DNA from: Candidatus Thiodiazotropha endolucinida
GTDB lineage: Bacteria > Pseudomonadota > Gammaproteobacteria > Chromatiales > Chromatiaceae
Assembly (NCBI RefSeq): GCF_001715975.1
Contig: NZ_MARB01000003.1
Span: forward strand, 124,001-188,000
Direction: 5' to 3'
Length of the DNA stretch: 64,000 nucleotides
Shown piece after piece: positions 1 through 64,000 of this stretch. The notes under the pieces were generated by a model. The model was not told the origin of the DNA, searched no databases, and saw nothing but the letters and a program-made list of their open reading frames with translations. Within the stretch, counting starts at the first letter, position 1. The number at the start of each line of letters is the position of its first letter. The position numbers and the translations under genes were made by a program.

Positions 1-253
1 TCCGCTGGCTGAAAATCATGTCGGCGGTATGTTTGGCCTGTTCTTCAGCGACAACGCCTCGGTTAACGATTACGCCGGTGCAACCGCATGCCACCAGGAC
101 CGCTTCAAAGCCTTTTATCATGCAATGCTGGAACGAGGCATCTATCTGGCGCCATCCGCTTTCGAAGCGGGATTTGTCTCTGATGCCCATAGTGACGAGG
201 ATATCGAAAACACTATCCGTGCTGCCGGGGAGTCATTCACAACATTGGAATAG
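1..253 (+). CDS. hemL: Glutamate-1-semialdehyde 2,1-aminomutase, C-terminal end (partial)
   Basis: Only the last ~83 codons are inside the window; the reading frame is open from base 2 and the start lies upstream. The visible tail (GGMFGLFF, then the [17 protein letters not shown] segment and an [14 protein letters not shown] end) matches the C-terminal domain of HemL, the PLP enzyme that converts glutamate-1-semialdehyde to 5-aminolevulinate in the C5 route of tetrapyrrole synthesis. The active-site lysine lies upstream and cannot be seen. Haem supply fits the many c-type cytochromes here, but hemL is a housekeeping gene. The next gene starts 70 bases on. Confidence 0.9.
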
Positions 254-323
254 TGTTAGGGCGTAGGAATGCAGGTTCCACACCTGCCGACAGTCATTCA
301 ATCGTTTGTGCGAGCCGCTATCG

Positions 324-2309
324 ATGAGTGAGTTTTTCACCCCCCTGCTGGCATGGATCGGAGAAAACCCGCTCTGGGCAGGTTTGACGGTCTTCGTCGT
401 AGCCTTTTCCGAATCGGTCGCCATTATCGGCCTGATTGTACCCGGTGTGGTATTGATGTTCGGTTTCGGCGCACTGATCGCCACCGGTATCCTGGAATTC
501 TGGGCCGTCTTCTGGTGGGCCGTCGCCGGCGCGGTGGCGGGGGATGGGCTCAGCTTCTGGCTGGGGCACCATTTTCAGGACAGGTTGCGAGGCTTCTGGC
601 CATTCAACCGTCATCCCGCCACCTTGCAACGGGGTATCACCTTCTTCCAGCGTTATGGGGGTAAAAGTGTGGCCCTCGGCCGGTTCTTCGGACCCGTGCG
701 CGCCATCATCCCCCTCGTGGCAGGCATGTTGGGGATGCCCCCGTTGCGTTTCCTAGCCGCCAACATTCTCTCGGCGCTGGTTTGGGCTCCGGCCTACCTG
801 TTGCCCGGTATCGTGTTTGGCGCCTCCCTGGAACTCGCATCGGAGGTCGCCTTCCGGCTGGTCGCCCTCATGATATTACTGTTGTTTCTGGCCTGGGCCC
901 TGTTCATCCTCGTCCGAACACTGTTCAGGTTGATTCAACCCCATGCCACTACCCTGGTCCAGCTGGGCTTCGAGTGGGGACAGCTGCATAGAGGTTTCAG
1001 GTCGATCTCCCGCTCCCTGGCTGATCCGAACCATCCCGAGGCCCGTGGACTGGCATTCCTTGCAACCCTATTGCTGCTCGCTGCATTGCTGTTCGTTCTG
1101 ATCACCGGCATCGTTTTAGATGGCTCATTGACAAAAAAGACCGATCTTCTGTTCTATAGCGGTCTGCAAAGCCTGCACACACCCTGGGGTGACCAGCTGA
1201 TGGTGTTGTTCACCAGCCTGGGTGATATCGGCCCGATTCTCTGGATTGCCTTGGGGGTTGCCATACTCCTGCTGCTGCAAGGTCATCAGCGGGCCTTCTA
1301 CTATCTGTTTGCAGCAACCGCATTTGGGATGCTGGCACCGCTGCTGCTCAAATACAGCCTGCGCATACCTCGACCGCCCAACTCACCGGATTCCCTGGGC
1401 CCATGGTCCTTCCCGAGTGCACATGTGTTACGCAGTGTAACCCTGTACGGATTTCTCTCGATCATGATTGCCAGGACGCTGATTCGTGAATGGCGCTGGT
1501 TTCCATACAGTATCGCTGCGCTGGCAATCGGTGCAGTTGCCCTCTCAAGGCTCTATTTGGGGGTCCACTGGGCTACTGATATTCTAGGTAGCCTCACCCT
1601 GGGAATCGCCTGGATAGCCCTGCTCGGTATTGCATACTATCGCCATGTGGAAGCGGAAACCCATCCAGCCACCCTGATCGGTACCACACTCTTGTTGCTT
1701 TTATCATGCGGCAGCTATGGCTGGTTCAATGCAGCTGAAAGATCCGCCGTCTATCAACGCACACCAGAGATTGTGCAGATCTCCCTTGAGGCATGGTGGA
1801 GCGGCCAGGCCGGTTTACCGCTATACCGCAATGATATCTTTGGTAACAAGGACCATCCCCTGAACATACAGTTGGCAGGCGATCATGCACAACTCGCCGA
1901 CCTGCTAAAACCGCATGGCTGGCACCGGGCGGAGATGCTGGGATGGAGCAATCTGTTGCGTCTGTTGTCTCCCAAAGCCCAGCTTGAGACCCTGCCCATA
2001 CCGCCGCAGGCGCATGACGCGCGTCATGAGGAATTGGTCATGGTCAAACCCCTCTCGGATCAACGACGGCTGCTGCTGAGGCTCTGGTCGACACCACTCA
2101 GACTCGACCCTGACGGTTTGAGAATATCCATCGGTAACGTAACACTACAAAGCGCCGAAACCGTGATCGGCATGTTGACCATACCACGGACGGTCCGACA
2201 ATTTGAACAACCAATCGACATGCTAAGACAAAATCTCGTGCAACTGCAGGATGGTGTCAAACTTGACCCGGGCACTCCGACCAGACTGATACTGAAACCA
2301 CGCCAATGA
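324..2309 (+). CDS. DedA-family / PAP2 phosphatase fusion membrane protein with LssY-like C-terminus
   Basis: A 661-residue inner-membrane protein in three parts. Residues ~1-200 are a DedA/SNARE-associated domain (GLIVPGV near the N-terminus, FGPVRAIIPLVAGMLGMP in the middle), a family linked to membrane lipid translocation and envelope homeostasis. Residues ~265-450 are a PAP2 lipid phosphatase: a KYSLRIPRPP motif, PSAH (Ala where many members have Gly) and SRLYLGVHWATD, giving the acid-phosphatase Lys-Arg-His set. Residues ~500-661 resemble the soluble LssY C-terminal region. A TTG at 306 would add six residues, but ATG 324 is the natural start. The fusion probably dephosphorylates a lipid such as undecaprenyl or phosphatidyl phosphate; the substrate is not shown by sequence. 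Confidence 0.85.
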   Translation: MSEFFTPLLAWIGENPLWAGLTVFVVAFSESVAIIGLIVPGVVLMFGFGALIATGILEFWAVFWWAVAGAVAGDGLSFWLGHHFQDRLRGFWPFNRHPATLQRGITFFQRYGGKSVALGRFFGPVRAIIPLVAGMLGMPPLRFLAANILSALVWAPAYLLPGIVFGASLELASEVAFRLVALMILLLFLAWALFILVRTLFRLIQPHATTLVQLGFEWGQLHRGFRSISRSLADPNHPEARGLAFLATLLLLAALLFVLITGIVLDGSLTKKTDLLFYSGLQSLHTPWGDQLMVLFTSLGDIGPILWIALGVAILLLLQGHQRAFYYLFAATAFGMLAPLLLKYSLRIPRPPNSPDSLGPWSFPSAHVLRSVTLYGFLSIMIARTLIREWRWFPYSIAALAIGAVALSRLYLGVHWATDILGSLTLGIAWIALLGIAYYRHVEAETHPATLIGTTLLLLLSCGSYGWFNAAERSAVYQRTPEIVQISLEAWWSGQAGLPLYRNDIFGNKDHPLNIQLAGDHAQLADLLKPHGWHRAEMLGWSNLLRLLSPKAQLETLPIPPQAHDARHEELVMVKPLSDQRRLLLRLWSTPLRLDPDGLRISIGNVTLQSAETVIGMLTIPRTVRQFEQPIDMLRQNLVQLQDGVKLDPGTPTRLILKPRQ

Positions 2310-2350
2310 CCGGGCTATCAATCCCGACCCTACTCACGGATTAAAGCAAA

Positions 2351-2372
2351 ATATACTTTGGTCGAAGTATAT
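2351..2372. promoter_or_regulatory. 22-bp dyad (ATATACTT-N6-AAGTATAT), candidate operator
   Basis: Perfect 8-bp inverted arms at 2351-2358 and 2365-2372 separated by six bases, in the 61-base gap after the DedA/PAP2 gene. There is no T-tract, so a terminator is unlikely. The right arm overlaps the ATG at 2371. It is therefore either an operator placed over the initiation region or a sign that translation really begins further down (GTG 2467). Confidence 0.4.
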
Positions 2373-4317
2373 GTGTGAATTACCGAAATTACTTATCGTA
2401 CGTTATACCCTGTCCTACAATAATAATGATAAACGACGAAGGAATGGAAGCCGCAGAATCCGCAATGTGTTTAAGCAATTGAAACGACAAACCCGATATT
2501 CAATCAGGTATCTTTTCACCATACTTCTATTATGGTTACCCATCTCTGTGGTATTGGCGGATACGACAGATGTACGCATTGGTGTACTGGCAAAAAGGGG
2601 CCCTGAAAAAAGCCTGGAACGATGGAGCGCGACGGCAGATTATCTAAACACCACCCTGCCCGCCTATCGGTTCAGAATCATACCCATGGCTTTCGATGAC
2701 ATTCAGATCCTGGTTAAAAACCAGATGGTCGATTTCGTCATCGTGAATCCGGGAATCTATGTGAACCTTTCGGTCAAATATGGGATCAGACGGGTACTCA
2801 CCCTGATCAATAAACTGTCCCACGAAAGCCAGGTATCCAATTTTGGCAGTGTCGTCTTCACCCTCAATGAGCTGGAGAGTATTCGAAATCTGGCTGACCT
2901 GAAAGATCAGCGTGTTGCTGCAGTTCACAGCACATCTCTCGGCGGATGGATCATGGCGCGAAGGGAGTTGCGAGTTGAGGGTCTGGAAAAATGGGATTTC
3001 GCCTCGTTGCTGTTCCTCAACACCCATGATGCGGTTGTGAACGCAGTCTTGAATCGGGAAGCGGAGGTCGGCATCGTCAGAACCGACACCCTGGAACGGA
3101 TGGCTCAGGAAGGTAAGCTGAATCAGGCTGACCTTCGTATCATTTCACCCAAGTTTTATGACGACTATCCTTATGCCATAAGTACGCCGCTTCATCCCGA
3201 ATGGCCCTTATCGCAACTAGCCAGCACACCTAAAGCCCTAGCAAAAGACGTCGCATTGGCGCTTTTGAATCTTCCCCCCGATCACCCGGCCGCCCTTGAT
3301 GCCAACATACACGGATGGACAATTCCCGAGAACTATCAGGCAGTACATGATCTTTTGGCGCAGTTGGAGATGCCTCCCTACGAAAAAAAACTGAAATACA
3401 GATTTCTCGATTCGATTGTTGATATCTTGTACAGGTACTTGTTGGTTCTGCTTGTCCTGGTAATCCTAATGATGCTTGTCACGCGACTGATTCGACTCAA
3501 TCGATCGCTGACAGCGCATAAGAAAACCCTGGAAGAGAGCGAACATGCGCAAATTATTACCTTTCAACAGGCCCCGGTAGGGCTAGCCCATATCAGCCTG
3601 AACGGGAAGGTAGTGCGTCTTAATAATAGACTGAGCGAAATCGTCGCACTGACACCTGAACAAATCATGGAGATAAACCTCAAGGAACTGCTGTTCAGCG
3701 AGGATGTACCTTTATGCACCGCCGCCTTCGACAAACTTCGCAGTAAAGAGATGAGCAGAATCTCTGCTCAAGTGCGCCTGGTTTGCGCCAATGGCACCAC
3801 CAAGTGGATCCAGCTTTCACTTTCCACCATAGCCAATCATCGCAACGGTGACGACCATTTGATTGCGGTGATCGATGATATCGATCAGTATAAAAAAATT
3901 GAGGAGGAGTCGTTACATGCCAAACAGTTGAAAGAACTGATTCTGGATATCGCGGGTGCTGGCATTATCGGCATCGACAGCCAGGCAAATCACATTTTTG
4001 TCAACCCTGCAGCGGCGGACATGCTGGGATTCACCATCGACGAGTTACTCGATAAGAACAGCCATGCCACATGGCACCATAGCAGAGAGGATGGCAGCGA
4101 GTTTCCTGAATCGGAATGTCCGATAACCAAGGTACTTGAACATGGCAATATGCATCGTGGAGAACAGGAGACAATCTGGCGGAAGAACGGCAAACCCCTG
4201 CGGGTCAATTACATCAGCACGCCGATCATGGAGGAGAACACGGTTATCGGAGCAGTGATCGTTTTTCATCGTGACGCCCTATCGAACCCTGACAAACTTG
4301 CTGTGGCCACGTCATGA
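2371..4317 (+). CDS. PhnD-like binding domain / PAS-PAS membrane sensor without output domain
   Basis: 648 residues from ATG 2371. A hydrophobic segment ending SVVLADTTD (about residues 45-65) is a signal or anchor. It is unusually far from the N-terminus, so a GTG at 2467 is an alternative start. Residues ~66-335 resemble PhnD/TtrS-type periplasmic binding domains (VRIGVLAKRGPE, VDFVIVNPGIY, LKDQRVAAVHSTSLGGW). A transmembrane helix at ~350-375 leads to two PAS domains (~395-515 and ~520-640), and the protein then ends. There is no kinase, GGDEF, EAL or methyl-accepting module. It overlaps the following GGDEF gene by four bases (ATGA), so the pair is translationally coupled, and I infer that it passes a periplasmic signal to that cyclase. 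Base composition looks more AT-rich than in the flanking genes. Confidence 0.8.
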   Translation: MCELPKLLIVRYTLSYNNNDKRRRNGSRRIRNVFKQLKRQTRYSIRYLFTILLLWLPISVVLADTTDVRIGVLAKRGPEKSLERWSATADYLNTTLPAYRFRIIPMAFDDIQILVKNQMVDFVIVNPGIYVNLSVKYGIRRVLTLINKLSHESQVSNFGSVVFTLNELESIRNLADLKDQRVAAVHSTSLGGWIMARRELRVEGLEKWDFASLLFLNTHDAVVNAVLNREAEVGIVRTDTLERMAQEGKLNQADLRIISPKFYDDYPYAISTPLHPEWPLSQLASTPKALAKDVALALLNLPPDHPAALDANIHGWTIPENYQAVHDLLAQLEMPPYEKKLKYRFLDSIVDILYRYLLVLLVLVILMMLVTRLIRLNRSLTAHKKTLEESEHAQIITFQQAPVGLAHISLNGKVVRLNNRLSEIVALTPEQIMEINLKELLFSEDVPLCTAAFDKLRSKEMSRISAQVRLVCANGTTKWIQLSLSTIANHRNGDDHLIAVIDDIDQYKKIEEESLHAKQLKELILDIAGAGIIGIDSQANHIFVNPAAADMLGFTIDELLDKNSHATWHHSREDGSEFPESECPITKVLEHGNMHRGEQETIWRKNGKPLRVNYISTPIMEENTVIGAVIVFHRDALSNPDKLAVATS

Positions 4318-6650
4318 ATTCAGGCAGATTGGTTCGAATCTACCTACTTCTTCTGGTATTCATCACCACCCTTGGAGGCCTGTTGTTCTGGGGTATCTAT
4401 CACCAAACCCTGAACACAATCGTGAGCGAGCTGAAACTCGAATCGAACATCCTCATCAATCAATTATCAAAACAGATCAGCCTCGCATTTATCGAAATAC
4501 ACTCCGATCTGCTCTACATAATCGAACAACAGGAACTTCGTGATCTGAATCCGGAAAATACAACTCCAATCAAACTCGACCATATTCAGGAATCATGGAA
4601 ATCCCTGGTTCTGCAACGAAAACGTTATGATCAGATACGCTTTCTCGACCACACCGGGCAGGAGCGCATACGCGTCAACTACAACAACGAAAATCCCATT
4701 GTAATTGAAGACGAGCACCTGCAATCCAAAAAGCACCGTTACTACTTTACCGAGTCGATCAATACACCGCCCGGCACCATATACAGTACCCAGCTGGACC
4801 TGAATATCGAGAACCAACAGATCGAGCTGCCGCTGAAACCGACAATCCGATTTGCCTCGCCAGTCTATGACAACAACAGTGAAACCATCGGTGTCGTCAT
4901 ACTCAACTACCTGGCAGATAATATCCTGAATGAGTTTCGCAGAATCTCCGCCGGCTTTGCCGGGAACGCCATATTACTTAATTGGCAGGGTTATACATTA
5001 TTGAGCCCTGAGAGCGCCCAGGACTGGGGTTTCATGTTTCCCGATAGTCCCCAGACCGGAATCAATGTGCAACATGCCACTGCCTGGCGCACCATCCAAC
5101 AATTGAATCGCGGTCAGGAAATCAACCAGCAAGGCCTTTATACTTTCGACGCCATCAATCCTTCGGGCAACAAGTTGGATAGTTACTGCGCAAGCTGTCT
5201 CCGGGTACTCCTGCAAATACCGAAAGAACTGATCGACGCAAGATTATGGAGACAACTTACCAGCAGTGTACACCTGCTCGGCACAACACTCATAATCCTG
5301 TTTGTCGTATTGGCGATTGCAATCTGGAATCGCGAAAAGCGCAATCTCAATGAACGGCAGCTTCAAAATTTAAACAAACGTATATCTCATGAACATGATC
5401 TGTTCCTTAGCGGACCCAGTATCATCGCCAAGCTGCGAAATGAGCTGGGATGGCCGGTAGAGTTCATTTCTTCCAACATCACTGATTTTCTGGGCTATGA
5501 ACCTGATAAATTCACGGCTGGCGAATTGACATTTTCCAACCTCATCGATCCCGACTACCTGCAGCAATACTCCCAGGAAAACATCCAGGCTGACCGGGAC
5601 CGAGCCACTGATTTCAAACGTAGTCCATATAAAATCATCGACCACGCAAATAAGCGCAAATGGGTTCAGGATACAACCCATCTCATCCGTGACGAATTTG
5701 GTAAACTGACCCATTACTTTATCCATATCAGCGACATTACCCACCTCAAACAGGTGGAAGAACAACTCACGGAATCACACAACTACATCCAGCGGGTAAT
5801 CGACGCCATTGCCGATCCAACTCTTGTGATCGATATCAACACCCATCAATTAAAATTGGCAAACCAATCCGCCATCAACCTTTATACCAACGATAAACAG
5901 CTGAAGGAAGGCGTCACATGCTACCGTCTAACCCATAAACGCAATACCCCGTGCAGCGGCAAACATGATCCTTGCCCGATCACTGAGATATTAAAGACCA
6001 AGCATACTGTATCTGCTGTACACAAACATTATGACAGTGAAGGCAGAGTGATGCATGTGGATGTACGCGCCACTCCAATCTTTGATGAATCCGGTGAGAA
6101 TCTGGTGCAGATTATCGAGTCGCACCGTGATATCACCGACACTGTGAAGATGGAGAAGCAGTTACAATATATCGCTGAAACAGATCGCTTGACTCAGATC
6201 TATAACCGAACAAAATTCGATGAAGAGTTGAAAAATCAAATCGCCTGGGCCAGCCTGGCCAATCAAAATTTCGGTCTGATCATGCTCGACCTTGATCATT
6301 TCAAGGATGTCAACGACAACCATGGTCACGATACGGGTGACAAGGTATTGAAACGTACGGTAGAACTGTTACACAACCGAATCCGCAAATCAGACATCCT
6401 TGCCCGCTGGGGTGGTGAGGAATTTATGATCATCGCCCCCCAGATACAACAGGATGATATGTTTGCGATGATCGAGTCTCTTCGAGAGGCTATAGCGGGA
6501 ATCGATCACGAGCATGTGGGAACAGTAACAGCCAGTTTCGGTGCGACTATACTTACGCCCAACGATAATATTCAATCCCTGCTCAAACGAGTGGACATGG
6601 CACTCTACCGTTCGAAAAACAGCGGCCGCAACCGTTGCACTATTCTTTAA
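4314..6650 (+). CDS. CACHE-type sensor diguanylate cyclase (PAS-PAS-GGDEF)
   Basis: 778 residues. TM helix at ~8-28, a large periplasmic region (~30-315) of double-CACHE type, a second TM (~318-340), PAS 1 (~355-485), PAS 2 (~490-610) and a C-terminal GGDEF domain (~615-778). The active-site signature is RWGGEEF, preceded by RKSD at the spacing of the c-di-GMP inhibitory I-site. It should therefore make c-di-GMP from two GTP and be product-inhibited. PAS 2 carries a cysteine cluster (TCYRLTHKRNTPC, then HDPCP), a pattern seen in some PAS sensors that could bind metal or respond to redox; that role is inferred. The start ATG overlaps the stop of the PhnD-PAS gene. Confidence 0.88.
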   Translation: MNSGRLVRIYLLLLVFITTLGGLLFWGIYHQTLNTIVSELKLESNILINQLSKQISLAFIEIHSDLLYIIEQQELRDLNPENTTPIKLDHIQESWKSLVLQRKRYDQIRFLDHTGQERIRVNYNNENPIVIEDEHLQSKKHRYYFTESINTPPGTIYSTQLDLNIENQQIELPLKPTIRFASPVYDNNSETIGVVILNYLADNILNEFRRISAGFAGNAILLNWQGYTLLSPESAQDWGFMFPDSPQTGINVQHATAWRTIQQLNRGQEINQQGLYTFDAINPSGNKLDSYCASCLRVLLQIPKELIDARLWRQLTSSVHLLGTTLIILFVVLAIAIWNREKRNLNERQLQNLNKRISHEHDLFLSGPSIIAKLRNELGWPVEFISSNITDFLGYEPDKFTAGELTFSNLIDPDYLQQYSQENIQADRDRATDFKRSPYKIIDHANKRKWVQDTTHLIRDEFGKLTHYFIHISDITHLKQVEEQLTESHNYIQRVIDAIADPTLVIDINTHQLKLANQSAINLYTNDKQLKEGVTCYRLTHKRNTPCSGKHDPCPITEILKTKHTVSAVHKHYDSEGRVMHVDVRATPIFDESGENLVQIIESHRDITDTVKMEKQLQYIAETDRLTQIYNRTKFDEELKNQIAWASLANQNFGLIMLDLDHFKDVNDNHGHDTGDKVLKRTVELLHNRIRKSDILARWGGEEFMIIAPQIQQDDMFAMIESLREAIAGIDHEHVGTVTASFGATILTPNDNIQSLLKRVDMALYRSKNSGRNRCTIL

Positions 6651-6864
6651 GGGCTTATTCCAACAATCAGTGACGACTGGTTTGCAATTCAACTGCAAAG
6701 CTATTCGAACAGTCAACAAATAGAGTAGTATCTGCTCCCGGCAGCCTGAGCTGCCTCAAACTCTGGTTCCTAAATTGTTTGCGCTGTTGGCTGGCATGGA
6801 ACATGAAGTTAGGCCAATGCAATTGATGAAACCGGATATGCGCAGTAAATCATGAGGTAACAAA

Positions 6865-7173
6865 ATGAAGAAAACGACCTGTCTTGCAGGCATATGCCTG
6901 GCTGGATCCCTTCTCACCGGTTGTAGTGACAATAACGATTTCAAACCTGCTACAGGTATGGACGGCATGGATATCTATGCCAATGCTTGCTCCCATTGCC
7001 ATGGTGTAAACGGTAGCGGAAAATTTGGCTTTTTGTTGAAACTGACCGGCAGCGGCAGCAACACGGAAGAGATCGTCCACAAGATCCGCAATGGCGGCCA
7101 CATCATGCCGGCATTTCCGAATATCGATACCCAGCATGCCGGGCTTGTTGCCGCCTATATCAAGACATTGTAG
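6865..7173 (+). CDS. Small monoheme c-type cytochrome, lipoprotein
   Basis: 102 residues with an N-terminal signal ending in a lipobox (LLTGC, Cys20), so it is probably membrane-tethered in the periplasm. A single haem site CSHCH lies at residues 42-46, and a likely axial Met is at 81 in GGHIMPAFP, as in class I cytochromes of the c5/c553 type. A strong Shine-Dalgarno (GAGGT) precedes the ATG. It is a small soluble-type electron carrier; its partners are unknown. Its 3' end overlaps the convergent ubiX stop by 14 bases. Confidence 0.85.
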   Translation: MKKTTCLAGICLAGSLLTGCSDNNDFKPATGMDGMDIYANACSHCHGVNGSGKFGFLLKLTGSGSNTEEIVHKIRNGGHIMPAFPNIDTQHAGLVAAYIKTL

Positions 7174-7780
7174 CACCCCACCTGGGCATCAAACGATGAT
7201 CAATATCCAGTTGATCGAGAATCCGGCCGACCATGAAGTCGATGATCTCCTGAAGTGTTGTAGGGTTGTGATAGAAGCCGGGGTTGGCCGGCATGATCAA
7301 GGCCCCCATACGACTCAGCTTCAGCATGTTCTCCAGGTGAATCTCTGAGAAGGGCGTTTCCCGCACGACCAGAATAAGCTTGCGGCGCTCCTTCAGCACG
7401 ACATCAGCCGCACGTTCGATGAGATCGTTACTCGCACCACAGGCAATGGCCGACAAGGTGCCGGTGGTACAGGGACAGACCACCATGGCGCCGGGCGGAT
7501 TGGATCCACTCGCCACGGGCGCCATCCACTGTTGTCTACCGAATACCCGCAATTGATCCGCTCTTGCATTAAATCTTTCCATCAACACTCTTTCCATCTC
7601 TGCAGGCTGCCCGGGCAGTTCCAGATCGCTCTCCATTTTCAACACGATCTGACCGGCCTGGCTGATCATCATATAGATATCCCTGTCTGCCGCGATCAGC
7701 GATTCGATAAGACGCAAAGCATAGGCGCTGCCGGATGCGCCGGTGATCGCCACAGCGACGGGGTCTTGGCTCTTTTCCAT
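7160..7780 (-). CDS. ubiX: Flavin prenyltransferase UbiX
   Basis: 206 residues from the ATG at 7780, which has a good ribosome site (AGGGGAA); an ATG at 7810 in the same frame has none. The N-terminus VAVAITGASGSAYALRLIE is the FMN-binding opening of UbiX/Pad1. The segments VVCPCTTGTLSAIACG and RKLILVVRETPFSEIHLENM are family hallmarks. UbiX attaches dimethylallyl phosphate to FMN to make the prenyl-FMN cofactor for the decarboxylase UbiD in ubiquinone synthesis. No ubiD is in the window. Confidence 0.95.
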   Translation of the reverse strand: MEKSQDPVAVAITGASGSAYALRLIESLIAADRDIYMMISQAGQIVLKMESDLELPGQPAEMERVLMERFNARADQLRVFGRQQWMAPVASGSNPPGAMVVCPCTTGTLSAIACGASNDLIERAADVVLKERRKLILVVRETPFSEIHLENMLKLSRMGALIMPANPGFYHNPTTLQEIIDFMVGRILDQLDIDHRLMPRWGATMS

Positions 7781-7826
7781 ACGGTTATTCCCCTGATCAG
7801 TGGGTGACAAGTTGCGAATAGGTTAG

Positions 7827-8036
7827 CCGCAAATGAACGCCAATCACCGCAAATAAACGTAAATGTTCTGTTTGAGGATAGTGTCGAACACCGACTTTCA
7901 AACCAGGTGCCATGCGATCTAAAACCCTACATAGGCTATCTCCCGCGATGGCTGATTGGGTAATTGGTTGCCTGTCAGCTATGCACATAGTTATACACTT
8001 TGCGAAAACTTGCGGTGATTGTCGTTCATTTGCGGT
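7827..8036. repeat. 210-bp element bounded by 26-bp inverted repeats
   Basis: The segment at 7827-7852 (starts CCGCAAATGAACGCC) recurs inverted at 8011-8036 with about one mismatch. It fills the gap between the ubiX start and the mpl end; no credible ORF lies inside. Related single copies occur at 10081-10108, 32981-33000 and 42305-42325, so this is a dispersed intergenic repeat with a MITE-like paired form here. Confidence 0.7.
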
Positions 8037-8100
8037 AAATAAATAGTCCTGATTCGACAGGTTTGGTGTTGAGTCAATCAAACTACTTGAGACGCAAGCG

Positions 8101-9474
8101 TTATTGTATGTAATGACTGGATTTCAGGGCATCCAGCAGACGCTGATGTATCGCCTCAAAGCCGCCGTTGCTCATCACCAGTATATGGTCTCCCGGTCGA
8201 GCCATCTCCACAGCCAGGGAGACCATTGATGCGGTATCGCTAAAAAGTTCGGCCCTATCCCCCAGAGAAGCCAGTGCGGCAGCGGCATCCCACTGCAGAT
8301 CGTCCGGCATGAACATCATCACCTGATCGGCGGTCCGCAGCGCATCTGCCAGGCGGTCAGCATGCACTCCCCGCTTCATGGTATTCGATCTGGGTTCCAA
8401 TAGGGCGATGATTCGTGCATCGCCAACCTGTTTGCGTAAACCATCGAGGGTGGTCTCTATGGCTGTTGGATGATGGGCAAAATCGTCATACACACGTACC
8501 CCGTTCACCTCTCCACACAATTCCATGCGTCGTTTGACGTTCTTAAAGCCACTGAAGGCCTCGATGGCGGCCCCTGGCCGCACCCCGGTATGGCGGGCAG
8601 CGGCAAGCGCTGCCAGGGCGTTGGCGACATTGTGATTCCCGATCAGTTCCCAACTGACACGTCCCTGCATCTCACCCTCGCAGACAACATCGAAACTGTG
8701 GCCATCAGCGGTGGTATGCTCGGCATGCCATCCCGCTTCGATCTCCGGATCGAAAAACTCCAGGGGCGTCCACACCCCCATATCCAATACGTCACTGATA
8801 TTACCATCGTTCAACGGACTGATGATCAATCCTTCGGCGGGAACGGTCCTGACCAGATGGTGAAACTGGCGCTGTATCATCGCCAGATCATCGAATATAT
8901 CGGCATGATCGAATTCAAGGTTATTCATGATCAATGTGCGTGGCCGATAGTGGACGAATTTGGACCGCTTGTCGAAAAAAGCGGTATCGTACTCGTCCGC
9001 CTCGACCACGAAGAACGGAGAGTCACCCAAGCGGGCGGATAGACCGAAGTTTTCCGGAACACCGCCGATCAGAAAACCCGGTTGCAGACCCGCCTGCTCG
9101 AGGATCCAGGCAAGCAGACTGGCGGTACTGGTCTTGCCATGGGTTCCTGCCACCGCCAACACCCAACGCCCCTGTAAAACATGCTCCGCCAGCCACTGGG
9201 GTCCGGAGGTATAGGGCAATCCCCGATTCAGCATCGCCTCCACGGCGGGATTGCCGCGGGTCATGGCATTCCCCACCACGACCATGTCGGGCGCAGGTTG
9301 CAGGTGATCCGCCTCGAACCCCTCCATCAGATCTATCCCCGCCTGTTCAAGTTGTGTACTCATGGGAGGATAGACATTGGCATCCGAACCGCTGACCCGA
9401 TGACCCAGGGCTCGCGCCAGCAGTGCGATTCCACCCATGAAAGTACCGCAGATTCCGAGGATATGTATGTGCAT
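8101..9474 (-). CDS. mpl: UDP-N-acetylmuramate:L-alanyl-gamma-D-glutamyl-meso-diaminopimelate ligase
   Basis: 457 residues, the usual Mpl length. The N-terminus MHIHILGICGTFMGGIALLA is the Mur-ligase Rossmann-like domain, VAGTHGKTSTASLLAWIL (~109-126) is the central ATP loop, and the C-terminal domain carries the VYDDFAHHPTAIETTL and EPRSNTMKRG segments diagnostic of Mpl rather than MurC. The enzyme recycles murein tripeptide onto UDP-MurNAc in the cytoplasm. Its ATG overlaps the stop of the upstream membrane-protein gene by one base, so the two are probably co-transcribed. Confidence 0.95.
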   Translation of the reverse strand: MHIHILGICGTFMGGIALLARALGHRVSGSDANVYPPMSTQLEQAGIDLMEGFEADHLQPAPDMVVVGNAMTRGNPAVEAMLNRGLPYTSGPQWLAEHVLQGRWVLAVAGTHGKTSTASLLAWILEQAGLQPGFLIGGVPENFGLSARLGDSPFFVVEADEYDTAFFDKRSKFVHYRPRTLIMNNLEFDHADIFDDLAMIQRQFHHLVRTVPAEGLIISPLNDGNISDVLDMGVWTPLEFFDPEIEAGWHAEHTTADGHSFDVVCEGEMQGRVSWELIGNHNVANALAALAAARHTGVRPGAAIEAFSGFKNVKRRMELCGEVNGVRVYDDFAHHPTAIETTLDGLRKQVGDARIIALLEPRSNTMKRGVHADRLADALRTADQVMMFMPDDLQWDAAAALASLGDRAELFSDTASMVSLAVEMARPGDHILVMSNGGFEAIHQRLLDALKSSHYIQ

Positions 9475-9977
9475 CAGACAGCTACCGGAAAAAGATGACT
9501 CATGATACTCCAGGCCATGAGGGTATAGAGCAGTGCAAAGCCGATACCCAGGTTCAGGCTGATCTCGAATGCATGACGAAGAATGTGGCCAAGTACCACG
9601 ATGCTCCAGACGAACAGTACCAGCAATAAAAGTTCCGACTCGCTCGATTCACTGCGATGCCTCCATGCTACCAAGGGTAGCGCGAGAAGGCTCAACAGCA
9701 GACCGCTGAGCAAAGTCGCGCTGGCTGTCTGATTAAAACGCGGCAGCCGGCTTCTGATACTCAGGGCTGCGGTGAGTACACCCAGCATCAGCGCCAGACC
9801 GAACAGGTTCTCCAGAACGGCACGAAACAGCCCCAACCGCCCATCCAAAACCATCGCAGTACCGACCAGCAGGTTCAATAGTATCAATAACCAGAGTAGA
9901 TGGTTCGAGGCAGGTAAATCCTGGGGCGCACTGCGTAACAGGCAGAGATCGACCGCACTTTTCAACAGGGCCATCAA
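9474..9977 (-). CDS. Hypothetical five-helix membrane protein upstream of mpl
   Basis: 167 residues, not assigned to a named family. About five hydrophobic helices are visible (~28-45, 50-72, 84-105, 113-135 and 141-163), with a loop of charged Ser/Glu residues (RHRSESSESE) between helices 3 and 4. Overall layout resembles small Yip1-like membrane proteins, but I cannot support that. The stop codon overlaps the mpl start codon, suggesting co-translation. Confidence 0.7.
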   Translation of the reverse strand: MMALLKSAVDLCLLRSAPQDLPASNHLLWLLILLNLLVGTAMVLDGRLGLFRAVLENLFGLALMLGVLTAALSIRSRLPRFNQTASATLLSGLLLSLLALPLVAWRHRSESSESELLLLVLFVWSIVVLGHILRHAFEISLNLGIGFALLYTLMAWSIMSHLFPVAV

Positions 9978-10080
9978 GCTTGCAACCTCACTTCACTGAT
10001 CAATTGGCGGTCAGACTCCCCGCTCTTTTTCTCGAGGCGCTGTCCCTCATCAAGGGAGTAACGAACTGACGCGGCATAGG

Positions 10081-10108
10081 CCGCAATTGGACGCCAATCA
10101 CCGCAAAC
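10081..10108 (+). repeat. Single copy of the dispersed CCGCAAATGAACGCC-type repeat
   Basis: About 28 bases resembling the ends of the element at 7827-8036 with a few substitutions, lying in the 182-base gap between the hypothetical membrane gene and the ydfG stop codon. Nothing else is recognisable in that gap. Confidence 0.55.
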
Positions 10109-10181
10109 TATCGCGAATGGCATGACAATGCGCATGGCTAGCATCCTATTCCCATTGCGGACAGTTTGTGTGTATTTAAAT

Positions 10182-10964
10182 TCAAACCTCGTTACCGAGT
10201 GTGCGGTCGACCGCCAGCGGATTCCATGCCTGACACACCGGCATCACTTCCAAGGCATTTACGTTCACGTGAGACGGAAGCGAAGTCACCCAATAGACGA
10301 TCTCGGCGATATCCTCGGCACAAAGAGGATGGGTATCGGTATAGACATCCCCGGCCTTCTGCGCATCACCCTTCATACGCACCAGGGAGAATTCAGTTTC
10401 CGCCAAACCGGGTTCGATGTTGCTGACACGCACGGGGGTACCCAGCAGATCGGCACGCAACCCCCGTGAGAACTGCTGAACGAAGGCCTTGCTGGCACCG
10501 TAGGCATTACCTCCCGGATAGGGCCAGCTGCCCGCCACCGAACCGATATTCACAATATGACCACGTCTCCTCGCCACCATTCCTGGCAGAATCTGGCGGG
10601 TCATGCCCATCAAGCCTTTGATATTGGTGTCGACCATGGTCTCCCAATCATCGAGATTGGATTCATGGGCTGGTTCCAGACCCAGAGCGAGTCCGGCATT
10701 ATTCACCAAGACATCGATTTCCCTGAAATCATCCGGGAGTTGATCGACGAATGCCTCCACGCTTTTTCGGTCAGTCACATCCAACCGCTGTACATGGACA
10801 CGGCATGATGATGGGAGTGACGACACCAATGTCTCTAGCCGCTGCAGGCGCCTGGCACATAGCACCAGGTCACTGCCGGCGGCGGCGAATCGACGTGCAC
10901 AAGCCTCACCAAATCCGGAGGAGGCGCCGGTTATCAAGATACATTTCTTCATCATATTATTCAT
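10182..10964 (-). CDS. ydfG: YdfG-type short-chain dehydrogenase (NADP-dependent hydroxy acid dehydrogenase)
   Basis: 260 residues. ILITGASSGFGEACARRF is the classical SDR nucleotide loop (TGxxxGxG), VNNAGLALG is the structural NNAG motif, and the catalytic Ser-Tyr-Lys is in SVAGSWPYPGGNAYGASKAF. LVLCARR after the second strand favours NADP. From memory the match to E. coli YdfG is close throughout (EPAHESNLDDWETMVDTN, NIEPGLAETEFS, NVNALEVMPV). YdfG oxidises L-allo-threonine, serine and 3-hydroxy acids, and reduces malonic semialdehyde. It is transcribed divergently from the small lipoprotein ORF. Confidence 0.9.
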   Translation of the reverse strand: MNNMMKKCILITGASSGFGEACARRFAAAGSDLVLCARRLQRLETLVSSLPSSCRVHVQRLDVTDRKSVEAFVDQLPDDFREIDVLVNNAGLALGLEPAHESNLDDWETMVDTNIKGLMGMTRQILPGMVARRRGHIVNIGSVAGSWPYPGGNAYGASKAFVQQFSRGLRADLLGTPVRVSNIEPGLAETEFSLVRMKGDAQKAGDVYTDTHPLCAEDIAEIVYWVTSLPSHVNVNALEVMPVCQAWNPLAVDRTLGNEV

Positions 10965-10992
10965 GTAAATTATCTAAAAAAACGGGCTGTGT

Positions 10993-11013
10993 CAGGACCT
11001 ATACTTAGTCCTG
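10993..11013. promoter_or_regulatory. Inverted repeat CAGGAC-N9-GTCCTG spanning a TATACT box
   Basis: Perfect 6-bp arms flank CTATACTTA in the divergent gap between ydfG and the small lipoprotein ORF. TATACT would pass as a sigma-70 -10 element, so the dyad could be an operator over a promoter for the rightward gene. No convincing -35 was seen. Confidence 0.3.
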
Positions 11014-11034
11014 AAACCATCCTTAAACACAACC

Positions 11035-11292
11035 ATGCACAATCGAAACAGCCATCCAACGATAATCCACCATACTGTTGGAGTACATCTTATTCTACTG
11101 TTTTGCCTGATCGGCTGCGATACATCCACGTCGACACGTCCGGTAGCCTCCTCTGAGTGGAGTACGGAAGAGATGGTGATCCATCAGCTGTATGAATTGA
11201 TACGTTATGAGGAGCTGGAGTATCAACAGCGGCTTGATGAGCTGGACGCGCTTTCACTCCCGAGACCTGCCGCAATGATCCCCGAGCATTGA
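11035..11292 (+). CDS. Putative small lipoprotein
   Basis: 85 residues. A hydrophobic stretch ends in LIGC (Cys29), a plausible lipobox, followed by a Ser/Thr linker and an acidic, probably helical tail rich in Glu, Leu and Tyr. No family is recognised. There is no clear Shine-Dalgarno before the ATG, and the 3' end overlaps the convergent lnt gene by 39 bases; both lower the confidence. If real it sits at the envelope. Confidence 0.45.
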   Translation: MHNRNSHPTIIHHTVGVHLILLFCLIGCDTSTSTRPVASSEWSTEEMVIHQLYELIRYEELEYQQRLDELDALSLPRPAAMIPEH

Positions 11293-12789
11293 ATATCGGC
11301 AGGGAAATCCCGCGATAATCGTGAGCAGTATCAGAGCAAGTACGGAAAGATTTCCGTATTTTGCATAGGGTGTTACACCCTCCAGGGGCAGAATCTCCCC
11401 CTTTAACACATCGACCTCCAACAGCGGTGACGCCACCAGGATGTCACCGCCCGGTCCGATAATGGCTGAGATTCCTGTATTGGTGGAGCGCAGCAGATAG
11501 CGTCCAGTCTCCAACGCCCGCATCCTCGCGATCTGCAGATGCTGATAGGGAGCCAGTGACTTGCCGAACCAGGCATCATTGCTGGCATTGATCAGAAATG
11601 CCGCTTCCGGCAGGGCCTCGATCATCTCACTGCCGAAGGCGTCTTCATAACAGATCGAAAGTCCCGCGAGATAATCACCGACACGCATGATCGGCTTGGC
11701 TTCCTCCTTCGTGCTGAAATCCGACATCGGAATGGTGAACAGATCGACCAGCGGCCAGAGTATGCCCTTCAATGGCAGATACTCGGTGAAGGGCACCAGA
11801 TGGCGTTTATAGTAGTGATCGCGCTCCTCGTTACCCAGGGCCACCATGGCATTGAAATAATGCTTCCGCTCCTGATCCATCTGCACGACTCCGAATACCA
11901 GGTGCGTCTGGTGTCTTTTAACCGTGTTTTCAAGGGGCCGGATAAAGGCGTCATCCACCTGAAACTGAAACGCCGAGACCGCCGTCTCGGGCCAGACGAT
12001 AAGATCACGATCAAGGTTCTCCTTGGTCTTTTTGGCGTACAACACCAAGCTGGGCAGCAACTGTTCAGGCAGCCATTTTTCCGCTTGCGGTATATTCCCC
12101 TGGACCAGGGCAACCCTGATCGGCGCCCCTATCGGCTGACTCCAGTCGATCCTTGTCCCCATCCAGCCCGCCACCCAGATCAACACCGCCGCGCTCAAAT
12201 AACCGATCCGATAACGCGTGGGGGTTGTCAGGGAGAGCAACAGGCCCGTTGTAACAAGCACCATCCAGCTGATCCCCAACACACCCAGCAGCGGTCCATA
12301 TCCCGCCAGCTGGGAATCGATTTGCGAATAGCCAATCTGCAACCAGGGAAAGCCGGTCAGAAACCAACCCCGCAGCCACTCCAGCAACACCCAAAGAGCG
12401 GGATAGAGCAGTATCAGCGATTGGCTCCGGGTAGTCCGGAAGCGCCCCGCCAGCCAACCCAGGCAGGCATAATAGAGCGCCATCAGGACAACGAATACAA
12501 AGGTCACAACAAGGGGGAAAAGCCAGCCGAGATCCCCAAACTGGGCGATACTGACGTGCAGCCATGATACACCACTGCCCATCAGGCCCAGTCCATACAT
12601 AAAGCCTGTCCTGACACAGAGATGTGGTCGCTCCAGCCACAGCACGAAAAGCACGGCAGGCCCGGCCAGCGCCATAATCCAGACATTGAACGGTGCATAT
12701 GCCAGCGTCGTGATACCTCCTGCCGCCAGGGCCAGAAGAGTTGGATAACGCAGGAAAACCGGCAGGGTTTGCTTTAAGCTTATCGGCAA
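11254..12789 (-). CDS. lnt: Apolipoprotein N-acyltransferase Lnt
   Basis: 511 residues, normal for the family. The N-terminal ~210 residues form several membrane helices; the rest is a periplasmic nitrilase-like domain. The catalytic triad can be placed: Glu in VWPETAVSAF, Lys in YYKRHLVPFTEYLP and Cys in LSICYEDAFG. Lnt adds the third acyl chain to the N-terminal Cys of lipoproteins in the inner membrane. It is last of the leftward block miaB-ybeZ-ybeY-lnt. In E. coli corC/ybeX lies between ybeY and lnt; here only 62 bases separate them. Confidence 0.95.
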   Translation of the reverse strand: MPISLKQTLPVFLRYPTLLALAAGGITTLAYAPFNVWIMALAGPAVLFVLWLERPHLCVRTGFMYGLGLMGSGVSWLHVSIAQFGDLGWLFPLVVTFVFVVLMALYYACLGWLAGRFRTTRSQSLILLYPALWVLLEWLRGWFLTGFPWLQIGYSQIDSQLAGYGPLLGVLGISWMVLVTTGLLLSLTTPTRYRIGYLSAAVLIWVAGWMGTRIDWSQPIGAPIRVALVQGNIPQAEKWLPEQLLPSLVLYAKKTKENLDRDLIVWPETAVSAFQFQVDDAFIRPLENTVKRHQTHLVFGVVQMDQERKHYFNAMVALGNEERDHYYKRHLVPFTEYLPLKGILWPLVDLFTIPMSDFSTKEEAKPIMRVGDYLAGLSICYEDAFGSEMIEALPEAAFLINASNDAWFGKSLAPYQHLQIARMRALETGRYLLRSTNTGISAIIGPGGDILVASPLLEVDVLKGEILPLEGVTPYAKYGNLSVLALILLTIIAGFPCRYSMLGDHCGRSRE

Positions 12790-12851
12790 AATCAGATCCG
12801 TATGTTATGCCGGTTTGGAAACAGGCGTGGCAAACTCAAGATTCACTGACA

Positions 12852-13316
12852 TCACACCTCATCTTTGTAGGGATCAGTGAAGTGCAGGCTGTGCAGGATG
12901 TCACGCTCCAGATGCTCCATCCGCTCAGCTTCAGCAGCGTCCTGGTGGTCATACCCCAGCAGATGCAATACCCCGTGAACCACCATGTGAGCCCAGTGAG
13001 CGTGTGGATCCTTTCCCTGTTCTACCGCTTCCCGCGCCACGACCTGAACACAGATCACCAGATCTCCCAGCAACGGCAGAGATACTTCGGCGGGGGCCTC
13101 AAACGGAAAAGAGAGTACATTGGTGGATTTATCCTGCCCCCTGAAATCGCGGTTGAGTCGGCGGCTCTCTTCTTCATCAACCAGGCGAATCACCATTTCC
13201 ACGGGATCGTGATCCTGTGGCAACGTCGCCTCCACCCACCGCCTGAACTCATCCTCCGTGGGCAGGTCAACGGATGCCGCCGCGACCTGTTGTATCTCCA
13301 CCATCAGCTTGTCCAT
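12852..13316 (-). CDS. ybeY: Endoribonuclease YbeY
   Basis: 154 residues from the ATG at 13316, four bases after the ybeZ stop, with AAGGG eight bases upstream; an in-frame ATG at 13358 lies inside ybeZ and is unlikely. The zinc-binding signature [11 protein letters not shown] is intact and the core [15 protein letters not shown] is characteristic. YbeY is a single-strand endoribonuclease acting in 16S rRNA maturation and ribosome quality control. Confidence 0.95.
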
Positions 13317-13320
13317 CGGA

Positions 13321-14295
13321 TCAACCCTTGCGGTCAAACTCATCGTAAGCACGAACAACCCGTTGTACCACCGGATGCCTCACCACGTCCCTGGCATTGA
13401 AAAAGGTAAAACTGATCCCCTCCACATGGGCCAGCACTTCCGTGACCTGGCGCAGCCCGGACTGTTGACCACGGGGCAGATCGATCTGTGTCACATCACC
13501 CGTGATCACCGCGGTTGAACCAAAACCGATTCGGGTAAGAAACATCTTCATCTGTTCCGGCGTGGTGTTCTGCGCCTCGTCCAGAATAACGAACGACTCA
13601 TTCAAGGTACGGCCTCGCATATAGGCGAGGGGGGCGATCTCTATGACATTGCGTTCCACCAGCTTCGCCACTTTTTCGAAACCGAGCATCTCGTAGAGGG
13701 CATCGTAGAGTGGTCTCAGATAGGGATCTATCTTCTGCGCCAGATCACCGGGCAGGAAGCCGAGTCGCTCTCCCGCCTCCACGGCGGGCCTGACCAACAG
13801 GATACGTCGAACCTGATCACGTTCCAGCGCGTCCACCGCACTGGCGACGGCGAGGTAGGTCTTGCCGGTACCCGCTGGTCCGACACCGAAATTGATATCA
13901 TGGGTCAGTACCTTGTGCAGGTACTCTTTCTGATTCGCCCCGCGCGGCCGAACCAATCCGCGCCTTGTCTTGATGACAGTCTCAGGCAGATCGTTGGTGG
14001 ACTTCTGCTCCAACAGCTCATCCACACCCGCCTCCTGCAGATAGAGGTGGACCCGTTGCGAATCGAGTATTTCGCTCGTCGTGGCGCGGTAGAGATCCAA
14101 TATCACCCGTTCGCCCGCCTGAATCGAAGGGCGCTCGCCGATCAGGCGGAAGCGATTTCCCCGATTGTTGATCTCGATGCCCAGACGGCCCTCTATATGG
14201 CGCAGATGTTCATCAAGCTGACCGCACAGGTTGGCCAGCCTTTCATTGTCGGCGGGTTCGAGGAGCAGATCCAGGGATTCGGGATGTTCAGCCAA
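13321..14295 (-). CDS. ybeZ: PhoH-like ATPase YbeZ
   Basis: 324 residues. An N-terminal KH-like region precedes a PhoH P-loop domain with Walker A GPAGTGKT at 139-146 and a DEAQN Walker B motif near 230. The context between miaB and ybeY is the conserved gammaproteobacterial arrangement. YbeZ is an ATPase that works with YbeY in RNA metabolism. Ten bases separate it from the miaB stop. Confidence 0.95.
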
Positions 14296-14304
14296 GCGTC
14301 AGTC

Positions 14305-15657
14305 CTAGGCGTTTGCCGCTCTATCGTTGGCGGGCTGCAACCACTCGCCCCTTAAGGAATTCGGTAGCGCTTCGGTAATCCGCACCTCGACAAATCGACC
14401 GATCAATTCAATGGGGCCATCGAAATTCACCACCCGGTTGTTCTCCGTGCGTCCCGCCAGTTGAGCCGGGTTCTTCTTCGCCGGCCGTTCCACCAGAATG
14501 CGCTGTACAGTGCCGACCATCCGGCGACTGATACGCTGAGCCTGGCTATTGATCAGCTGCTGTAAACGCTCCAGCCGCTGCTGTTTGACCGCCAACGGAA
14601 CATCGTCCGGCAGGTCGGCTGCCGGGGTACCGGGGCGGCGACTGAAGATGAAGCTGTAGGAGTGGTCAAAGCCAACCTCTTCGATCAGTCGCAGGGTTGC
14701 CTCGAAGTCCTCCTCGGTCTCGCCGGGGAAGCCGACGATAAAATCGGATGAGATGGTGATATCGGGCCGAACCTCCCGCAAACGGCGTATCTTGGCCTTG
14801 TATTCGATGGCCATGTGGCCCCGTTTCATCATCGCCAGCACACGATCTGAACCCGACTGCACCGGCAGGTGGAGGAAGCTGACCAGCTCCGGTACCTGGC
14901 CGTAGACTTCGATCAGCGAGTCCGAGAAATCCACCGGGTGAGAGGTGGTGAAGCGAATCCGTTCAATCCCCTTCACCGCCGCCGCGTATTCGATCAACAA
15001 AGCCAGGTCGGCCTCGTCGCCGTCCGTCATTTCGCCCCGGTAGGCATTGACATTCTGCCCCAGCAGATTGATCTCGCGTACTCCCTGGGCCGCCAGTCCC
15101 GCCACCTCGGCGATGACGTCGTCGAAGGGTCGGCTGATCTCTTCGCCGCGGGTAAAGGGGACCACGCAATAGGTGCAATATTTTGAACACCCCTCCATCA
15201 CCGAAACATAGGCGGTGGGCCCGTCGGCGCTGGGCTCCGGAAGCCGGTCGAACTTCTCGATCTCGGGGAAGGTGACGTCCACAACCGGGGCCTGTTGGGC
15301 ACGGGCCTGACGGATCATCTGCGGCAGCCGGTGCAGGGTCTGGGGCCCGAATACCAGATCCACATAGGGCGCCCTCTCGCGGATCGCCTCTCCCTCCTGG
15401 CTCGCCACACAGCCGCCGACTCCGATGATCAGTTGCGGATTTTTCTCCTTCCAGGGGCGCCAACGGCCGAGCTGGGAGAAGACCTTCTCCTGCGCCTTTT
15501 CGCGAATCGAGCAGGTGTTGAGCAGCAACACGTCAGCTGCCTCAGGCTCCTCTGTCAATTCCAGCCCCTCGGCCACACGCAGCCCGTCCGCCATGCGAGA
15601 AGAGTCGTATTCGTTCATCTGGCAGCCAAAGGTTTTGATATAGAGTTTTCTGGTCAT
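14305..15657 (-). CDS. miaB: tRNA-2-methylthio-N6-dimethylallyladenosine synthase MiaB
   Basis: 450 residues: an N-terminal UPF0004 domain ([32 protein letters not shown] with three Fe-S cysteines), a radical-SAM core with CSKYCTYC, and a C-terminal TRAM domain. It methylthiolates i6A37 of tRNAs reading UNN codons, using two 4Fe-4S clusters and SAM. First gene of the leftward operon running to lnt. Confidence 0.97.
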
Positions 15658-15840
15658 TATGTTCGTGCGTCAGGGAGACAAGCGCCCATTTTAGCTGTTC
15701 GCCTACCTTCAGCTCAACGCCAACATGGGAAAAGCACTACCGAAACCACAAAGTCACTAGAGATCAGGCATCCAACACAGGTCAATGGGAAAGCAATCGG
15801 ATACCCTCGCCAATTCTGTTCCTCTTTAAATATTTTTTTA

Positions 15841-15875
15841 AAATTACAAAAAAACGCCCTGGTTAACCAGGGCGT
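15841..15875 (-). terminator. Rho-independent terminator of the tetraheme cytochrome gene
   Basis: Perfect 11-bp arms ACGCCCTGGTT/AACCAGGGCGT (15854-15875) lie 28 bases beyond the leftward gene's stop, and the leftward transcript then reads a run of six U. It ends the cytochrome transcript and may also insulate miaB. Confidence 0.85.
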
Positions 15876-15902
15876 AGAGGATAACTGCACTTGGGGAGGA
15901 AT

Positions 15903-17748
15903 TTATTCGCGGTTGAGTTCAATCTCGGTCTTTTTTCTCGCGAACTGCACAGCGGGTCCATTACCCGAGACTTCATAGATCTCCTTCAAGGCCTCTCCCC
16001 AGTGCTGTGGATTGGAGGTCATAGAACCGGCGGCAGGGAGATCCCGGGCGTGACCGCCATGACTGACTGTCGGTTCGCTATCCTTTTCCGCCAGGAAATC
16101 CTCATAGTGATTACTGAAGGTCTTGTACATCAGCTTCGCCTCCAGCTTGATATTGCCCCTGGCATTGGCCGGCACGGTGAAGGTGTATTCCCGGTCGGCC
16201 CAATTCTGACCGTCAGCGTACTCGTCCGCCGGTATAATGAACGCGCCCTGCGCCATGTAGGCCGCCTTGTCGTATCCCTCCGGTGGTATCCGGTTGTCTT
16301 TCACAACCTTGTTCAGGAGGACGAAGTGGAACTCCTTTTCGTGCTCGGTGACCAGGCCGTCGCTATCCTCGTCAAGCAGATCTCCATAGCCTTCGGCCAG
16401 AGCGTGCATCTCAAAGATATCATCGTGATCGGCTACCAGCACCTCGCCGCTGGCCGGATCGACAGCACCATCCTCGAGGATAGTGCCACTCTTGGTCCAG
16501 ATCCTGACATGCAGCCACATCTGACGCCCTTCACCGTAACCGGTGGGTAGCTTATGTCCGGTCAGGTTGGTGATTCTGAACTTGACGCTGCCCGTATCAC
16601 CAGGGCGAAGACTCTCAGGTTGGTTGACCACACTGATCCTGGCAGTGGCACCGTCAACGAAATCGAGGTTATCCAACACCCGGGCATCCAGCGCGGCCTG
16701 CCGCGAGGAAGTGACGTCATATCCGAGATCGGTCCAGGTCTGATCGATGGGACCCCATAGCCGTTCGAGATGAGTGAGCATCCAGGTCTGGGCGCCGGGG
16801 AAGCGCATCGGACGATGACAATCCTGGCAACGACCCCCTGCCTTATCTGGAAAAGCACTGTTGTACCACTCGGTATAGGTGCGTTCGATGGGATGGGGAA
16901 CATTGACCGGTGTACCATCGCCGTCGGGATCGGTCAGGGTCATCAGAAAGGGATTGGTCACCTCATGGCAGGTACCGCAGAGTTCACTCTCTCTCTGGAA
17001 GGGATCCATGACCCGCGGACCACCCGGCTGCATGTCACCCTCCCACTCCGGATTGGCAGTAAAAAACTCATACGGTGTCACAAACACGCCACCGTTACCT
17101 GCCGCCTTGATGCCGCCGGCATCTTTCTGGTTGTCGATCACGCGATGACAGAAATCGCAGGTGATGCCATCCATATGTCCTTCCGAGTCCTTGTTGTGCA
17201 GCGGGTCCGGGGCCTCGGCGCTGGTGGGTGAAAACTCCTGCAGGCTCGCGCCCCAGAAGTCGCCACGCAGATGGGGCTCCGCGGCATTCGGCGGCTCGGA
17301 AAAACCCTCCAACCAACCCACAGGCGAGTGGCAGCGAAGGCAGAAATCACCCACAACGGCCTGCTCCTCTTCAGTCTTGTCCAAGAGGTCCAGGGCGGTG
17401 GAGAGGCCCAAGTCGGTCAATGGAGGAGTATCGCCCCCCTGGCTAACATTTTTCCAGCAGATTGATGTAGTCCCGGTTGGCCACGTTGAGCGCAGCATAG
17501 AATGAGGGGTCTCTGGTGGCATGGGCCATGATGCTGCCCGCCCAGTCGTCGTGAAAGATGCCTGGAAAACGGGCTGGGTTTCTGAAATCATCTATAATCG
17601 GATCCAACACTTGGCCGTTGGCATTGAAGCCGGGTTCAGATCCCCGCGGTTGAGTGGAGTCGCTCTCTGTAATGCTTGTCGCAAACGACAAGCCAGCATA
17701 TAGTATGAGTGCCGCAGATGCTGCACCCAGATGTTTTAGAGCAATCAT
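15903..17748 (-). pseudogene. Tetraheme periplasmic c-type cytochrome, interrupted by a one-base frameshift
   Basis: The coding sequence is split between two frames. The first (17748 to stop at 17443) holds the start, a signal peptide (ILYAGLSFA) and a segment typical of multihaem cytochromes (IFHDDWAGSIMAHATRDPSFY), ending LLEKC-stop. The second runs open from 17591 to 15903 and carries four haem sites: CLRCH, CDFCH, CGTCH and CQDCH. It also has Asp-rich, calcium-loop-like stretches (DPDGDGTP, DEDSDGLVTEHE). Removing one A from the A5 run (T5 at 17449-17453 on the plus strand) joins them as LLENVSQGGD, giving a protein of ~613 residues. All four haem motifs lie after the break. It may be a recent mutation, a phase-variable homopolymer or an assembly error; the downstream frame looks otherwise intact. 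Confidence 0.8.
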
Positions 17749-18019
17749 AGCTAATCCTCCATAATCAGTTCGCAGATCCTTAGCCCATAAATTGCAGAGC
17801 CAAGACAGTTAAACTCTCTCGAATTTAAGTATTGCGTGGAGAATCAAAAACAGTTAGGTAGGTGGACTACTACCTGAGATGTGGGTAGATAACTTGAATT
17901 TGAGATAGGGTCCTACCATATATAAGACAATAATATGAGCGCCCCTATCTAGATAAAAAATAACTAAGGTGCAAGGAACTTTGATTTAACAACCCTTCTT
18001 TTCCTCGGCAACAGCCACA

Positions 18020-18670
<651 letters not shown>

Positions 18671-18693
18671 TTATTGGTATCTCAATGTCGGGT

Positions 18694-19560
18694 TTATTCA
18701 ATATTCTGGATCTGCTCACGCATCTGTTCGATCAACACCTTCATCTCCACCGCGGCGCGGGTCACATCGACGCTGGTCGACTTGGATGTCAGCGTATTGG
18801 CCTCACGGTTGAGTTCCTGCATCAGAAAGTCGAGTCTTCGCCCGATGGGTTCATCCGCCGCCAACACCCGTTCCACTTCATCGAGGTGAGTTTCAAGGCG
18901 ATCCATCTCTTCATCCACATCGAGGCGTTGCGCCAGAATCACCATCTCCTGCTCCAAGCGGGTCTCATCCATCTCATCCAATACCTCTGAAAGGCGTTCA
19001 CTTATCCGGTTTCGAAAACCATCCAGCACTTCCGGCATCAGGTCGCGCACTTGCTCAACCTGCAACTTCAGGCTACCGCAGCGCTGCCGGATAATCTCAC
19101 CAAGGCGATCCCCTTCCCGCAGGCGATTATCGATCAGGCTGTCGATGGTGGTCTCCAACAACGCCATTGCCTGCTGTTTAACCGGGGTCAAATCCTGTTC
19201 ATTCTCTTCAAGCACACCAGGCCAGCGCAGCAGGTCCCCACTGCGAAGACTCTCATTCAGATCGGTTAAATCGGCTATTTGCCGTTCCGCATTCACGAGC
19301 TGATGGACCATGCGTTGGTTGACACTCAAGCCCGCTTCCGCCACCCCGCCCGGTTTGAATTTCAGGCTGACATCAAGCTTGCCCCGCCCGAGCCTGGCAT
19401 TGATGTGCTCCCGTATCATCGGTTCAAGCACCCTCAACTCCTCGGGTAAGCGTAAAAACATCTCGAGATAGCGATGATTCACTGAGCGGATTTCCCAGCT
19501 GAGGATACCCAGGTCACCCCGATATTCCTCCCGTGCGAAGGCTGTCATACTACTGATCAT
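18694..19560 (-). CDS. yicC: YicC-family endoribonuclease
   Basis: 288 residues from ATG 19560, matching the 287-residue E. coli protein; the open frame extends upstream but MISSMTAFAR is the family's N-terminus. The C-terminal signature GRRLDFLMQELNREANTLTSKS is present. YicC proteins are ribonucleases reported to act in RNA turnover. It lies just upstream of gmk and is probably co-transcribed. Confidence 0.93.
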   Translation of the reverse strand: MISSMTAFAREEYRGDLGILSWEIRSVNHRYLEMFLRLPEELRVLEPMIREHINARLGRGKLDVSLKFKPGGVAEAGLSVNQRMVHQLVNAERQIADLTDLNESLRSGDLLRWPGVLEENEQDLTPVKQQAMALLETTIDSLIDNRLREGDRLGEIIRQRCGSLKLQVEQVRDLMPEVLDGFRNRISERLSEVLDEMDETRLEQEMVILAQRLDVDEEMDRLETHLDEVERVLAADEPIGRRLDFLMQELNREANTLTSKSTSVDVTRAAVEMKVLIEQMREQIQNIE

Positions 19561-19912
19561 ATAGTCCTGCCTGAGATCTCCTGATGAGTTTGGGGAGGGT
19601 ATGCAATCACCATCCCAATGGCTCACATTATTTCATGGCCTGTGGCATGATACCTGACAATGAGGCAGCTGACATTGCCACGCCTACAGAATCCGTGATC
19701 CAAGCCGCTATGCTTGGGTATGAGGGGCCGAGTCAGCGTGGCAGTATATCCTCAGTGTCGTCATATCAACCGTTTTTTTTGAAGAAAATCACTTTTTTAC
19801 CGGTCTCTGGATCAAAATTCTCAATCTACCGAAGTATTTCTGAAATATGTCCTTATAATCAGTGTGATGCTCATCCTATCTTTGACAGCTAAACATTTTC
19901 AACGGGGACTGC
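19561..19912. other. 352-base divergent gap between yicC and the Ser/Thr kinase
   Basis: No credible ORF, hairpin terminator or repeat was found. The right half is AT-rich and should hold the kinase promoter; GGGGA precedes the kinase ATG. The left end carries the yicC leader. Confidence 0.6.
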
Positions 19913-20839
19913 ATGGATAAGCTCCGAGACAGTCTGACGGAAGGTACTGAAATCGATTGCTACGTGATCATGAAGGTGGTGGCGAGCGGTGGCTTCAGCC
20001 TGATCTATCTGGCCGAAGACGAAGATACTCAGGATGAGGTCATCATCAAGGAGTTCTTGCCCAAAAAGCTGGCGAAGAGAGGGGGCAACGGCAAGGTGAT
20101 CCCCCTGGATGACAAACAAGCCGATAATTTCAATCGCAGCCTGCGACTCTTCTATCAGGAAGCCAAGGTCCTGGCCTCGCTGCGTCATCCCAATATCGTG
20201 CAGGTAAGAGGTTTCTTTCTTGCCAACAACACCGGCTATCTGGTGATGGATCATGAGCGCGGCAAGAACCTTGCCAGCTACATCAAAAAGCGTAGCGGCA
20301 GTCTCAGCACGCGCTTCCTGATGACCGTGTTCCCGCCGATACTCGATGCCCTCAACCTGATCCACTCGCGCAACCTGCTGCATCTGGACATCAAGCCGAG
20401 CAACATCCACCTTCGTACCGGCGGTAATCCGCTGCTACTCGATTTTGGCGCGGTGCATGAGGTGCAAAATGAGGGGAGTCGGACAGGACGCGTGGTCACG
20501 ACAGGTTTCTCTCCGGTCGAGCAATATTACCAGTCGGGCAATGTCGGACCCTGGAGCGACGTGTATGCCATCGGCGCCAGTATGCGCGCCTGCCTCGACG
20601 GCAAAGCACCGCCATCCGCCATCGAACGCCATGCCAAGGAGAAATTGAAACCCGCAGCCAGGATCTACCGTCGCCGTTATCCGGCAAGCATGTTGGAGGC
20701 GATCGACTGGGCAATGGAGATCGAGTATGAGAAGCGGCCCCAGGATGCCGGCGAACTGCTGCAGGCACTGCAGGTCGATAAGCTCGATAGTGAAAGCGCC
20801 ATTTCGAACCTGATCGGTGAGGAGAGGGCGATTTCGTGA
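19913..20839 (+). CDS. Cytosolic eukaryote-like serine/threonine protein kinase
   Basis: 308 residues without transmembrane helices. Kinase features are in order: glycine loop VASGGFSLIYLAED (~23-36), catalytic Lys46 in VIIKEFLP, HLDIKPSN (157-164, the HRD loop with Leu for Arg) and DFG at 177-179. Complete for catalysis on the visible residues. It overlaps the PP2C phosphatase by four bases (GTGA), making a coupled writer/eraser pair. Such pairs occur with type VI secretion, but no T6SS gene is near; here it stands alone between yicC and ypfJ, with substrates unknown. Confidence 0.9.
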   Translation: MDKLRDSLTEGTEIDCYVIMKVVASGGFSLIYLAEDEDTQDEVIIKEFLPKKLAKRGGNGKVIPLDDKQADNFNRSLRLFYQEAKVLASLRHPNIVQVRGFFLANNTGYLVMDHERGKNLASYIKKRSGSLSTRFLMTVFPPILDALNLIHSRNLLHLDIKPSNIHLRTGGNPLLLDFGAVHEVQNEGSRTGRVVTTGFSPVEQYYQSGNVGPWSDVYAIGASMRACLDGKAPPSAIERHAKEKLKPAARIYRRRYPASMLEAIDWAMEIEYEKRPQDAGELLQALQVDKLDSESAISNLIGEERAIS

Positions 20840-21723
20840 AATACGAAACGGCGCAATATACCCTGTTGGGAGACCGTACCATGAATCAGGATCGTTACCT
20901 GATCATGGAGGCGCCTGATGCCATCCTGCTGGCCCTGGCGGATGGCATGGGTGGCCACCCTAAGGGAGAGATGGCTGCGCAGATATTAATGGACAATGCA
21001 CGCAAGGCATTCCTCACCAGCCGCAAACCCATTGCCAATCCACGCTTTTTCCTCTCCGGACTGATGGAGATGAGCCATCGGGAAATCCTCGAATTCGGCA
21101 GCAAGCAGGAACCACAGATAGAACCCCGCACCACGGGGGTATTGTGCCTGGTTCAGGAGGATTGCGCCTATTGGGCGCATATCGGTGACAGCCGTCTCTA
21201 TATCATGCGCAATGGGGTAATCCATCTCCGTACCGACGATCACTCTTATGTGGAACATCTGCGCCAACAGGGGCTCATCTCTGCGGCACAGGTACACACG
21301 CATAAATTCCGCAACTATGTAACCCGCTGCCTGGGCGGCACCAGCAACCGACCGGTCGCGGAACTCAGCGGACCGCATGAACTCAAGGAAGGTGACGTGG
21401 TATTGCTCTGCAGCGATGGCTTTTGGGGACCGCTGGCAGAGCGCCCGATGGTCGATACCCTGTATAAAGATCAGGCATCGTTGGTGAAAAAAATCGCCCA
21501 ACTGGCCAACAACGCAGCAGCCACCAGCCACCCTGAGAGCGACAACGTCACAGTGGTCGCTTTGAAATGGCGGGAGAAGGAAGCCAAGCTGGCACCCGCC
21601 GATTTCAGCATGGCCATTTCACGTAAGAAAAGGGATCTGCTCAGCACCCCTGCAGAGCAGGTCGATGTGACGAAGGCCATCAAAGACCTGCGCAAATTTG
21701 TCGACGATATCGATATTGAATAG
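20836..21723 (+). CDS. PP2C-family protein serine/threonine phosphatase
   Basis: 295 residues from a GTG overlapping the kinase stop. The metal-binding PP2C motifs are visible: GDRTMNQD near the N-terminus, LADGMGGHPKG (Asp36), AHIGDSRLYIMR, LCSDGFWG and SDNVTVVALKW. A tail of ~45 residues after the catalytic domain is unassigned. It should reverse phosphorylation by the upstream kinase in the cytoplasm. Its stop codon TAG is the first triplet of a repeat-end remnant (21721-21753). Confidence 0.92.
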   Translation: MKYETAQYTLLGDRTMNQDRYLIMEAPDAILLALADGMGGHPKGEMAAQILMDNARKAFLTSRKPIANPRFFLSGLMEMSHREILEFGSKQEPQIEPRTTGVLCLVQEDCAYWAHIGDSRLYIMRNGVIHLRTDDHSYVEHLRQQGLISAAQVHTHKFRNYVTRCLGGTSNRPVAELSGPHELKEGDVVLLCSDGFWGPLAERPMVDTLYKDQASLVKKIAQLANNAAATSHPESDNVTVVALKWREKEAKLAPADFSMAISRKKRDLLSTPAEQVDVTKAIKDLRKFVDDIDIE

Positions 21724-21753
21724 GGCCGATTGGATGAGTGTCAACAGGCCCTA
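21721..21753. repeat. 33-bp MITE-end remnant supplying both stop codons of convergent genes
   Basis: TAGGGCC at 21721-21727 pairs with GGCCCTA at 21747-21753. The right part (21729-21753) matches the terminal repeat of the MITE at 35291-35586 at about 23 of 25 positions. The left TAG is the PP2C stop and the right CTA, read leftward, is the stop of the YeaQ-like gene. The hairpin may also act as a terminator between the two genes. Confidence 0.7.
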
Positions 21754-22035
21754 GTCGGGAGCACCGCCAGTGTCGTTCCCCTTATCGGTCTGTTTGACCA
21801 GCCGGTAAGCGAAAAGTATAAGAAACGCACCCGCGGTGGCGGTAAGAATAGTGGGGATACTCAATCCGGCGGTACTGCCCAGTCCGATGAACGAACCGAT
21901 ATAACCGCCCACCATAGCGCCAGCTATCCCCAACAATGTGGTTATTATCAGACCGCCTCCATCCTTACCGGGCATCAACCACTTAGCCAACGCACCTGCG
22001 ATCAGCCCAAGCACTATCCAGGAAATTATACCCAT
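21751..22035 (-). CDS. GlsB/YeaQ/YmgE-family small membrane protein
   Basis: 94 residues with three hydrophobic, glycine-zipper helices: WIVLGLIAGALAKWLMPG, then LLGIAGAMVGGYIGSFIG, then TILTATAGAFLILFAYRLV. This is the transglycosylase-associated/YeaQ family, small inner-membrane proteins often induced by general stress. The first ~85 residues fit the usual length; the last ~10 (KQTDKGNDTGGAPD) are an extension that runs into the repeat remnant. Confidence 0.9.
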   Translation of the reverse strand: MGIISWIVLGLIAGALAKWLMPGKDGGGLIITTLLGIAGAMVGGYIGSFIGLGSTAGLSIPTILTATAGAFLILFAYRLVKQTDKGNDTGGAPD

Positions 22036-22146
22036 AACTAATTCTCTCCTATCATCTTATTCTCGTCGTGGGTTCCTTCATGTATAACCTTGTTTGGCTG
22101 ACAACACCCCCCAATGGTTGCACATGAGATACCGCATCAGATTTAA

Positions 22147-23070
22147 CTACAGTGATTTCGCGGAAAAGGTATCACACTGTTTTAAATCACCACCCTGAAA
22201 ACCGATCTTGAACCATTTGACACGCTGCGCAGAACTACCATGGGTGAAAGAGTCCGGGCTGACATAGCCCTGCGACTGTTTCTGCAGGCGATCGTCACCG
22301 ATAGCGCTCGCCGCATTCAATCCCTCCTCGATATCCCCCGATTCCAGTAGTTGGCGTGAACGGTCAGCGTTATAGGCCCAGATACCCGCAAAACAGTCTG
22401 CCTGCAGCTCCTGGCGGACAGAGAGCTTGTTCCCCTCCACCTCGCTCAGTGATCGTTTTGCCTTTTGTACCTTTTGCGAAATCCCCAGCAGGGTCTGCAC
22501 ATGATGCCCGACTTCGTGGGCGATCACATAGGCCTGGGCGAAGTCACCGGGCGCCTTGAAGCGATTTTTCAAATCACTGTAGAAAGAGAGATCGATGTAG
22601 ACCTTGTGATCACCGGGGCAGTAGAACGGCCCCATTGCCGCCTGACCGAAGCCGCAGGCTGTCTTGGTGGCACCCCGAAACAGAACCAGATTCGGTTCCT
22701 CATACTTGCTGCCCAACTGTCTGAACAGCTTATGCCAGGTATCCTCGGTATCGGCCAATACCACCGAGACGAAATCGACCAGATTCTTCTCTTCCACGCT
22801 TTGTTTGACCGGACCAGCCTCATGGGTGGAGAGATTCTCCTGTCCGCCACCCCCTCCCAGGATGGATCCAAGATTGCCACTCATCAAGGCATAAGCGCCA
22901 ATCGCAAGAACCGCGACCATACCACCCTTGAATCCGAGCAGCTTGAACACCGCGGGCAGCAGATTGAGCAGACCGCCACCGCCGCCGCCAAACCCGCCCA
23001 TCGGGGATGGTGCACGCATACCTCTGCGATCCTCGATATTGTCGCTTTTTCGCTGACCTCTCCAACGCAT
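22147..23070 (-). CDS. ypfJ: YpfJ-family neutral zinc metallopeptidase
   Basis: 307 residues. An Arg-rich N-terminus (MRWRGQRKSDNIEDRRG) is followed by a Gly-rich linker, one transmembrane helix (~51-66) and a peptidase domain with HEVGHH (zinc site HEVGH 185-189). The C-terminus keeps RQELQADCFAGIWAY, where the Glu is the probable third ligand, and HGSSAQRVKWFKIGFQ. This is the putative neutral zinc metallopeptidase family; physiological substrates are unknown. The 273-base gap to the next gene holds no ORF. Confidence 0.92.
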   Translation of the reverse strand: MRWRGQRKSDNIEDRRGMRAPSPMGGFGGGGGGLLNLLPAVFKLLGFKGGMVAVLAIGAYALMSGNLGSILGGGGGQENLSTHEAGPVKQSVEEKNLVDFVSVVLADTEDTWHKLFRQLGSKYEEPNLVLFRGATKTACGFGQAAMGPFYCPGDHKVYIDLSFYSDLKNRFKAPGDFAQAYVIAHEVGHHVQTLLGISQKVQKAKRSLSEVEGNKLSVRQELQADCFAGIWAYNADRSRQLLESGDIEEGLNAASAIGDDRLQKQSQGYVSPDSFTHGSSAQRVKWFKIGFQGGDLKQCDTFSAKSL

Positions 23071-23343
23071 CTGTCAACTCCCCAATCGTGAGTAGGACCC
23101 GTTCGCCCCAGAGCCAGCCCCAAACTACCAAGGCCTCAACCCAGGGATCAGTTCGGTACAATCCCTGACGAAAACATTCTCCGTGAACATTACAGACTCG
23201 TCGATTCGCCAAATCCCGACAGGCATGTTAAATAGTGTGGCCGGGATATGGACTTATGACCTATCGTTGGCTGAGTCTAACCGAAAAAGTGATGCATAAC
23301 AGTCGAGAATGTTAAATATTTGTCAACTCGCGACCCGGGAAGA

Positions 23344-24834
23344 ATGATGATGACAGACAACAAGATCCTGCTTGGCGGCAATGGCACTCAGCAGATCCTG
23401 CTGAATGCAGGTATGGCGAATCGACACGGCCTTATCACGGGAGCCACCGGCACCGGCAAGACAGTCACCCTGCAGGTACTGGCGGAGTCCTTTTCACGCC
23501 TGGGTGTGCCGGTATTTACCGCTGACGTCAAGGGTGATCTGTCGGGCCTCGCGGGTAGCGGCAAAACACACCCCAAAATCACGGAGAGATTGGAATATAT
23601 CAAAATCGAGGGTCATCAATTCGAGCCCTGCCCGGTACTCTTCTGGGACGTCTACGGGAAACAGGGACACTCAGTGCGCACCACGGTTTCCGAGATGGGA
23701 CCGACCCTGCTGGCGAACCTGCTGGAGTTGAATGAGACCCAGGAGGGTGTGTTGCAGATCGCTTTCAGCCTGGCAGACGACGAGGGGTTGTTGCTGCTTG
23801 ACCTGAAAGATCTGAGATCGATGCTGAATTGGGTTGCGGACAACAGCAAGACACTTGAACGGGAATACGGCCGTGTCTCCAAGCAGAGTGTTACTGCCAT
23901 TCTGCGCAGGTTACTGGTACTGGAAGAGGCCGGCGGCGAGGTCTTTTTCGGCGAACCCGCGATTCAGATTGAGCACCTTATGCAGACTGATTTTTCGGGC
24001 AGGGGCGTGGTCAGCATTCTCGATGCCACCACCCTGTACCACTCACCGCGCATCTATGCCACCTTCCTGTTATGGCTTCTCTCCGAACTGATGGAGGAGC
24101 TGCCGGAAAGGGGTGACGCCGATCTGCCTAAGTTGGTCTTCTTTTTCGATGAAGCGCATCTGCTGTTCAGCAGTGCGCCCAAGGCACTGCTGGAAAAAAT
24201 CACCCAGGTTGTCAGGCTGATACGATCCAAAGGTGTGGGGGTATTCTTTATAACCCAATACCCCAACGACGTGCCGGATGAGGTGATAGGTCAATTGGGT
24301 AATCGCATACAGCACGCCTTGCGGGCCTTTACCCCACGGGACAAAAAGGCCGTCAAGGCTGCCGCTGAAACCTTCCGTGAAAACCCGGCCTTCGACACCG
24401 TGGAAGTGATCAGCAATCTGGGGGTAGGCGAAGCCCTGATCTCCACCCTGGACAAAAAAGGCGTACCCAGTGTCGTGGAACGGACACTGATGTCCCCTCC
24501 CCGCTCTCAATTCGGACCGATCGATCAGACTGAGCGTGAAAAGATCATCAAGCGTTCGCCCTTCAGCACCACCTATAGTGCGGAGATCGACAGGGAATCA
24601 GCCTATGAGATGTTGAAGAAACGAGAACAGGAGTTGATCAAGCGACGGGAAGAGCAGACGAAGAGAGAAGCCGAAGAGAAGGCTCGGAAAAAGGCCGGCA
24701 GAAGTAGCGGTGGTTCCCGGCGGCAGAGCGTCGGCGAGGCCTTCGCCAAGTCGGTGGCGCGCGCCATTGGATCGAAGTTGGGACGACAGATCGTTCGTGG
24801 CATCCTGGGATCAATCATCGGTGGCCGCGGCTGA
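23344..24834 (+). CDS. yjgR: HerA-like ATPase, DUF853 family
   Basis: About 496 residues. Three tandem ATGs (23344, 23347, 23350) follow GGGAAG; 23350 has the best spacing, and a TTG at 23320 is unlikely. Walker A is GATGTGKTVTLQ, Walker B is KLVFFFDEAHLLF, and FFITQYPNDVPDEVIGQLGNRIQHALRAF is the family's conserved motor region. A charged coiled-coil stretch (~425-465, KKREQELIKRREEQ) precedes a basic, Gly-rich C-terminus. DUF853 proteins belong to the HerA/FtsK helicase superfamily; their cell role is not settled. Confidence 0.92.
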   Translation: MMMTDNKILLGGNGTQQILLNAGMANRHGLITGATGTGKTVTLQVLAESFSRLGVPVFTADVKGDLSGLAGSGKTHPKITERLEYIKIEGHQFEPCPVLFWDVYGKQGHSVRTTVSEMGPTLLANLLELNETQEGVLQIAFSLADDEGLLLLDLKDLRSMLNWVADNSKTLEREYGRVSKQSVTAILRRLLVLEEAGGEVFFGEPAIQIEHLMQTDFSGRGVVSILDATTLYHSPRIYATFLLWLLSELMEELPERGDADLPKLVFFFDEAHLLFSSAPKALLEKITQVVRLIRSKGVGVFFITQYPNDVPDEVIGQLGNRIQHALRAFTPRDKKAVKAAAETFRENPAFDTVEVISNLGVGEALISTLDKKGVPSVVERTLMSPPRSQFGPIDQTEREKIIKRSPFSTTYSAEIDRESAYEMLKKREQELIKRREEQTKREAEEKARKKAGRSSGGSRRQSVGEAFAKSVARAIGSKLGRQIVRGILGSIIGGRG

Positions 24835-24869
24835 GCATCACCATCACTATTAATGATCTAGCGAAAAAT

Positions 24870-24954
24870 GTAGGGTGCGGCTTGCCGCACCACTAATCCT
24901 CCAGATATACCAGTGCCACGCTGATGCAGGGTTATGGTGCGGCAAGCCGCACCC
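24870..24954. repeat. REP-like hairpin pair, copy 1
   Basis: Two GC-rich palindromes, each GGTGCGGC-2 nt-GCCGCACC with GTAG/CTAC outside, at 24870-24892 and 24936-24954, in opposite orientation around ~43 bases. It begins 36 bases after the DUF853 stop. Same family as 33024-33112, 38103-38124 and 42337-42422. The rest of the 270-base gap before rph shows nothing further. Confidence 0.85.
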
Positions 24955-25104
24955 ATCGCTGGTAGTGGCACACGCTGAATTGTGACAATTTTTCTGAAAG
25001 GCTGACAACACTGCCGCTTTCACCCATAATGTCGCCCCCGATATTCACTGCGGTTTGATCGAGTCAGGCCGGAACACGATAGTAACAATGGAGTCGATTC
25101 TCTG

Positions 25105-25821
25105 ATGAGACCATCCGCACGCCAAGCTGACGAACTGCGACCGATCACCATTGCGCGTCAATATACAAAGCATGCCGAGGGATCGGTCTTGGTCAGCTTC
25201 GGTGACACCCAGGTAATCTGCACCGCCAGCGTCGAAGAACAGATACCGCGGTTTCTCAAGGGTGCTGGCCAAGGCTGGATTACCGCTGAATACGGCATGC
25301 TGCCCCGCTCAACCACCGATCGCATGGGACGAGAGGCGGCCCGCGGAAAGCAGGGGGGACGCACCCTGGAGATACAGCGTCTGATCGGCCGCTCGCTGCG
25401 TGCCGCAGTGGACCTCAAACGATTGGGCGAAAGAACCATTACCCTTGATTGTGATGTAATCCAGGCCGATGGCGGGACCCGAACCGCGTCCATTACCGGT
25501 GCTTGTGTCGCGCTGGTCGATGCCATCAATCACACACGCAGTCTCGGACTGCTGGATGATGATCCGATGCTGAACATGGTCGCCTCCGTTTCAGTAGGTG
25601 TCTACAATGGCGAACCGGTGCTCGACCTTGACTATGCCGAGGACTCGAATGCCGAGACTGATATGAATGTGGTGATGAATGACCAGGGTGGTTTCATCGA
25701 GGTCCAAGGCACAGCTGAGGGTGCGGCCTACAGCCGTGATGAGTTGAATGCCATGCTGGACCTGGCCCAGCAAGGCATAGCGCAGATAATCCAGATTCAG
25801 AAACAGGTTCTCAACGACTGA
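25105..25821 (+). CDS. rph: Ribonuclease PH
   Basis: 238 residues, the standard length. The N-terminus [14 protein letters not shown], the phosphate-binding/catalytic core [20 protein letters not shown] and the C-terminal [17 protein letters not shown] are RNase PH hallmarks. It is a phosphate-dependent 3'-5' exoribonuclease that trims tRNA precursors. It is followed 96 bases on by rdgB, a common gammaproteobacterial pairing. The frame is intact, unlike in E. coli K-12. Confidence 0.97.
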
Positions 25822-25917
25822 ACAGGATCAGAATACAAGCTTACGGAAACCAATGTTTAAAAAGGGATAGCCGTATTTTAAGGATATTACTCCAACTATG
25901 GGAACAGGTAGACAGGA

Positions 25918-26526
25918 ATGAGTGGACAACACACAGGCGAAAAAATTGTTCTGGCCAGCAACAATGCAGGCAAGGTTCGCGAAATCAACCAACTGCTTGC
26001 CAGTGAGCAGATCACGGTCGTCGCACAAAAGGAGTTTAATATTCCGGATGCGATCGAAGATGGACTCAGCTTTGTTGAGAACGCCATCAAAAAGGCACGT
26101 CATGCGGCAAGCCTGAGCGGGTTGCCTGCAATAGCCGATGACTCGGGTATCGAAGTGGATGCCCTGAATGGCGCCCCCGGCATCTATTCCGCCCGTTTCG
26201 CCGGCCCCGACTCGACAGACGAGGCAAATCTGCAGAAGCTGCTTGATCATCTCAAAGAGATACCCGAGGCGCAGCGCAGCGCCAGATTCCAATGCCTGCT
26301 GGTCTATATGCGACACGCCGAGGATCCGACGCCGATCATCTGCCAGGGCACATGGGAAGGGCGTATACTGCACCAACCGCGGGGAGAAAACGGATTTGGT
26401 TATGATCCGATCTTTTATGTCCCCAGCCATGACTGCAGTTCTGCAGAACTCGAACCGGAAGTGAAAAACAGCCTGAGCCACCGGGGACAGGCGCTTAAAA
26501 AACTGCTGCACGCATTGAGCGGCTAA
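25918..26526 (+). CDS. rdgB: XTP/dITP diphosphatase (RdgB/HAM1)
   Basis: 202 residues. The opening [20 protein letters not shown], the [24 protein letters not shown] core and [19 protein letters not shown] are diagnostic. The enzyme hydrolyses non-canonical purine triphosphates (XTP, dITP) to monophosphates, keeping them out of nucleic acids. hemW, which often follows rdgB, is not present here. Confidence 0.96.
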
Positions 26527-26858
26527 CCGCTGCGGCGCATATACGCTGCCGATTGTTTGAAAATTTTTGTGTCTTTTCCTGGCTTTTCCTGTTGGGAAGT
26601 GCCCCACTATCCTATGCTACAGGCTGGTCTGCCGCCTCTGCGGGAAAACGCGGACCAGGATTTCGCAGCGTGCGAAAAAATAAAGAATTCTGCGATCGCT
26701 ACAACCCAACAAAGAGGACGTGATATAGCATCTTGAGGTTGCCTAAGCTTGAATTGTCGGCACATCGATCTGTCCAGCTTGCATCAGATTATTGACCACC
26801 GTACCGACAGGTTGCCGAATCACAGATCACATAATAAACCCCATAAAGGAGATATCAC
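26527..26858. other. 332-base gap with stem-loops between rdgB and dodecin
   Basis: No ORF stands out. Nested inverted repeats are present: CTGGTC (26624-26629) with GACCAG (26653-26658) around CCGC/GCGG, and TTTCGCA-GCG-TGCGAAA (26661-26677). The latter lacks a downstream U-run on either strand in the right place for a terminator. Could be a structured leader or small RNA. AAAGGAG precedes the dodecin ATG. Confidence 0.4.
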
Positions 26859-27062
26859 ATGTCAGTCGCAAAAGTTACTGAAATCATCGCTTCATCCAAT
26901 AAGGGTTTTGATGATGCCGTTACCAAAGGCATCAAACGAGCCAACAAGACACTGAAAAACATCAAAGGGGCCTGGGTCAAGGATCAACAGGTATCCGTCA
27001 GTAACGGCAAGGTCACTGAGTACCGTGTCACATTGAAGGTCACTTTCGTATTGAAAGACTGA
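26859..27062 (+). CDS. Dodecin-family flavin-binding protein
   Basis: 67 residues, typical for dodecin. VAKVTEIIASSNKGFDDAV, KRANKTLKNIKGAWVKDQQ and the strand-rich end YRVTLKVTFVLKD follow the dodecin fold, including the Trp that stacks on flavin. Dodecins form 12-subunit spheres that store riboflavin/FMN in the cytoplasm. It has a good Shine-Dalgarno (AAAGGAG) and lies 75 bases ahead of kbp on the same strand. Confidence 0.93.
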   Translation: MSVAKVTEIIASSNKGFDDAVTKGIKRANKTLKNIKGAWVKDQQVSVSNGKVTEYRVTLKVTFVLKD

Positions 27063-27137
27063 CCCGCTATCCGGTCGGAATTCCAGGGAGGAATTCACCG
27101 AAATGAATTTAGTCAACATACGATAGGAGAGTAGACA

Positions 27138-27569
27138 ATGGGGCTGTTTGATTTCGCCGCAAATTTGGGGAAAAAACTGTTTGGCAAGGATGACGATCCT
27201 GCTGAAAAGATAAAGCAGCAGATCGAAGCGGACAACCCGGGCATCAAGGACCTGGATGTCAGTTTTGATGATGGCAAGGTGGTATTGTCAGGCAACGCTG
27301 ATAGTGCCGAGGCCCTGGAAAAGACGGTCCTGATCGCTGGCAATGTTCAGGGTGTCAGTGAAGTCACCGCCGATGCTGTCACCGCACCACAACAACAGGC
27401 CAAGGTAGAGTACTATACGATTGAGAGCGGCGATACGCTTTCAGCAATCGCCAAACGCTTTCTTGGCAAGGCGTCCGATTACCCGAAAATCTTCGAAGCA
27501 AATCGCGAGGTCATCAAAGATCCCAACCTGATCTACCCCGGCCAGAAGATCCGTATACCGCTGGATTGA
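27138..27569 (+). CDS. kbp: BON-LysM protein, Kbp/YgaU type
   Basis: 143 residues: a BON domain (~25-85, with VVLSGNADSAEALEKTVLIAGN) and a C-terminal LysM domain (~93-142, YYTIESGDTLSAIAKRFLG and IYPGQKIRIP). The N-terminus MGLFDFAANLGKKLF resembles E. coli Kbp (formerly YgaU/LysM), a cytoplasmic potassium-binding protein; there is no signal peptide. It shares strand and spacing with dodecin, so both may be stress-related. Confidence 0.92.
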   Translation: MGLFDFAANLGKKLFGKDDDPAEKIKQQIEADNPGIKDLDVSFDDGKVVLSGNADSAEALEKTVLIAGNVQGVSEVTADAVTAPQQQAKVEYYTIESGDTLSAIAKRFLGKASDYPKIFEANREVIKDPNLIYPGQKIRIPLD

Positions 27570-27608
27570 TTCAAGGCGTCGATCAAGCGGTATCAACTAA
27601 TTGGTTGA

Positions 27609-27628
27609 ATCCCCGGCCTGCCGGGGAT
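27609..27628. other. Strong hairpin between convergent kbp and TRAP genes
   Basis: ATCCCCGGC-CT-GCCGGGGAT, a perfect 9-bp stem, 40 bases after kbp. No U-run follows on either strand, so it is only a possible bidirectional terminator. Confidence 0.4.
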
Positions 27629-27696
27629 CGCCGATTCAGACCAACACCCCTGATCCCAATCTTTTTTGGGCCCGTTCACACGCATCCCAATCGGCC

Positions 27697-29076
27697 CTAG
27701 CCATAAACAATAGCCGGCAGCCAGGTTGCCAGTTGCGGCCAGTAGGCCAACAGACCCAGCATAACCAACTGAATCACTATGAACGGCGCCACGCCGCGGT
27801 AGATGGCGCCTGTGGTCACCTCCCTCGGGGCGACACCACGAAGATAGAAGAGTGCGAAGCCGAATGGCGGGGTCAGAAATGAGGTTTGCAGATTCAAGGC
27901 GATCATCACACCCAACCAGACCGGATCGAGCCCCATGGAGAGGAGGATCGGACCGACGATCGGTACCACAACGAAGGTGATTTCGATGAAGTCGAGGATG
28001 AAACCGAGCAGGAACATCACCAGCATGACGACCACCATGGCACCGATAACACCGCCCGGCAGATCGGTCAGCAGTTCAGTCACCAGTTCATCACCGCCGA
28101 ATCCACGAAAAACCAGAGAAAAGAGAGAGGCGCCGATGAAAATCATGAACACCATGCTGGTGACCTTGGTGGTGCCGCTCATCACATCCTTCAGGGTCTT
28201 CAGAGTAAACTGGCGCTGGCCGATCGCCAGTAATATGGCCCCTATGGCACCGACGGAAGCCGCCTCGGTGGGTGTGGCCAGGCCGCCGAGTATGGAACCG
28301 AGCACAGCGACGATCAGTAGCAGGGGCGGCATCAGCACCTTGACCACCCGCATCAGGAGTTGCTGCTCCTGTTCCCGCTCAGCGCGGGGAATGGCGGGCA
28401 CCGAATCCGGTTTGACGAAGGCGACGATGACCAGGTAGATAAGGTAGAGCATCACCAACAGCAGGCCCGGGATCATCGCACCAACGAACAGATCGCCAAC
28501 CGAGACCGTATCCGGGGAAAAGATCCCCATGTTCAGCTGTGCCTGCTGGTAAGCGGCGGAGAGCACATCGCCCAGCAAGACCAAAATAATGGAAGGCGGA
28601 ATGATCTGGCCGAGGGTACCGGCGGCACAGATAACGCCACTTGAAATCGCCGGATGGTAGTTGCGTCTCAGCATGGTCGGCAGCGACAGTAAACCCATCG
28701 TAACCACCGTAGCACCGACGATGCCGGTACTTGCCGCCAGCAACATGCCAACCAGGGTTACCGATATGCCGAGCCCACCCCGCAGCGGACCGAACAGGGC
28801 GGCCATGGTATCGAGCAGATTTTCCGCCACCCGGGAACGCTCGAGCATGACCCCCATGAAAACGAACAGCGGCACCGCGATTAATGTTTCGTTGGTCATG
28901 ATGCCGTACAGGCGATTGGGCAGGGCCTGCAGGAAGGCATCGTCGAAATAGCCGTTCAGGCTGCCGAACCAGGCGAATGCCAATGCGGTGCCACCGAGGG
29001 AAAAGGCAACCGGATAGCCCAGCAGCAACACCAGACAGACCACCAGAAACAGTATCAACGGCAGATACTCAGCCAT
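27697..29076 (-). CDS. TRAP transporter large permease (DctM family)
   Basis: 459 residues from ATG 29076, which has GGGAAG in front and overlaps the small-permease stop by eight bases. About 12 hydrophobic helices, starting EYLPLILFLVVCLVLLLGYP and including GLSVTL-like, ASTGIVGATVVTMGL and QIIPPSIILVLLGD segments typical of DctM. With the small subunit it drives sodium-coupled uptake of an organic anion delivered by a periplasmic binding protein. No such protein (DctP) is encoded nearby, so the substrate cannot be guessed. Confidence 0.93.
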   Translation of the reverse strand: MAEYLPLILFLVVCLVLLLGYPVAFSLGGTALAFAWFGSLNGYFDDAFLQALPNRLYGIMTNETLIAVPLFVFMGVMLERSRVAENLLDTMAALFGPLRGGLGISVTLVGMLLAASTGIVGATVVTMGLLSLPTMLRRNYHPAISSGVICAAGTLGQIIPPSIILVLLGDVLSAAYQQAQLNMGIFSPDTVSVGDLFVGAMIPGLLLVMLYLIYLVIVAFVKPDSVPAIPRAEREQEQQLLMRVVKVLMPPLLLIVAVLGSILGGLATPTEAASVGAIGAILLAIGQRQFTLKTLKDVMSGTTKVTSMVFMIFIGASLFSLVFRGFGGDELVTELLTDLPGGVIGAMVVVMLVMFLLGFILDFIEITFVVVPIVGPILLSMGLDPVWLGVMIALNLQTSFLTPPFGFALFYLRGVAPREVTTGAIYRGVAPFIVIQLVMLGLLAYWPQLATWLPAIVYG

Positions 29077-29617
29077 CGCTTCCCGTCTCCACCTCGTCAA
29101 CCCGCCCCATCAGGCGTGAAAGACTGCGGATGACCGTACTGATTCCTTGAATCAGCAACAAACCCGCCATCATCAGAATCAGGCTCTTGAATAGATAGAC
29201 CCCATCCAGCCCCCCGGCCTCTCTGGAACCCTCCCGTAGCGACCAGGACTGAACCACATAGTCCCAACTGATCAGAAAGATAAACAGACACACCGGCATC
29301 AATAGCAAGAGGCTGCCGAGCATATCGACCCATGCCTGTCTCTGCGGTGAGAAACGCTGGAAGAAGATATCGACCCGGACATGACCTTCATGTTTCAGGG
29401 TATAGGCGGCACCTACCAGAAACAGCGCCCCATGCATGAACGTGACCGATTCCTGCAGCCAGATCCAGCCCAGGTCGAAGACGTAACGCAACACCACAAC
29501 GGCAAAGGTGACCAACACCATGAACAGGCTCAGCCAGGATACGGCCCGTCCCAGCCATTCATTGATGAGTTCGAAGAGCGAGGCAATCCGTTCGAGTAGC
29601 GATATAACGCCTTTCAT
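29069..29617 (-). CDS. TRAP transporter small permease (DctQ family)
   Basis: 182 residues with four helices, typical of DctQ; LRYVFDLGWIWLQESVTFMHGALFLVGAAYTLKHEGHVRVDI is the characteristic core. It overlaps the large permease and lies 16 bases after the DUF2782 gene, within a leftward run of four genes. Confidence 0.9.
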   Translation of the reverse strand: MKGVISLLERIASLFELINEWLGRAVSWLSLFMVLVTFAVVVLRYVFDLGWIWLQESVTFMHGALFLVGAAYTLKHEGHVRVDIFFQRFSPQRQAWVDMLGSLLLLMPVCLFIFLISWDYVVQSWSLREGSREAGGLDGVYLFKSLILMMAGLLLIQGISTVIRSLSRLMGRVDEVETGSDG

Positions 29618-29633
29618 GAAGTGTTTCGAACCG

Positions 29634-29981
29634 TTACCAGCGCATCAATATCCATTGCGGTACAGAAATGTTGGTGGGGTCGGTGGAACGGGAATCGAAC
29701 TCGCCGTCACCATCCCGATCGACCATATAGTAGGGTGGGCCGGCGTCAGGCTGGACCTTTACCATATAGAGCTGGCCATTGATCCGGTACTCATAGATAG
29801 TCCCCTCCTCCCGCTTGATAATCGTCACTTCGGGTTCGATCACCTCACCGTCGACGACCAGTTCCGGCAGGGGCACCTCTGGAGGTTCAGGTACGCCCTG
29901 CTCCTCCGCTGCTGTTAATCCAGCGGAACTCAGCACCAGACTGAGCATCGCTGGAATGATCGCATAACTATGATTAGACAT
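29634..29981 (-). CDS. DUF2782 periplasmic protein
   Basis: 115 residues with a signal peptide (LSLVLSSAGLTAAEE), a Pro/Glu-rich linker, then the conserved DUF2782 core: TIYEYRINGQLYMVKVQPDAGPPYYMVDRDGDGEFD, ending QWILMRW. The DRDGDGEFD segment looks like a calcium-binding loop. The family is small, gammaproteobacterial and of unknown function. Confidence 0.88.
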   Translation of the reverse strand: MSNHSYAIIPAMLSLVLSSAGLTAAEEQGVPEPPEVPLPELVVDGEVIEPEVTIIKREEGTIYEYRINGQLYMVKVQPDAGPPYYMVDRDGDGEFDSRSTDPTNISVPQWILMRW

Positions 29982-30071
29982 CTTCTCCCTCCTGGGAGGT
30001 GCATCAACTTCTAGCCGGCTATTCCCGGTAACACCGGAGACCCTCTATGCAGAGTCTATCAGCCACCGAGG

Positions 30072-30881
30072 TTAGAGTTCGAGCAGAATCTCCTGCTCCG
30101 CGGGCGAGGGTTCAAAACGGCGTGTCTCGTAATGGGCGAAAATCGCATCCACCACCTCTTTAGGTTGATTGCAGACCTGCACCAGATCGAGATCCTCGGG
30201 GCTGATGGTGCCCGCCGTACACAGGGTATCGCGGAACCAATCGAGCAATCCCTGCCAGAACGCCCCGTCAACCAGGATGATCGGAATCTTACGGGTCTTG
30301 CCGGTCTGAACCAGCGTCAGTATCTCCGCCATCTCATCCAGTGTGCCGAAACCGCCCGGGAGTACTACATAGGCCGATGCATGTTTCACAAACATCACCT
30401 TGCGGGCGAAAAAATGGCGGAAGTTGAGAGCAATATCCTGATAGGGGTTTCCGGCCTGCTCCATGGGGAGTTGGATATTCAGGCCGATGCTGGTGGATTT
30501 CCCCTCGAACGCCCCCTTATTCGCCGCTTCCATGATCCCGGGGCCGCCACCACTGACCACAGAGAATCCACTGTCGGACAACAGCCGTGCGATCTCTTCC
30601 GCCAGGGCATAATGGTGATGATCACGCGGGGTGCGTGCGGAGCCGAAAAAACTGACCGAAGGACTGATCTGAGCCAGCTGCTCAAAGCCTTCGACGAACT
30701 CCGCCATAATCTGGAATACCCGCCAGGACTCTCGGGTCAGCTGACGTTCATTGCCTCCCCTGGGGGTGCGGCGCCGGTCTCTTGTCATCGCCATCAGGTG
30801 TTCACTCGTTCTCGTTTTATACAGCGACATGAAATGCGCATCATAGCAAGCAAGCCACCCTGTTGAAATGGACCCCGTCAC
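30072..30881 (-). CDS. LOG-family Rossmann-fold protein (TIGR00730-like)
   Basis: 269 residues. The family motifs SGGGPGIMEAAN and PGGFGTLDEMAE are intact. Relatives are LonelyGuy-type cytokinin riboside phosphoribohydrolases or PpnN-like nucleotide 5'-monophosphate nucleosidases; the substrate here is not known. A GTG at 30881 has an excellent Shine-Dalgarno (GGAAGG, seven bases ahead), whereas ATGs at 30830 and 30794 have none, so the longer form is preferred. Divergent from rep. Confidence 0.88.
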   Translation of the reverse strand: MTGSISTGWLACYDAHFMSLYKTRTSEHLMAMTRDRRRTPRGGNERQLTRESWRVFQIMAEFVEGFEQLAQISPSVSFFGSARTPRDHHHYALAEEIARLLSDSGFSVVSGGGPGIMEAANKGAFEGKSTSIGLNIQLPMEQAGNPYQDIALNFRHFFARKVMFVKHASAYVVLPGGFGTLDEMAEILTLVQTGKTRKIPIILVDGAFWQGLLDWFRDTLCTAGTISPEDLDLVQVCNQPKEVVDAIFAHYETRRFEPSPAEQEILLEL

Positions 30882-30945
30882 TGCGTAACCTTCCGTCTTC
30901 CGATATCAATCCCTCTAACCTGGACTACCTACAAGACTGCAACCC

Positions 30946-32949
30946 ATGTCCGATCTCAATCCGCGTCAACAAGCGGCGGTCAACTATATCGATGGCCCAC
31001 TGTTGGTGCTCGCCGGAGCGGGCAGCGGCAAGACACGGGTGATCACCGCCAAGATCGCCCATCTGATAAAACGTTGCGCAATCGATCCGAGATCTATCAC
31101 GGCGGTCACGTTCACGAACAAGGCAGCAAGGGAGATGAAGCAGCGCGTGGCTGGCATGATAGGCCTCGAAAACGGCGCCGGCCCGGCCATCTCCACCTTT
31201 CACACCCTGGGCCTCAATATCATACGGCGGGAGTTGAAGCGACTGGATTACAAGGCCGGCTTCTCCATCTTCGACCAACAGGACAGCGACACCCTGCTCA
31301 AAGAACTGTTGCGTAAAGGGAACCTGGGAGATGAGTCTGAACTCAATACAATCCAGTGGGCCATATCGAGCTGGAAAAACGATCTGATAACCCCGGAACA
31401 GGCCTTGAGCGGCGCAGAGGACGATTTACAGGCCGGGAAGGCGCATCTCTATGCCGCCTATCAGCGAAACCTGAAGGCCTTCAATGCCGTCGATTTCGAT
31501 GACCTGATCCTGCTGCCCGTGAGCCTATTTCGACAACATCCGGATGCCCTCGAAACCTGGCAGAACCGGATCCGTTATCTGTTGGTCGACGAGTATCAGG
31601 ACACCAACCAGGCCCAGTATGAACTGGTCAGGCTACTGGTCGGTGTGCGTGCCGCGTTCACCGTTGTCGGTGACGATGACCAGTCTATCTATGCCTGGCG
31701 TGGCGCCCGCCCTGAAAACATGGCAAAGCTGCAGTCCGATTTCAGGCAATTGAAATTGATAAAACTTGAGCAGAACTACCGCTCCAGCGGACGTATCCTG
31801 CGTTCGGCAAACCACCTGATCAGCAACAATCCACATCTGTTCGACAAGCGGCTCTGGAGCGATCTCGGCCCGGGCCCGGAATTACGTGTGCTCGAATGCC
31901 GCAACGATGCGCATGAGGCTGAGAAGGTAGTCTCGGAGATCATCCATCTGAAATTCACGGCAAAGGCCGCCAACAACGATTTCGCGATCCTCTATCGCGG
32001 CAATCATCAGGCGAGGCAGTTCGAACAGGCGCTGCGCAGTCATAATCTTCCCTATTTTCTCAGCGGCGGCACCTCGTTCTTCGCACGTACCGAGGTGAAG
32101 GATGTCATGGCCTACCTCAGACTGCTGGCAAATCCCGACGACGACAGCGCTTTTCTGCGGATCATCAACACGCCACGTCGGGAGATAGGTCCCAACACTC
32201 TTGAAAAACTCAGCGCCTATGCCCGCCAAAGGGAAACAGGCCTGCTACCGGCCTGCCGCGAGTTGGGACTGCAGAGGGTGTTGAATCAGCGCACTTATGA
32301 TCGCTTACAACAATTTAACCGGCTGATAGAGGCCCGCGCGAGGGAGGCCGAGAACAACCCGGTGGAGGCAGTCCGCGGCCTGGTGCGGGAGATCGATTAC
32401 GAAGATTGGATCAGGGCCAACGCCAGCAGCGACAGCGTGGCGGACAGGCGCATGGAAAACGTCCACGATCTGTTGGAGTGGATCAAGGCCCTCTACAACG
32501 GCGATCTGCAGGAGAAAAGCCTGGAGGAGATGGTCAATCATCTGACCCTGATGGACCTGCTGGAGCGGCAGAATGAGGAGGAGCAGCAGGACCAGGTCCA
32601 CCTGATGACCCTGCATGCCGCCAAGGGACTTGAGTTTCCCCACGTCTTCCTGGTCGGTATGGAAGAGGAGCTGCTGCCTCATCGCAGCAGTATCGAGGAA
32701 GATAACATCGAGGAGGAGCGCCGCCTGGCCTATGTGGGCATCACACGCGCACGACGCAGCCTGACCCTCACTTATGCCGCCAAACGCAAGCGTTTCGGCG
32801 AGATGGTCCCCTGCGAGCCGAGCCGCTTCCTGCAGGAACTACCCGAAGAGGACCTCAGCTGGGAGGGTCGCAACAGCCAGCTCAGCCAGGAGGAGAAGCA
32901 GCAACGGGGATCGGCCCACCTGGCGAATCTGAAATCCCTGCTCTCATAA
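30946..32949 (+). CDS. rep: ATP-dependent DNA helicase Rep
   Basis: 667 residues (E. coli Rep is 673). The UvrD/Rep superfamily 1 motifs are present: LNPRQQAAVNYIDGPLLVLAGAGSGKTRVI (motifs Q and I), LLVDEYQDTNQAQ (II), VVGDDDQSIYAWRGA (III), EQNYRSSGRIL (IV), LMTLHAAKGLEFPHVFLVG (V) and EEERRLAYVGITRARR (VI). The 3'-5' helicase helps forks pass bound protein. DNA-proximal gene order gives no special regulation. Confidence 0.96.
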   Translation: MSDLNPRQQAAVNYIDGPLLVLAGAGSGKTRVITAKIAHLIKRCAIDPRSITAVTFTNKAAREMKQRVAGMIGLENGAGPAISTFHTLGLNIIRRELKRLDYKAGFSIFDQQDSDTLLKELLRKGNLGDESELNTIQWAISSWKNDLITPEQALSGAEDDLQAGKAHLYAAYQRNLKAFNAVDFDDLILLPVSLFRQHPDALETWQNRIRYLLVDEYQDTNQAQYELVRLLVGVRAAFTVVGDDDQSIYAWRGARPENMAKLQSDFRQLKLIKLEQNYRSSGRILRSANHLISNNPHLFDKRLWSDLGPGPELRVLECRNDAHEAEKVVSEIIHLKFTAKAANNDFAILYRGNHQARQFEQALRSHNLPYFLSGGTSFFARTEVKDVMAYLRLLANPDDDSAFLRIINTPRREIGPNTLEKLSAYARQRETGLLPACRELGLQRVLNQRTYDRLQQFNRLIEARAREAENNPVEAVRGLVREIDYEDWIRANASSDSVADRRMENVHDLLEWIKALYNGDLQEKSLEEMVNHLTLMDLLERQNEEEQQDQVHLMTLHAAKGLEFPHVFLVGMEEELLPHRSSIEEDNIEEERRLAYVGITRARRSLTLTYAAKRKRFGEMVPCEPSRFLQELPEEDLSWEGRNSQLSQEEKQQRGSAHLANLKSLLS

Positions 32950-33023
32950 CCGACTGTATGAGGCCATTTTTTGATAAGCGCCCGCGAATAAACGCAAATG
33001 ATATTATATTGCCACGCAGCCGC

Positions 33024-33112
33024 GTAGGGTGCGGCTTGCCGCACCATCACACAATTCTCACGATGGCACAGGCATATTTAGACGGTTGAAGGTGCGGCGA
33101 GCCGCACCCTAC
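33024..33112. repeat. REP-like hairpin pair, copy 2
   Basis: Palindromes at 33024-33046 and 33091-33112 in opposite orientation, same family as 24870-24954. It starts 75 bases after the rep stop, preceded at 32981-33000 by a fragment of the CCGCAAATGAACGC-type repeat. Confidence 0.85.
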
Positions 33113-33142
33113 ATGTAAAGAACATTCACGCTCATTACATTG

Positions 33143-33223
33143 TTCCCAGGCTCCTGTGTGGGAATGCATACCCCTGATTGAACGGCAGAACAAGATAGGG
33201 ATTCCCACGGAGGACCGTGGGAA
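33143..33223. repeat. Second REP-type element with two hairpins
   Basis: TTCCCA/TGGGAA at 33143-33164 and a perfect stem TTCCCACGG-AGGA-CCGTGGGAA at 33202-33223, of the GTTCCCA...TGGGAAC type of intergenic repeat. It ends 15 bases before the cytochrome stop codon, so it could act as that gene's terminator or 3' stabiliser. Confidence 0.65.
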
Positions 33224-33237
33224 CCAGAATAGCTGCC

Positions 33238-33753
33238 TTAGTGGGTGAGCACCCAGCTGACGATGGTGCGGATATTGTCATCGGAGATGTGGGCATTGGG
33301 TGGCATCGGCACCTGGCCCCAGGTTCCCACACCACCGCTTTTCACCTTATCCACCAGCATATCCAAGGCACCAGCATCACCTTTGTACTTGGCGGCAACC
33401 TCTGTGTAGGCGGGACCGACCACTTTGGTTGCGACCTGGTGACAGGCCATACAGCCGGACTGGGTGGCCAGGGCCAGCGCATCGCCACCTGCGGCGGGCG
33501 CGGCTTCTGCGGCGGACGCGGCTTCTGCGGCTTCAGCGGCGGGGGCCTCGGTTGCCGGGGCCTCTGCCGCAGGCGCTTCAGCGGCAGCGGACTGGGTTGC
33601 CGGCGCGGCAGCGGGTTTGGCCTCGCCCGCCACGCTCACCTTACCGATAGGGGCAATTCTTTCGAGCACATCCGCCCGCTCCTCGGCCATCAGTTGACTG
33701 GTTAGTCCCGCCAGGGCGATGAGGACAGACAGGGATACGGCTTTAATCTTCAC
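33238..33753 (-). CDS. Monoheme c5-type cytochrome with Ala/Glu-rich linker
   Basis: 171 residues from a GTG at 33753 preceded by GGAGGAAG; the open frame further upstream is not needed. Signal peptide (LIALAGLTSQLMA), then ~55 residues of low-complexity Ala/Pro/Glu, then a class I cytochrome domain with haem site CMACH at 101-105 and a probable Met ligand near 150 in QVPMPPN. The order CMACH...KVVGPAYTEVAAKYKG...VPMPP is typical of cytochrome c5/c551. The linker probably lets the haem domain reach partners in the periplasm. Confidence 0.92.
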   Translation of the reverse strand: MKIKAVSLSVLIALAGLTSQLMAEERADVLERIAPIGKVSVAGEAKPAAAPATQSAAAEAPAAEAPATEAPAAEAAEAASAAEAAPAAGGDALALATQSGCMACHQVATKVVGPAYTEVAAKYKGDAGALDMLVDKVKSGGVGTWGQVPMPPNAHISDDNIRTIVSWVLTH

Positions 33754-33896
33754 GGGCTCTTCCTCCGTTGTTACTCTTGAGGCCAGTGGCCTGGGCTGTT
33801 CGCAAAACCCGACAATTATACCCACAGGCGGCAAAAAGTTCGAACCGACTCTATCCCGAGCTGTAATCTTTCTGATTTGGGGAGGTCGATTATGGG

Positions 33897-33926
33897 TTGG
33901 ACGCCGCCGGCGCCTGTCGTTACACT
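33897..33926 (+). promoter_or_regulatory. Candidate sigma-70 promoter of tRNA-Arg
   Basis: TTGGAC (33897-33902), an 18-base spacer and TACACT (33921-33926) end 14 bases before the mature tRNA 5' end, the right place for its promoter. Confidence 0.5.
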
Positions 33927-33940
33927 ACGCTTCCTATTCA

Positions 33941-34017
33941 GCGCCCGTAGCTCAGCTGGATAGAGTACCGCCCTCCGAAGGCGGGGGTCACAGGTTCAAA
34001 TCCTGTCGGGCGCGCCA
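33941..34017 (+). tRNA. tRNA-Arg(CCG)
   Basis: A 77-base cloverleaf. Acceptor arms GCGCCCG and CGGGCGC; D-arm GCTC-AGCTGGATA-GAGT; anticodon stem CCGCC/GGCGG with loop CTCCGAA, giving anticodon CCG for Arg codon CGG; T-arm CAGG-TTCAAAT-CCTG; discriminator G and genome-encoded CCA at 34015-34017. Closely similar to E. coli tRNA-Arg(CCG). No integrase or att-like duplication was seen beside it. Confidence 0.97.
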
Positions 34018-34133
34018 TTTCCATCAAGGGACGGATATCCCCCGACAGCCGGCAAATCAGCGGAATCGGGCAAAAACCGCATTCAGTGTTACCTGTTCAG
34101 GATTATCCGAAAGTACCCATATTGGAGGCGGAT

Positions 34134-35093
34134 TTGTTTAATAAGGGTGTATTTCTTGATGTGGGCTCGGTCGATCCTGGAGACATCGTCTGGTCGCCAC
34201 TCAAAGCCATGACCCGCCATTGGGGCTGGCATCGGGCTACTTCACCCCAACAGACAATGGAACGGATCATCGATGCAGAGCTGGTGATCAGTAACAAGGT
34301 GGTGCTCGATCGCTCCCATTTAGCCGCCTGCCGAAATCTAAAGCTGATCTGTATCGCAGCCACCGGCAGCAACAATGTTGACCTTGAAGCGGCCGCCGAG
34401 CACGGCATCGTTGTAACAAACGTTACCGGCTATGCCACGCCCTCGGTGGTGCAACACGTATTTTCACTGATCCTCTCTCTCACGACTCAACAACAGTACT
34501 ATCAGAGAGCTGTTGCAAGAGGCGACTGGCAGCGATCAAGCCATTTCTGTCTCCTTGACTACCCCATCCGGGAGTTGTCGGGTAAATGCATGGGTATCCT
34601 GGGCTACGGTGAACTGGGCCGAGGTGTGGACCGCCTGGCCAAGGCCTTCGGTATGAACGTGGTGGTGGCTCAACGACCTGGCAGCGAACCGGATCCCGAC
34701 CGTATACCCTTGGATGAGCTTTTGCCCCAGGTGGATGTGCTTACACTGCATGTCCCCTTGGCACCGAACACCCGCAACCTAATCGGCGCCCGCGAACTGG
34801 CCTTGATGCAGCCTCATGCCCTGTTGATCAATACCGCCCGCGGTGGCATTTTGGATGAAGCAGCACTGGCGGAAGCATTGGTTAACGGCAAGCTTGGCGG
34901 AGCCGGAATAGACGTGCTTGTCGCGGAACCGCCGGTAGACGGTAATCCGTTGCTCAACCCTGAGATCCCCAATCTGATTGTCACGCCCCATATCGCTTGG
35001 GCCAGCCATGAATCAAGGCAGCGGCTGGTCGATGACGTGGCCGCAAATATCCAGGCCTTCCTGGCTGGTGAAATCCGCAATCGCGTCGTATAA
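34134..35093 (+). CDS. D-2-hydroxyacid dehydrogenase (glycerate dehydrogenase-like)
   Basis: 319 residues from a TTG at 34134 with GGAGG five bases ahead. The frame opens earlier (34086), but NKGVFLD is the normal family beginning. The Rossmann loop MGILGYGELGRGV and the catalytic set Arg (NTARGGILDE), Glu (VLVAEPPVD) and His (VTPHIAWAS) are present. Most like glycerate/hydroxypyruvate reductase HprA among D-isomer 2-hydroxyacid dehydrogenases. Substrate assignment is by resemblance only. It follows tRNA-Arg by 116 bases. Confidence 0.9.
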   Translation: MFNKGVFLDVGSVDPGDIVWSPLKAMTRHWGWHRATSPQQTMERIIDAELVISNKVVLDRSHLAACRNLKLICIAATGSNNVDLEAAAEHGIVVTNVTGYATPSVVQHVFSLILSLTTQQQYYQRAVARGDWQRSSHFCLLDYPIRELSGKCMGILGYGELGRGVDRLAKAFGMNVVVAQRPGSEPDPDRIPLDELLPQVDVLTLHVPLAPNTRNLIGARELALMQPHALLINTARGGILDEAALAEALVNGKLGGAGIDVLVAEPPVDGNPLLNPEIPNLIVTPHIAWASHESRQRLVDDVAANIQAFLAGEIRNRVV

Positions 35094-35290
35094 CACCGTC
35101 ATTCTGAACCTGCACGGAGACCCGTCAGGTCAATATTATTATTTAGGATATCACCGTGCATAACCTGCACAGCCCGGGATCCGCATACATTCAGCCTTCG
35201 CTGCATCCTCTTGCATTGCGATGTTGTCAATATGCTTATACTTGGTGCAGATAAGCGGTTTTTCCTATCTAAACTTGGTATATACAACAT

Positions 35291-35586
35291 TAGGGCCTGT
35301 TAACACTAATCCAATACGCCCTGCTGGGGCTGTTTTCGTGCCCAGCAAGGCAGAATGAGCGTAGTGTAGTTATTCTACATGAGCGAATGATAACGCCGCT
35401 GGGGGCGAAAACAGCCCCAGCCCTTCGGGTTGTGCCTGAAAAAGCGCCACTCGGCGTTGCTCGTCGCTCATTTGGAATCACCAAACCTCTCTCCTCGCGC
35501 CCCGAAGGAAGTGCCCTTGGGGTGCGCCTTGATTGGCGCTTTTTCAGGCACAACAGGGTGCATTGGATTAGTGTTAACAGGCCCTA
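35291..35586. mobile_element. 296-bp MITE with 25-bp terminal inverted repeats
   Basis: Ends 35291-35315 and 35562-35586 are inverted copies starting TAGGGCCTGTTAACAC. Internal arms CTGGGGCTGTTTTCG (from 35333) and CGAAAACAGCCCCAG (to ~35421) form a second long stem. The TA at each tip suggests a TA target duplication as for IS630/mariner-type elements. It has no transposase gene. End fragments recur at 21721-21753 and 38060-38075. The rest of the 531-base gap (35094-35290) shows no gene. Confidence 0.8.
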
Positions 35587-35624
35587 GAATAAAAAGAACT
35601 GTTCCCCTACTTTGGTGAGAATGT

Positions 35625-36965
35625 GTGAACCTTCGATTCAGACTCAATCTTATCGTAACACTGGTACTGTTGATCATTCTTGTTATCAGTGCCATACAGG
35701 CGGTCAATAACGCACGGGAAAACGTCCGTGCCGAATTGGCGTCAGCGATGGTGTTTGCCGCGCATATGCTGGCGGCGGAGCTACGCCATGTTTATCAGAC
35801 CGAGGAGCCCAGACAGCAACAGCCTGCTCCATTCAAGTTGGATCGGTTGGTAAATGTTCGTCATCTTCAGATCGCTTTTTACGACCTTCAGAACAACCTG
35901 ATCGAAAGTAACAACATAACACCCCCGGAAAACAGCGACGCCACTCCTGACTGGTTCAAACAACTGATGCAGACAGCGTTACGGGATATAACCAAGAAAC
36001 GACTGCCCGTCTATGTCAATACGACCAAACAGGGGGAGCTTGTCATCAGTCCGGAGCCGAACAGCGAAATTGCGGAGGCGTGGGAAGAAACCAAAATGTT
36101 GCTGACGATGATTTCTCTGGTATTCCTGGCTGTAAACATAATGGTCTACATTGTTGTATCACACGCCCTGAGACCGATTTCACATATCACGAAGGCTTTG
36201 TCCGACATTGAGTCGGGGCAGCTTGGAACGCGTCTCCCCATCTTCAAGCTTCCTGAAATGGCGGCTATCAGCCACAAGTTCAATACGATGGCCTCGACAT
36301 TGCAAAGCAGCATCCGGGATAACCATCGCCTGACCCAGCAGATCATTTCCCTGCAAGAGGCAGAGCGAAAAAGTCTTGCGCAAGAGCTACACGATGAGAT
36401 AGGTCAGCATTTGACGGCGATACATGTCGACGCATCTGTGATACAGCGATCCAAGGATCTATCATCCAGTATAAAAAGCGCCCAGGCAATCGATGAGGTT
36501 GCGTGCCAAATGATTGTGATTCTGAGAAGTATGCTAAAGCGCCTGAGACCCGGTGGTCTTGATGATTTAAGCTTCATTGAAGCGCTGCAAGAGCTCATTA
36601 AATCCTGGCAAGAGCGGCATTCACAGACAGATCTCACATACCGTATACAGGGGCAGTTCTCCGCACTTGACGAGAACGTTCAGTTGACCCTGTACCGCAT
36701 TCTGCAGGAATGCCTGACAAATATCAGTCGTCACTCAAAGGCCGCTGGTATCAGGATTGAATTGGAGGAATGCACGGCAACTTATGAACTTGAGGTCGCA
36801 GATAACGGAGAGGGTTTCGACATGTCGGAGCAGAGACAAGGTTTCGGCCTGTCAGGGATGCAGCAACGGGTCAACAGTGTGAATGGTGAGATCGATATCA
36901 TTAGCAGACCTGGAGAGGGTGTGATCATCCGGGTAAGCATCCCTAAGCAGGGAGAAGTCATGTGA
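35625..36965 (+). CDS. MoxY-like sensor histidine kinase 1 (HisKA_3)
   Basis: 446 residues from GTG 35625 with GGTGAG ahead. TM1 ~8-25, a periplasmic LapD/MoxY-type domain (~28-155), TM2 ~160-180, HAMP (~182-235), a HisKA_3 dimerisation domain with phospho-acceptor His256 in LAQELHDEIGQHLTAIHVD, and an HATPase_c domain ending in VADNGEGFDM and GFGLSGMQQRV. It is a paralogue of the kinase at 40302. MoxY of Paracoccus, which gives the periplasmic domain its name, controls PQQ-dependent methanol oxidation. It overlaps its response regulator by four bases. The nearby MITE replaces most of its expected upstream region. Confidence 0.9.
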   Translation: MNLRFRLNLIVTLVLLIILVISAIQAVNNARENVRAELASAMVFAAHMLAAELRHVYQTEEPRQQQPAPFKLDRLVNVRHLQIAFYDLQNNLIESNNITPPENSDATPDWFKQLMQTALRDITKKRLPVYVNTTKQGELVISPEPNSEIAEAWEETKMLLTMISLVFLAVNIMVYIVVSHALRPISHITKALSDIESGQLGTRLPIFKLPEMAAISHKFNTMASTLQSSIRDNHRLTQQIISLQEAERKSLAQELHDEIGQHLTAIHVDASVIQRSKDLSSSIKSAQAIDEVACQMIVILRSMLKRLRPGGLDDLSFIEALQELIKSWQERHSQTDLTYRIQGQFSALDENVQLTLYRILQECLTNISRHSKAAGIRIELEECTATYELEVADNGEGFDMSEQRQGFGLSGMQQRVNSVNGEIDIISRPGEGVIIRVSIPKQGEVM

Positions 36966-37606
36966 GTCAGAGCATCAGCGTCCTGCTGGCGGACGATCAC
37001 GTCGTAGTCAGATCCGGGCTGACCAGACTACTGGAACAAAACAGCGACATGATCGTGATAGGTAAAGCTGAGAATGGTGAGCAAGCCTACCGGTTATACA
37101 GTGAATCCATGCCTGATGTATTGGTTATGGATGTGTCGATGCCCGGCATGGGAGGGCTCGAGGCTTTGAGACGAATTATAGGACGTTGGCCCGACGCGAA
37201 GATTGTCATGTACAGCATGCATGAAAACACCAGCTACGCAATCCAGTCGATGGCAGCCGGCGCCATGGGATATGTCGCAAAATCAGGGCCTACAAACGAT
37301 CTGATAAATGCCGTGCGGCAAGCGAGTATTGGGGAAAGTTTTTTGAGTACTGATATGGCTCAGAAAGTAGCCCTGCATAGTGAGTCCAGTGATGATGATC
37401 CCACGCGAAGACTGACAACAAGGGAGTTTGAAGTGTTCCGTCTGTTGGCAAAAGGCAAGACTGTTGAGGACATAGCCAGTCACCTGGATATTGGGCACAA
37501 GACCGTCGCCAATTATCAAACGAGCATTAAACAAAAGCTCGCTATTAACTCCCCTGTCGAGCTCGTTCGACTCGCAATTAGATATGGAGTCATACCGAAA
37601 GCGTAG
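36962..37606 (+). CDS. NarL/MoxX-like response regulator 1
   Basis: 214 residues from a GTG overlapping the kinase stop. The receiver domain has the acidic pair in LLADDHVVVRSG and phospho-acceptor Asp in VLVMDVSMPGMGG. The LuxR-type HTH is LTTREFEVFRLLAKGKTVEDIA with recognition helix GHKTVANYQTSIKQKL. That helix is nearly the same as in the second regulator (SYKTVANYTTQIKLKL), so both may bind related sites. Base usage looks less GC-biased than in the 40-42 kb pair. Confidence 0.93.
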   Translation: MSQSISVLLADDHVVVRSGLTRLLEQNSDMIVIGKAENGEQAYRLYSESMPDVLVMDVSMPGMGGLEALRRIIGRWPDAKIVMYSMHENTSYAIQSMAAGAMGYVAKSGPTNDLINAVRQASIGESFLSTDMAQKVALHSESSDDDPTRRLTTREFEVFRLLAKGKTVEDIASHLDIGHKTVANYQTSIKQKLAINSPVELVRLAIRYGVIPKA

Positions 37607-37635
37607 ATATCACTCCCAAATTATGCAGCTTTAAT

Positions 37636-37657
37636 CAGGGCCGGTTATCAGGCCCTG
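37636..37657. terminator. Possible bidirectional terminator hairpin
   Basis: CAGGGCC-GGTTATCA-GGCCCTG, a 7-bp stem in the 56-base gap between the convergent response regulator and ABM gene. There is no strong U-run. It resembles the TAGGGCC/GGCCCTA MITE ends and may be derived from them. Confidence 0.4.
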
Positions 37658-37662
37658 GGGCA

Positions 37663-38025
37663 TTAACGCCGAAAACCGGTTTCCATTGTAAAGAAATCCG
37701 GATTCAATGCACTCAGGGGTTCCCGCAGTTTTTCGATCTCGGAGGCAGGCGCATGAATCTCCAGCCGAGTAATATCAGCGATCTTCAGGGCCTGATCCAG
37801 CAGTGCGCTCACGTTATCGAGATGCGCAAGTATCCCCTCCGCATCGATATAGCCTTCGCGGCAGTGTGCCTGCATGCCATTGAAACTGAAACCGTAGTGC
37901 ATGCATCTGGGTTCTGTCCTGGTTTTCTCCACAAACTGCTCACCAAGATCACGAAACTCATCGAGCTTTCCTTCGTGGATTTTGAAGTACGGGACCAAGG
38001 TACAGCAGGGATCGTTCAGTGCCAT
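37663..38025 (-). CDS. Antibiotic-biosynthesis-monooxygenase (ABM) domain protein
   Basis: 120 residues, cytosolic, ATG preceded by AGGAG. The sequence LVPYFKIHEGKLDEFRDLGEQFVEKTRTEPRCMHYGFSFNG fits the ABM/ferredoxin-like dimeric fold of small quinol monooxygenases. Members act on quinols or other aromatics without a cofactor, or only bind ligands. It is on the same strand as the pqqU-like gene and 104 bases downstream of it, so co-transcription is possible. A link to the quinone PQQ is speculative. Confidence 0.75.
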   Translation of the reverse strand: MALNDPCCTLVPYFKIHEGKLDEFRDLGEQFVEKTRTEPRCMHYGFSFNGMQAHCREGYIDAEGILAHLDNVSALLDQALKIADITRLEIHAPASEIEKLREPLSALNPDFFTMETGFRR

Positions 38026-38059
38026 GGTTGTTCTCCTAAGATGGTTGTCGTCTGCTTAT

Positions 38060-38124
38060 GCCTGTTAACAGGCCCTAATTATCCGCAATACCTCATCAAT
38101 TCGGTGCGGCAAGCCGCACCCTAC
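38060..38124. repeat. MITE-end palindrome plus single REP-like hairpin
   Basis: GCCTGTTAACAGGC at 38060-38073, followed by CCTAA, is a 14-bp perfect palindrome matching the MITE tip. GGTGCGGC-AA-GCCGCACC with CTAC (38103-38124) is a single unit of the REP family, five bases beyond the pqqU-like stop codon. Confidence 0.7.
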
Positions 38125-38129
38125 GTGGC

Positions 38130-40193
38130 TTATCCTTCGAAATCGTAACGCAGAGTCAAGCCGGCATAGACATCCCGGTCAGGCGCCGGTTCGAAATAGC
38201 GACCGCCAAAAGCGTTGATGCGCACATTGCCGTTGTATTGCTTATCGAACATATTATTCACACCGACGAAGGGTGAAATTTCCCAGGGTCCGATAAATTT
38301 GCTATAGCCGAGACGCAGATCGGCCACGGTATAGGAATCATTGGTGACGGTATTTGCATTGTTAGCGTAGATCTCATCCACATAGAGGGCGGTGAACTGG
38401 CTGTATATACCGTTGGGATGGGTATAGGTGAAATCGGCGCTGAGTAGATTTTCGGGGACACCGGGGATTACGTTGCCGCTGAAATCGTTGCCGTTGTCAT
38501 CGATGAACTCATCAAACTCAAAGTCAGAATAGGTATAGGCCAGGGTGGCGATCAGATATTCCACCGGCTCGAACACCAACTGAGCCTCCAATCCGTTGCG
38601 TCTCGATTCACCTGCATTCTCATAGAATTCGGTATCATCAATTTCAAAAGGAACCAACTCGTCTGTGACATCCATCGTGAACAGAGCCAGGTCATAACGG
38701 ACCTTGTTCCCCAACACGCCCTTGACGCCGATTTCGTAACTGGTGGCAACCTGTGGATCGAGCTCCTGGTTGAAGCCGGCACCGTCGGGATCACGCAGCT
38801 CGACGGCCGTGGGCGATTCGAAGGAGCGGGAAATATTGGCGTACAGATTAAGTCCGGGCCTGGGTGTGAAGCGCACTCCCAGGGTCGGGCTGAACTTACG
38901 GAAGCTGCGATCGCCGGAGTCGTCGCCATTACTGAGAAAGTTGTCATCCACATCGAAGTCAAGACGGTCGTAACGCCCACCCAACGTGAGTTCCATCTGT
39001 TCGCTGATGCTGTATTCGTTCTGTATGTAGAAGCCGATACTGTCGACCTGTTCGTCCTGATCCTGAATCTTCGTGCCCAGGCTGTCGCCTGCGAGCAGAA
39101 ATCGCTTGCGCTCATCCTCCTGACGGTCCAGATCGATTCCCAGCGTGAGCCGATTGGCGTGTCCCGAGAAGGGAGCGGTATGGGTATACTGTACTCCACC
39201 GCCAAACGCAAAACGATCCAACAGAATGCCATGACCGGTCGCCCCGATAGGCAGACGGTTGGCAAGGTCGCGGGAGACGTAGTAGTTGCGCACGCGCAGC
39301 TCACCACGCTCACCCAGCGGCCTGTCGTAGACAAAACCGAGTCTGGTCTGCTCCAGCTTCTCGCCGGAATCGAGGCTGAGGTTGCGGGTCCATGCCTGGG
39401 TCGGATCCTCGTCGACCAGGGCCTCCGTCAGGCCGCCGGGATCGTCGGCCTGGGGTGAGTCGGTGTAGTTGAGCACGGTGGTGAGGCGGCCACCGCCGGT
39501 GAAATCGAAGCCGAACTTGCTGTTGAGGGCGCTGAGCTCGGTGGCGCTGTGTTCCCGATAGCCGTCATAACTCAGATCAGAGATATTGAGCAGATAGTCG
39601 AAGCGTTCATGCTTGCCGCCAAACTTGAGTTGGTGTTTCTGAAATCCATCTTCGCCAACGGTTGGGCGAAAGGAGATGAAGGGGGTTTCGGGCGGCTCCT
39701 CGGACTCGATCAGCAACGCACCTCCCGAGGCGTTGCCATAGAGGGCGGAGACGGGTCCGCGGATCACCTGCATGTTACCGATTGAACCGCTATCGATACT
39801 GTCCACGTTGGCCTGACCGTCCGGCAGGGTTTCGGGGATACCGTCCACCAATACCTTGATGCCGCGGATACCGAATGCGGAGCGGGCACCGAAGCCGCGG
39901 ATGGAGACACGCAGATCCTGGGCGAAATTGTAGCGGTTCTGCATGAAGATACCCGGCACCTTGGCAAGAGACTCGTCCAGACCCAGCTGCGGCTCGGCAA
40001 ACTGGATCTCCTCCTGCTGCACAATGCCGACAGCTGCCGGCACAGTCTCCAGTGATTTTTCGACCCGCGTAGCGGTGACCGAGATGTCGTCCAGGGCGGT
40101 CGCCCTGCCGGCTTCATCGGCAATGACGACGCTGAATCGGGAGGCAATGAGTATCAATACGGCCGGTACTAGGGTTTGACGAACATCAGGCAT
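38130..40193 (-). CDS. pqqU: PqqU/YncD-like TonB-dependent receptor (PQQ uptake)
   Basis: 687 residues from ATG 40193 (GGAG nine bases ahead); the longer open frame is not needed. Signal peptide ends near IADEA; the TonB box is about DDISVTATR (35-43); then the plug and a 22-strand barrel ending in aromatic LRYDFEG. From memory the plug is strikingly close to E. coli YncD, renamed PqqU because it imports pyrroloquinoline quinone: LDESLAKVPGIFMQNRYNFAQDL, SIRGFGARSAFGIRGIK, VDGIPETLPDGQ and RGPVSALYGNASGG, plus the C-terminal GRYFEPAPDRD. It is divergent from MoxY-like kinase 2, with a 108-base shared regulatory region. Substrate is by homology and could differ. Confidence 0.82.
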   Translation of the reverse strand: MPDVRQTLVPAVLILIASRFSVVIADEAGRATALDDISVTATRVEKSLETVPAAVGIVQQEEIQFAEPQLGLDESLAKVPGIFMQNRYNFAQDLRVSIRGFGARSAFGIRGIKVLVDGIPETLPDGQANVDSIDSGSIGNMQVIRGPVSALYGNASGGALLIESEEPPETPFISFRPTVGEDGFQKHQLKFGGKHERFDYLLNISDLSYDGYREHSATELSALNSKFGFDFTGGGRLTTVLNYTDSPQADDPGGLTEALVDEDPTQAWTRNLSLDSGEKLEQTRLGFVYDRPLGERGELRVRNYYVSRDLANRLPIGATGHGILLDRFAFGGGVQYTHTAPFSGHANRLTLGIDLDRQEDERKRFLLAGDSLGTKIQDQDEQVDSIGFYIQNEYSISEQMELTLGGRYDRLDFDVDDNFLSNGDDSGDRSFRKFSPTLGVRFTPRPGLNLYANISRSFESPTAVELRDPDGAGFNQELDPQVATSYEIGVKGVLGNKVRYDLALFTMDVTDELVPFEIDDTEFYENAGESRRNGLEAQLVFEPVEYLIATLAYTYSDFEFDEFIDDNGNDFSGNVIPGVPENLLSADFTYTHPNGIYSQFTALYVDEIYANNANTVTNDSYTVADLRLGYSKFIGPWEISPFVGVNNMFDKQYNGNVRINAFGGRYFEPAPDRDVYAGLTLRYDFEG

Positions 40194-40264
40194 CGTGATT
40201 GACTCCGATAGAATGGACGGTTTGTATATCCTTATAAATAATCCAGTTGTCTTAGAGCTGCCAA

Positions 40265-40279
40265 GGGATATTTTCCCGA
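40265..40279. promoter_or_regulatory. GGGATATTTTCCCGA dyad, candidate operator of pqqU and sensor kinase 2
   Basis: In the 108-base divergent region between the pqqU-like gene and kinase 2. It matches 13 of 15 positions of 42515-42529, upstream of the second TonB receptor. Arms GGGA/TCCC are inverted. I infer a shared binding site, perhaps of the NarL-type regulators encoded here. Confidence 0.5.
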
Positions 40280-40301
40280 CAACTACCGGCCGGGGGTTCC
40301 C

Positions 40302-41630
40302 ATGACCCTGACACATCGACTGATACTGCTGGTGATCGCAATCGTCATGAGCATGCTCGCCAGTGGCGCCTACTATGCGATTGACGCCACGCGCGACAAT
40401 ATCTCAGACGAGATCAAGTCGAGTGCCCGCCTGACCATGCAACTGCTGACCGCAGCCCTGATCAGCGGCACCGCCGAGAACCAACCGGCGGAGCAGCAGA
40501 TCCTGATCAGCCATCTTCAGCGACTGAACGATATCCGCCACCTCAACATCGCAGTGGTACGTGGAGACGGCACGATCATCTATCCCTTCAGCGAACGCCA
40601 ACAGGCACGCCAACTGAGTGTGCCCGGATGGTACATCGATCTGGTGAAACCGCCGCCGGCGGAGTATCGCAAGCGAATCGCCAGCCCGCTGATCGGTACC
40701 AGCGAGATCGTTATCCTGGCCGATCCCACCGATGAGATCCAAGATGCATGGCGGGAAGCACGCTCGATCGTGCTGCTCATCGTCTCCTTCACCTTCCTCT
40801 GCATCATTCTGATGGCCATCATCATCCGCCGCTCGCTGCAGCCGGTAAACGAGATCAGCACCGGCCTTGGAATCATTCAGTCGGGGGACTATGCCGCCCG
40901 TCTGCCCCATTTCAACCTGCCCGAACTCAATCGCCTGTCTCAGCAATTCAACCACATGGCGCAGGTGCTGGATGAACAGCAGAGGGAAAACCGGCAGCTG
41001 AACAAGCGGCTGCTGTCGGTACAGGAGTCGGAGCGTCGCCACCTGTCCCGGGAACTGCACGACGAACTGGGACAATCCATCAGCGCCATCAAGGCGATGG
41101 CGGTGACCCTCAAGCTGCAAACCGACGGAGAACCGGAGAGTGCCGATGCCATCATCGGTGTCTGTAACCATATGTATGGCGTGGTACGGGACATGATGAA
41201 CCGCCTGCGGCCGGTAGCCCTGGAGGAGCTGGGGATGGTAACGGCAATCGAGCGGTTGGTGGACGGCTGGAACGACCGCCAAGAGGAGTGTTTCTGCGCC
41301 CTCACAATCAACAGCAACTTCGATGGGGTAGACGAGGATACGGCGATCACACTCTATCGCATCGTGCAGGAGGCACTGACCAATGTGGCCAAGCATGCCG
41401 CCGCGGAAAAGGCCGAGATCCGACTCGAACGGGATGCAAACGGTTTGATTGCATTGTCTATACGGGACGATGGTGATGGCTTCGACCAAAGCAGCAGACA
41501 TAAGGGCATGGGATTGCTGGGTATGCGTGAGCGGGTCGAGGCGTTGAATGGGAAAATCTCCCTTGCCAGTGAGCCTGATCAGGGTGTATCAATTGATATC
41601 CATCTACCCTTCACCCAGAAGACCGACTGA
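40302..41630 (+). CDS. MoxY-like sensor histidine kinase 2 (HisKA_3)
   Basis: 442 residues. TM1 ~5-25, a periplasmic LapD/MoxY-type domain (~28-150), TM2 ~155-175, HAMP (~177-230), HisKA_3 with His253 in SRELHDELGQSISAIKAM, and HATPase_c with RIVQEALTNVAKHAAA and RDDGDGFDQ. It is the paralogue of 35625-36965 with the same layout. It lies directly divergent from the pqqU-like receptor and 15 bases ahead of its own regulator. It probably senses something in the periplasm connected with that uptake, for example PQQ status; that is inference. Confidence 0.92.
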   Translation: MTLTHRLILLVIAIVMSMLASGAYYAIDATRDNISDEIKSSARLTMQLLTAALISGTAENQPAEQQILISHLQRLNDIRHLNIAVVRGDGTIIYPFSERQQARQLSVPGWYIDLVKPPPAEYRKRIASPLIGTSEIVILADPTDEIQDAWREARSIVLLIVSFTFLCIILMAIIIRRSLQPVNEISTGLGIIQSGDYAARLPHFNLPELNRLSQQFNHMAQVLDEQQRENRQLNKRLLSVQESERRHLSRELHDELGQSISAIKAMAVTLKLQTDGEPESADAIIGVCNHMYGVVRDMMNRLRPVALEELGMVTAIERLVDGWNDRQEECFCALTINSNFDGVDEDTAITLYRIVQEALTNVAKHAAAEKAEIRLERDANGLIALSIRDDGDGFDQSSRHKGMGLLGMRERVEALNGKISLASEPDQGVSIDIHLPFTQKTD

Positions 41631-41645
41631 CAGAGGCAATTGCAG

Positions 41646-42293
41646 ATGAATCCAATCCGGGTACTGTTGGTCGACGACCATGCGGTGGTACGGGCAGGCT
41701 ACCGCACCCTGCTCGACGGCATACCTGACATCAAGGTCGTCGCCGAAGCGGAGCGGGGTGAAGAAGCCTGTCAGCGTTTCGCCGAGCTACTTCCGAATGT
41801 CGTGGTGATGGATCTATCGCTACCCGGCATCGGCGGTCTTGAAGCGACCCGCCGTATCATCGCCCGTGACAGCGAAGCGGCCATACTGGTATTCAGCATG
41901 CACGACGACACAGCCTTTGTGGAAAAGGCGCTGGCCGCTGGTGCAAGGGGTTATATCACCAAGAACAGCGCCGCCGAGATCATGGTCGATGCAATTCGCG
42001 CGGTGGCCTCGGGCCAGGCCTTCATCGATCATGAACTGGCACAGAATCTGGCCCTGCGCCGGGCTGGCGGAGGCGGGGAGATATTCGATTGCCTGACCAC
42101 CCGTGAATTCCAGATTTTCAACCTCCTGGCCCACGGTAAGACACCGTCAGAGACCGCCAGCGAACTGGCGTTGAGTTATAAGACCGTGGCCAACTACACC
42201 ACCCAGATCAAGCTCAAACTCAATGTAAAGACCTCCACAGAACTGGTACACCTTGCCATTCGGCATGGGATCATCGACCCGGTCAGCGAATAG
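41646..42293 (+). CDS. NarL/MoxX-like response regulator 2
   Basis: 215 residues from ATG 41646 (GAGG nine bases ahead; a TTG at 41640 is less likely). The receiver has VLLVDDHAVVRAG and phospho-Asp in VVVMDLSLPGIGG; the C-terminal LuxR HTH is LTTREFQIFNLLAHGKTPSETA with helix SYKTVANYTTQIKLKL. Partner of the kinase just upstream. MoxX, PedR2 and ErbR/AgmR-type LuxR-family regulators control PQQ-alcohol dehydrogenase genes in other bacteria, which suits a PQQ theme. Confidence 0.94.
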   Translation: MNPIRVLLVDDHAVVRAGYRTLLDGIPDIKVVAEAERGEEACQRFAELLPNVVVMDLSLPGIGGLEATRRIIARDSEAAILVFSMHDDTAFVEKALAAGARGYITKNSAAEIMVDAIRAVASGQAFIDHELAQNLALRRAGGGGEIFDCLTTREFQIFNLLAHGKTPSETASELALSYKTVANYTTQIKLKLNVKTSTELVHLAIRHGIIDPVSE

Positions 42294-42304
42294 TTTCGAT
42301 TGCT

Positions 42305-42422
42305 CCGCAAATGAACGCAAATCTTACTTTTTACGTGTAGGGTGCGGCTCGCCGCAGCGTAAACCTAAGTACGCTCGCACCATGTCCATGCCAGCGTTTT
42401 GGTGCGGCAAGCCGCACCCTAC
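42305..42422. repeat. CCGCAAATGAACGC fragment and REP-like hairpin pair, copy 4
   Basis: A 21-base fragment of the 7827-type repeat (42305-42325) is followed by REP palindromes at 42337-42358 (one arm imperfect) and 42401-42422. This fills the first part of the 322-base gap after regulator 2. Confidence 0.8.
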
Positions 42423-42472
42423 ATCTGTCCAAATACAGATCCAATGCGTGAACTTGCTGACAATGTTTAACG

Positions 42473-42488
42473 GTGTCACGTGTGACAC
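42473..42488. promoter_or_regulatory. GTGTCAC-GT-GTGACAC dyad upstream of the acidic TonB receptor
   Basis: Perfect 7-bp inverted arms 128 bases before the receptor ATG. A TTCTTTTTTGG stretch follows before the next dyad. Could be an operator for a dimeric regulator; no known consensus is claimed. Confidence 0.5.
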
Positions 42489-42514
42489 TGTTCAAATTTG
42501 TTCTTTTTTGGTAC

Positions 42515-42529
42515 GGGAAAATTTCCCGA
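42515..42529. promoter_or_regulatory. GGGAAAATTTCCCGA dyad, second copy of shared candidate operator
   Basis: Nearly perfect palindrome (CGGGAAA-A-TTTCCCG) 87 bases before the receptor ATG, matching the site at 40265-40279. A further partial TCCCGAGAA follows at ~42532. A regulator binding both would join the two receptor genes in one regulon. Confidence 0.5.
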
Positions 42530-42615
42530 AATCCCGAGAAAAGCTCCTCTTCAACTCAAGGCCTGAAGGGCATATAAATTCTCTCAAAGCAATCGACAAA
42601 AAGTGAGAAAAGACC

Positions 42616-44943
42616 ATGTACGCCGTTCTGCTTCGACAGGCAAACCACAAGAGGTTGCTGTTCACCGCCTCCCTCGTCCTGACGGGCTCCGGGACAGGGT
42701 GGGCGGATGAACGCTTACCATCGATCGATGTCATCAGCACCACCCCGCTGCACGGGGTCGAGATCGAACGCACCCGTCTGCCGATGCATACCGAGATCGC
42801 CACCGATGAAGAGATAGAACGGCAGCAGAGTCTCGATCTCTCGGAGTTTCTCAACCAGCGGTTCGGTAGTGTCTTTCTCAACGAGGCGCAGAACAATCCC
42901 CTGCAGCCGGACCTGCTTTATCGGGGTTTCGTCGCCTCTCCCCTGATCGGACTGCCCCAGGGCATGTCGGTCTACATGGACGGGGTGCGGATCAATGAGC
43001 CTTTCGGTGATACCGTCAACTGGTCGGTGATTCCCGAGTCCGCCATTGCGGGAGTCAACCTGATGGCGGGCTCCAACCCCCTGTTCGGACTCAACACCCT
43101 TGGCGGTGCCCTTTCGGTGCAGACCAAGAACGGCTTCACCCACCCAGGCGCCGAGGTTGAGGTATCGGGCGGTTCCTTCGACCGCTACACGGCCCAGGCC
43201 AGCATCGGCGGCAACCGGGATAACCTGGGTTACTTCTTCACCGGCAACTACTTCGACGAGGATGGCTGGCGCGACTACTCCCCATCGGAGTCGAAACAGC
43301 TGTTCGGCAGCCTGGCCTGGCAGGGTGAAACAGGTTCTCTCGACCTAAGCCTGAGCCTCAGTGACAGCGAACTGATCGGTAACGGAGCCTTACCTGAGGA
43401 CCTGCTGGAGGAGGATCGGGAGGCGATCTTCACCCGCCCAGACATCACTGAACAGGAGGCGACACTCCTGCGCCTTGGCGGTCAGCGTGAGCTGGGTGAC
43501 GAGATCGTCCTGGAGGGTGCGATCTATTTCCGCAACAGCCAGATCGACACCCTCAACGGCGATGACTCCGACTTTGAAGAGTGCGAAGAGGAGGAGAACG
43601 AAGGCTTTATCTGCGAAGAAGAGGAGGGGGGAGAGGAAGGAGAAGAGGAAGAGGAAGAAGTTGTTTTAGACCGGAACGGCAATCCCATCGTTGCGGATGA
43701 CGATGTGGAGGGTGGTACCGTGAACCGCTCGAAGAGCGATCAGGATACCTTTGGCTTGAGTCTGCAGACAGCCTTTTTGCAACCCCTCGGCGGTCGCGAC
43801 AACCAACTCATCATTGGCGTGGCGGCGGATCGCAGCGAGGTGGATTTTTCTTCCGATACCGAGCTCGCCAGCCTCGATGAGAGCCGTCAGGCAATCGGTA
43901 GCGGTATCTTCGTCGAGGAGAGTTTCACCGAGGTGGAGACCGAGACCAAAAACCTCTCCTTCTATTTCACCGACACCTGGTCTGTCAGCGAACAGCTGGC
44001 ACTGACTCTCTCCGGTCGTTGGAACAAGACAGAGATCGAGCTGCGTGACCAGTTGGGCACAGCACTCAACGGCGACCACAGCTTCACCCGCTTCAACCCG
44101 GCCCTGGGCCTGGCCTACGACATCAACCAGGGAGTCAATTTCTATGCCGGCTACAGCGAATCGAATCGTGCCCCCACCGCCATGGAACTGACCTGCGCCG
44201 ATCCTGAGGATCCCTGCCGGTTACCCAACGCCTTCCTCTCCGATCCGCCCCTGGAGCAGGTGGTGGCAAAGACATGGGAGGCCGGTCTGAGGGGGTCTAT
44301 GCCTGGGTTGAGTTGGCACGTAGGACTGTTCCAGACCACCAACGATGATGACATACTTTTCATCAGCGCCGGCGCCCTGACCAACGAGGGCTTCTTCGAC
44401 AACGTGGGTGAAACCCGACGCCAGGGCCTTGAACTAACCCTCAACGGCAGCCTGGCCGACAATCGCCTCGACTGGTTTCTCAGTTACACCCGTCTCAAGG
44501 CCAGCTTCGAGGAGAATCTGAGCATCGCCAGTCCCAACAATCCCTTCGCGGTCGAAGGCGAAATCGCAGTGAGCTCCGGAGACCGACTTCCCGGGCTGCC
44601 AGAGAACCTGCTCAAGGCGGGAGCGACCTACCGGGTGACTTCGAACTTCTCCCTTGGCGCCGATCTCCAATACAGTTCCGATATCGTGTTACGTGGCGAT
44701 GAGGCCAACCTCGATGATGAGATCGACGGCTACACCCTGATCAACCTGCGGGGTGAATACCAGGCCACTGACAACCTCAAGCTGTTCGCCAAGGTGGACA
44801 ACCTGTTCGACAAGGAATACGAAACCTTCGGCCTCTATGGCGAGGCCGACGAGGTACTGGGCGACGACTATGAAAATCCCCGATTCCTCTCACCCGGTTC
44901 GCCAAGGGCGGTCTGGGCAGGGGTCAGATACAAGTTTTATTGA
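42616..44943 (+). CDS. TonB-dependent receptor with extreme acidic, Cys-containing loop
   Basis: 775 residues. Signal peptide ends GTGWADE (~30), TonB box about IDVISTTPL (37-45), plug with GFVASPLIGLPQGMSVYMDGVRINEPFGD and GSNPLFGLNTLGGALSVQTKNG, then a barrel ending in aromatic VRYKFY. Residues ~315-363 form a strongly acidic insertion, with about 25 Glu/Asp in 35 residues and two cysteines (323 and 333) in CEEEE contexts, then an LDRNGNPIVADDD stretch. It lies in a strand-connecting loop that could face outside and gather cations. I do not recognise the exact ligand. The exbB-exbD-tonB genes follow after 151 bases. Confidence 0.88.
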   Translation: MYAVLLRQANHKRLLFTASLVLTGSGTGWADERLPSIDVISTTPLHGVEIERTRLPMHTEIATDEEIERQQSLDLSEFLNQRFGSVFLNEAQNNPLQPDLLYRGFVASPLIGLPQGMSVYMDGVRINEPFGDTVNWSVIPESAIAGVNLMAGSNPLFGLNTLGGALSVQTKNGFTHPGAEVEVSGGSFDRYTAQASIGGNRDNLGYFFTGNYFDEDGWRDYSPSESKQLFGSLAWQGETGSLDLSLSLSDSELIGNGALPEDLLEEDREAIFTRPDITEQEATLLRLGGQRELGDEIVLEGAIYFRNSQIDTLNGDDSDFEECEEEENEGFICEEEEGGEEGEEEEEEVVLDRNGNPIVADDDVEGGTVNRSKSDQDTFGLSLQTAFLQPLGGRDNQLIIGVAADRSEVDFSSDTELASLDESRQAIGSGIFVEESFTEVETETKNLSFYFTDTWSVSEQLALTLSGRWNKTEIELRDQLGTALNGDHSFTRFNPALGLAYDINQGVNFYAGYSESNRAPTAMELTCADPEDPCRLPNAFLSDPPLEQVVAKTWEAGLRGSMPGLSWHVGLFQTTNDDDILFISAGALTNEGFFDNVGETRRQGLELTLNGSLADNRLDWFLSYTRLKASFEENLSIASPNNPFAVEGEIAVSSGDRLPGLPENLLKAGATYRVTSNFSLGADLQYSSDIVLRGDEANLDDEIDGYTLINLRGEYQATDNLKLFAKVDNLFDKEYETFGLYGEADEVLGDDYENPRFLSPGSPRAVWAGVRYKFY

Positions 44944-45094
44944 AGGATCTGCGCTTTGCTTAGTGAATAGAACTTTTTATCCTCGGTGTGGGCCGGCTGA
45001 TCGTTTTGGGTGAGTGGACCTAAGGGTCTACATCAGGCATCATCCGAGCGTGATCCCGGCCCTTGTTTTTTCCCGGGCTCGAGCCGGAGGCTGC

Positions 45095-45520
45095 GTGGAG
45101 TTCCTAAAACAATATCTCGATATTTTTGTCTTTGGTCTGCTCGGCCTGATGAGCTTCGTCATGGTCTGGTTCGTCATCGAACGCTACCTCTTCTTCGCCC
45201 GAATCAGTCTCGCCGACTATGACCACCCTGACACCCTCAATATTGCGCTTACCGCGCACCTGACGACCATTGCCTCCATCGGTGCCAATGCACCCTACAT
45301 CGGCCTGCTCGGCACGGTACTGGGGATATTGATCACCTTCTACGACCTGGGTCAGGGCGGCAATATCGAACCGGCGACGATCATGCTCGGACTGGCCCTG
45401 GCATTGAAGGCTACCGCCATGGGGCTGGTGGTGGCGATTCCGGCGATCCTCTTCTACAACGCCCTGCTGCGCAAGGTCGACGTCATCACTGAACGTTGGA
45501 AGCGTTTACAACGATCATGA
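45095..45520 (+). CDS. exbB: ExbB-type TonB energiser subunit
   Basis: 141 residues from a GTG at 45095 with GGAGG ahead; the open frame from 45014 is not needed, since EFLKQYLDIFVFGLLGLMSF is the family's N-terminus. Three transmembrane helices and the MotA/TolQ/ExbB core (GANAPYIGLLGTVLGILITF and ALKATAMGLVVAIPAILFYN) form the proton channel with ExbD. First gene of a tight set in which each gene overlaps the next by four bases. Confidence 0.92.
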   Translation: MEFLKQYLDIFVFGLLGLMSFVMVWFVIERYLFFARISLADYDHPDTLNIALTAHLTTIASIGANAPYIGLLGTVLGILITFYDLGQGGNIEPATIMLGLALALKATAMGLVVAIPAILFYNALLRKVDVITERWKRLQRS

Positions 45521-45894
45521 AACGCATCGACACTGTCAACGTCATCCCATTCATCGACATCATGCTGGTGTTACTGGCGATTGTGTTGACCACCGCGACC
45601 TTTATCTACCAGGGCAAAATCACCCTCGACCTGCCCGAGGCTGATCACGCGGAAACGCTCAGTGATCCAGAGGGCGTGGAGATCGCCATCGACGCCGGGG
45701 AACAGATCTACTTCAATCAAACTGCCGTAGACAAGGAAACGCTCGGGGAGCGGCTAGGTACGCTCTATGAAAATACCCCGATCATCCTTTATGTGGACAA
45801 ATCGGTACGCTTCGAGCACTTCGTGACTGTCATCGATCTGCTCAAGGCGAACAATCTGGAGACGCTCTCTATCGTTGCGCGCGGCGATCGATGA
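45517..45894 (+). CDS. exbD: ExbD-type biopolymer transport protein
   Basis: 125 residues from ATG 45517 overlapping the exbB stop (ATGA). One N-terminal helix with the essential membrane Asp in NVIPFIDIMLVLLAIVLTT, then a periplasmic domain (PIILYVDKSVRFEHFVTVIDLLK). Works with ExbB to couple the proton gradient to TonB. Confidence 0.94.
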   Translation: MKRIDTVNVIPFIDIMLVLLAIVLTTATFIYQGKITLDLPEADHAETLSDPEGVEIAIDAGEQIYFNQTAVDKETLGERLGTLYENTPIILYVDKSVRFEHFVTVIDLLKANNLETLSIVARGDR

Positions 45895-46613
45895 GTACCC
45901 ATACACCGGCATTCCTCATCTCCGCCCTGATCCATCTGGGATTGTTGACCCTGGTATTGACCGGTGTCGCCCAGCTACCCAGCGATAGCGCCGCGGAAAC
46001 CCGGCTGGCAGTGCGCCTGGAGATGTTTCAACCACCCCCTCCTCCACCCGAACCCGAGGCCGAACCTGAACCGGAGCCTATCCAGGAACCAGAGCCCGTT
46101 GTGGAGCTAGAACCGGAGCCCGAACCGGAGCCTGAAGTGGTCGAGCCACCACCGCCGCCGCCAAAACCCAAGCCAGTACCGAAACCCAAGCCAGTACCGA
46201 AACCCAAGCCCATGCCTGAACCTAAGCCCAGGCCCAAACCACCGCCAGTGGAGCAACCCATTGAACCGCTAAAGCAGACACCGCTACCGGTCGCACCTGC
46301 CGTCGATATGGGCCTGATCCGGCGCCTCGAGGAGGAGTACAAGGCCGCACTGCGCAAGGCGATCGAAAACAACAAAGGTTATCCCCGCCGGGCCGTGCGC
46401 CTGCGTCAGGAGGGTGAGGTGTTGGTGGGTTTTACCGTCCGCCGGGACGGTGTCATCGGGGCCCTGCGAATCGTCGAGAGTTCAGGCAGCAAATTGCTGG
46501 ATACGGCCGCTCGTCGAGCGGTTGAGAAGATCAGCGGCAGATTGCCCTTTCCCGAGGAGTTTAAACGTGATCAATGGGAGTTCACCATTCCCATCAACTA
46601 TGGACTCCGTTGA
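45891..46613 (+). CDS. tonB: TonB energy transducer
   Basis: 240 residues, ATG overlapping the exbD stop. An N-terminal membrane anchor (~8-28) is followed by a long Pro-Glu then Pro-Lys repeat spacer (~45-125, with EPEPEP and KPKPVPKP units) and a C-terminal TonB domain: YPRRAVRLRQEGEVLVGFTVRRDG and a final INYGL strand. It should span the periplasm to contact the TonB boxes of the two receptors encoded nearby. Confidence 0.95.
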   Translation: MSTHTPAFLISALIHLGLLTLVLTGVAQLPSDSAAETRLAVRLEMFQPPPPPPEPEAEPEPEPIQEPEPVVELEPEPEPEPEVVEPPPPPPKPKPVPKPKPVPKPKPMPEPKPRPKPPPVEQPIEPLKQTPLPVAPAVDMGLIRRLEEEYKAALRKAIENNKGYPRRAVRLRQEGEVLVGFTVRRDGVIGALRIVESSGSKLLDTAARRAVEKISGRLPFPEEFKRDQWEFTIPINYGLR

Positions 46614-47091
46614 ACTGCCGCCAAGCATATCTCGATCCAGGGTAGTCGCAGAAAAAATGTTTGAAGTTAACTTTAATTTCATTATGAGTTTTAGCCGCAC
46701 CAGCAGGAGAACAGTGTAAAATAGAGGATTAATGAACATGCGGAGATCAATCACTGGACTTGGCTAAACAGGGCATCTACCCTTTCCGGGGTCAGGGTCG
46801 GCCCATACTCTTCAAAGGATAGATGAAGAGATTGACCCTGATTGGAACCGGCAATTTGAATCACCGGCCGCGGCTTTATTGTCCCCGCGTCTTACGCCAC
46901 TCCTCCAAATCTGGGGCCGGCTTAACCCGAACTGAATAAAATATTATAATACGGCTTCTACTCATGGACAGAGCAGGCATGCGCTGCCCCCCGACGACTA
47001 TCAACCGCGCATTCTGCACAAGTGTTGCATGCGCCCGTGGTTGGTATTTGAAAATGATGTAACTATACGATCATAGGATTGTGAGAAAAGT
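46614..47091. other. 478-base gap with a nested stem-loop
   Basis: No credible gene. TCAGGGTC (46792-46799) pairs with GACCCTGA (46834-46841), and inside it CTCTTCA (46808-46814) pairs with TGAAGAG (46824-46830), forming one extended hairpin. It may be a degenerate mobile-element end or a structured RNA. The right part is AT-rich and likely holds the promoter of the next gene. Confidence 0.4.
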
Positions 47092-48417
47092 ATGGGCAAC
47101 AGTATCATGCTGGTGGATAGCTCCAGTGCCGCTCGCGAAGTACTCACCCGGCGGCTGCAGACAGCCATGCCTGAGATCATTATCACCAGCTGTGCCAGCG
47201 CCAGCAAGGCCCTGGAACTCATTGAACAAGACCGCTATTCATTGATAACCACCGCCTTACTGCTTCCTGACATGGACGGTTTGGATTTCTGTCGCAGCAT
47301 CCGCTCCAGTAAGCGTAATCGCTATACTCCCGTCATCGTTGTCTCCTCTGATGCCGATCAGCGTCTGCTGCACGAAGGCTTTAATGCGGGCGTCACCGAT
47401 TATTTTGACAAAGCTCTCGGCTTCAAGGCCTTCGGACAGTTCATCAAATCATTCATGGAAAGGAACCCCGATCTCTGTGGCCGCATCCTGTACATCGAGG
47501 ACAGCAAGACTGCCGCCACCGTTACCCGACAGATTATGGAACAGCACGGCATGGAAGTCCTGCACGTCACCTCTGTGGAAGAGGCCCAATCCCTGCTCGA
47601 AAGCGCCCGTACTCAACGTGTAAAAGGTTTTGACCTGGTAATCACCGACTTCCACCTGAAGGGTGAAATGACCGGTGGCGACCTGCTCTATTTCCTGCGG
47701 GTACGCATGCACTACTCTCCGCAGGAACTGCCGGTACTGGTAACAACCGGCAACGATGAGACGCATACCCAGGTGGAGGTCTTCAATGCCGGTGCCAACG
47801 ACTTCGTCATCAAACCCCTGGTGGAAGAGGTTGTCATGGCTCGGATACGCTCATTGTTGCTAGTCAAATATCAGTATGACGCCCTGCTTCGTCAAACGCT
47901 GGACATGGAGAGGATAGCCACCACAGACGCCCTCACAGGCACTCGCAACCGACGCTATCTGGTGGACGAAGGCCAGCGATTTCTCTCCAGTTTCGAAAAC
48001 GGCTGGGTAATGATTATCGATCTGGACCACTTCAAGCGCATCAACGATACCAATGGCCACCTGATGGGCGACAAGGTGCTGATGGCACTGGGCAAACTGC
48101 TGAACCGCCGCTTTAATGACAGTTTACCCGTCCGTTTTGGCGGTGAGGAATTTGTCGTCATCGCCCATGGTCCCGAAATACCGGCCCGGGCCGAAGATCT
48201 GCGTATGGCAGTGGAGAAGCTCAATCCTGTCGGCATCGAGGTCACGGTGAGCATCGGTCTTGCTTGTGTGGACGACCATCCCGGCGACGACCTCAATACC
48301 CTTCTCGGCCATGCCGACAAGGCCCTTTACGCGGCCAAGAACTACGGGCGCAACCAGGCCTATGTCAATAGCCGCGGTGATTGCGTTAAACCGGCTGCAC
48401 AAGAGATTCGATTTTAA
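47092..48417 (+). CDS. Two-receiver diguanylate cyclase (REC-REC-GGDEF)
   Basis: 441 residues, cytosolic. REC1 (~1-120) looks degenerate: where the phospho-acceptor Asp should be, it reads ITTALLLPDMDG. REC2 (~125-250) is canonical with IEDSKTAA and LVITDFHLKGEMTGG. GGDEF (~275-425) has active-site RFGGEEF, but the I-site RxxD is not at the proper spacing, so feedback inhibition may be missing. Resembles PleD/WspR-like cyclases activated by phosphorylation. No partner kinase is next to it. Confidence 0.92.
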   Translation: MGNSIMLVDSSSAAREVLTRRLQTAMPEIIITSCASASKALELIEQDRYSLITTALLLPDMDGLDFCRSIRSSKRNRYTPVIVVSSDADQRLLHEGFNAGVTDYFDKALGFKAFGQFIKSFMERNPDLCGRILYIEDSKTAATVTRQIMEQHGMEVLHVTSVEEAQSLLESARTQRVKGFDLVITDFHLKGEMTGGDLLYFLRVRMHYSPQELPVLVTTGNDETHTQVEVFNAGANDFVIKPLVEEVVMARIRSLLLVKYQYDALLRQTLDMERIATTDALTGTRNRRYLVDEGQRFLSSFENGWVMIIDLDHFKRINDTNGHLMGDKVLMALGKLLNRRFNDSLPVRFGGEEFVVIAHGPEIPARAEDLRMAVEKLNPVGIEVTVSIGLACVDDHPGDDLNTLLGHADKALYAAKNYGRNQAYVNSRGDCVKPAAQEIRF

Positions 48418-48487
48418 AGTGTAGGATCAGGGCAGGTTATACTGATCATATGCATTGCCGCTTCGCCCATCCGCCAGGGACAGAACG

Positions 48488-49216
48488 ATGAACGTCGTCG
48501 GCATCGATGGTTGTCGCCGAGGCTGGTTTTTCGCTCAACTCTTTGACTCGGCACGATTCAGGCTTGGCGTGGTCGAGCACTTGCAGGCACTACGCAACAC
48601 CATCATTGCTTCCGATCTCACCTTGATCGATATACCGGTTGGCCTGAAATCGTTTGGTGAGGAAGAACGAAAGTGTGATCGTGAAGCAAGAAAGTTACTG
48701 GGTCCAAGGGCATCGAGTGTCTTCCCTGTCCCCTGTCGTCAGGTGCTCGATTGTAAGAGCTACCAGGCGGGGAGCGCCGTCAACCATTCGGTGACCGGTA
48801 GAAAGCTATCGCGACAGAGTTGGGGGATCGTAGCAAAGATCGCTGAGGCGGACCGGCTGATACGTGATCTACCCGATCCCGGAAAATTGAGAGAGATGCA
48901 CCCGGAAGTCTGTTTTTGTACGCTCAATAACGGCCAGCCAATGGCCCACAACAAGAAGAAGCCAGCGGGTCAATCGGAACGGTTTTCACTTCTCAAACGC
49001 CATCTTCCCCACATCCAAACGATCGTGGACGAAGCACGTCATGGCTGGAGAAAAAGGGATCTCGCAGATGATGACATCCTGGACGCACTGGTTGGCGCGG
49101 TAAGCGCATCATATGCAGAAAGACTTGTCTCTTTACCCACTATGACAGAAAAGGACGAATTCGGATTGAACATGGAGATCGTGTTTATATACTGCAATAT
49201 ATGTCTCAACGACTGA
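48488..49216 (+). CDS. DUF429 family protein (predicted RNase H-like fold)
   Basis: 242 residues from ATG 48488 (AGGGA ahead). Starts VVGIDGCRRGWFFAQL and contains LIDIPVGLKSFGEEERKCDREARKLLG, the features of DUF429, a family predicted to have an RNase H-like nuclease fold with acidic residues (the D in GIDGCR and IDIPVG). The C-terminus has DDDILDALVGAVSA. It overlaps dinB by 16 bases. Cell function is unknown; association with a translesion polymerase suggests nucleic-acid processing. Confidence 0.85.
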   Translation: MNVVGIDGCRRGWFFAQLFDSARFRLGVVEHLQALRNTIIASDLTLIDIPVGLKSFGEEERKCDREARKLLGPRASSVFPVPCRQVLDCKSYQAGSAVNHSVTGRKLSRQSWGIVAKIAEADRLIRDLPDPGKLREMHPEVCFCTLNNGQPMAHNKKKPAGQSERFSLLKRHLPHIQTIVDEARHGWRKRDLADDDILDALVGAVSASYAERLVSLPTMTEKDEFGLNMEIVFIYCNICLND

Positions 49217-50394
49217 TCATGCATATCGACCTGGATGCATTCTTTGCATCCATCGAGCAGCGAGACCACCCTGAGTATCAGGGACGCCCGCTGGTCGTGG
49301 GCGCGAAACCGGGCAAGCGCGGCGTGGTCGCCACCTGTTCCTATGAGGCCCGGCGCTATGGCGTACGCTCGGCCATGCCGATCAGCGAGGCTGTCCGTCG
49401 GTTGCCGCCGGAGACGGTCTATCTGCGTCCCAGCATGACCCGTTATGGCGAGGTTTCGCGACAGATCATGCAGGCCCTGGAGGGTATCTCCCCGGCAGTG
49501 GAGAAGGTCTCCGTGGACGAGGCCTTCCTGGATATCTCTGGCATGCAGCGCCTGATCGGCCCCCCTGAGGTCATCGGACGCCGCGCCAAGTCGGTTATCC
49601 TGGAGGGTGTGGGATTGACCGCATCGGTTGGTATCGGACCCAATCGTCTAATCGCCAAGCTTGCCTCCGACTTCCGGAAACCCGATGGCCTCACCATCGT
49701 ACTGGCGGATCAAGTGCAAGCCTTCCTCGATCCCCAACCCCTGACCATACTGCGTGGATTGGGTGCGAAGAGCGCCCCGGTCCTTCAACGTATCGGCCTG
49801 CGAACAGTGGCCGATGTGCGTCGTCTATCCCTGCTGGAATTGAGGCGCCACCTGGGCGACCTCGCCGGCACTAAAATACACGAGCAGGCTCATGGCATCG
49901 CCTCGGACAGAGTTCACCTCGACAGTGAGCGCAAATCAATCTCCAAAGAGACCACCTTCAACGAAGACATCACCGATCCGGAGATAGTGCGTGATACCTT
50001 GCACTGGGCGGCACAGGAGGTGGGCTACATCGCCCGCCAGGAGGGCCGCAGGGGGAGTATTGTGACCGTCAAAATCCGCTTTCAAGGATTCGAGACCCAT
50101 ACCCGAAGTCGGACCCTGACGACGCCGACATCGACGGACAAGGAGATCTTCCAACAGGCATGGGAGCTCTATCAGTCCGAACAATGGGTCGGACGACCGG
50201 TGCGACTGGTAGGTCTGGGTGTCAGTGGCTGGGCTAGCGATGCCGCCAAGGCTGCGGAGCAGGCTGACCTGTTTGATGAGATAACGGCTGACCACGCCCC
50301 CAAACAGGAGCGTCTGTACCAAACCATGGATGCGGTGAGCGATAAGTTCGGCAGGAAATCGGTACGGTTTGGGGTTCGGCGTCGCAAGGAGTAG
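49201..50394 (+). CDS. dinB: DNA polymerase IV
   Basis: 397 residues. Catalytic motifs MHIDLDAFFASIEQ and SVDEAFLDIS carry the metal-binding Asp/Glu; CSYEARRYGVRSAM is the fingers region, and the little-finger domain follows (KSISKETTFNEDI). A clamp-binding-like QADLF near residue 350 is visible. Y-family translesion polymerase. It starts inside the end of the DUF429 gene; no LexA box is obvious in the overlapping upstream coding sequence. Confidence 0.96.
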   Translation: MSQRLIMHIDLDAFFASIEQRDHPEYQGRPLVVGAKPGKRGVVATCSYEARRYGVRSAMPISEAVRRLPPETVYLRPSMTRYGEVSRQIMQALEGISPAVEKVSVDEAFLDISGMQRLIGPPEVIGRRAKSVILEGVGLTASVGIGPNRLIAKLASDFRKPDGLTIVLADQVQAFLDPQPLTILRGLGAKSAPVLQRIGLRTVADVRRLSLLELRRHLGDLAGTKIHEQAHGIASDRVHLDSERKSISKETTFNEDITDPEIVRDTLHWAAQEVGYIARQEGRRGSIVTVKIRFQGFETHTRSRTLTTPTSTDKEIFQQAWELYQSEQWVGRPVRLVGLGVSGWASDAAKAAEQADLFDEITADHAPKQERLYQTMDAVSDKFGRKSVRFGVRRRKE

Positions 50395-50552
50395 TAGGCA
50401 GAACGATTATATCATCGACGATCTTGTTCATTATCAATCAGCAACTAATCAACTGACACCAGCCATTGTCAGATTTGCAACAATCCACTTTTGCATTCAG
50501 AGAAACAATTAAAAAATTAGTCGAATTGCTATAAACACAGAAATCCTCTGCG

Positions 50553-50584
50553 CTGACAGATTCGCTTGTTGGCAAATCTGTCAG
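50553..50584. terminator. Hairpin CTGACAGATT/AATCTGTCAG between dinB and the next gene
   Basis: A perfect 10-bp stem with a 12-base loop in the 207-base gap, 18 bases past the stop of the leftward secreted-protein gene. U-run is weak, so it is a possible terminator serving one or both convergent genes. Confidence 0.45.
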
Positions 50585-50601
50585 GGAGGATTATTAGATT
50601 G

Positions 50602-51081
50602 TTAAATCGAGTTGTTGTCGCAGTTAGTGGTATAGATAGCGATAACCCTGTCTTTGGTTATACGCAGATTCTCCACCGCCAACGGCAGGCTTTCAGGAAT
50701 AGCGGTCTCAACACGCTGCGCTGGATAGGGATTATTGTTCTTACCCATTAAATAGACAGTGTCGCTCAACACCGCTTGCAGAGACCAGAAGGTTCCCTTG
50801 GTATCGACGCCCTTGGCATTCATGTCATGGATCGCCTGATTGATATTATCCAAGCGATACACACGTCCATCATCCTCGTTATAGAGGATATGCTCATTAC
50901 CCTCGGCATCTACGCCCACGATCTTGTTCACAATGACCAGTGTTTCATCCAAACTCTCCGAAGAGATCTCAGTCATTCCATTGATTGATGTGGCCGCATC
51001 ATCCGCTGATACGGTTAAAGGTAAATATAATAGGGATAGCGCCATAACGGAAGACGCAAAATACCGTACAATTGTATTCAT
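50602..51081 (-). CDS. Hypothetical secreted protein
   Basis: 159 residues with a clear signal peptide (VMALSLLYLPLTVSADDA, cleavage near residue 26). The mature part has predicted strands (ETLVIVNKIVGVDAEGNEHILYNEDDGRVYRLDNI) and a KGTFWSLQAVL segment. No family recognised; probably periplasmic. It stands alone, leftward, with a good frame and a downstream hairpin. Confidence 0.7.
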   Translation of the reverse strand: MNTIVRYFASSVMALSLLYLPLTVSADDAATSINGMTEISSESLDETLVIVNKIVGVDAEGNEHILYNEDDGRVYRLDNINQAIHDMNAKGVDTKGTFWSLQAVLSDTVYLMGKNNNPYPAQRVETAIPESLPLAVENLRITKDRVIAIYTTNCDNNSI

Positions 51082-51652
51082 CTCAAACCTCCAGAGTTAT
51101 AAAAACTCAATAAACGACTTGTAAAAATTCAAGCCCTAATAAACCATAAAAGGGCCGGAAAACCGTCCTGACCAATGAAAAAACCCTCAACAGCTCGGGC
51201 ATTTACTTGTCCATTTGTACCAGCAATCACACCTCTTGCCAGAGTTTGCCCCCTGAGCGCTATTTAGTGACAAAGCGCATCTCCTGAGGCAGTCGTAAAT
51301 CTTTAAAGTTGAAACTAGTACCCCATTATTAATCTAAACTTAAACACCCATGATCACTCATCAAAAATGTGATCCAGTGATTATTACTTAATTAAACGTT
51401 AAGACGTCTCGCAACGCTTATGCGTTTTCAGCACCGCAAGGATGCGCCACCACCTTTTCACGTTGCAAGCGATCTCATATACACAACACCGGGTACGCTG
51501 TTTTCTGTCACAGTAGTTTGAAAATGCCGGAGACGGCATGAATCAGGACTTCATAAAGAATTAACGAGCCAACTGATGCGACGTGTCATTTTTCCTGGCT
51601 TGATTTATAGTGCCTGCAGGCCAGAACAAAATCCTGTTAAAGAGGGCACAAA
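51082..51652. other. 571-base gap, no gene seen
   Basis: AT-rich, with scattered short hairpins (for example AACGC-TTAT-GCGTT at 51413-51426 followed by TTT). No ORF, repeat family or riboswitch was identified. Presumably carries promoters of the two divergent genes. Confidence 0.5.
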
Positions 51653-52300
51653 ATGGGGAATCATCTATTACCGGGGATAAAAGATGCGATCAGCATCACA
51701 GCCTGCCTACCTTTGCTCCAGGCTTGTACGGGTATAGGCGGAGTTTCGGGTGACATGCCGCTTAATGTTGATACTGAACCCAGTGGAGCCACCGTCTATG
51801 TGATGGGAAAAGCGATCGGTGAAACGCCGATCTCAATCCCGCAACAGCAAATCTACCCTGTGGGTTACGACGTCAAAAAAGAGCCGATGTACGGTACACT
51901 GTTGATCAGAAAGTCGGGTTGCCAGGATCTTAGAAGACGCATCCGTTACCAGGAATTCAACACCGGGTTGTCGATCGAACTCAACTGCAGCGGAACCCAG
52001 TCAAGCGCCGGTAATCAGGCCTCCCAACCTGCCAAGGCAACAACACCTTCAGTTATTTCACAACAAAACAGACCACCAGCAGCCAAAAACATGGAGGTGG
52101 AGCAAAAGCATCAATCCGCTACTCAACAGAGTCCCACTCCACGGCATACACCAAAGGTTGAAAAAATCGAAACCGGTAAACAACCGGCGAATAATACGGT
52201 TAAACAACGCCTGATTCGCATCGATGACCTCAGGCGGGAGGGCTTGATTACGGAAGAGGAGTATCAACAAGCCCGGAAAAAAATTCTCGACACATTGTAA
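51653..52300 (+). CDS. PEGA- and SHOCT-domain lipoprotein
   Basis: 215 residues preceded by GAGGG. A hydrophobic start ends in LLQACTG, a plausible lipobox (Cys ~25). Residues ~35-75 resemble a PEGA domain (PLNVDTEPSGATVYVMGKAIGETPISI), a surface-exposed beta fold. A Gln/Pro-rich linker with little order (~115-180) leads to a C-terminal SHOCT motif (QRLIRIDDLRREGLITEEEYQQARKKILDTL). Envelope-associated; role unknown. Confidence 0.8.
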   Translation: MGNHLLPGIKDAISITACLPLLQACTGIGGVSGDMPLNVDTEPSGATVYVMGKAIGETPISIPQQQIYPVGYDVKKEPMYGTLLIRKSGCQDLRRRIRYQEFNTGLSIELNCSGTQSSAGNQASQPAKATTPSVISQQNRPPAAKNMEVEQKHQSATQQSPTPRHTPKVEKIETGKQPANNTVKQRLIRIDDLRREGLITEEEYQQARKKILDTL

Positions 52301-52302
52301 AC

Positions 52303-52335
52303 GGTAAAAAAAAGCCGCTGCCTTTTGGCAGCGGC
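52303..52335 (-). terminator. Rho-independent terminator of the diheme cytochrome
   Basis: GCCGCTGCC-TTTT-GGCAGCGGC (52314-52335), a perfect 9-bp stem, followed in leftward transcription by a run of eight U. It lies 27 bases beyond the cytochrome stop, and just after the PEGA gene's stop on the other strand. Confidence 0.9.
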
Positions 52336-52361
52336 CCTACCCAATTCACACTATTTGTTTT

Positions 52362-53024
52362 CTAGTAGGTTGATAACAAACGCAGATAACTGACCACTCC
52401 TTCAATTTCCGCCTTTGTGAGCATGTCCTTCCAGCCGGGCATCAGCGATTTACCCGGTGTTCCATTGGTCACGATCTCAACCATGTGGGAGTTGGGGTGC
52501 TTGTTCATTTCAGCACTGTCGGTATGGTCCTTCGGTTGCAGATTCAGCACGGCTGCCAGCGGTCCGTCCCCTTTACCCGTGCGGCCGTGACAGGCGGCGC
52601 AATTATTGTCATATACACGCTTCCCCACAATAGGATCACCCAATAGGGGGTGCTTGGACCTCTGCAGAAAACGGATGTAGGCGACCAGGGAATTGATCTG
52701 ATTACCCGGCATGGCCAACCCCCACTGCGGCATGGCGCTGGCACCGGAACCGTGCTTGATAGTGCCCTGTATCATGCCAAACAGCTCTCGGTCAGATTTT
52801 TCCGCCGCGCCGTTATCTCCATCGGTCAAGTCGTCAGGCGCCACGTCGAGTTTTTTTGCCAGAGGTCCATTGCCCTTGCCATCTGTTCCATGACAGAGAA
52901 AACAAGACTGATTATAAAGAGTATAGCCCTGATAGGTATCACCCGCGTAAGCAGGGAGTGAAATCAATCCGAATGCGCTAACCAACGCTGCGAATCCAGC
53001 CATTCTAGTAACAATTCTGTTCAT
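52362..53024 (-). CDS. Periplasmic diheme cytochrome c
   Basis: 220 residues. Signal peptide (LVSAFGLISLPAYA), then two class I haem domains: CFLCH at 41-45 with Met98 (GASAMPQWG), and CAACH at 142-146 with Met195 (KSLMPGW). Both have the HGxxGKGxGPLA motif common in small electron carriers. It is downstream of the Cyc2-like porin on the same strand (94-base gap), and with it could pass electrons from the outer membrane inward. Ends in a strong terminator. Confidence 0.93.
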   Translation of the reverse strand: MNRIVTRMAGFAALVSAFGLISLPAYAGDTYQGYTLYNQSCFLCHGTDGKGNGPLAKKLDVAPDDLTDGDNGAAEKSDRELFGMIQGTIKHGSGASAMPQWGLAMPGNQINSLVAYIRFLQRSKHPLLGDPIVGKRVYDNNCAACHGRTGKGDGPLAAVLNLQPKDHTDSAEMNKHPNSHMVEIVTNGTPGKSLMPGWKDMLTKAEIEGVVSYLRLLSTY

Positions 53025-53118
53025 GAGTTAATCCTCACTTGGTTCTGTACTGCAATCCACATGCAGCCGAGGCGACTGAGAAGTCGATTCGTTTTTCGAT
53101 TTGTGTGCATGCTGTCCA

Positions 53119-54360
53119 TTAATAGCCGGCAAAGAGTTGGAACAACCATTTGCTGTCACGATCATTGTCGCGTGCATCCACACCATCACCACTCTCTTTC
53201 ACATAGAAGAGTTCAAAACGAATATTTTGAGAGAACAGATAGTTTATGCCGACTGTGGTGGAATTGAATTCAGAATCCTCATCCGAACCGTCGTCGAGAG
53301 CGCGATAGGCAGCGAAGACATTGGCTTTGTTGGGCAGGATACCCAGTTGAGCAAGAATACCGAACGCCTCGCCATCATCGGTGTTTGTGCAGCCTTCCAG
53401 AAAATGGGACTCATCGGCGGAGCAACTGCCGAAACTGGCATAGATGCCCAATGGCATACTACCCACACTGCCCTGTATCTGGCCATCCACGACCCAGCCG
53501 TCGGTTGCAATCAGGGTCTCGCCACCTGCGCCATCGGCGACTTCCGCATCCCCCGACCAGAGCTGAAAGCCAAACCCGGTATCCCAGGATCCGATAAACG
53601 GAGTGTAGGCAGCGCGCAGGTAGTGAGCCAGCCCGGACGGCTTGACTTCCACGTTATTCTCTTCCCAACCCGGCACCCATGGGGTGTAGTTGATGAAAAA
53701 GTTATGACTCGAGGCAACAAGCGCAATACCGGTCGCCTCGCCACTGCCCAAACCCAGCGCCTGGGCGGCACTGAAGCCTGTACGATCCTCGATCGGCCGC
53801 TGTGAGCGCTGAGCGCCGGTATTCAATAACTCAAATCCGTATGCCGATCCCAGGCCATCGGTGGAGAAAGGTATGACACTGAATTGGGTACCTCCTGCCT
53901 TACCCACGTTGAAATGGACTTTGGTTGAGAGGAACGAGTTGGCATCGGTCAATCCCAGCTCCATGAGAAAGCCGGCATCCTTGGCCAGCTTACCCCCCAC
54001 CAGGAGAGCCGCTTCGTCCGGCCACTCGATAACACCATAGTCACTGCCGACATTGGTGTTGCCGTTACTCTTTACATAACGCAGCTTGGTTATAACCGAT
54101 GCGTTCAACATCAACGGCAGGGAGATATCATCGCCCTCGATCATGCCCTGACCACCGGTCAGTGTGTAGCCACCCGCCCTGAATGATCTGCCGAACGAGT
54201 TGAGTGTTGGAAAGTGTTGAAAATGGCAGGCCGTACAGGGCATGCTTGTCTGGCGTGCGAAAGCGGGCACTGCATCCGCCGGTTGCGGAAGCACCAGGCT
54301 CCCTATCAGTATCAACATCCCCATTGCATAGCCATGCAACATCGTGAGTCTATTAGTCAT
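53119..54360 (-). CDS. Cyc2-like monoheme cytochrome-porin fusion
   Basis: 413 residues, ATG with GGAG ahead. Signal peptide ends PADAVPAF (~30). Just after it comes one haem site, CTACH (42-46), in the context PAFARQTSMPCTACHFQHFP followed by NSFGRSFRAGGYTLTGG. The remaining ~340 residues alternate as beta strands (for example ISLPLMLNASVITKLRYVK) and end in aromatic LFQLFAGY, as for an outer-membrane barrel. This layout, one N-terminal haem plugging a ~16-strand porin, is that of Cyc2 (Fe(II) oxidation) and related porin-cytochromes. Substrate is inferred; other extracellular donors or acceptors are possible. Confidence 0.8.
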   Translation of the reverse strand: MTNRLTMLHGYAMGMLILIGSLVLPQPADAVPAFARQTSMPCTACHFQHFPTLNSFGRSFRAGGYTLTGGQGMIEGDDISLPLMLNASVITKLRYVKSNGNTNVGSDYGVIEWPDEAALLVGGKLAKDAGFLMELGLTDANSFLSTKVHFNVGKAGGTQFSVIPFSTDGLGSAYGFELLNTGAQRSQRPIEDRTGFSAAQALGLGSGEATGIALVASSHNFFINYTPWVPGWEENNVEVKPSGLAHYLRAAYTPFIGSWDTGFGFQLWSGDAEVADGAGGETLIATDGWVVDGQIQGSVGSMPLGIYASFGSCSADESHFLEGCTNTDDGEAFGILAQLGILPNKANVFAAYRALDDGSDEDSEFNSTTVGINYLFSQNIRFELFYVKESGDGVDARDNDRDSKWLFQLFAGY

Positions 54361-55188
54361 ACGCTTCTCCAGAATGTGAAAGCTAAATTTAACTCAGTCG
54401 TTTGTTACTGCTTTGCGGTCATTCCGAACACGACAGCGGCTAGCGCCACCGATTTTCCCATAACCAGTCAACGACCCCATTTCGCTGGATGCCGCGTGAA
54501 AAGCGACCTCACGCAATACCGCATCCAAGTAATCATGGTGAAGGGTGGTCAATTATTTGACTTAACCGGAAGGTGGTGACAGAGTGCGGCCGGCAGAATG
54601 CCTACGAAGCCGGCCGTACTTAGCACCATGCCTACACGATTGGCGTTATTGTTATATCCAGCGTGGCGTACAAACCTGCCAATGAACCGGTCTCCCTTGA
54701 GATATCGGAGTCAAGCCCCATCCAGCTTGAAGAGCGAACACACCAAAATCCCAAAAAGAACCCCTTAAAAACCCGATTCAATAGCAGAAGAGCCTGCACG
54801 CCTACCGGTCACCCCATCCATTCTCCAATTTTTCTTTTACTGAAAGCTATGATTCGTGTAGCACCCTCAGTTAGAGATCGAAATCTCTTAGTTTTTTTCG
54901 ACTTATGTTAATTCTTAAGACTCCCTTCGCGCTAACATTACCCTATGGTTGTTATGTTTATTATGGGTAGTTACCCTACTTTTTCATGTAAGTAATTACC
55001 CACATTGTGGTTGTGAAATTGCTGGGGTGATCACCTGCATGACCGGACAAAGTCATAATATTTCACACTCTGAACTGGACTGGCACCTGCTCTTCGGAGA
55101 CCATTGCCAGTGGAGATCGATGCGGTTTGCTGCGCAAACTTGTTGCTGGAGTACCGTTTTCACATGACAGGCTGAAATCCGAAACCAG
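54361..55188. other. 828-base gap between the cytochrome-porin and DUF6116 genes
   Basis: No convincing gene. It holds a 14-bp palindrome GTCAA-TTAT-TTGAC (54548-54561), an 11/12 inverted pair around CGGCCGGC/GCCGGCCG (54584-54619) and GGGTA-GT-TACCC (54965-54976). The right half is AT-rich. Promoters of the divergent flanking genes probably lie here. Confidence 0.5.
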
Positions 55189-55422
55189 ATGACCCAAATA
55201 CCCATTATCGCTGCCCTGTTGAAATACGCTGACCGACTGAAGTTCCGTCAGCTGTTTCTGGTGACCGCTTCGCTGTTTGTCATCGATCTGTTGATACCCG
55301 ACCTGATCCCTTTCGCAGACGAGCTGCTGTTGGGGCTATTGACACTACTGTTCGGTTCGTGGCGAAAACCCGAGCCGCAAGAACCAACACCGATTGAACA
55401 TACGGAACAGGGTCCGCAATGA
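55189..55422 (+). CDS. DUF6116-like small membrane protein
   Basis: 77 residues, with a central hydrophobic stretch (LKFRQLFLVTASLFVIDLLIPDLIPFADELLLGLLTLLFGSW) making one or two helices and a Pro/Glu-rich tail. The DLxxPDxxPFxDE pattern is that of small membrane proteins filed as DUF6116; that family name is from memory. Overlaps the next lipoprotein gene by four bases. Confidence 0.75.
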   Translation: MTQIPIIAALLKYADRLKFRQLFLVTASLFVIDLLIPDLIPFADELLLGLLTLLFGSWRKPEPQEPTPIEHTEQGPQ

Positions 55423-55979
55423 TGAACGAAGGAAAAAACAGAGTGATTCAGACACGCCGCCGGTATTCCGGATCAGAAGCCCATGCATTTGCCAAGCTGA
55501 CCACCTGTACTGCTCTGCTGCTGCTTCTCCAGATCCTTTCCGGTTGCGCCTCCCTGCAGACCCAGGAGGAGAAAATCCGGGTAACCATTGCCGACTTGAA
55601 GCCGCTTGAGTCGACTCTCATGGAGCAGCGCTATCTGGTCAAAATCCGCCTGCAAAACCGCTCCAAAGAGGAGCTGAATATCGACGGCATGAGTTTCGAC
55701 CTGGATCTGAACGGCAAACGGTTCGCCTCGGGCGTCAGTAATCAGGTAGCCACCGTTCAGGGTTTCAGCGAATCCATACTCGAAGTTAAGTTGAGCAGTA
55801 CGGTGTTCGGCCTGATCAAACAGTTCGGCGCGCTTCAGGATCGCCAGAACGGGACCTTCGATTATCAGATAAGCGGCAGCCTGAGCACACCGGACAGCAT
55901 GCTGTCCCTTCCCTTTAACGAGCAAGGCGAGATCAACCTGTTACCGACCACCGTCGTGCCTTCGAAAAAAAGTCATTAG
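55419..55979 (+). CDS. LEA14-like (WHy domain) lipoprotein
   Basis: 186 residues, from ATG 55419 or the adjacent ATG 55422. A hydrophobic stretch ending LSGCAS (~45) gives a lipobox after a long basic N-region. The mature part (TIADLKPLESTLMEQRYLVKIRLQNRSKEELNIDGMSFDLDLNGKRFASG) is a WHy/LEA type 2 beta-sandwich, found in stress-tolerance proteins. Likely on the periplasmic face of a membrane. Co-translated with the DUF6116-like gene. Confidence 0.85.
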   Translation: MMNEGKNRVIQTRRRYSGSEAHAFAKLTTCTALLLLLQILSGCASLQTQEEKIRVTIADLKPLESTLMEQRYLVKIRLQNRSKEELNIDGMSFDLDLNGKRFASGVSNQVATVQGFSESILEVKLSSTVFGLIKQFGALQDRQNGTFDYQISGSLSTPDSMLSLPFNEQGEINLLPTTVVPSKKSH

Positions 55980-56186
55980 CGCCCCCAGGGCTCTGTCAGG
56001 CTCACTCACCTCTGTTACCCGCTTATCCGACAAATGAATGCGAGGCACGCTTTCTAAGGTTGGCTTGTTGTCAGTCAACTCATCTCCCCCATGGCCGGTT
56101 ATACTTCCAGAAGGGAGAGGTGAGCTGCTTTGATTTACGCGTGGCGCCTGCACTCTCTGAGTTGATTATTCAGGCTTCAAGGAGTG

Positions 56187-56927
56187 ATGAAAGTCTTGTC
56201 CCCACCGAACCCAGCAACGCAACAGACGATTACCCTGCGGGGCCGCTCGCTTACCAAGACGTACCACACCGGCGCGGTGGACGTACACGCCTTGCGTGGG
56301 GTGGATATATCCCTGTATGAGGGTGAACTGGTGGTATTGCTGGGCCCTTCCGGCAGCGGCAAATCGACCCTGCTGAATATTCTGGGCGGTCTCGATACCC
56401 CGAGCAGCGGAGAGGTGAGCTTTCGCGATCTGGATGTCACTTCAGGGGATGAGTCACTGCTTACCCGTTACCGGCGTGATCACGTCGGGTTCGTGTTTCA
56501 GTTCTACAATCTCATACCAAGCCTTACGGCACGCGAGAATGTGGCCCTGGTGACCGAGATCGCGATCGACCCCATGGCGCCTGCGGAGGCGCTTTCACTG
56601 GTCGGACTGGGTGAAAGGCTCGATCACTTCCCGGCGCAGCTCTCCGGCGGCGAACAGCAACGGGTGGCCATCGCCCGGGCCATCGCCAAGCGCCCCGATA
56701 TCCTGTTGTGTGATGAACCTACCGGTGCCCTGGACAGCCATACCGGAATCCTCGTGCTCGAAGCCATTGAGCGGGTCAACAGAGAACTGGGCACGACCAC
56801 GGCGGTAATTACCCACAATACCGTGATCGGCAACATGGCCGACCGGGTGCTTCACTTCGGTGATGGCCAGGTCATCAACAGTGTCAGCAATACCAGCCGC
56901 CAGCCGGCAAGGGAGCTGAGTTGGTGA
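56187..56927 (+). CDS. ABC transporter ATP-binding protein (MacB/LolD type)
   Basis: 246 residues. Walker [11 protein letters not shown]-loop FQFYNLIP, signature [16 protein letters not shown], Walker [14 protein letters not shown] and H-loop VITHN are all present. The ATG is only two bases after AAGGAG, so initiation might use GTG 56184 or TTG 56196. It is four bases ahead of the permease in a three-gene operon. The type VII ABC family couples ATP to conformational change across the periplasm, often to export or to move lipoproteins or lipids. Confidence 0.94.
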
Positions 56928-56931
56928 CATC

Positions 56932-59295
56932 ATGCGCGCATTGAATCTGAAACTGCTGCGTAACCTGTGGAAACTGCGCGGTCAGGTACTGGCGATTGCT
57001 GTGGTGATCGCCTCGGGCGTGGCGGTACTGGTGATGTCTCTCTCCGCCCAGCAGGCCCTGCAGGATACCGCAGCCGCCTACTACGAGCGACAACGCTTTG
57101 CAGAAGTCTTCAGCAACGTGAAACGTGCCCCGCTTAGACTGGTCGAACGCATCAGTACAATCCCCGGTGTGCGCTCGGTTGAAGCGCGCATCAAGCAGTT
57201 CGCCACACTCTCCATCGAGGGATTTGAAGAGCCGGTGATCGGTCATCTGGTCTCCATCCCTGAACAGGGCGAGCCCCGCTTGAATCGACTGGTGATGCGT
57301 AGCGGACGCCTGGTCGCGCCTGGTCATCCCGACGAGGCAGTGCTCAGCGAACCTTTCGCCGAGGCACACGACCTGCAGCCAGGGGACCAGTTCCAGGCGC
57401 TGATGAACGGTAATCAACGCACCCTCACGGTGGTTGGTATCGCCCTTTCCCCGGAATTCATCTACGCCATCGGGCCCGGAGCCCTGACCCCCGACGATAT
57501 GCGCTACGGCATCATATGGCTCGGTCAGGAAGCGATGGCAGCCGCCTACGACCTCGACGGCGCCTTCAACGACTTGAGCCTCGGTCTGCTTCACGACACC
57601 AATCCCGAACAGGTAATCGAACGACTCGACCGCCTGCTCGAACGCTACGGCAGCCAGGGTGCGATTGCACGCAAGGACCAGATCTCAAACTGGTTTCTGA
57701 TGAACGAAATCGAACAGTTGAAAAACATGTCGACGATCCTGCCGACCATCTTTCTCGCCGTGGCCGCCTTCCTCAGCAATATGGTATTGAGCCGGCTCAT
57801 CGCCACCGACCGCAGCGAGATCGGTTTGATGAAGGCCTTTGGTTACAGTAACTGGCAGGTGGGCTGGCACTACACCAAGCTGGTGATGGCGATGGCCAGT
57901 GTCGGGATCCTGCTGGGTTGGCTCCTCGGCGCCTGGCTGGGACGGGTCAACACTGAGCTCTACGCGGAGTTTTTCCGCTTTCCGTTGCTCATATTCCGAC
58001 CGGATGCAGGTGTTTTCGCCATCGGTGCCATCGTCAGCCTGATCGCTGCCCTGGCAGGCAGTCTGGGTTCGGTGCGCCACGCCGCGACCCTGCCTCCGGC
58101 CGAGGCGATGCTGCCGCCTGCCCCCCCGATGTTCCGCAAGACCGCACTCTCCAAAAGCCGTGCCGGACACTGGCTGGACCAGCCGACCCGGATCATCCTG
58201 AGACAGATTTTCCGATCACCGATCCGGGCCTTGCTCACCAGCTTGGGTATCGCCCTGTCGGTGGCGGTGATGGTGATGGCCCTGCAGTGGATCGATTCCA
58301 TCGAAAAGATCGTCCAGGTCTACTTTCACGATGCCCAGCGACAGAGCATGACAGTAGGTCTGGTGGAGACCCAGTCGGACACCGTCCTGAACGAGTTCCG
58401 GCGCATGCCCGGGGTGTTGGCTGCCGAGCCGATGCGTGCCGTCAGCGCCGATTTCCTGGTCGGTCATCGCAGCCATCGGGGCGCCATAGAGGGTGTACTG
58501 CCGAACCCACATCTGCAGCGAGTTTACGATGCCGGAGGGGAGGTACTCCAAGTGCCGCCGGACGGCCTGATTTTCTCAACCAGACTGGCGTCGAAACTGG
58601 GCGTGGGGATAGGCGACACCGTGCGGGTCGAGGTGCTGCAGGATCGTCGTCCCAAGCGGGAAATCCCAGTGGTGGACCTGTTTGAAACCTACATGGGCAC
58701 CCCCGCCTATATGCATATTCAAGCCCTGAACCGTTTGATGGATCAACGGCCCAGCCTGGAAGCGGTCAATCTGCTGGTGGACAAGCATCAGCTCTCTTCC
58801 CTCTACCAACGCTTGAAATCACTCCCCAAGGTTTCGGCAGTGGTACTGAAGGACGCGGCAGTGAAGGAGTTCAACGACACCATGGCCGAAACCATCATGA
58901 TCTATATCACCTTCTTCGCCGCTTTTGCCTGCGCGTTGGGTTTCGGTGTGGTCTATAACAGCACCCGCATCGCCCTGTCCGAACGCGGGCGTGAACTGGC
59001 TACGCTGAGAGTGCTGGGATTTCATCGCGGCGAGATCTCCTACATCCTTTTGGGCGAGGCGGCATTGCTGATCCTGGTCGGACTGCCCTTGGGCTGTTTC
59101 GTGGGGCACGGCCTGGGTTGGGTGATGACCAGCGCCATGGACTCCGAACTCTACCGCATACCCCTGGTCATCAAGGCCGCCACCGACGCAACAGCGGTCC
59201 TGGTCACCCTCGGCGCCACCGCCATTTCGGCAGCAGTGGTCAGACGCAGGCTTGACCATCTCGATCTGATTGCAGTACTGAAGACACGTGAGTGA
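56932..59295 (+). CDS. FtsX-type ABC permease with two FtsX modules
   Basis: 787 residues. TM1 at ~17-38, a periplasmic MacB_PCD-type domain (~40-255), a three-helix FtsX module (~260-385), another helix (~425-450), a second periplasmic domain (~455-655) and a second FtsX module (~660-780). Ends LDHLDLIAVLKTRE. The double FtsX arrangement is typical of exporters that work alone with the ATPase and a periplasmic adaptor (DevBCA type). Overlaps the adaptor ORF's alternative start. Confidence 0.93.
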   Translation: MRALNLKLLRNLWKLRGQVLAIAVVIASGVAVLVMSLSAQQALQDTAAAYYERQRFAEVFSNVKRAPLRLVERISTIPGVRSVEARIKQFATLSIEGFEEPVIGHLVSIPEQGEPRLNRLVMRSGRLVAPGHPDEAVLSEPFAEAHDLQPGDQFQALMNGNQRTLTVVGIALSPEFIYAIGPGALTPDDMRYGIIWLGQEAMAAAYDLDGAFNDLSLGLLHDTNPEQVIERLDRLLERYGSQGAIARKDQISNWFLMNEIEQLKNMSTILPTIFLAVAAFLSNMVLSRLIATDRSEIGLMKAFGYSNWQVGWHYTKLVMAMASVGILLGWLLGAWLGRVNTELYAEFFRFPLLIFRPDAGVFAIGAIVSLIAALAGSLGSVRHAATLPPAEAMLPPAPPMFRKTALSKSRAGHWLDQPTRIILRQIFRSPIRALLTSLGIALSVAVMVMALQWIDSIEKIVQVYFHDAQRQSMTVGLVETQSDTVLNEFRRMPGVLAAEPMRAVSADFLVGHRSHRGAIEGVLPNPHLQRVYDAGGEVLQVPPDGLIFSTRLASKLGVGIGDTVRVEVLQDRRPKREIPVVDLFETYMGTPAYMHIQALNRLMDQRPSLEAVNLLVDKHQLSSLYQRLKSLPKVSAVVLKDAAVKEFNDTMAETIMIYITFFAAFACALGFGVVYNSTRIALSERGRELATLRVLGFHRGEISYILLGEAALLILVGLPLGCFVGHGLGWVMTSAMDSELYRIPLVIKAATDATAVLVTLGATAISAAVVRRRLDHLDLIAVLKTRE

Positions 59296-59300
59296 GAGAC

Positions 59301-60509
59301 ATGAACGCATATTGGAAACGCATATTGTTATGGAGCCTGCTAGGCCTGATCCTGATGGGCACACTGGTATGGGCCTTCATCCCCAAACCGATCCCGGTGG
59401 ATCTGCTCACCCTGAGCCCCGGCGAACTGATGGTGACTGTGGATGAAGAGGGTGAGACCCGGGTAGAGGACGTGTTCGTGTTGTCGGCACCGATCAGCGG
59501 CAGAGCAATGCGTATCGATGCGGAAGTAGGCGATGAAGTCATTGCGGCAGAGACCCTGATAGCGGAAATCGAGCCCATCGACCCGACCCTGCTCGATCCC
59601 CGTAGCGAAGCCCAGGCCAGGGCTGATATCCGTGCGGCCGAAGCGAACCTGATACTTGCCGAAGCGACAGTTAAGGAAGCCAGGGTTGAACTCGCGTTCG
59701 CCCTCAGTGAACTGAAACGGGCACGCAGCCTGCGCCAGGAGGCCGTGATCTCGGAACGGGAACTGGAGGCGGCGGAGCGCACCCACCAGACCCGCCAGGC
59801 GGCATTGGAAACCGCCGTCGCCACCCGCCAGGCACGCCAGGCGGAACTGGAAAGGGCACGGGCACAACTGATCTCCCCCGTCGAGACACGGAACAACTCT
59901 GAGGCGTGCCAATGTGTACCGATCAAGGCGCCTGTGAATGGCCGAATCCTGAAGATCCTACACAAGAGCGAGGGGGTGGTAAACGCCGGCGAACCGCTGG
60001 TGGAGATAGGCGATCCCACCGAACTGGAGATCGTGGCAGACCTGCTCTCTTCAGATGCGGTCAAGGTTCAAACCGGACAACCGGTGATTATAGAAAACTG
60101 GGGTGGTGAAACCGATCTGGCGGGCAAAGTGCGCCGGGTGGAACCCTTCGGTTTCACCAAGGTCTCGGCCCTGGGCATCGAAGAGCAGCGGGTGAATGTG
60201 ATCATCGATTTCACCTCCCCAAAGGAAGCGTGGTCGCGCATCGCCCATGGCTATCAGGTTGATGTGCGCATTGTCCTGTGGCACGGCGGCGATGTGCTCA
60301 AACTGCCCTTAACCGCCTTGTTCAGGAATGGCGACGAGTGGGCGGTATTCGTGGAGCATGAAGGCAAGGCCAGCCAGCGCCGGGTCACACTGGGAAGGCG
60401 TACCGGCTTGGAGGCGGAGGTCCTTTCAGGACTCTCAACCGGTGAACGCGTGGTTGTGCACCCTGGCGACAAGATTGCGGAGGGAATCGAAATCGAGGCC
60501 AGGAACTAA
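59301..60509 (+). CDS. Periplasmic adaptor (HlyD/MacA family)
   Basis: 402 residues from ATG 59301; a GTG at 59292 overlapping the permease stop is possible. An N-terminal helix (~8-28) is followed by a barrel/lipoyl half, a long charged coiled-coil hairpin (~95-190, with EAERTHQTRQAALETAVATR), the second lipoyl half (CVPIKAPVNGRILKIL) and beta-barrel plus membrane-proximal domains. It would link the ABC permease to an outer-membrane channel; none is encoded here. Confidence 0.92.
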   Translation: MNAYWKRILLWSLLGLILMGTLVWAFIPKPIPVDLLTLSPGELMVTVDEEGETRVEDVFVLSAPISGRAMRIDAEVGDEVIAAETLIAEIEPIDPTLLDPRSEAQARADIRAAEANLILAEATVKEARVELAFALSELKRARSLRQEAVISERELEAAERTHQTRQAALETAVATRQARQAELERARAQLISPVETRNNSEACQCVPIKAPVNGRILKILHKSEGVVNAGEPLVEIGDPTELEIVADLLSSDAVKVQTGQPVIIENWGGETDLAGKVRRVEPFGFTKVSALGIEEQRVNVIIDFTSPKEAWSRIAHGYQVDVRIVLWHGGDVLKLPLTALFRNGDEWAVFVEHEGKASQRRVTLGRRTGLEAEVLSGLSTGERVVVHPGDKIAEGIEIEARN

Positions 60510-60647
60510 AGGCCGTTCGCGTCAACGGCACCAGGGTTCATCCCGACCACTGATACAAGCAGATCGATTCATAGACAGACTACCCAGCATCATTAGACAC
60601 GGGGGAGGTGTAAACAGGAGACAGACAAATCAACCATGGAGAGACAC

Positions 60648-61841
60648 TTAAAAACCAGCGGACTGTTCCAAGGCCGTCACCCACTCCGTCGATTGCCCGC
60701 CGACTCCAATGCAGCGTGCCCTGCCGTTGGATTTGGCGGTATACATGCGATGATCCGCCAATTCTACCTGGGATTTCCAGTCTTTTAATCTGTCCTGCTG
60801 AACTTCAGCTATTCCAATGCTGGCGGTGACGGGCGAGCCATCCGGTCGATTACCGAGACCGGCCAGCATGATCCGTGTAATGACATCGTTTGCCTCTTTA
60901 TGATCGGCAGTGGGGAGTACGACAATGAATTCTTCACCACCCCAGCGAATGACACTATCCCCTTTTCTCACCGTATCACGAATCTGCTGGGAGGCGACTC
61001 TCAATACGGTATCACCCGTATCATGGCCGTAGGTGTCGTTGATTGCCTTGAAATTATCCAGATCAAAATAGAGGATGGAGAGGGGTTTTTCACTCATCAG
61101 CGCCAGACGAAACTGCAATTCGAGTATCTCGATGCCGGCACGACGGGAGAGCATGCCTGTCAGGATATCGTAACTGGCATGACTGACCTGGGACAGCATG
61201 TAGCGAAGCTGAGTCATTGAGGCAAACAGACCGACACCCAGCAACAGTATCAGCAGCCAGAGCGTTGAGACGGCTTCGGCAATCTCAGCCGGGTTCTCCG
61301 GATAGACGGAGTAAACCACCACCAGGAAGATCGGCACGGCATAGCTGAGAAACTCAGATATTGCCAATGGAAACAGTGTCAGACCAGCCACCATGACAAA
61401 AGGTAGCAGGGCATAGACTTCCGCCAGTATCGTGGCCGTTCCGCCAAGCTGTTGGTCTGCAATGATCTGATCCGAGAGGAGGTAGAAGAGTGGTGTTATC
61501 GCCAACATGGCGGCAAGCAGCATGCGGGCCAGCATGAGATCGGGTTCTCTGCGGGTTTGCCAGGCGATGACTGCGAAGCTGGCGGCAGCCAGTAAACGGA
61601 TCAGCAACAACTCGCTCCACAGCGCCTGGGGCAGATAGAGGATATCGATTACCGACCAGGCGGGGACCAATACCGCAAAAATCACACTGAAGAAAAAAAC
61701 GCGACTCTGCATGACCGCGGCACGATGACGGGAGATGGGCATTCCGTGCTGTTTGGTGCTGATTAACTCATAGAGCTGATCCGTGGTGTAAATTCCTAAT
61801 GACTCGATCAGTGATATATACATCTTTACTAAGTACTTCAT
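60648..61841 (-). CDS. Membrane-bound diguanylate cyclase (GGDEF)
   Basis: 397 residues with about six N-terminal helices (~45-215) and a C-terminal GGDEF domain (~230-380). The active-site RWGGEEF is preceded by RKGD at the I-site spacing, so it should be active and product-inhibited. No known sensor domain; the hydrophobic part may be one. Third GGDEF protein in the window. Start could also be ATG 61823. Confidence 0.9.
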   Translation of the reverse strand: MKYLVKMYISLIESLGIYTTDQLYELISTKQHGMPISRHRAAVMQSRVFFFSVIFAVLVPAWSVIDILYLPQALWSELLLIRLLAAASFAVIAWQTRREPDLMLARMLLAAMLAITPLFYLLSDQIIADQQLGGTATILAEVYALLPFVMVAGLTLFPLAISEFLSYAVPIFLVVVYSVYPENPAEIAEAVSTLWLLILLLGVGLFASMTQLRYMLSQVSHASYDILTGMLSRRAGIEILELQFRLALMSEKPLSILYFDLDNFKAINDTYGHDTGDTVLRVASQQIRDTVRKGDSVIRWGGEEFIVVLPTADHKEANDVITRIMLAGLGNRPDGSPVTASIGIAEVQQDRLKDWKSQVELADHRMYTAKSNGRARCIGVGGQSTEWVTALEQSAGF

Positions 61842-62235
61842 GTCTGCTGCATCCCTACCGCATCCCTATATCTTCCGGCATCAATGTGGACGTAAATATA
61901 GCGCTCAATGTAACTGATAATTAACAATCAATTGAGTAAACCGTGATCCAGGTCAATTACCGCACACTGCACCATTCTCAAACCTGCCCACAGCCTGAGG
62001 AGCGGGTATGGATCCGGACAATACAATTCTCTGCTGCCGTTCGAGTTTCCGTTGCAATCTGAAACAGTTGTCTCTTCTCCGGTGACTGACTATGTTTATA
62101 AGACTACTGCCTGTTTCACATGGCAACTGCAGCGGATCAATCACACTATTTCGATAGTCGGTTGAGACTGAGCGCCATCAGGAAATCATGCCATAACCTT
62201 ATATCCGGCATTAGTACTAAATCAGGGAGATAGGA
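61842..62235. other. 394-base divergent gap with an FNR/Anr-like site
   Basis: No gene. GTGAT-CCAG-GTCAA (61943-61956) is close to the FNR/Anr/Dnr consensus TTGAT-N4-ATCAA, ~100 bases upstream of the GGDEF gene and ~280 upstream of the acyltransferase. GGGAG/AGGA precede the acyltransferase ATG. Confidence 0.45.
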
Positions 62236-63006
62236 ATGGATAACCTGGCAAGGAATTTTTCGATCTACTTTTATCCCCGTTACGCAGCAACACACCACCA
62301 AAGGCGTTTCAGCTATAGCATTCGCTATCAGGTCTATGCCGAGGAACTGGGCTGGGAACCGTTGAATGAGCGTCGTCTCGAACGTGATGAATGTGACAAC
62401 TACGCACATCACTGCCTATTGGAGCACAAACGGACGGGGGATATCGCCGGTTGCGTACGCCTGGTAGTACCACCGGCCGGTAACAGGCAGGCCCACCTGC
62501 CCTTTCAGCTCCACGACATCGATATCACAAGGAGCGATAATCTGAGTCACCTTACCCAGAGCAAAGTTGGGGAGATATCACGCCTGGCGGTCCCGAGTTG
62601 TTTTCGCCGGCGGGCCAATGAGACCGGTAAACCTTTTATTCTCGGCAGTCATAATCCTACACTCTTTACCAAGGAAGAACGGCGCAATTTCCCCAACATC
62701 TCCATCGGTCTCTATCTTTCAGCCATCGCCATGGTGGATATCTGCAAGCTCGATTTCGCCCTGGTGGTGATGGAACCGAGATTGCAACGCCATCTGAAAC
62801 GTTATGGATTGATGTTCAGGCAGATCAGCTCCACCTTTGAGCTGAAAGGCGAACGAGCGCTGTATGAGTTGCCACGCAGTGAACTGACATGTCACATGAA
62901 CCCCCAAATCTTATCGCTATACGATTTAATACATGGTGAATTGGATAGCCAGCCATGGCAGGGAAAATCGCAAATGGACGATCGGCAGTACAATGATCCA
63001 GTTTGA
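62236..63006 (+). CDS. PEP-CTERM/exosortase-associated acyltransferase (GNAT fold)
   Basis: 256 residues, cytosolic. SYSIRYQVYAEELGWEP, DECDNYAHHCLLEHKRTGDIAGCVRLV and KVGEISRLAVPSCFRRR fit the acyltransferase family often encoded with exosortase/PEP-CTERM genes, related to N-acyl amino acid and autoinducer synthases. It probably transfers an acyl chain from acyl-ACP or CoA to an amine. No exosortase is in the window. Overlaps the ThiF-like gene by 14 bases. Confidence 0.85.
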   Translation: MDNLARNFSIYFYPRYAATHHQRRFSYSIRYQVYAEELGWEPLNERRLERDECDNYAHHCLLEHKRTGDIAGCVRLVVPPAGNRQAHLPFQLHDIDITRSDNLSHLTQSKVGEISRLAVPSCFRRRANETGKPFILGSHNPTLFTKEERRNFPNISIGLYLSAIAMVDICKLDFALVVMEPRLQRHLKRYGLMFRQISSTFELKGERALYELPRSELTCHMNPQILSLYDLIHGELDSQPWQGKSQMDDRQYNDPV

Positions 63007-63850
63007 TTTCCATAAGGCATTTTCACGTACCACCGGCTGGGTAACGGAGTCGGAGCTGCAGCGACTGCGTAACTCCCGAGTCGCCATTGCCGGACTGGGA
63101 GGGGTGGGGGGCAGCCATCTTTTGACCCTGACCCGGCTTGGCGTGGGGGGCTTCAATCTGGCTGACTTCGATACCTTTGCAATCGAGAATTTCAATCGCC
63201 AGGCTGGCGCCAACCTGACAACGATTGGCCGACCCAAGCTCGATGTACTGCTGGAAATGGCCCTGTCGATCAATCCCGAGCTCGATATCAATAAGTTCCA
63301 GCGGGGAGTGGAACCTGCCCGGGCAGAGCACTTTCTCAGTGATTGTGATCTCTATCTGGATGGACTTGATTTCTTTGCCCTAGAAGCGAGACGGGCTCTT
63401 TTTTCCGCCTGCGATCGAATGAAGATCCCTGCAGTCACCGCTGCACCTCTGGGGATGGGATCGGCATTGCTCAATTTTTTGCCTGGTGGAATGAACTTTG
63501 AAGCGTACTTTCAGCTGGAAGGAAAAGGCGAGTATCAGCAATATCTGCACTTTCTCGTCGGCCTGGCGCCAGCCGCCCTTCACGCCACCTCTCTGGTATT
63601 ACCCGAACGGATTGACCTGGCGGCCAAAAAGGGGCCTTCCACACCAATGGGATGCGAATTGTGCGCGGGCCTTGCCGCAACCCAGGTATTGAAAATCCTA
63701 CTCGGTAGAGGGAAGGTCCTGGCCGCACCATGGGGTCTCCAGTTCGATGCTTACCAAAACCGATTACGCCGTACTTGGCGACCCGGCGGGAATCGCCACC
63801 CCCTGCAACGCCTTGCCATCTGGTTGGGTGAAAGGCGATTACTGGGATGA
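62993..63850 (+). CDS. ThiF/E1-like adenylyltransferase
   Basis: 285 residues from ATG 62993, inside the end of the acyltransferase; upstream in-frame starts are less likely. Rossmann loop VAIAGLGGVGGSH, then the FDTFAIENFNRQ Arg-finger segment and KLDVLLEMALSINP fit ThiF/MoeB/E1 enzymes, which adenylate a C-terminal carboxyl. Late CELCAG provides only one Cys pair, so the usual four-Cys zinc site is absent. No ubiquitin-like/ThiS protein is visible. Coupled translation with the acyltransferase suggests a joint pathway continuing to the right of the window. Confidence 0.85.
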   Translation: MIQFDFHKAFSRTTGWVTESELQRLRNSRVAIAGLGGVGGSHLLTLTRLGVGGFNLADFDTFAIENFNRQAGANLTTIGRPKLDVLLEMALSINPELDINKFQRGVEPARAEHFLSDCDLYLDGLDFFALEARRALFSACDRMKIPAVTAAPLGMGSALLNFLPGGMNFEAYFQLEGKGEYQQYLHFLVGLAPAALHATSLVLPERIDLAAKKGPSTPMGCELCAGLAATQVLKILLGRGKVLAAPWGLQFDAYQNRLRRTWRPGGNRHPLQRLAIWLGERRLLG

Positions 63851-63865
63851 TGTCATCAAGGGGGG

Positions 63866-63887
63866 TGTAACATTTTAACCTGTTACA
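63866..63887. promoter_or_regulatory. Inverted repeat TGTAACA-N8-TGTTACA
   Basis: Perfect 7-bp arms 15 bases after the ThiF-like stop; no U-run, so more likely an operator for the gene to the right than a terminator. A further pair GTGTAT/ATACAC lies at 63971-63990. The final 150 bases contain no gene. Confidence 0.4.
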
Positions 63888-64000
63888 TGCCGTGCAGTAT
63901 GACGAATAAGGCTTTATAACCTTCTGATTTACAAGACCTGAAGCATAATTGACCTGATGGCAGCAAGGAAGTGTATTCATCTTGATACACCTATCATTTG

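Follow-up and report, generated by a model that had tools for sequence, protein, structure and literature searches.

A locus for predicted PQQ uptake and probable lanthanide acquisition and sensing in a lucinid-clam symbiont

Results

The genome of Candidatus Thiodiazotropha, a lucinid-clam symbiont, carries two TonB-dependent receptor genes (r1 and r2), two pairs of sensor kinase and response regulator genes (K1-RR1 and K2-RR2) and an ExbB-ExbD-TonB set between positions 35625 and 46613 of the window, by which we mean the whole 64,000-nucleotide stretch of DNA analysed. All of the genes named in an initial annotation of this DNA are present as open frames, with strong family matches, at the positions given below. 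The locus is under purifying selection, with dN/dS of 0.04–0.18 for ten out of ten genes compared with their counterparts in L060 (dS exceeds 1 for some of the ten) and of 0.026–0.041 for RR2 in three comparisons.

Family matches, a tree and signature residues place r1 (38130–40193, minus strand, in an open reading frame that extends to 40316) in the PqqU clade. Using phmmer, we matched r1 to PDB entries 6V81 (YncD; E 1.4e-107) and 9C4O (PQQ transporter; E 5.3e-105), and an alignment of 667 residues with E. coli PqqU gives 37% identity. The tree groups r1 with E. coli PqqU at support 100/99, apart from other TonB receptors, in a clade of 19 rows, namely the E. coli protein and the full set of 18 r1-type rows, with some long branches elsewhere. 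The initial annotation had described r1 as closely resembling PqqU/YncD; r1 does fall inside this clade and not outside it, but "closely" is generous for 37% identity. Because r1 scores 421.1 bits against the NCBIfam PqqU equivalog NF041535, below the 1200-bit cut-off, we call it a PqqU-clade receptor and not a PqqU equivalog.

At the corresponding E. coli PqqU positions r1 has Q84, F99, E274, R304 and R365, and so carries, as F99/R304/R365, the published PQQ-site signature of an aromatic residue at 99 and arginines at 304 and 365 (Munder 2025, PMC12124388, available text). The same text describes a Glu274 variant of PqqU modelled with a co-bound metal. Full signatures were found in 40 of the 43 rows of the r1 set and Glu at 274 in 37 of 43, a set in which some genomes are entered twice. 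While sharing the clade, Q84, the aromatic residue at 99, R304 and R365 with E. coli PqqU, r1 differs from it in having Phe for Tyr99 and Glu for Lys274, in lacking R536, and in having another receptor and a two-component pair as neighbours. According to the available text of Munder 2025, pqqU generally lacks synteny to pqq genes, four Burkholderiales genomes excepted. We predict that r1 is a PQQ importer, and the initial annotation was right on PQQ.

A gene absent from the initial annotation lies 104 bp downstream of r1 on the same strand (37663–38025, minus). It encodes a lineage-specific, MupZ-like protein of 120 aa (PDB MupZ 6FXD, E 1.3e-33) and is also present in L059–L061 and L093.

Divergent from r1, across a poorly conserved 108-bp spacer (40194–40301) that likely holds the promoters of both genes, K2 (40302–41630, plus strand) encodes a MoxY/MxaY-type sensor kinase in which a periplasmic LapD_MoxY_N domain, HAMP, HisKA_3 and HATPase_c all score above their Pfam cut-offs. 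Directly downstream is RR2 (41640–42293, plus), a NarL/FixJ-type response regulator. K1 (35625–36965, plus) is a membrane sensor histidine kinase with HAMP, HisKA_3 and HATPase_c domains and overlaps by 4 bp with RR1 (36962–37606, plus), likewise NarL/FixJ-type. Both pairs had been called MoxYX-like, which holds for K2; the K1 sensor domain is weakly MoxY-like, with a LapD_MoxY_N score of 19.1 bits against a cut-off of 25. K1 and K2 are 33–34% identical and RR1 and RR2 about 46%, which fits the two sensors of similar design proposed earlier and argues against a recent duplication.

The architecture of K2 and its adjacent regulator gene resemble MxaY/MxaB of M. buryatense and MoxYX/MxaYX of Paracoccus (Chu 2016, PMC5018670, available text), although K2 is located with receptors and not with MDH genes. 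A conserved Glu in an EI..W motif at K2 residue 145 lies close to the position of MxaY E147, where a change makes the M. buryatense kinase constitutive according to the same text, and we regard the two residues as putatively equivalent.

r2 (42616–44943, plus) encodes a TonB-dependent receptor of a non-PqqU family that we propose, from tree and linkage, as a candidate lanthanide receptor. We considered whether r2 could itself be a PqqU and ruled this out, as it falls, with support 100/100, in a clade separate from PqqU and lacks the signature, which occurred in 0 of 48 r2-family rows in a coarse test whose alignment handles R304 and E274 of r1 itself poorly. Its best PDB relatives are nonetheless also YncD/PqqU, and its top NCBIfam match is the siderophore-receptor model TIGR01783, below cut-off. 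Residues 314–333 (43555–43614, plus) form an acidic motif, NGDDSDFEEC...C, after which comes a poly-acidic stretch; the motif is weak or absent in some members of the broad r2 family.

A palindrome, GTGTCACGTGTGACAC (42473–42488), lies 127 bp upstream of r2 and is a candidate operator. With at most one mismatch it recurs 104–149 bp upstream of r2 in 10 other genus genomes with a window-type r2, and it was not found in L067, G153 or G160. A control with shuffled sequence gave one match per window at up to two mismatches in 15 of 100 shuffles, so conservation is the sole point in favour of the palindrome. Near xoxF or pqq loci we saw a few one-mismatch matches and nothing better, which leaves a shared regulon unproven.

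The locus ends with adjacent genes for a TonB energizer: ExbB2-type (45014–45520, plus; TIGR02805, 197.3 bits against a cut-off of 135.35; lineage-specific), ExbD2-type (45496–45894, plus; TIGR02804, 128.9 against 123.45) and a TonB with a proline-rich spacer (45891–46613, plus; TonB_C and TIGR01352 above cut-off). Translation of ExbB probably begins downstream of 45014, since TIGR02805 matches from residue 29 and relatives are 150–169 aa long.

Conservation of the locus among relatives

Eleven genomes of the genus carry the r1-K2-RR2-r2 core; a contig end interrupts it in G096, and a transposase gene precedes r2 in G063. G007, G150, G152 and G161 keep this core (in G152 the RR2 frame is displaced in the open reading frame list, and RR2 was found at 86% in L064, which by length and range is this contig), and in the stretches read of these four genomes we did not see K1, RR1, the MupZ-like gene or ExbBD-TonB. 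G136 and G151 retain r1 with the rest of the locus gone, and neither gave a TIGR03075 quinoprotein match; G042 retains r2 alone. In another genus, L067 has r1, TonB-ExbD-ExbB, r2, RR2 and K2 in one cluster of changed order. K1-RR1 and ExbBD-TonB are lineage-specific parts, and the earlier description of a single 11-kb system does not survive as one conserved unit, since these genes and the MupZ-like gene vary between genomes.

Within the genus, r2 occurs in 13 of 22 genomes, the same 13 that have r1 together with one or more quinoprotein copies free of internal stops. In the family sample it occurs in 6 of 146 genomes, all among the 15 with a quinoprotein; the p-values for co-occurrence take no account of shared ancestry. 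Nine of those 15 genomes have no r2, so r2 is not needed everywhere.

Linkage to quinoprotein and PQQ genes

The source genome encodes two XoxF-like dehydrogenases (TIGR03075) with a WDYD motif, which we take to mark lanthanide-type enzymes, and none with WDYA; K2 may thus have no Ca/lanthanide switch to run. Among 38 quinoprotein loci inspected, 35 had WDYD and the other three gave no row. We also found pqqB, pqqD and pqqE, and another gene occupies the place of pqqC, so that both PQQ-dependent enzymes and PQQ synthesis genes are present. Neither outcome that the initial annotation had named as refuting it, r1 outside the PqqU clade or a genome lacking PQQ-dependent enzymes, was observed. The initial annotation proposed that the locus scavenges PQQ: uptake is supported by the r1 clade and signature, whereas pure scavenging is not, as recapture or top-up fits better with a genome that has its own pqq genes. 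One species, Ca. T. endoloripes (G007), has a quinoprotein and both receptors and no pqqE match; there PQQ import would be essential.

The source xoxF has a MoxJ-type neighbour, and the genome has fhc genes and, in the xoxF cluster, ped ABC genes. The latter match TIGR03861, 03863, 03864 and 03866 above cut-off, models that we take, going by the model name PedC, to represent the Ped transporter. They resemble the lanthanide ABC transporter PedA1A2BC of P. putida, which is itself without a close homologue of the methylotroph lanthanide receptors (PMC6839425, available text). Relatives of some ped-type genes adjoin r2 in other genera.

Many r2 relatives, though not all, have xoxF, ped/pqq genes or a MoxY-type pair nearby. 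Reading 13–20 kb per locus in a class sample, we found quinoprotein, ped or pqq genes at 13 of 33 r2 loci compared to 2 of 29 r1 control loci, and none at the other 20 r2 loci in the stretch read. K2/RR2-like pairs accompanied 10 of 33 r2 loci and 0 of 29 controls, and K2 relatives adjoin r2 homologues in other genera. On one contig each, G150 and G152 carry fhc-pqq-xoxF about 20 kb from the core; the nearest pqq gene in G161 is 3.4 kb from r1. In G153 and G160 an r2 homologue (44%) shares a contig with xoxF and pqq genes, and the xoxF of the r2-bearing cluster in G153 has an internal stop that its other xoxF copy lacks.

Of 11 plasmids opened, four had PQQ dehydrogenases near an r2 homologue, five with pqq genes included, and a sixth region, in M. 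nodulans, has lanmodulin two genes away; the other five had no quinoprotein, ped or pqq gene. Proximity to lanmodulin was seen once; the other plasmid with a lanmodulin-like stretch had no TonB receptor listed nearby. Association of r2 with lanthanide-type dehydrogenases or lanthanide-binding proteins thus extends to 13 of 33 class/family loci and 6 of 11 plasmid regions. In Ideonella, one of the five plasmid regions without such genes, an r2 homologue lies near MbnP-type copper genes and also beside a kinase-regulator pair.

Discussion

Gene content, receptor clade, signature residues, recurrent linkage, co-occurrence and the conserved palindrome are direct observations, and we read the locus as a module that serves XoxF by acquiring and sensing PQQ and, probably, lanthanide. 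We favour, with reasonable though not strong confidence, the view that this clam symbiont uses the locus to obtain and monitor both parts of the cofactor on which its lanthanide-type (XoxF-like) methanol dehydrogenases depend. r1 would take up PQQ across the outer membrane, as recapture where pqq genes exist and as the likely source in G007, and its Glu274 may let a metal accompany PQQ. We infer the ligands of both receptors, and r2 would take up a lanthanide or lanthanide complex. The initial annotation's suggestion of a metal partner for PQQ is plausible and gains support from the linkage of r2 with xoxF, with ped genes and, in one case, with lanmodulin, the metal ligand itself being conjectural. 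TonB would drive both receptors, helped in this clade by the dedicated ExbB-ExbD-TonB. K2-RR2, divergent from r1 and upstream of r2, would read periplasmic lanthanide, PQQ or methanol status and adjust receptor transcription, perhaps via the palindrome; this signal, the direction of regulation and the match of operator to regulator we also infer. K1-RR1 would be a second, lineage-specific sensor.

A PQQ-only system, in which PQQ or similar quinones would be the substrate of r1 and r2 alike, the sensors would respond to PQQ and no metal would be transported, is improbable. The YncD/PqqU relatives of r2 in the PDB and its tracking of quinoprotein genes would fit, but its separate clade, the missing signature (on the coarse test), the M. 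nodulans lanmodulin neighbour and the genomes G042 and G127, which bear pqqE and r2 but gave no r1 match at E 1e-60, speak against it. We give equally little weight to ordinary siderophore, iron or copper uptake by r2 and its kinase pair with an incidental quinoprotein link: the sub-threshold TIGR01783 match, the 20 r2 loci without quinoprotein-type genes and the Ideonella copper genes are set against recurrent linkage and co-occurrence with lanthanide-type quinoproteins, ped ABC genes and, once, lanmodulin across Gamma-, Beta- and Alphaproteobacteria. More improbable still is a loose neighbourhood, with r1 as a PqqU that unrelated genes for transport and signalling adjoin by chance. Variable content, with r1 or r2 alone in some genomes and K1 and ExbBD parts inconstant, would suit this, yet 11 genus genomes keep the core and L067, in another genus, has kept the gene set with its order rearranged.

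Beyond the cofactor-supply reading, we raise tentatively, as somewhat doubtful, a wider one: r2 would be the founding member of a common and mostly uncharacterised receptor family that takes up lanthanides at the outer membrane, spread through Gammaproteobacteria and other groups and in many cases passed on together with a MoxY/MxaY-type lanthanide sensor of its own. In clam symbionts this pair would have been coupled to a PqqU that co-binds metal, and one locus would then import and regulate PQQ and lanthanide, the two halves of a single enzyme cofactor. In gene context, r2 resembles LutH (M. extorquens), TonB_Ln (M. aquaticum 22A) and LanA (M. buryatense), which in the available texts are likewise TonB receptors with XoxF-type genes, and a relative of r2 is linked to lanmodulin. 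Those texts place TonB_Ln upstream of mxcQE two-component genes and report LanA as less than 20% identical to the M. extorquens receptors, so that lanthanide-receptor names span more than one family.

According to the available text of PMC12172469, the genes that some lucinid symbionts transcribe highly include those for methanol oxidation. Counting against a PQQ/lanthanide module, symbionts of Ctena orbiculata, which hosts the nearest relative, had low pqq and methanol dehydrogenase transcripts, averaging 0.2 and 3 TPM (PMC6712303, available text). Our literature searches turned up no gene proposed for lanthanide supply or PQQ retention in these symbionts; the one on Thiodiazotropha TonB-dependent receptors returned a single paper, and the one on PqqU together with lanthanide returned Munder 2025 alone. 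If the cofactor-supply reading is correct, one locus would tie PQQ import to rare-earth import, a receptor family well outside methanotrophs could be tested for lanthanide binding, and the sensory side of lanthanide use would become testable via the kinase that often travels with the receptor. The genus offers a natural contrast set: one species with the enzyme and both receptors and no pqqE match, species with a split xoxF and neither receptor, species with the PqqU-clade receptor alone, and species with both receptors.

Locus organization and receptor families

All genes that the initial annotation placed at window positions 35625-46613 exist as open frames with clear family matches. They run as a sensor kinase and NarL/FixJ-type response regulator (K1-RR1, +), a MupZ-like gene (-), the TonB receptor r1 (38130-40193, -), a second kinase-regulator pair (K2-RR2, +), and a second TonB receptor, r2 (42616-44943, +), followed by ExbB, ExbD and TonB on the same strand. 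The K1 and RR1 frames overlap by 4 bp, r1 and K2 diverge from a 108-bp spacer, and gaps of 322 bp and 70 bp separate RR2 from r2 and r2 from ExbB (with the ExbB start as annotated here); the ExbB, ExbD and TonB frames overlap. Compared with two relatives (L060 and L093), every gene from K1 to TonB, the MupZ-like gene included, had a dN/dS of 0.03-0.20. The MupZ-like gene (120 aa, 37663-38025, -), missing from the initial annotation, shares the strand of r1 and lies downstream of it. At 47092-48417 we observed a gene that, judged by its sequence, resembles a response regulator/diguanylate cyclase; genes of this type adjoin the locus or lie close to it in 13 of 15 genus genomes bearing r1, including G136 and G151, which carry r1 only.

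An alignment scan of named genomes with r1 returned 43 loci, the nearest from Candidatus Thiodiazotropha and lucinid-clam symbionts, with a 97% match to a Ctena orbiculata symbiont contig. The receptor shares 37% identity with E. coli PqqU and keeps Q84, F99, R304 and R365, with Glu in place of K274. A published signature consists of Y/F/W99, R304 and R365, so that the aromatic F99 lies within it, and the same source describes Glu274 variants modeled with co-bound Ca or La at low metal confidence (Munder 2025, PMC12124388). Against the NCBIfam PqqU equivalog model, r1 scores 421 bits, below the required 1200. A tree of 52 rows united all 18 r1-type rows with E. coli PqqU in one clade (100/99), in agreement with the resemblance first noted, and placed the 25 r2-type rows in a separate clade (100/100). 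The full signature was present in 40 of 43 r1-set rows versus 0 of 48 r2-set rows. One of the misses in the r1 set (L061) is an r2 frame picked wrongly, and in this set, as in the acidic-motif and WDYD alignments below, several genomes of the genus are represented twice, once from each of two collections (for example L060/G148, L062/G161, L093/G147 and L066/G007). Judged by clade and signature, r1 belongs with PqqU; the same tree and signature rule out r2 as a second PqqU and assign it to a different family.

Matches to r2 (E up to 1e-70) were found in 32 of 369 class-sample genomes, the window genome included, spanning 27 genera. An acidic motif inside r2 (NGDDSDFEEC...C, then a poly-acidic stretch) was kept in all 17 aligned rows of near relatives, 14 of them from this genus. 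We dropped the poly-acidic loop as a hallmark of the r2 family, as some members of the wider family have the motif in weak form or lack it.

PQQ and methanol oxidation genes

The window genome (4.49 Mb in 55 contigs, listed as 100% complete) contains the PQQ synthesis genes pqqB, pqqD and pqqE, and a 243-aa gene occupies the place of pqqC, an assignment made by position alone. It also encodes PQQ-dependent enzymes, as the proposed PQQ link would predict: two quinoprotein dehydrogenases, one adjoined by a MoxJ-type protein and a cytochrome (TIGR03874, below cut-off). Present as well are fhc genes and four genes above cut-off for the ped/PQQ ABC families TIGR03861, 03863, 03864 and 03866. The second Asp of the WDYD motif is a mark of the lanthanide type of quinoprotein. 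This motif was found in all 35 quinoprotein rows obtained from 38 loci examined.

The xoxF and pqq genes and methanol oxidation of lucinid symbionts have been described earlier (PMC8307296, PMC6712303, PMC12172469, PMC11237559); the term 'tonb' occurs 0 times in the main text of these four papers. Separately, nine Thiodiazotropha loci (L013, L106, L107, L150, L151 and L153-L156, with a one-base variant at L150 and L151) share a conserved sigma54-like element, TGGCACACAAGTTGCT, about 180-225 bp ahead of the xoxF copy in the cluster; it was not found at L149, L152 or the other (C1-type) xoxF copies.

Distribution in the genus and family

Across 22 genus genomes, all at least 92% complete, we found r1 in 15, a quinoprotein match in 14, pqqE in 12 (absence meaning no match at E 1e-90) and r2 in 13 (absence judged with the r1 query at E up to 1e-8; a dedicated r2 search covered the six genomes of this genus in the family sample). 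The 13 r2 genomes are those in which r1 occurs along with one or more quinoprotein copies free of internal stops; in G153, one of the two copies carries such a stop. Eleven have the window-type r2 (the window genome, G063, G096, G007, G161, G150, G152, G149, G146, G147 and G148), and G153 and G160 have an r2 matching at 44%. G136 and G151 retain r1 but lack r2 and gave no match to the quinoprotein family (TIGR03075). In the fourteenth quinoprotein genome, G157, which gave no r1, r2 or pqqE match, xoxF is split into two overlapping frames (L265:10236-12057), possibly through sequencing error. A small number of gains or losses could account for this distribution within the genus.

G007 (Ca. T. 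endoloripes) has a quinoprotein, r1, K2, RR2 and r2; it would have to import PQQ because it gave no pqqE match at E 1e-90, and r1 is likely its entry route for this presumed ligand. G150 and G152 carry the r1-K2-RR2-r2 block and fhc-pqq-xoxF on one contig, about 20 kb apart, and 3.4 kb separates r1 from the nearest pqq gene in G161. We also noted an IS110-family transposase gene between RR2 and r2 in G063, a close relative (L037:12736-13731). In a family sample of 146 genomes, r2 occurred in 6, all among the 15 quinoprotein carriers, and r1 in 13, of which 8 have a quinoprotein.

Genomic neighborhoods of r2

We inspected 33 r2 loci of 13-20 kb each, 31 from the class sample and 2 from the family sample; one of the 33 (L216) comes from the same genome as L067, and another (L241) the script failed to recognize as r2. 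A xoxF-like gene was present in 5, adjoining r2 in G227, G461 and G501, and ped-type genes in 8, one of which also has pqq genes, giving 13 of 33 loci with any xoxF-like, ped or pqq gene. In ten loci, a K2-like kinase occurred together with an RR2-like regulator. Among 29 control r1 loci from outside the genus, quinoprotein-type genes were found in 2 and the kinase-regulator pair in none (Fisher p 0.003 and 0.001, ignoring relatedness), with the control loci drawn from another collection, having a smaller mean length (476,684 bases over 29 loci versus 605,080 over 33) and yielding no r1 frame in 6 of 29. Excluded from it were 14 of the 43 r1 loci: L059-L069 and L093, which comprise this genus, L067 and L064, and L100 and L101, whose matches cover only a portion of r1.

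Plasmids also carry r2 homologues: matches appeared in 31 plasmid records, of which we opened 11 regions. A PQQ dehydrogenase lies within about 7 kb of the homologue on four (Burkholderia multivorans, Variovorax, Sphingobium and Novosphingobium), and fhc and pqqBCDE lie nearby on a Paraburkholderia plasmid. On Methylobacterium nodulans pMNOD02, a LuxR-type regulator and then a lanmodulin gene, annotated only as an EF-hand protein (L252:12350-12754), follow downstream of an r2-family receptor whose alignment to the r2 profile spans 750 columns (36% identity) and includes the acidic motif. For the EF-hand protein, the match to lanmodulin in PDB (6MI5) reached E 5.2e-38; each of its four EF loops carries Pro in second position, a feature described for AM1 lanmodulin. 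The other five regions had no PQQ dehydrogenase, fhc or pqq genes or EF-hand protein; in one, from Ideonella, a kinase-regulator pair adjoins the r2 homologue and genes of copper type lie beyond it. Among the strongest counterpoints to the function proposed below are that 20 of the 33 r2 loci lack any quinoprotein-type gene in the stretch inspected and that the lanmodulin case occurred once. As a side observation, Methylorubrum extorquens CM4 pCMU01 contains a lanmodulin-like stretch at L262:12001-12291 (66% identity over 72% of the query), where no gene is listed; no TonB receptor is listed near it.

Sensors and a candidate operator

The initial annotation had described two MoxYX-like systems. 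This held for K2, whose LapD/MoxY periplasmic domain scores above the Pfam cut-off; in K1 the domain falls below it. At E up to 0.01, the domain was detected in 10 of 11 kinases (K1, K2 and nine from other r2 loci). On its predicted domains K2 has a MoxY/MxaY architecture; a methanotroph such as Methylotuvimicrobium as source of the window, with K2 as MxaY itself, was considered and dropped, the genome being that of a Ca. Thiodiazotropha. The 33-34% identity of K1 and K2 and the patchy distribution of K1 speak against a recent duplication. In L067 (Thiotrichales), r1, TonB-ExbD-ExbB, r2, RR2 and K2 occur together in another order, and the core combination is therefore older than this genus or was transferred as a set.

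Upstream of r2, at a distance of 127 bp, is a perfect palindrome, GTGTCACNNGTGACAC, the sole window match at up to 2 mismatches (0.17 expected by chance; at least one match in 15 of 100 shuffles). The other 10 genomes of the genus that carry the window-type r2 have it too, 104-149 bp before the receptor gene and with no more than one mismatch; searches of L067, G153 and G160 did not find it. As a regulon mark including xoxF it was rejected: one-mismatch matches near quinoprotein or pqq loci were few, and GTGTCACNNGTGACAC was therefore kept as a candidate r2 operator. We infer that RR2 would be the regulator matching this palindrome.

Proposed function

We propose that the locus serves uptake and sensing of PQQ and probably lanthanides for XoxF-like dehydrogenases. 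The receptor r1 likely recaptures PQQ, r2 likely imports a lanthanide or lanthanide complex as its presumed ligand, and K2-RR2 likely senses cofactor or substrate status, the putative signal, and controls uptake. If this reading is right, r2 would function like LutH, TonB_Ln or LanA, receptors considered here from their descriptions alone. The individual parts of the locus are of known kinds; the open-licence literature searched gave no account of their union in one locus, pairing a PQQ receptor with a candidate lanthanide receptor. A PqqU-like and r2-like pairing recurs in another genome of the class, G401, where xoxF, xoxJ-like, xoxG-like and fhc genes, an r2-family receptor (37%) and an r1-like receptor (34%) lie within 20 kb (L246).
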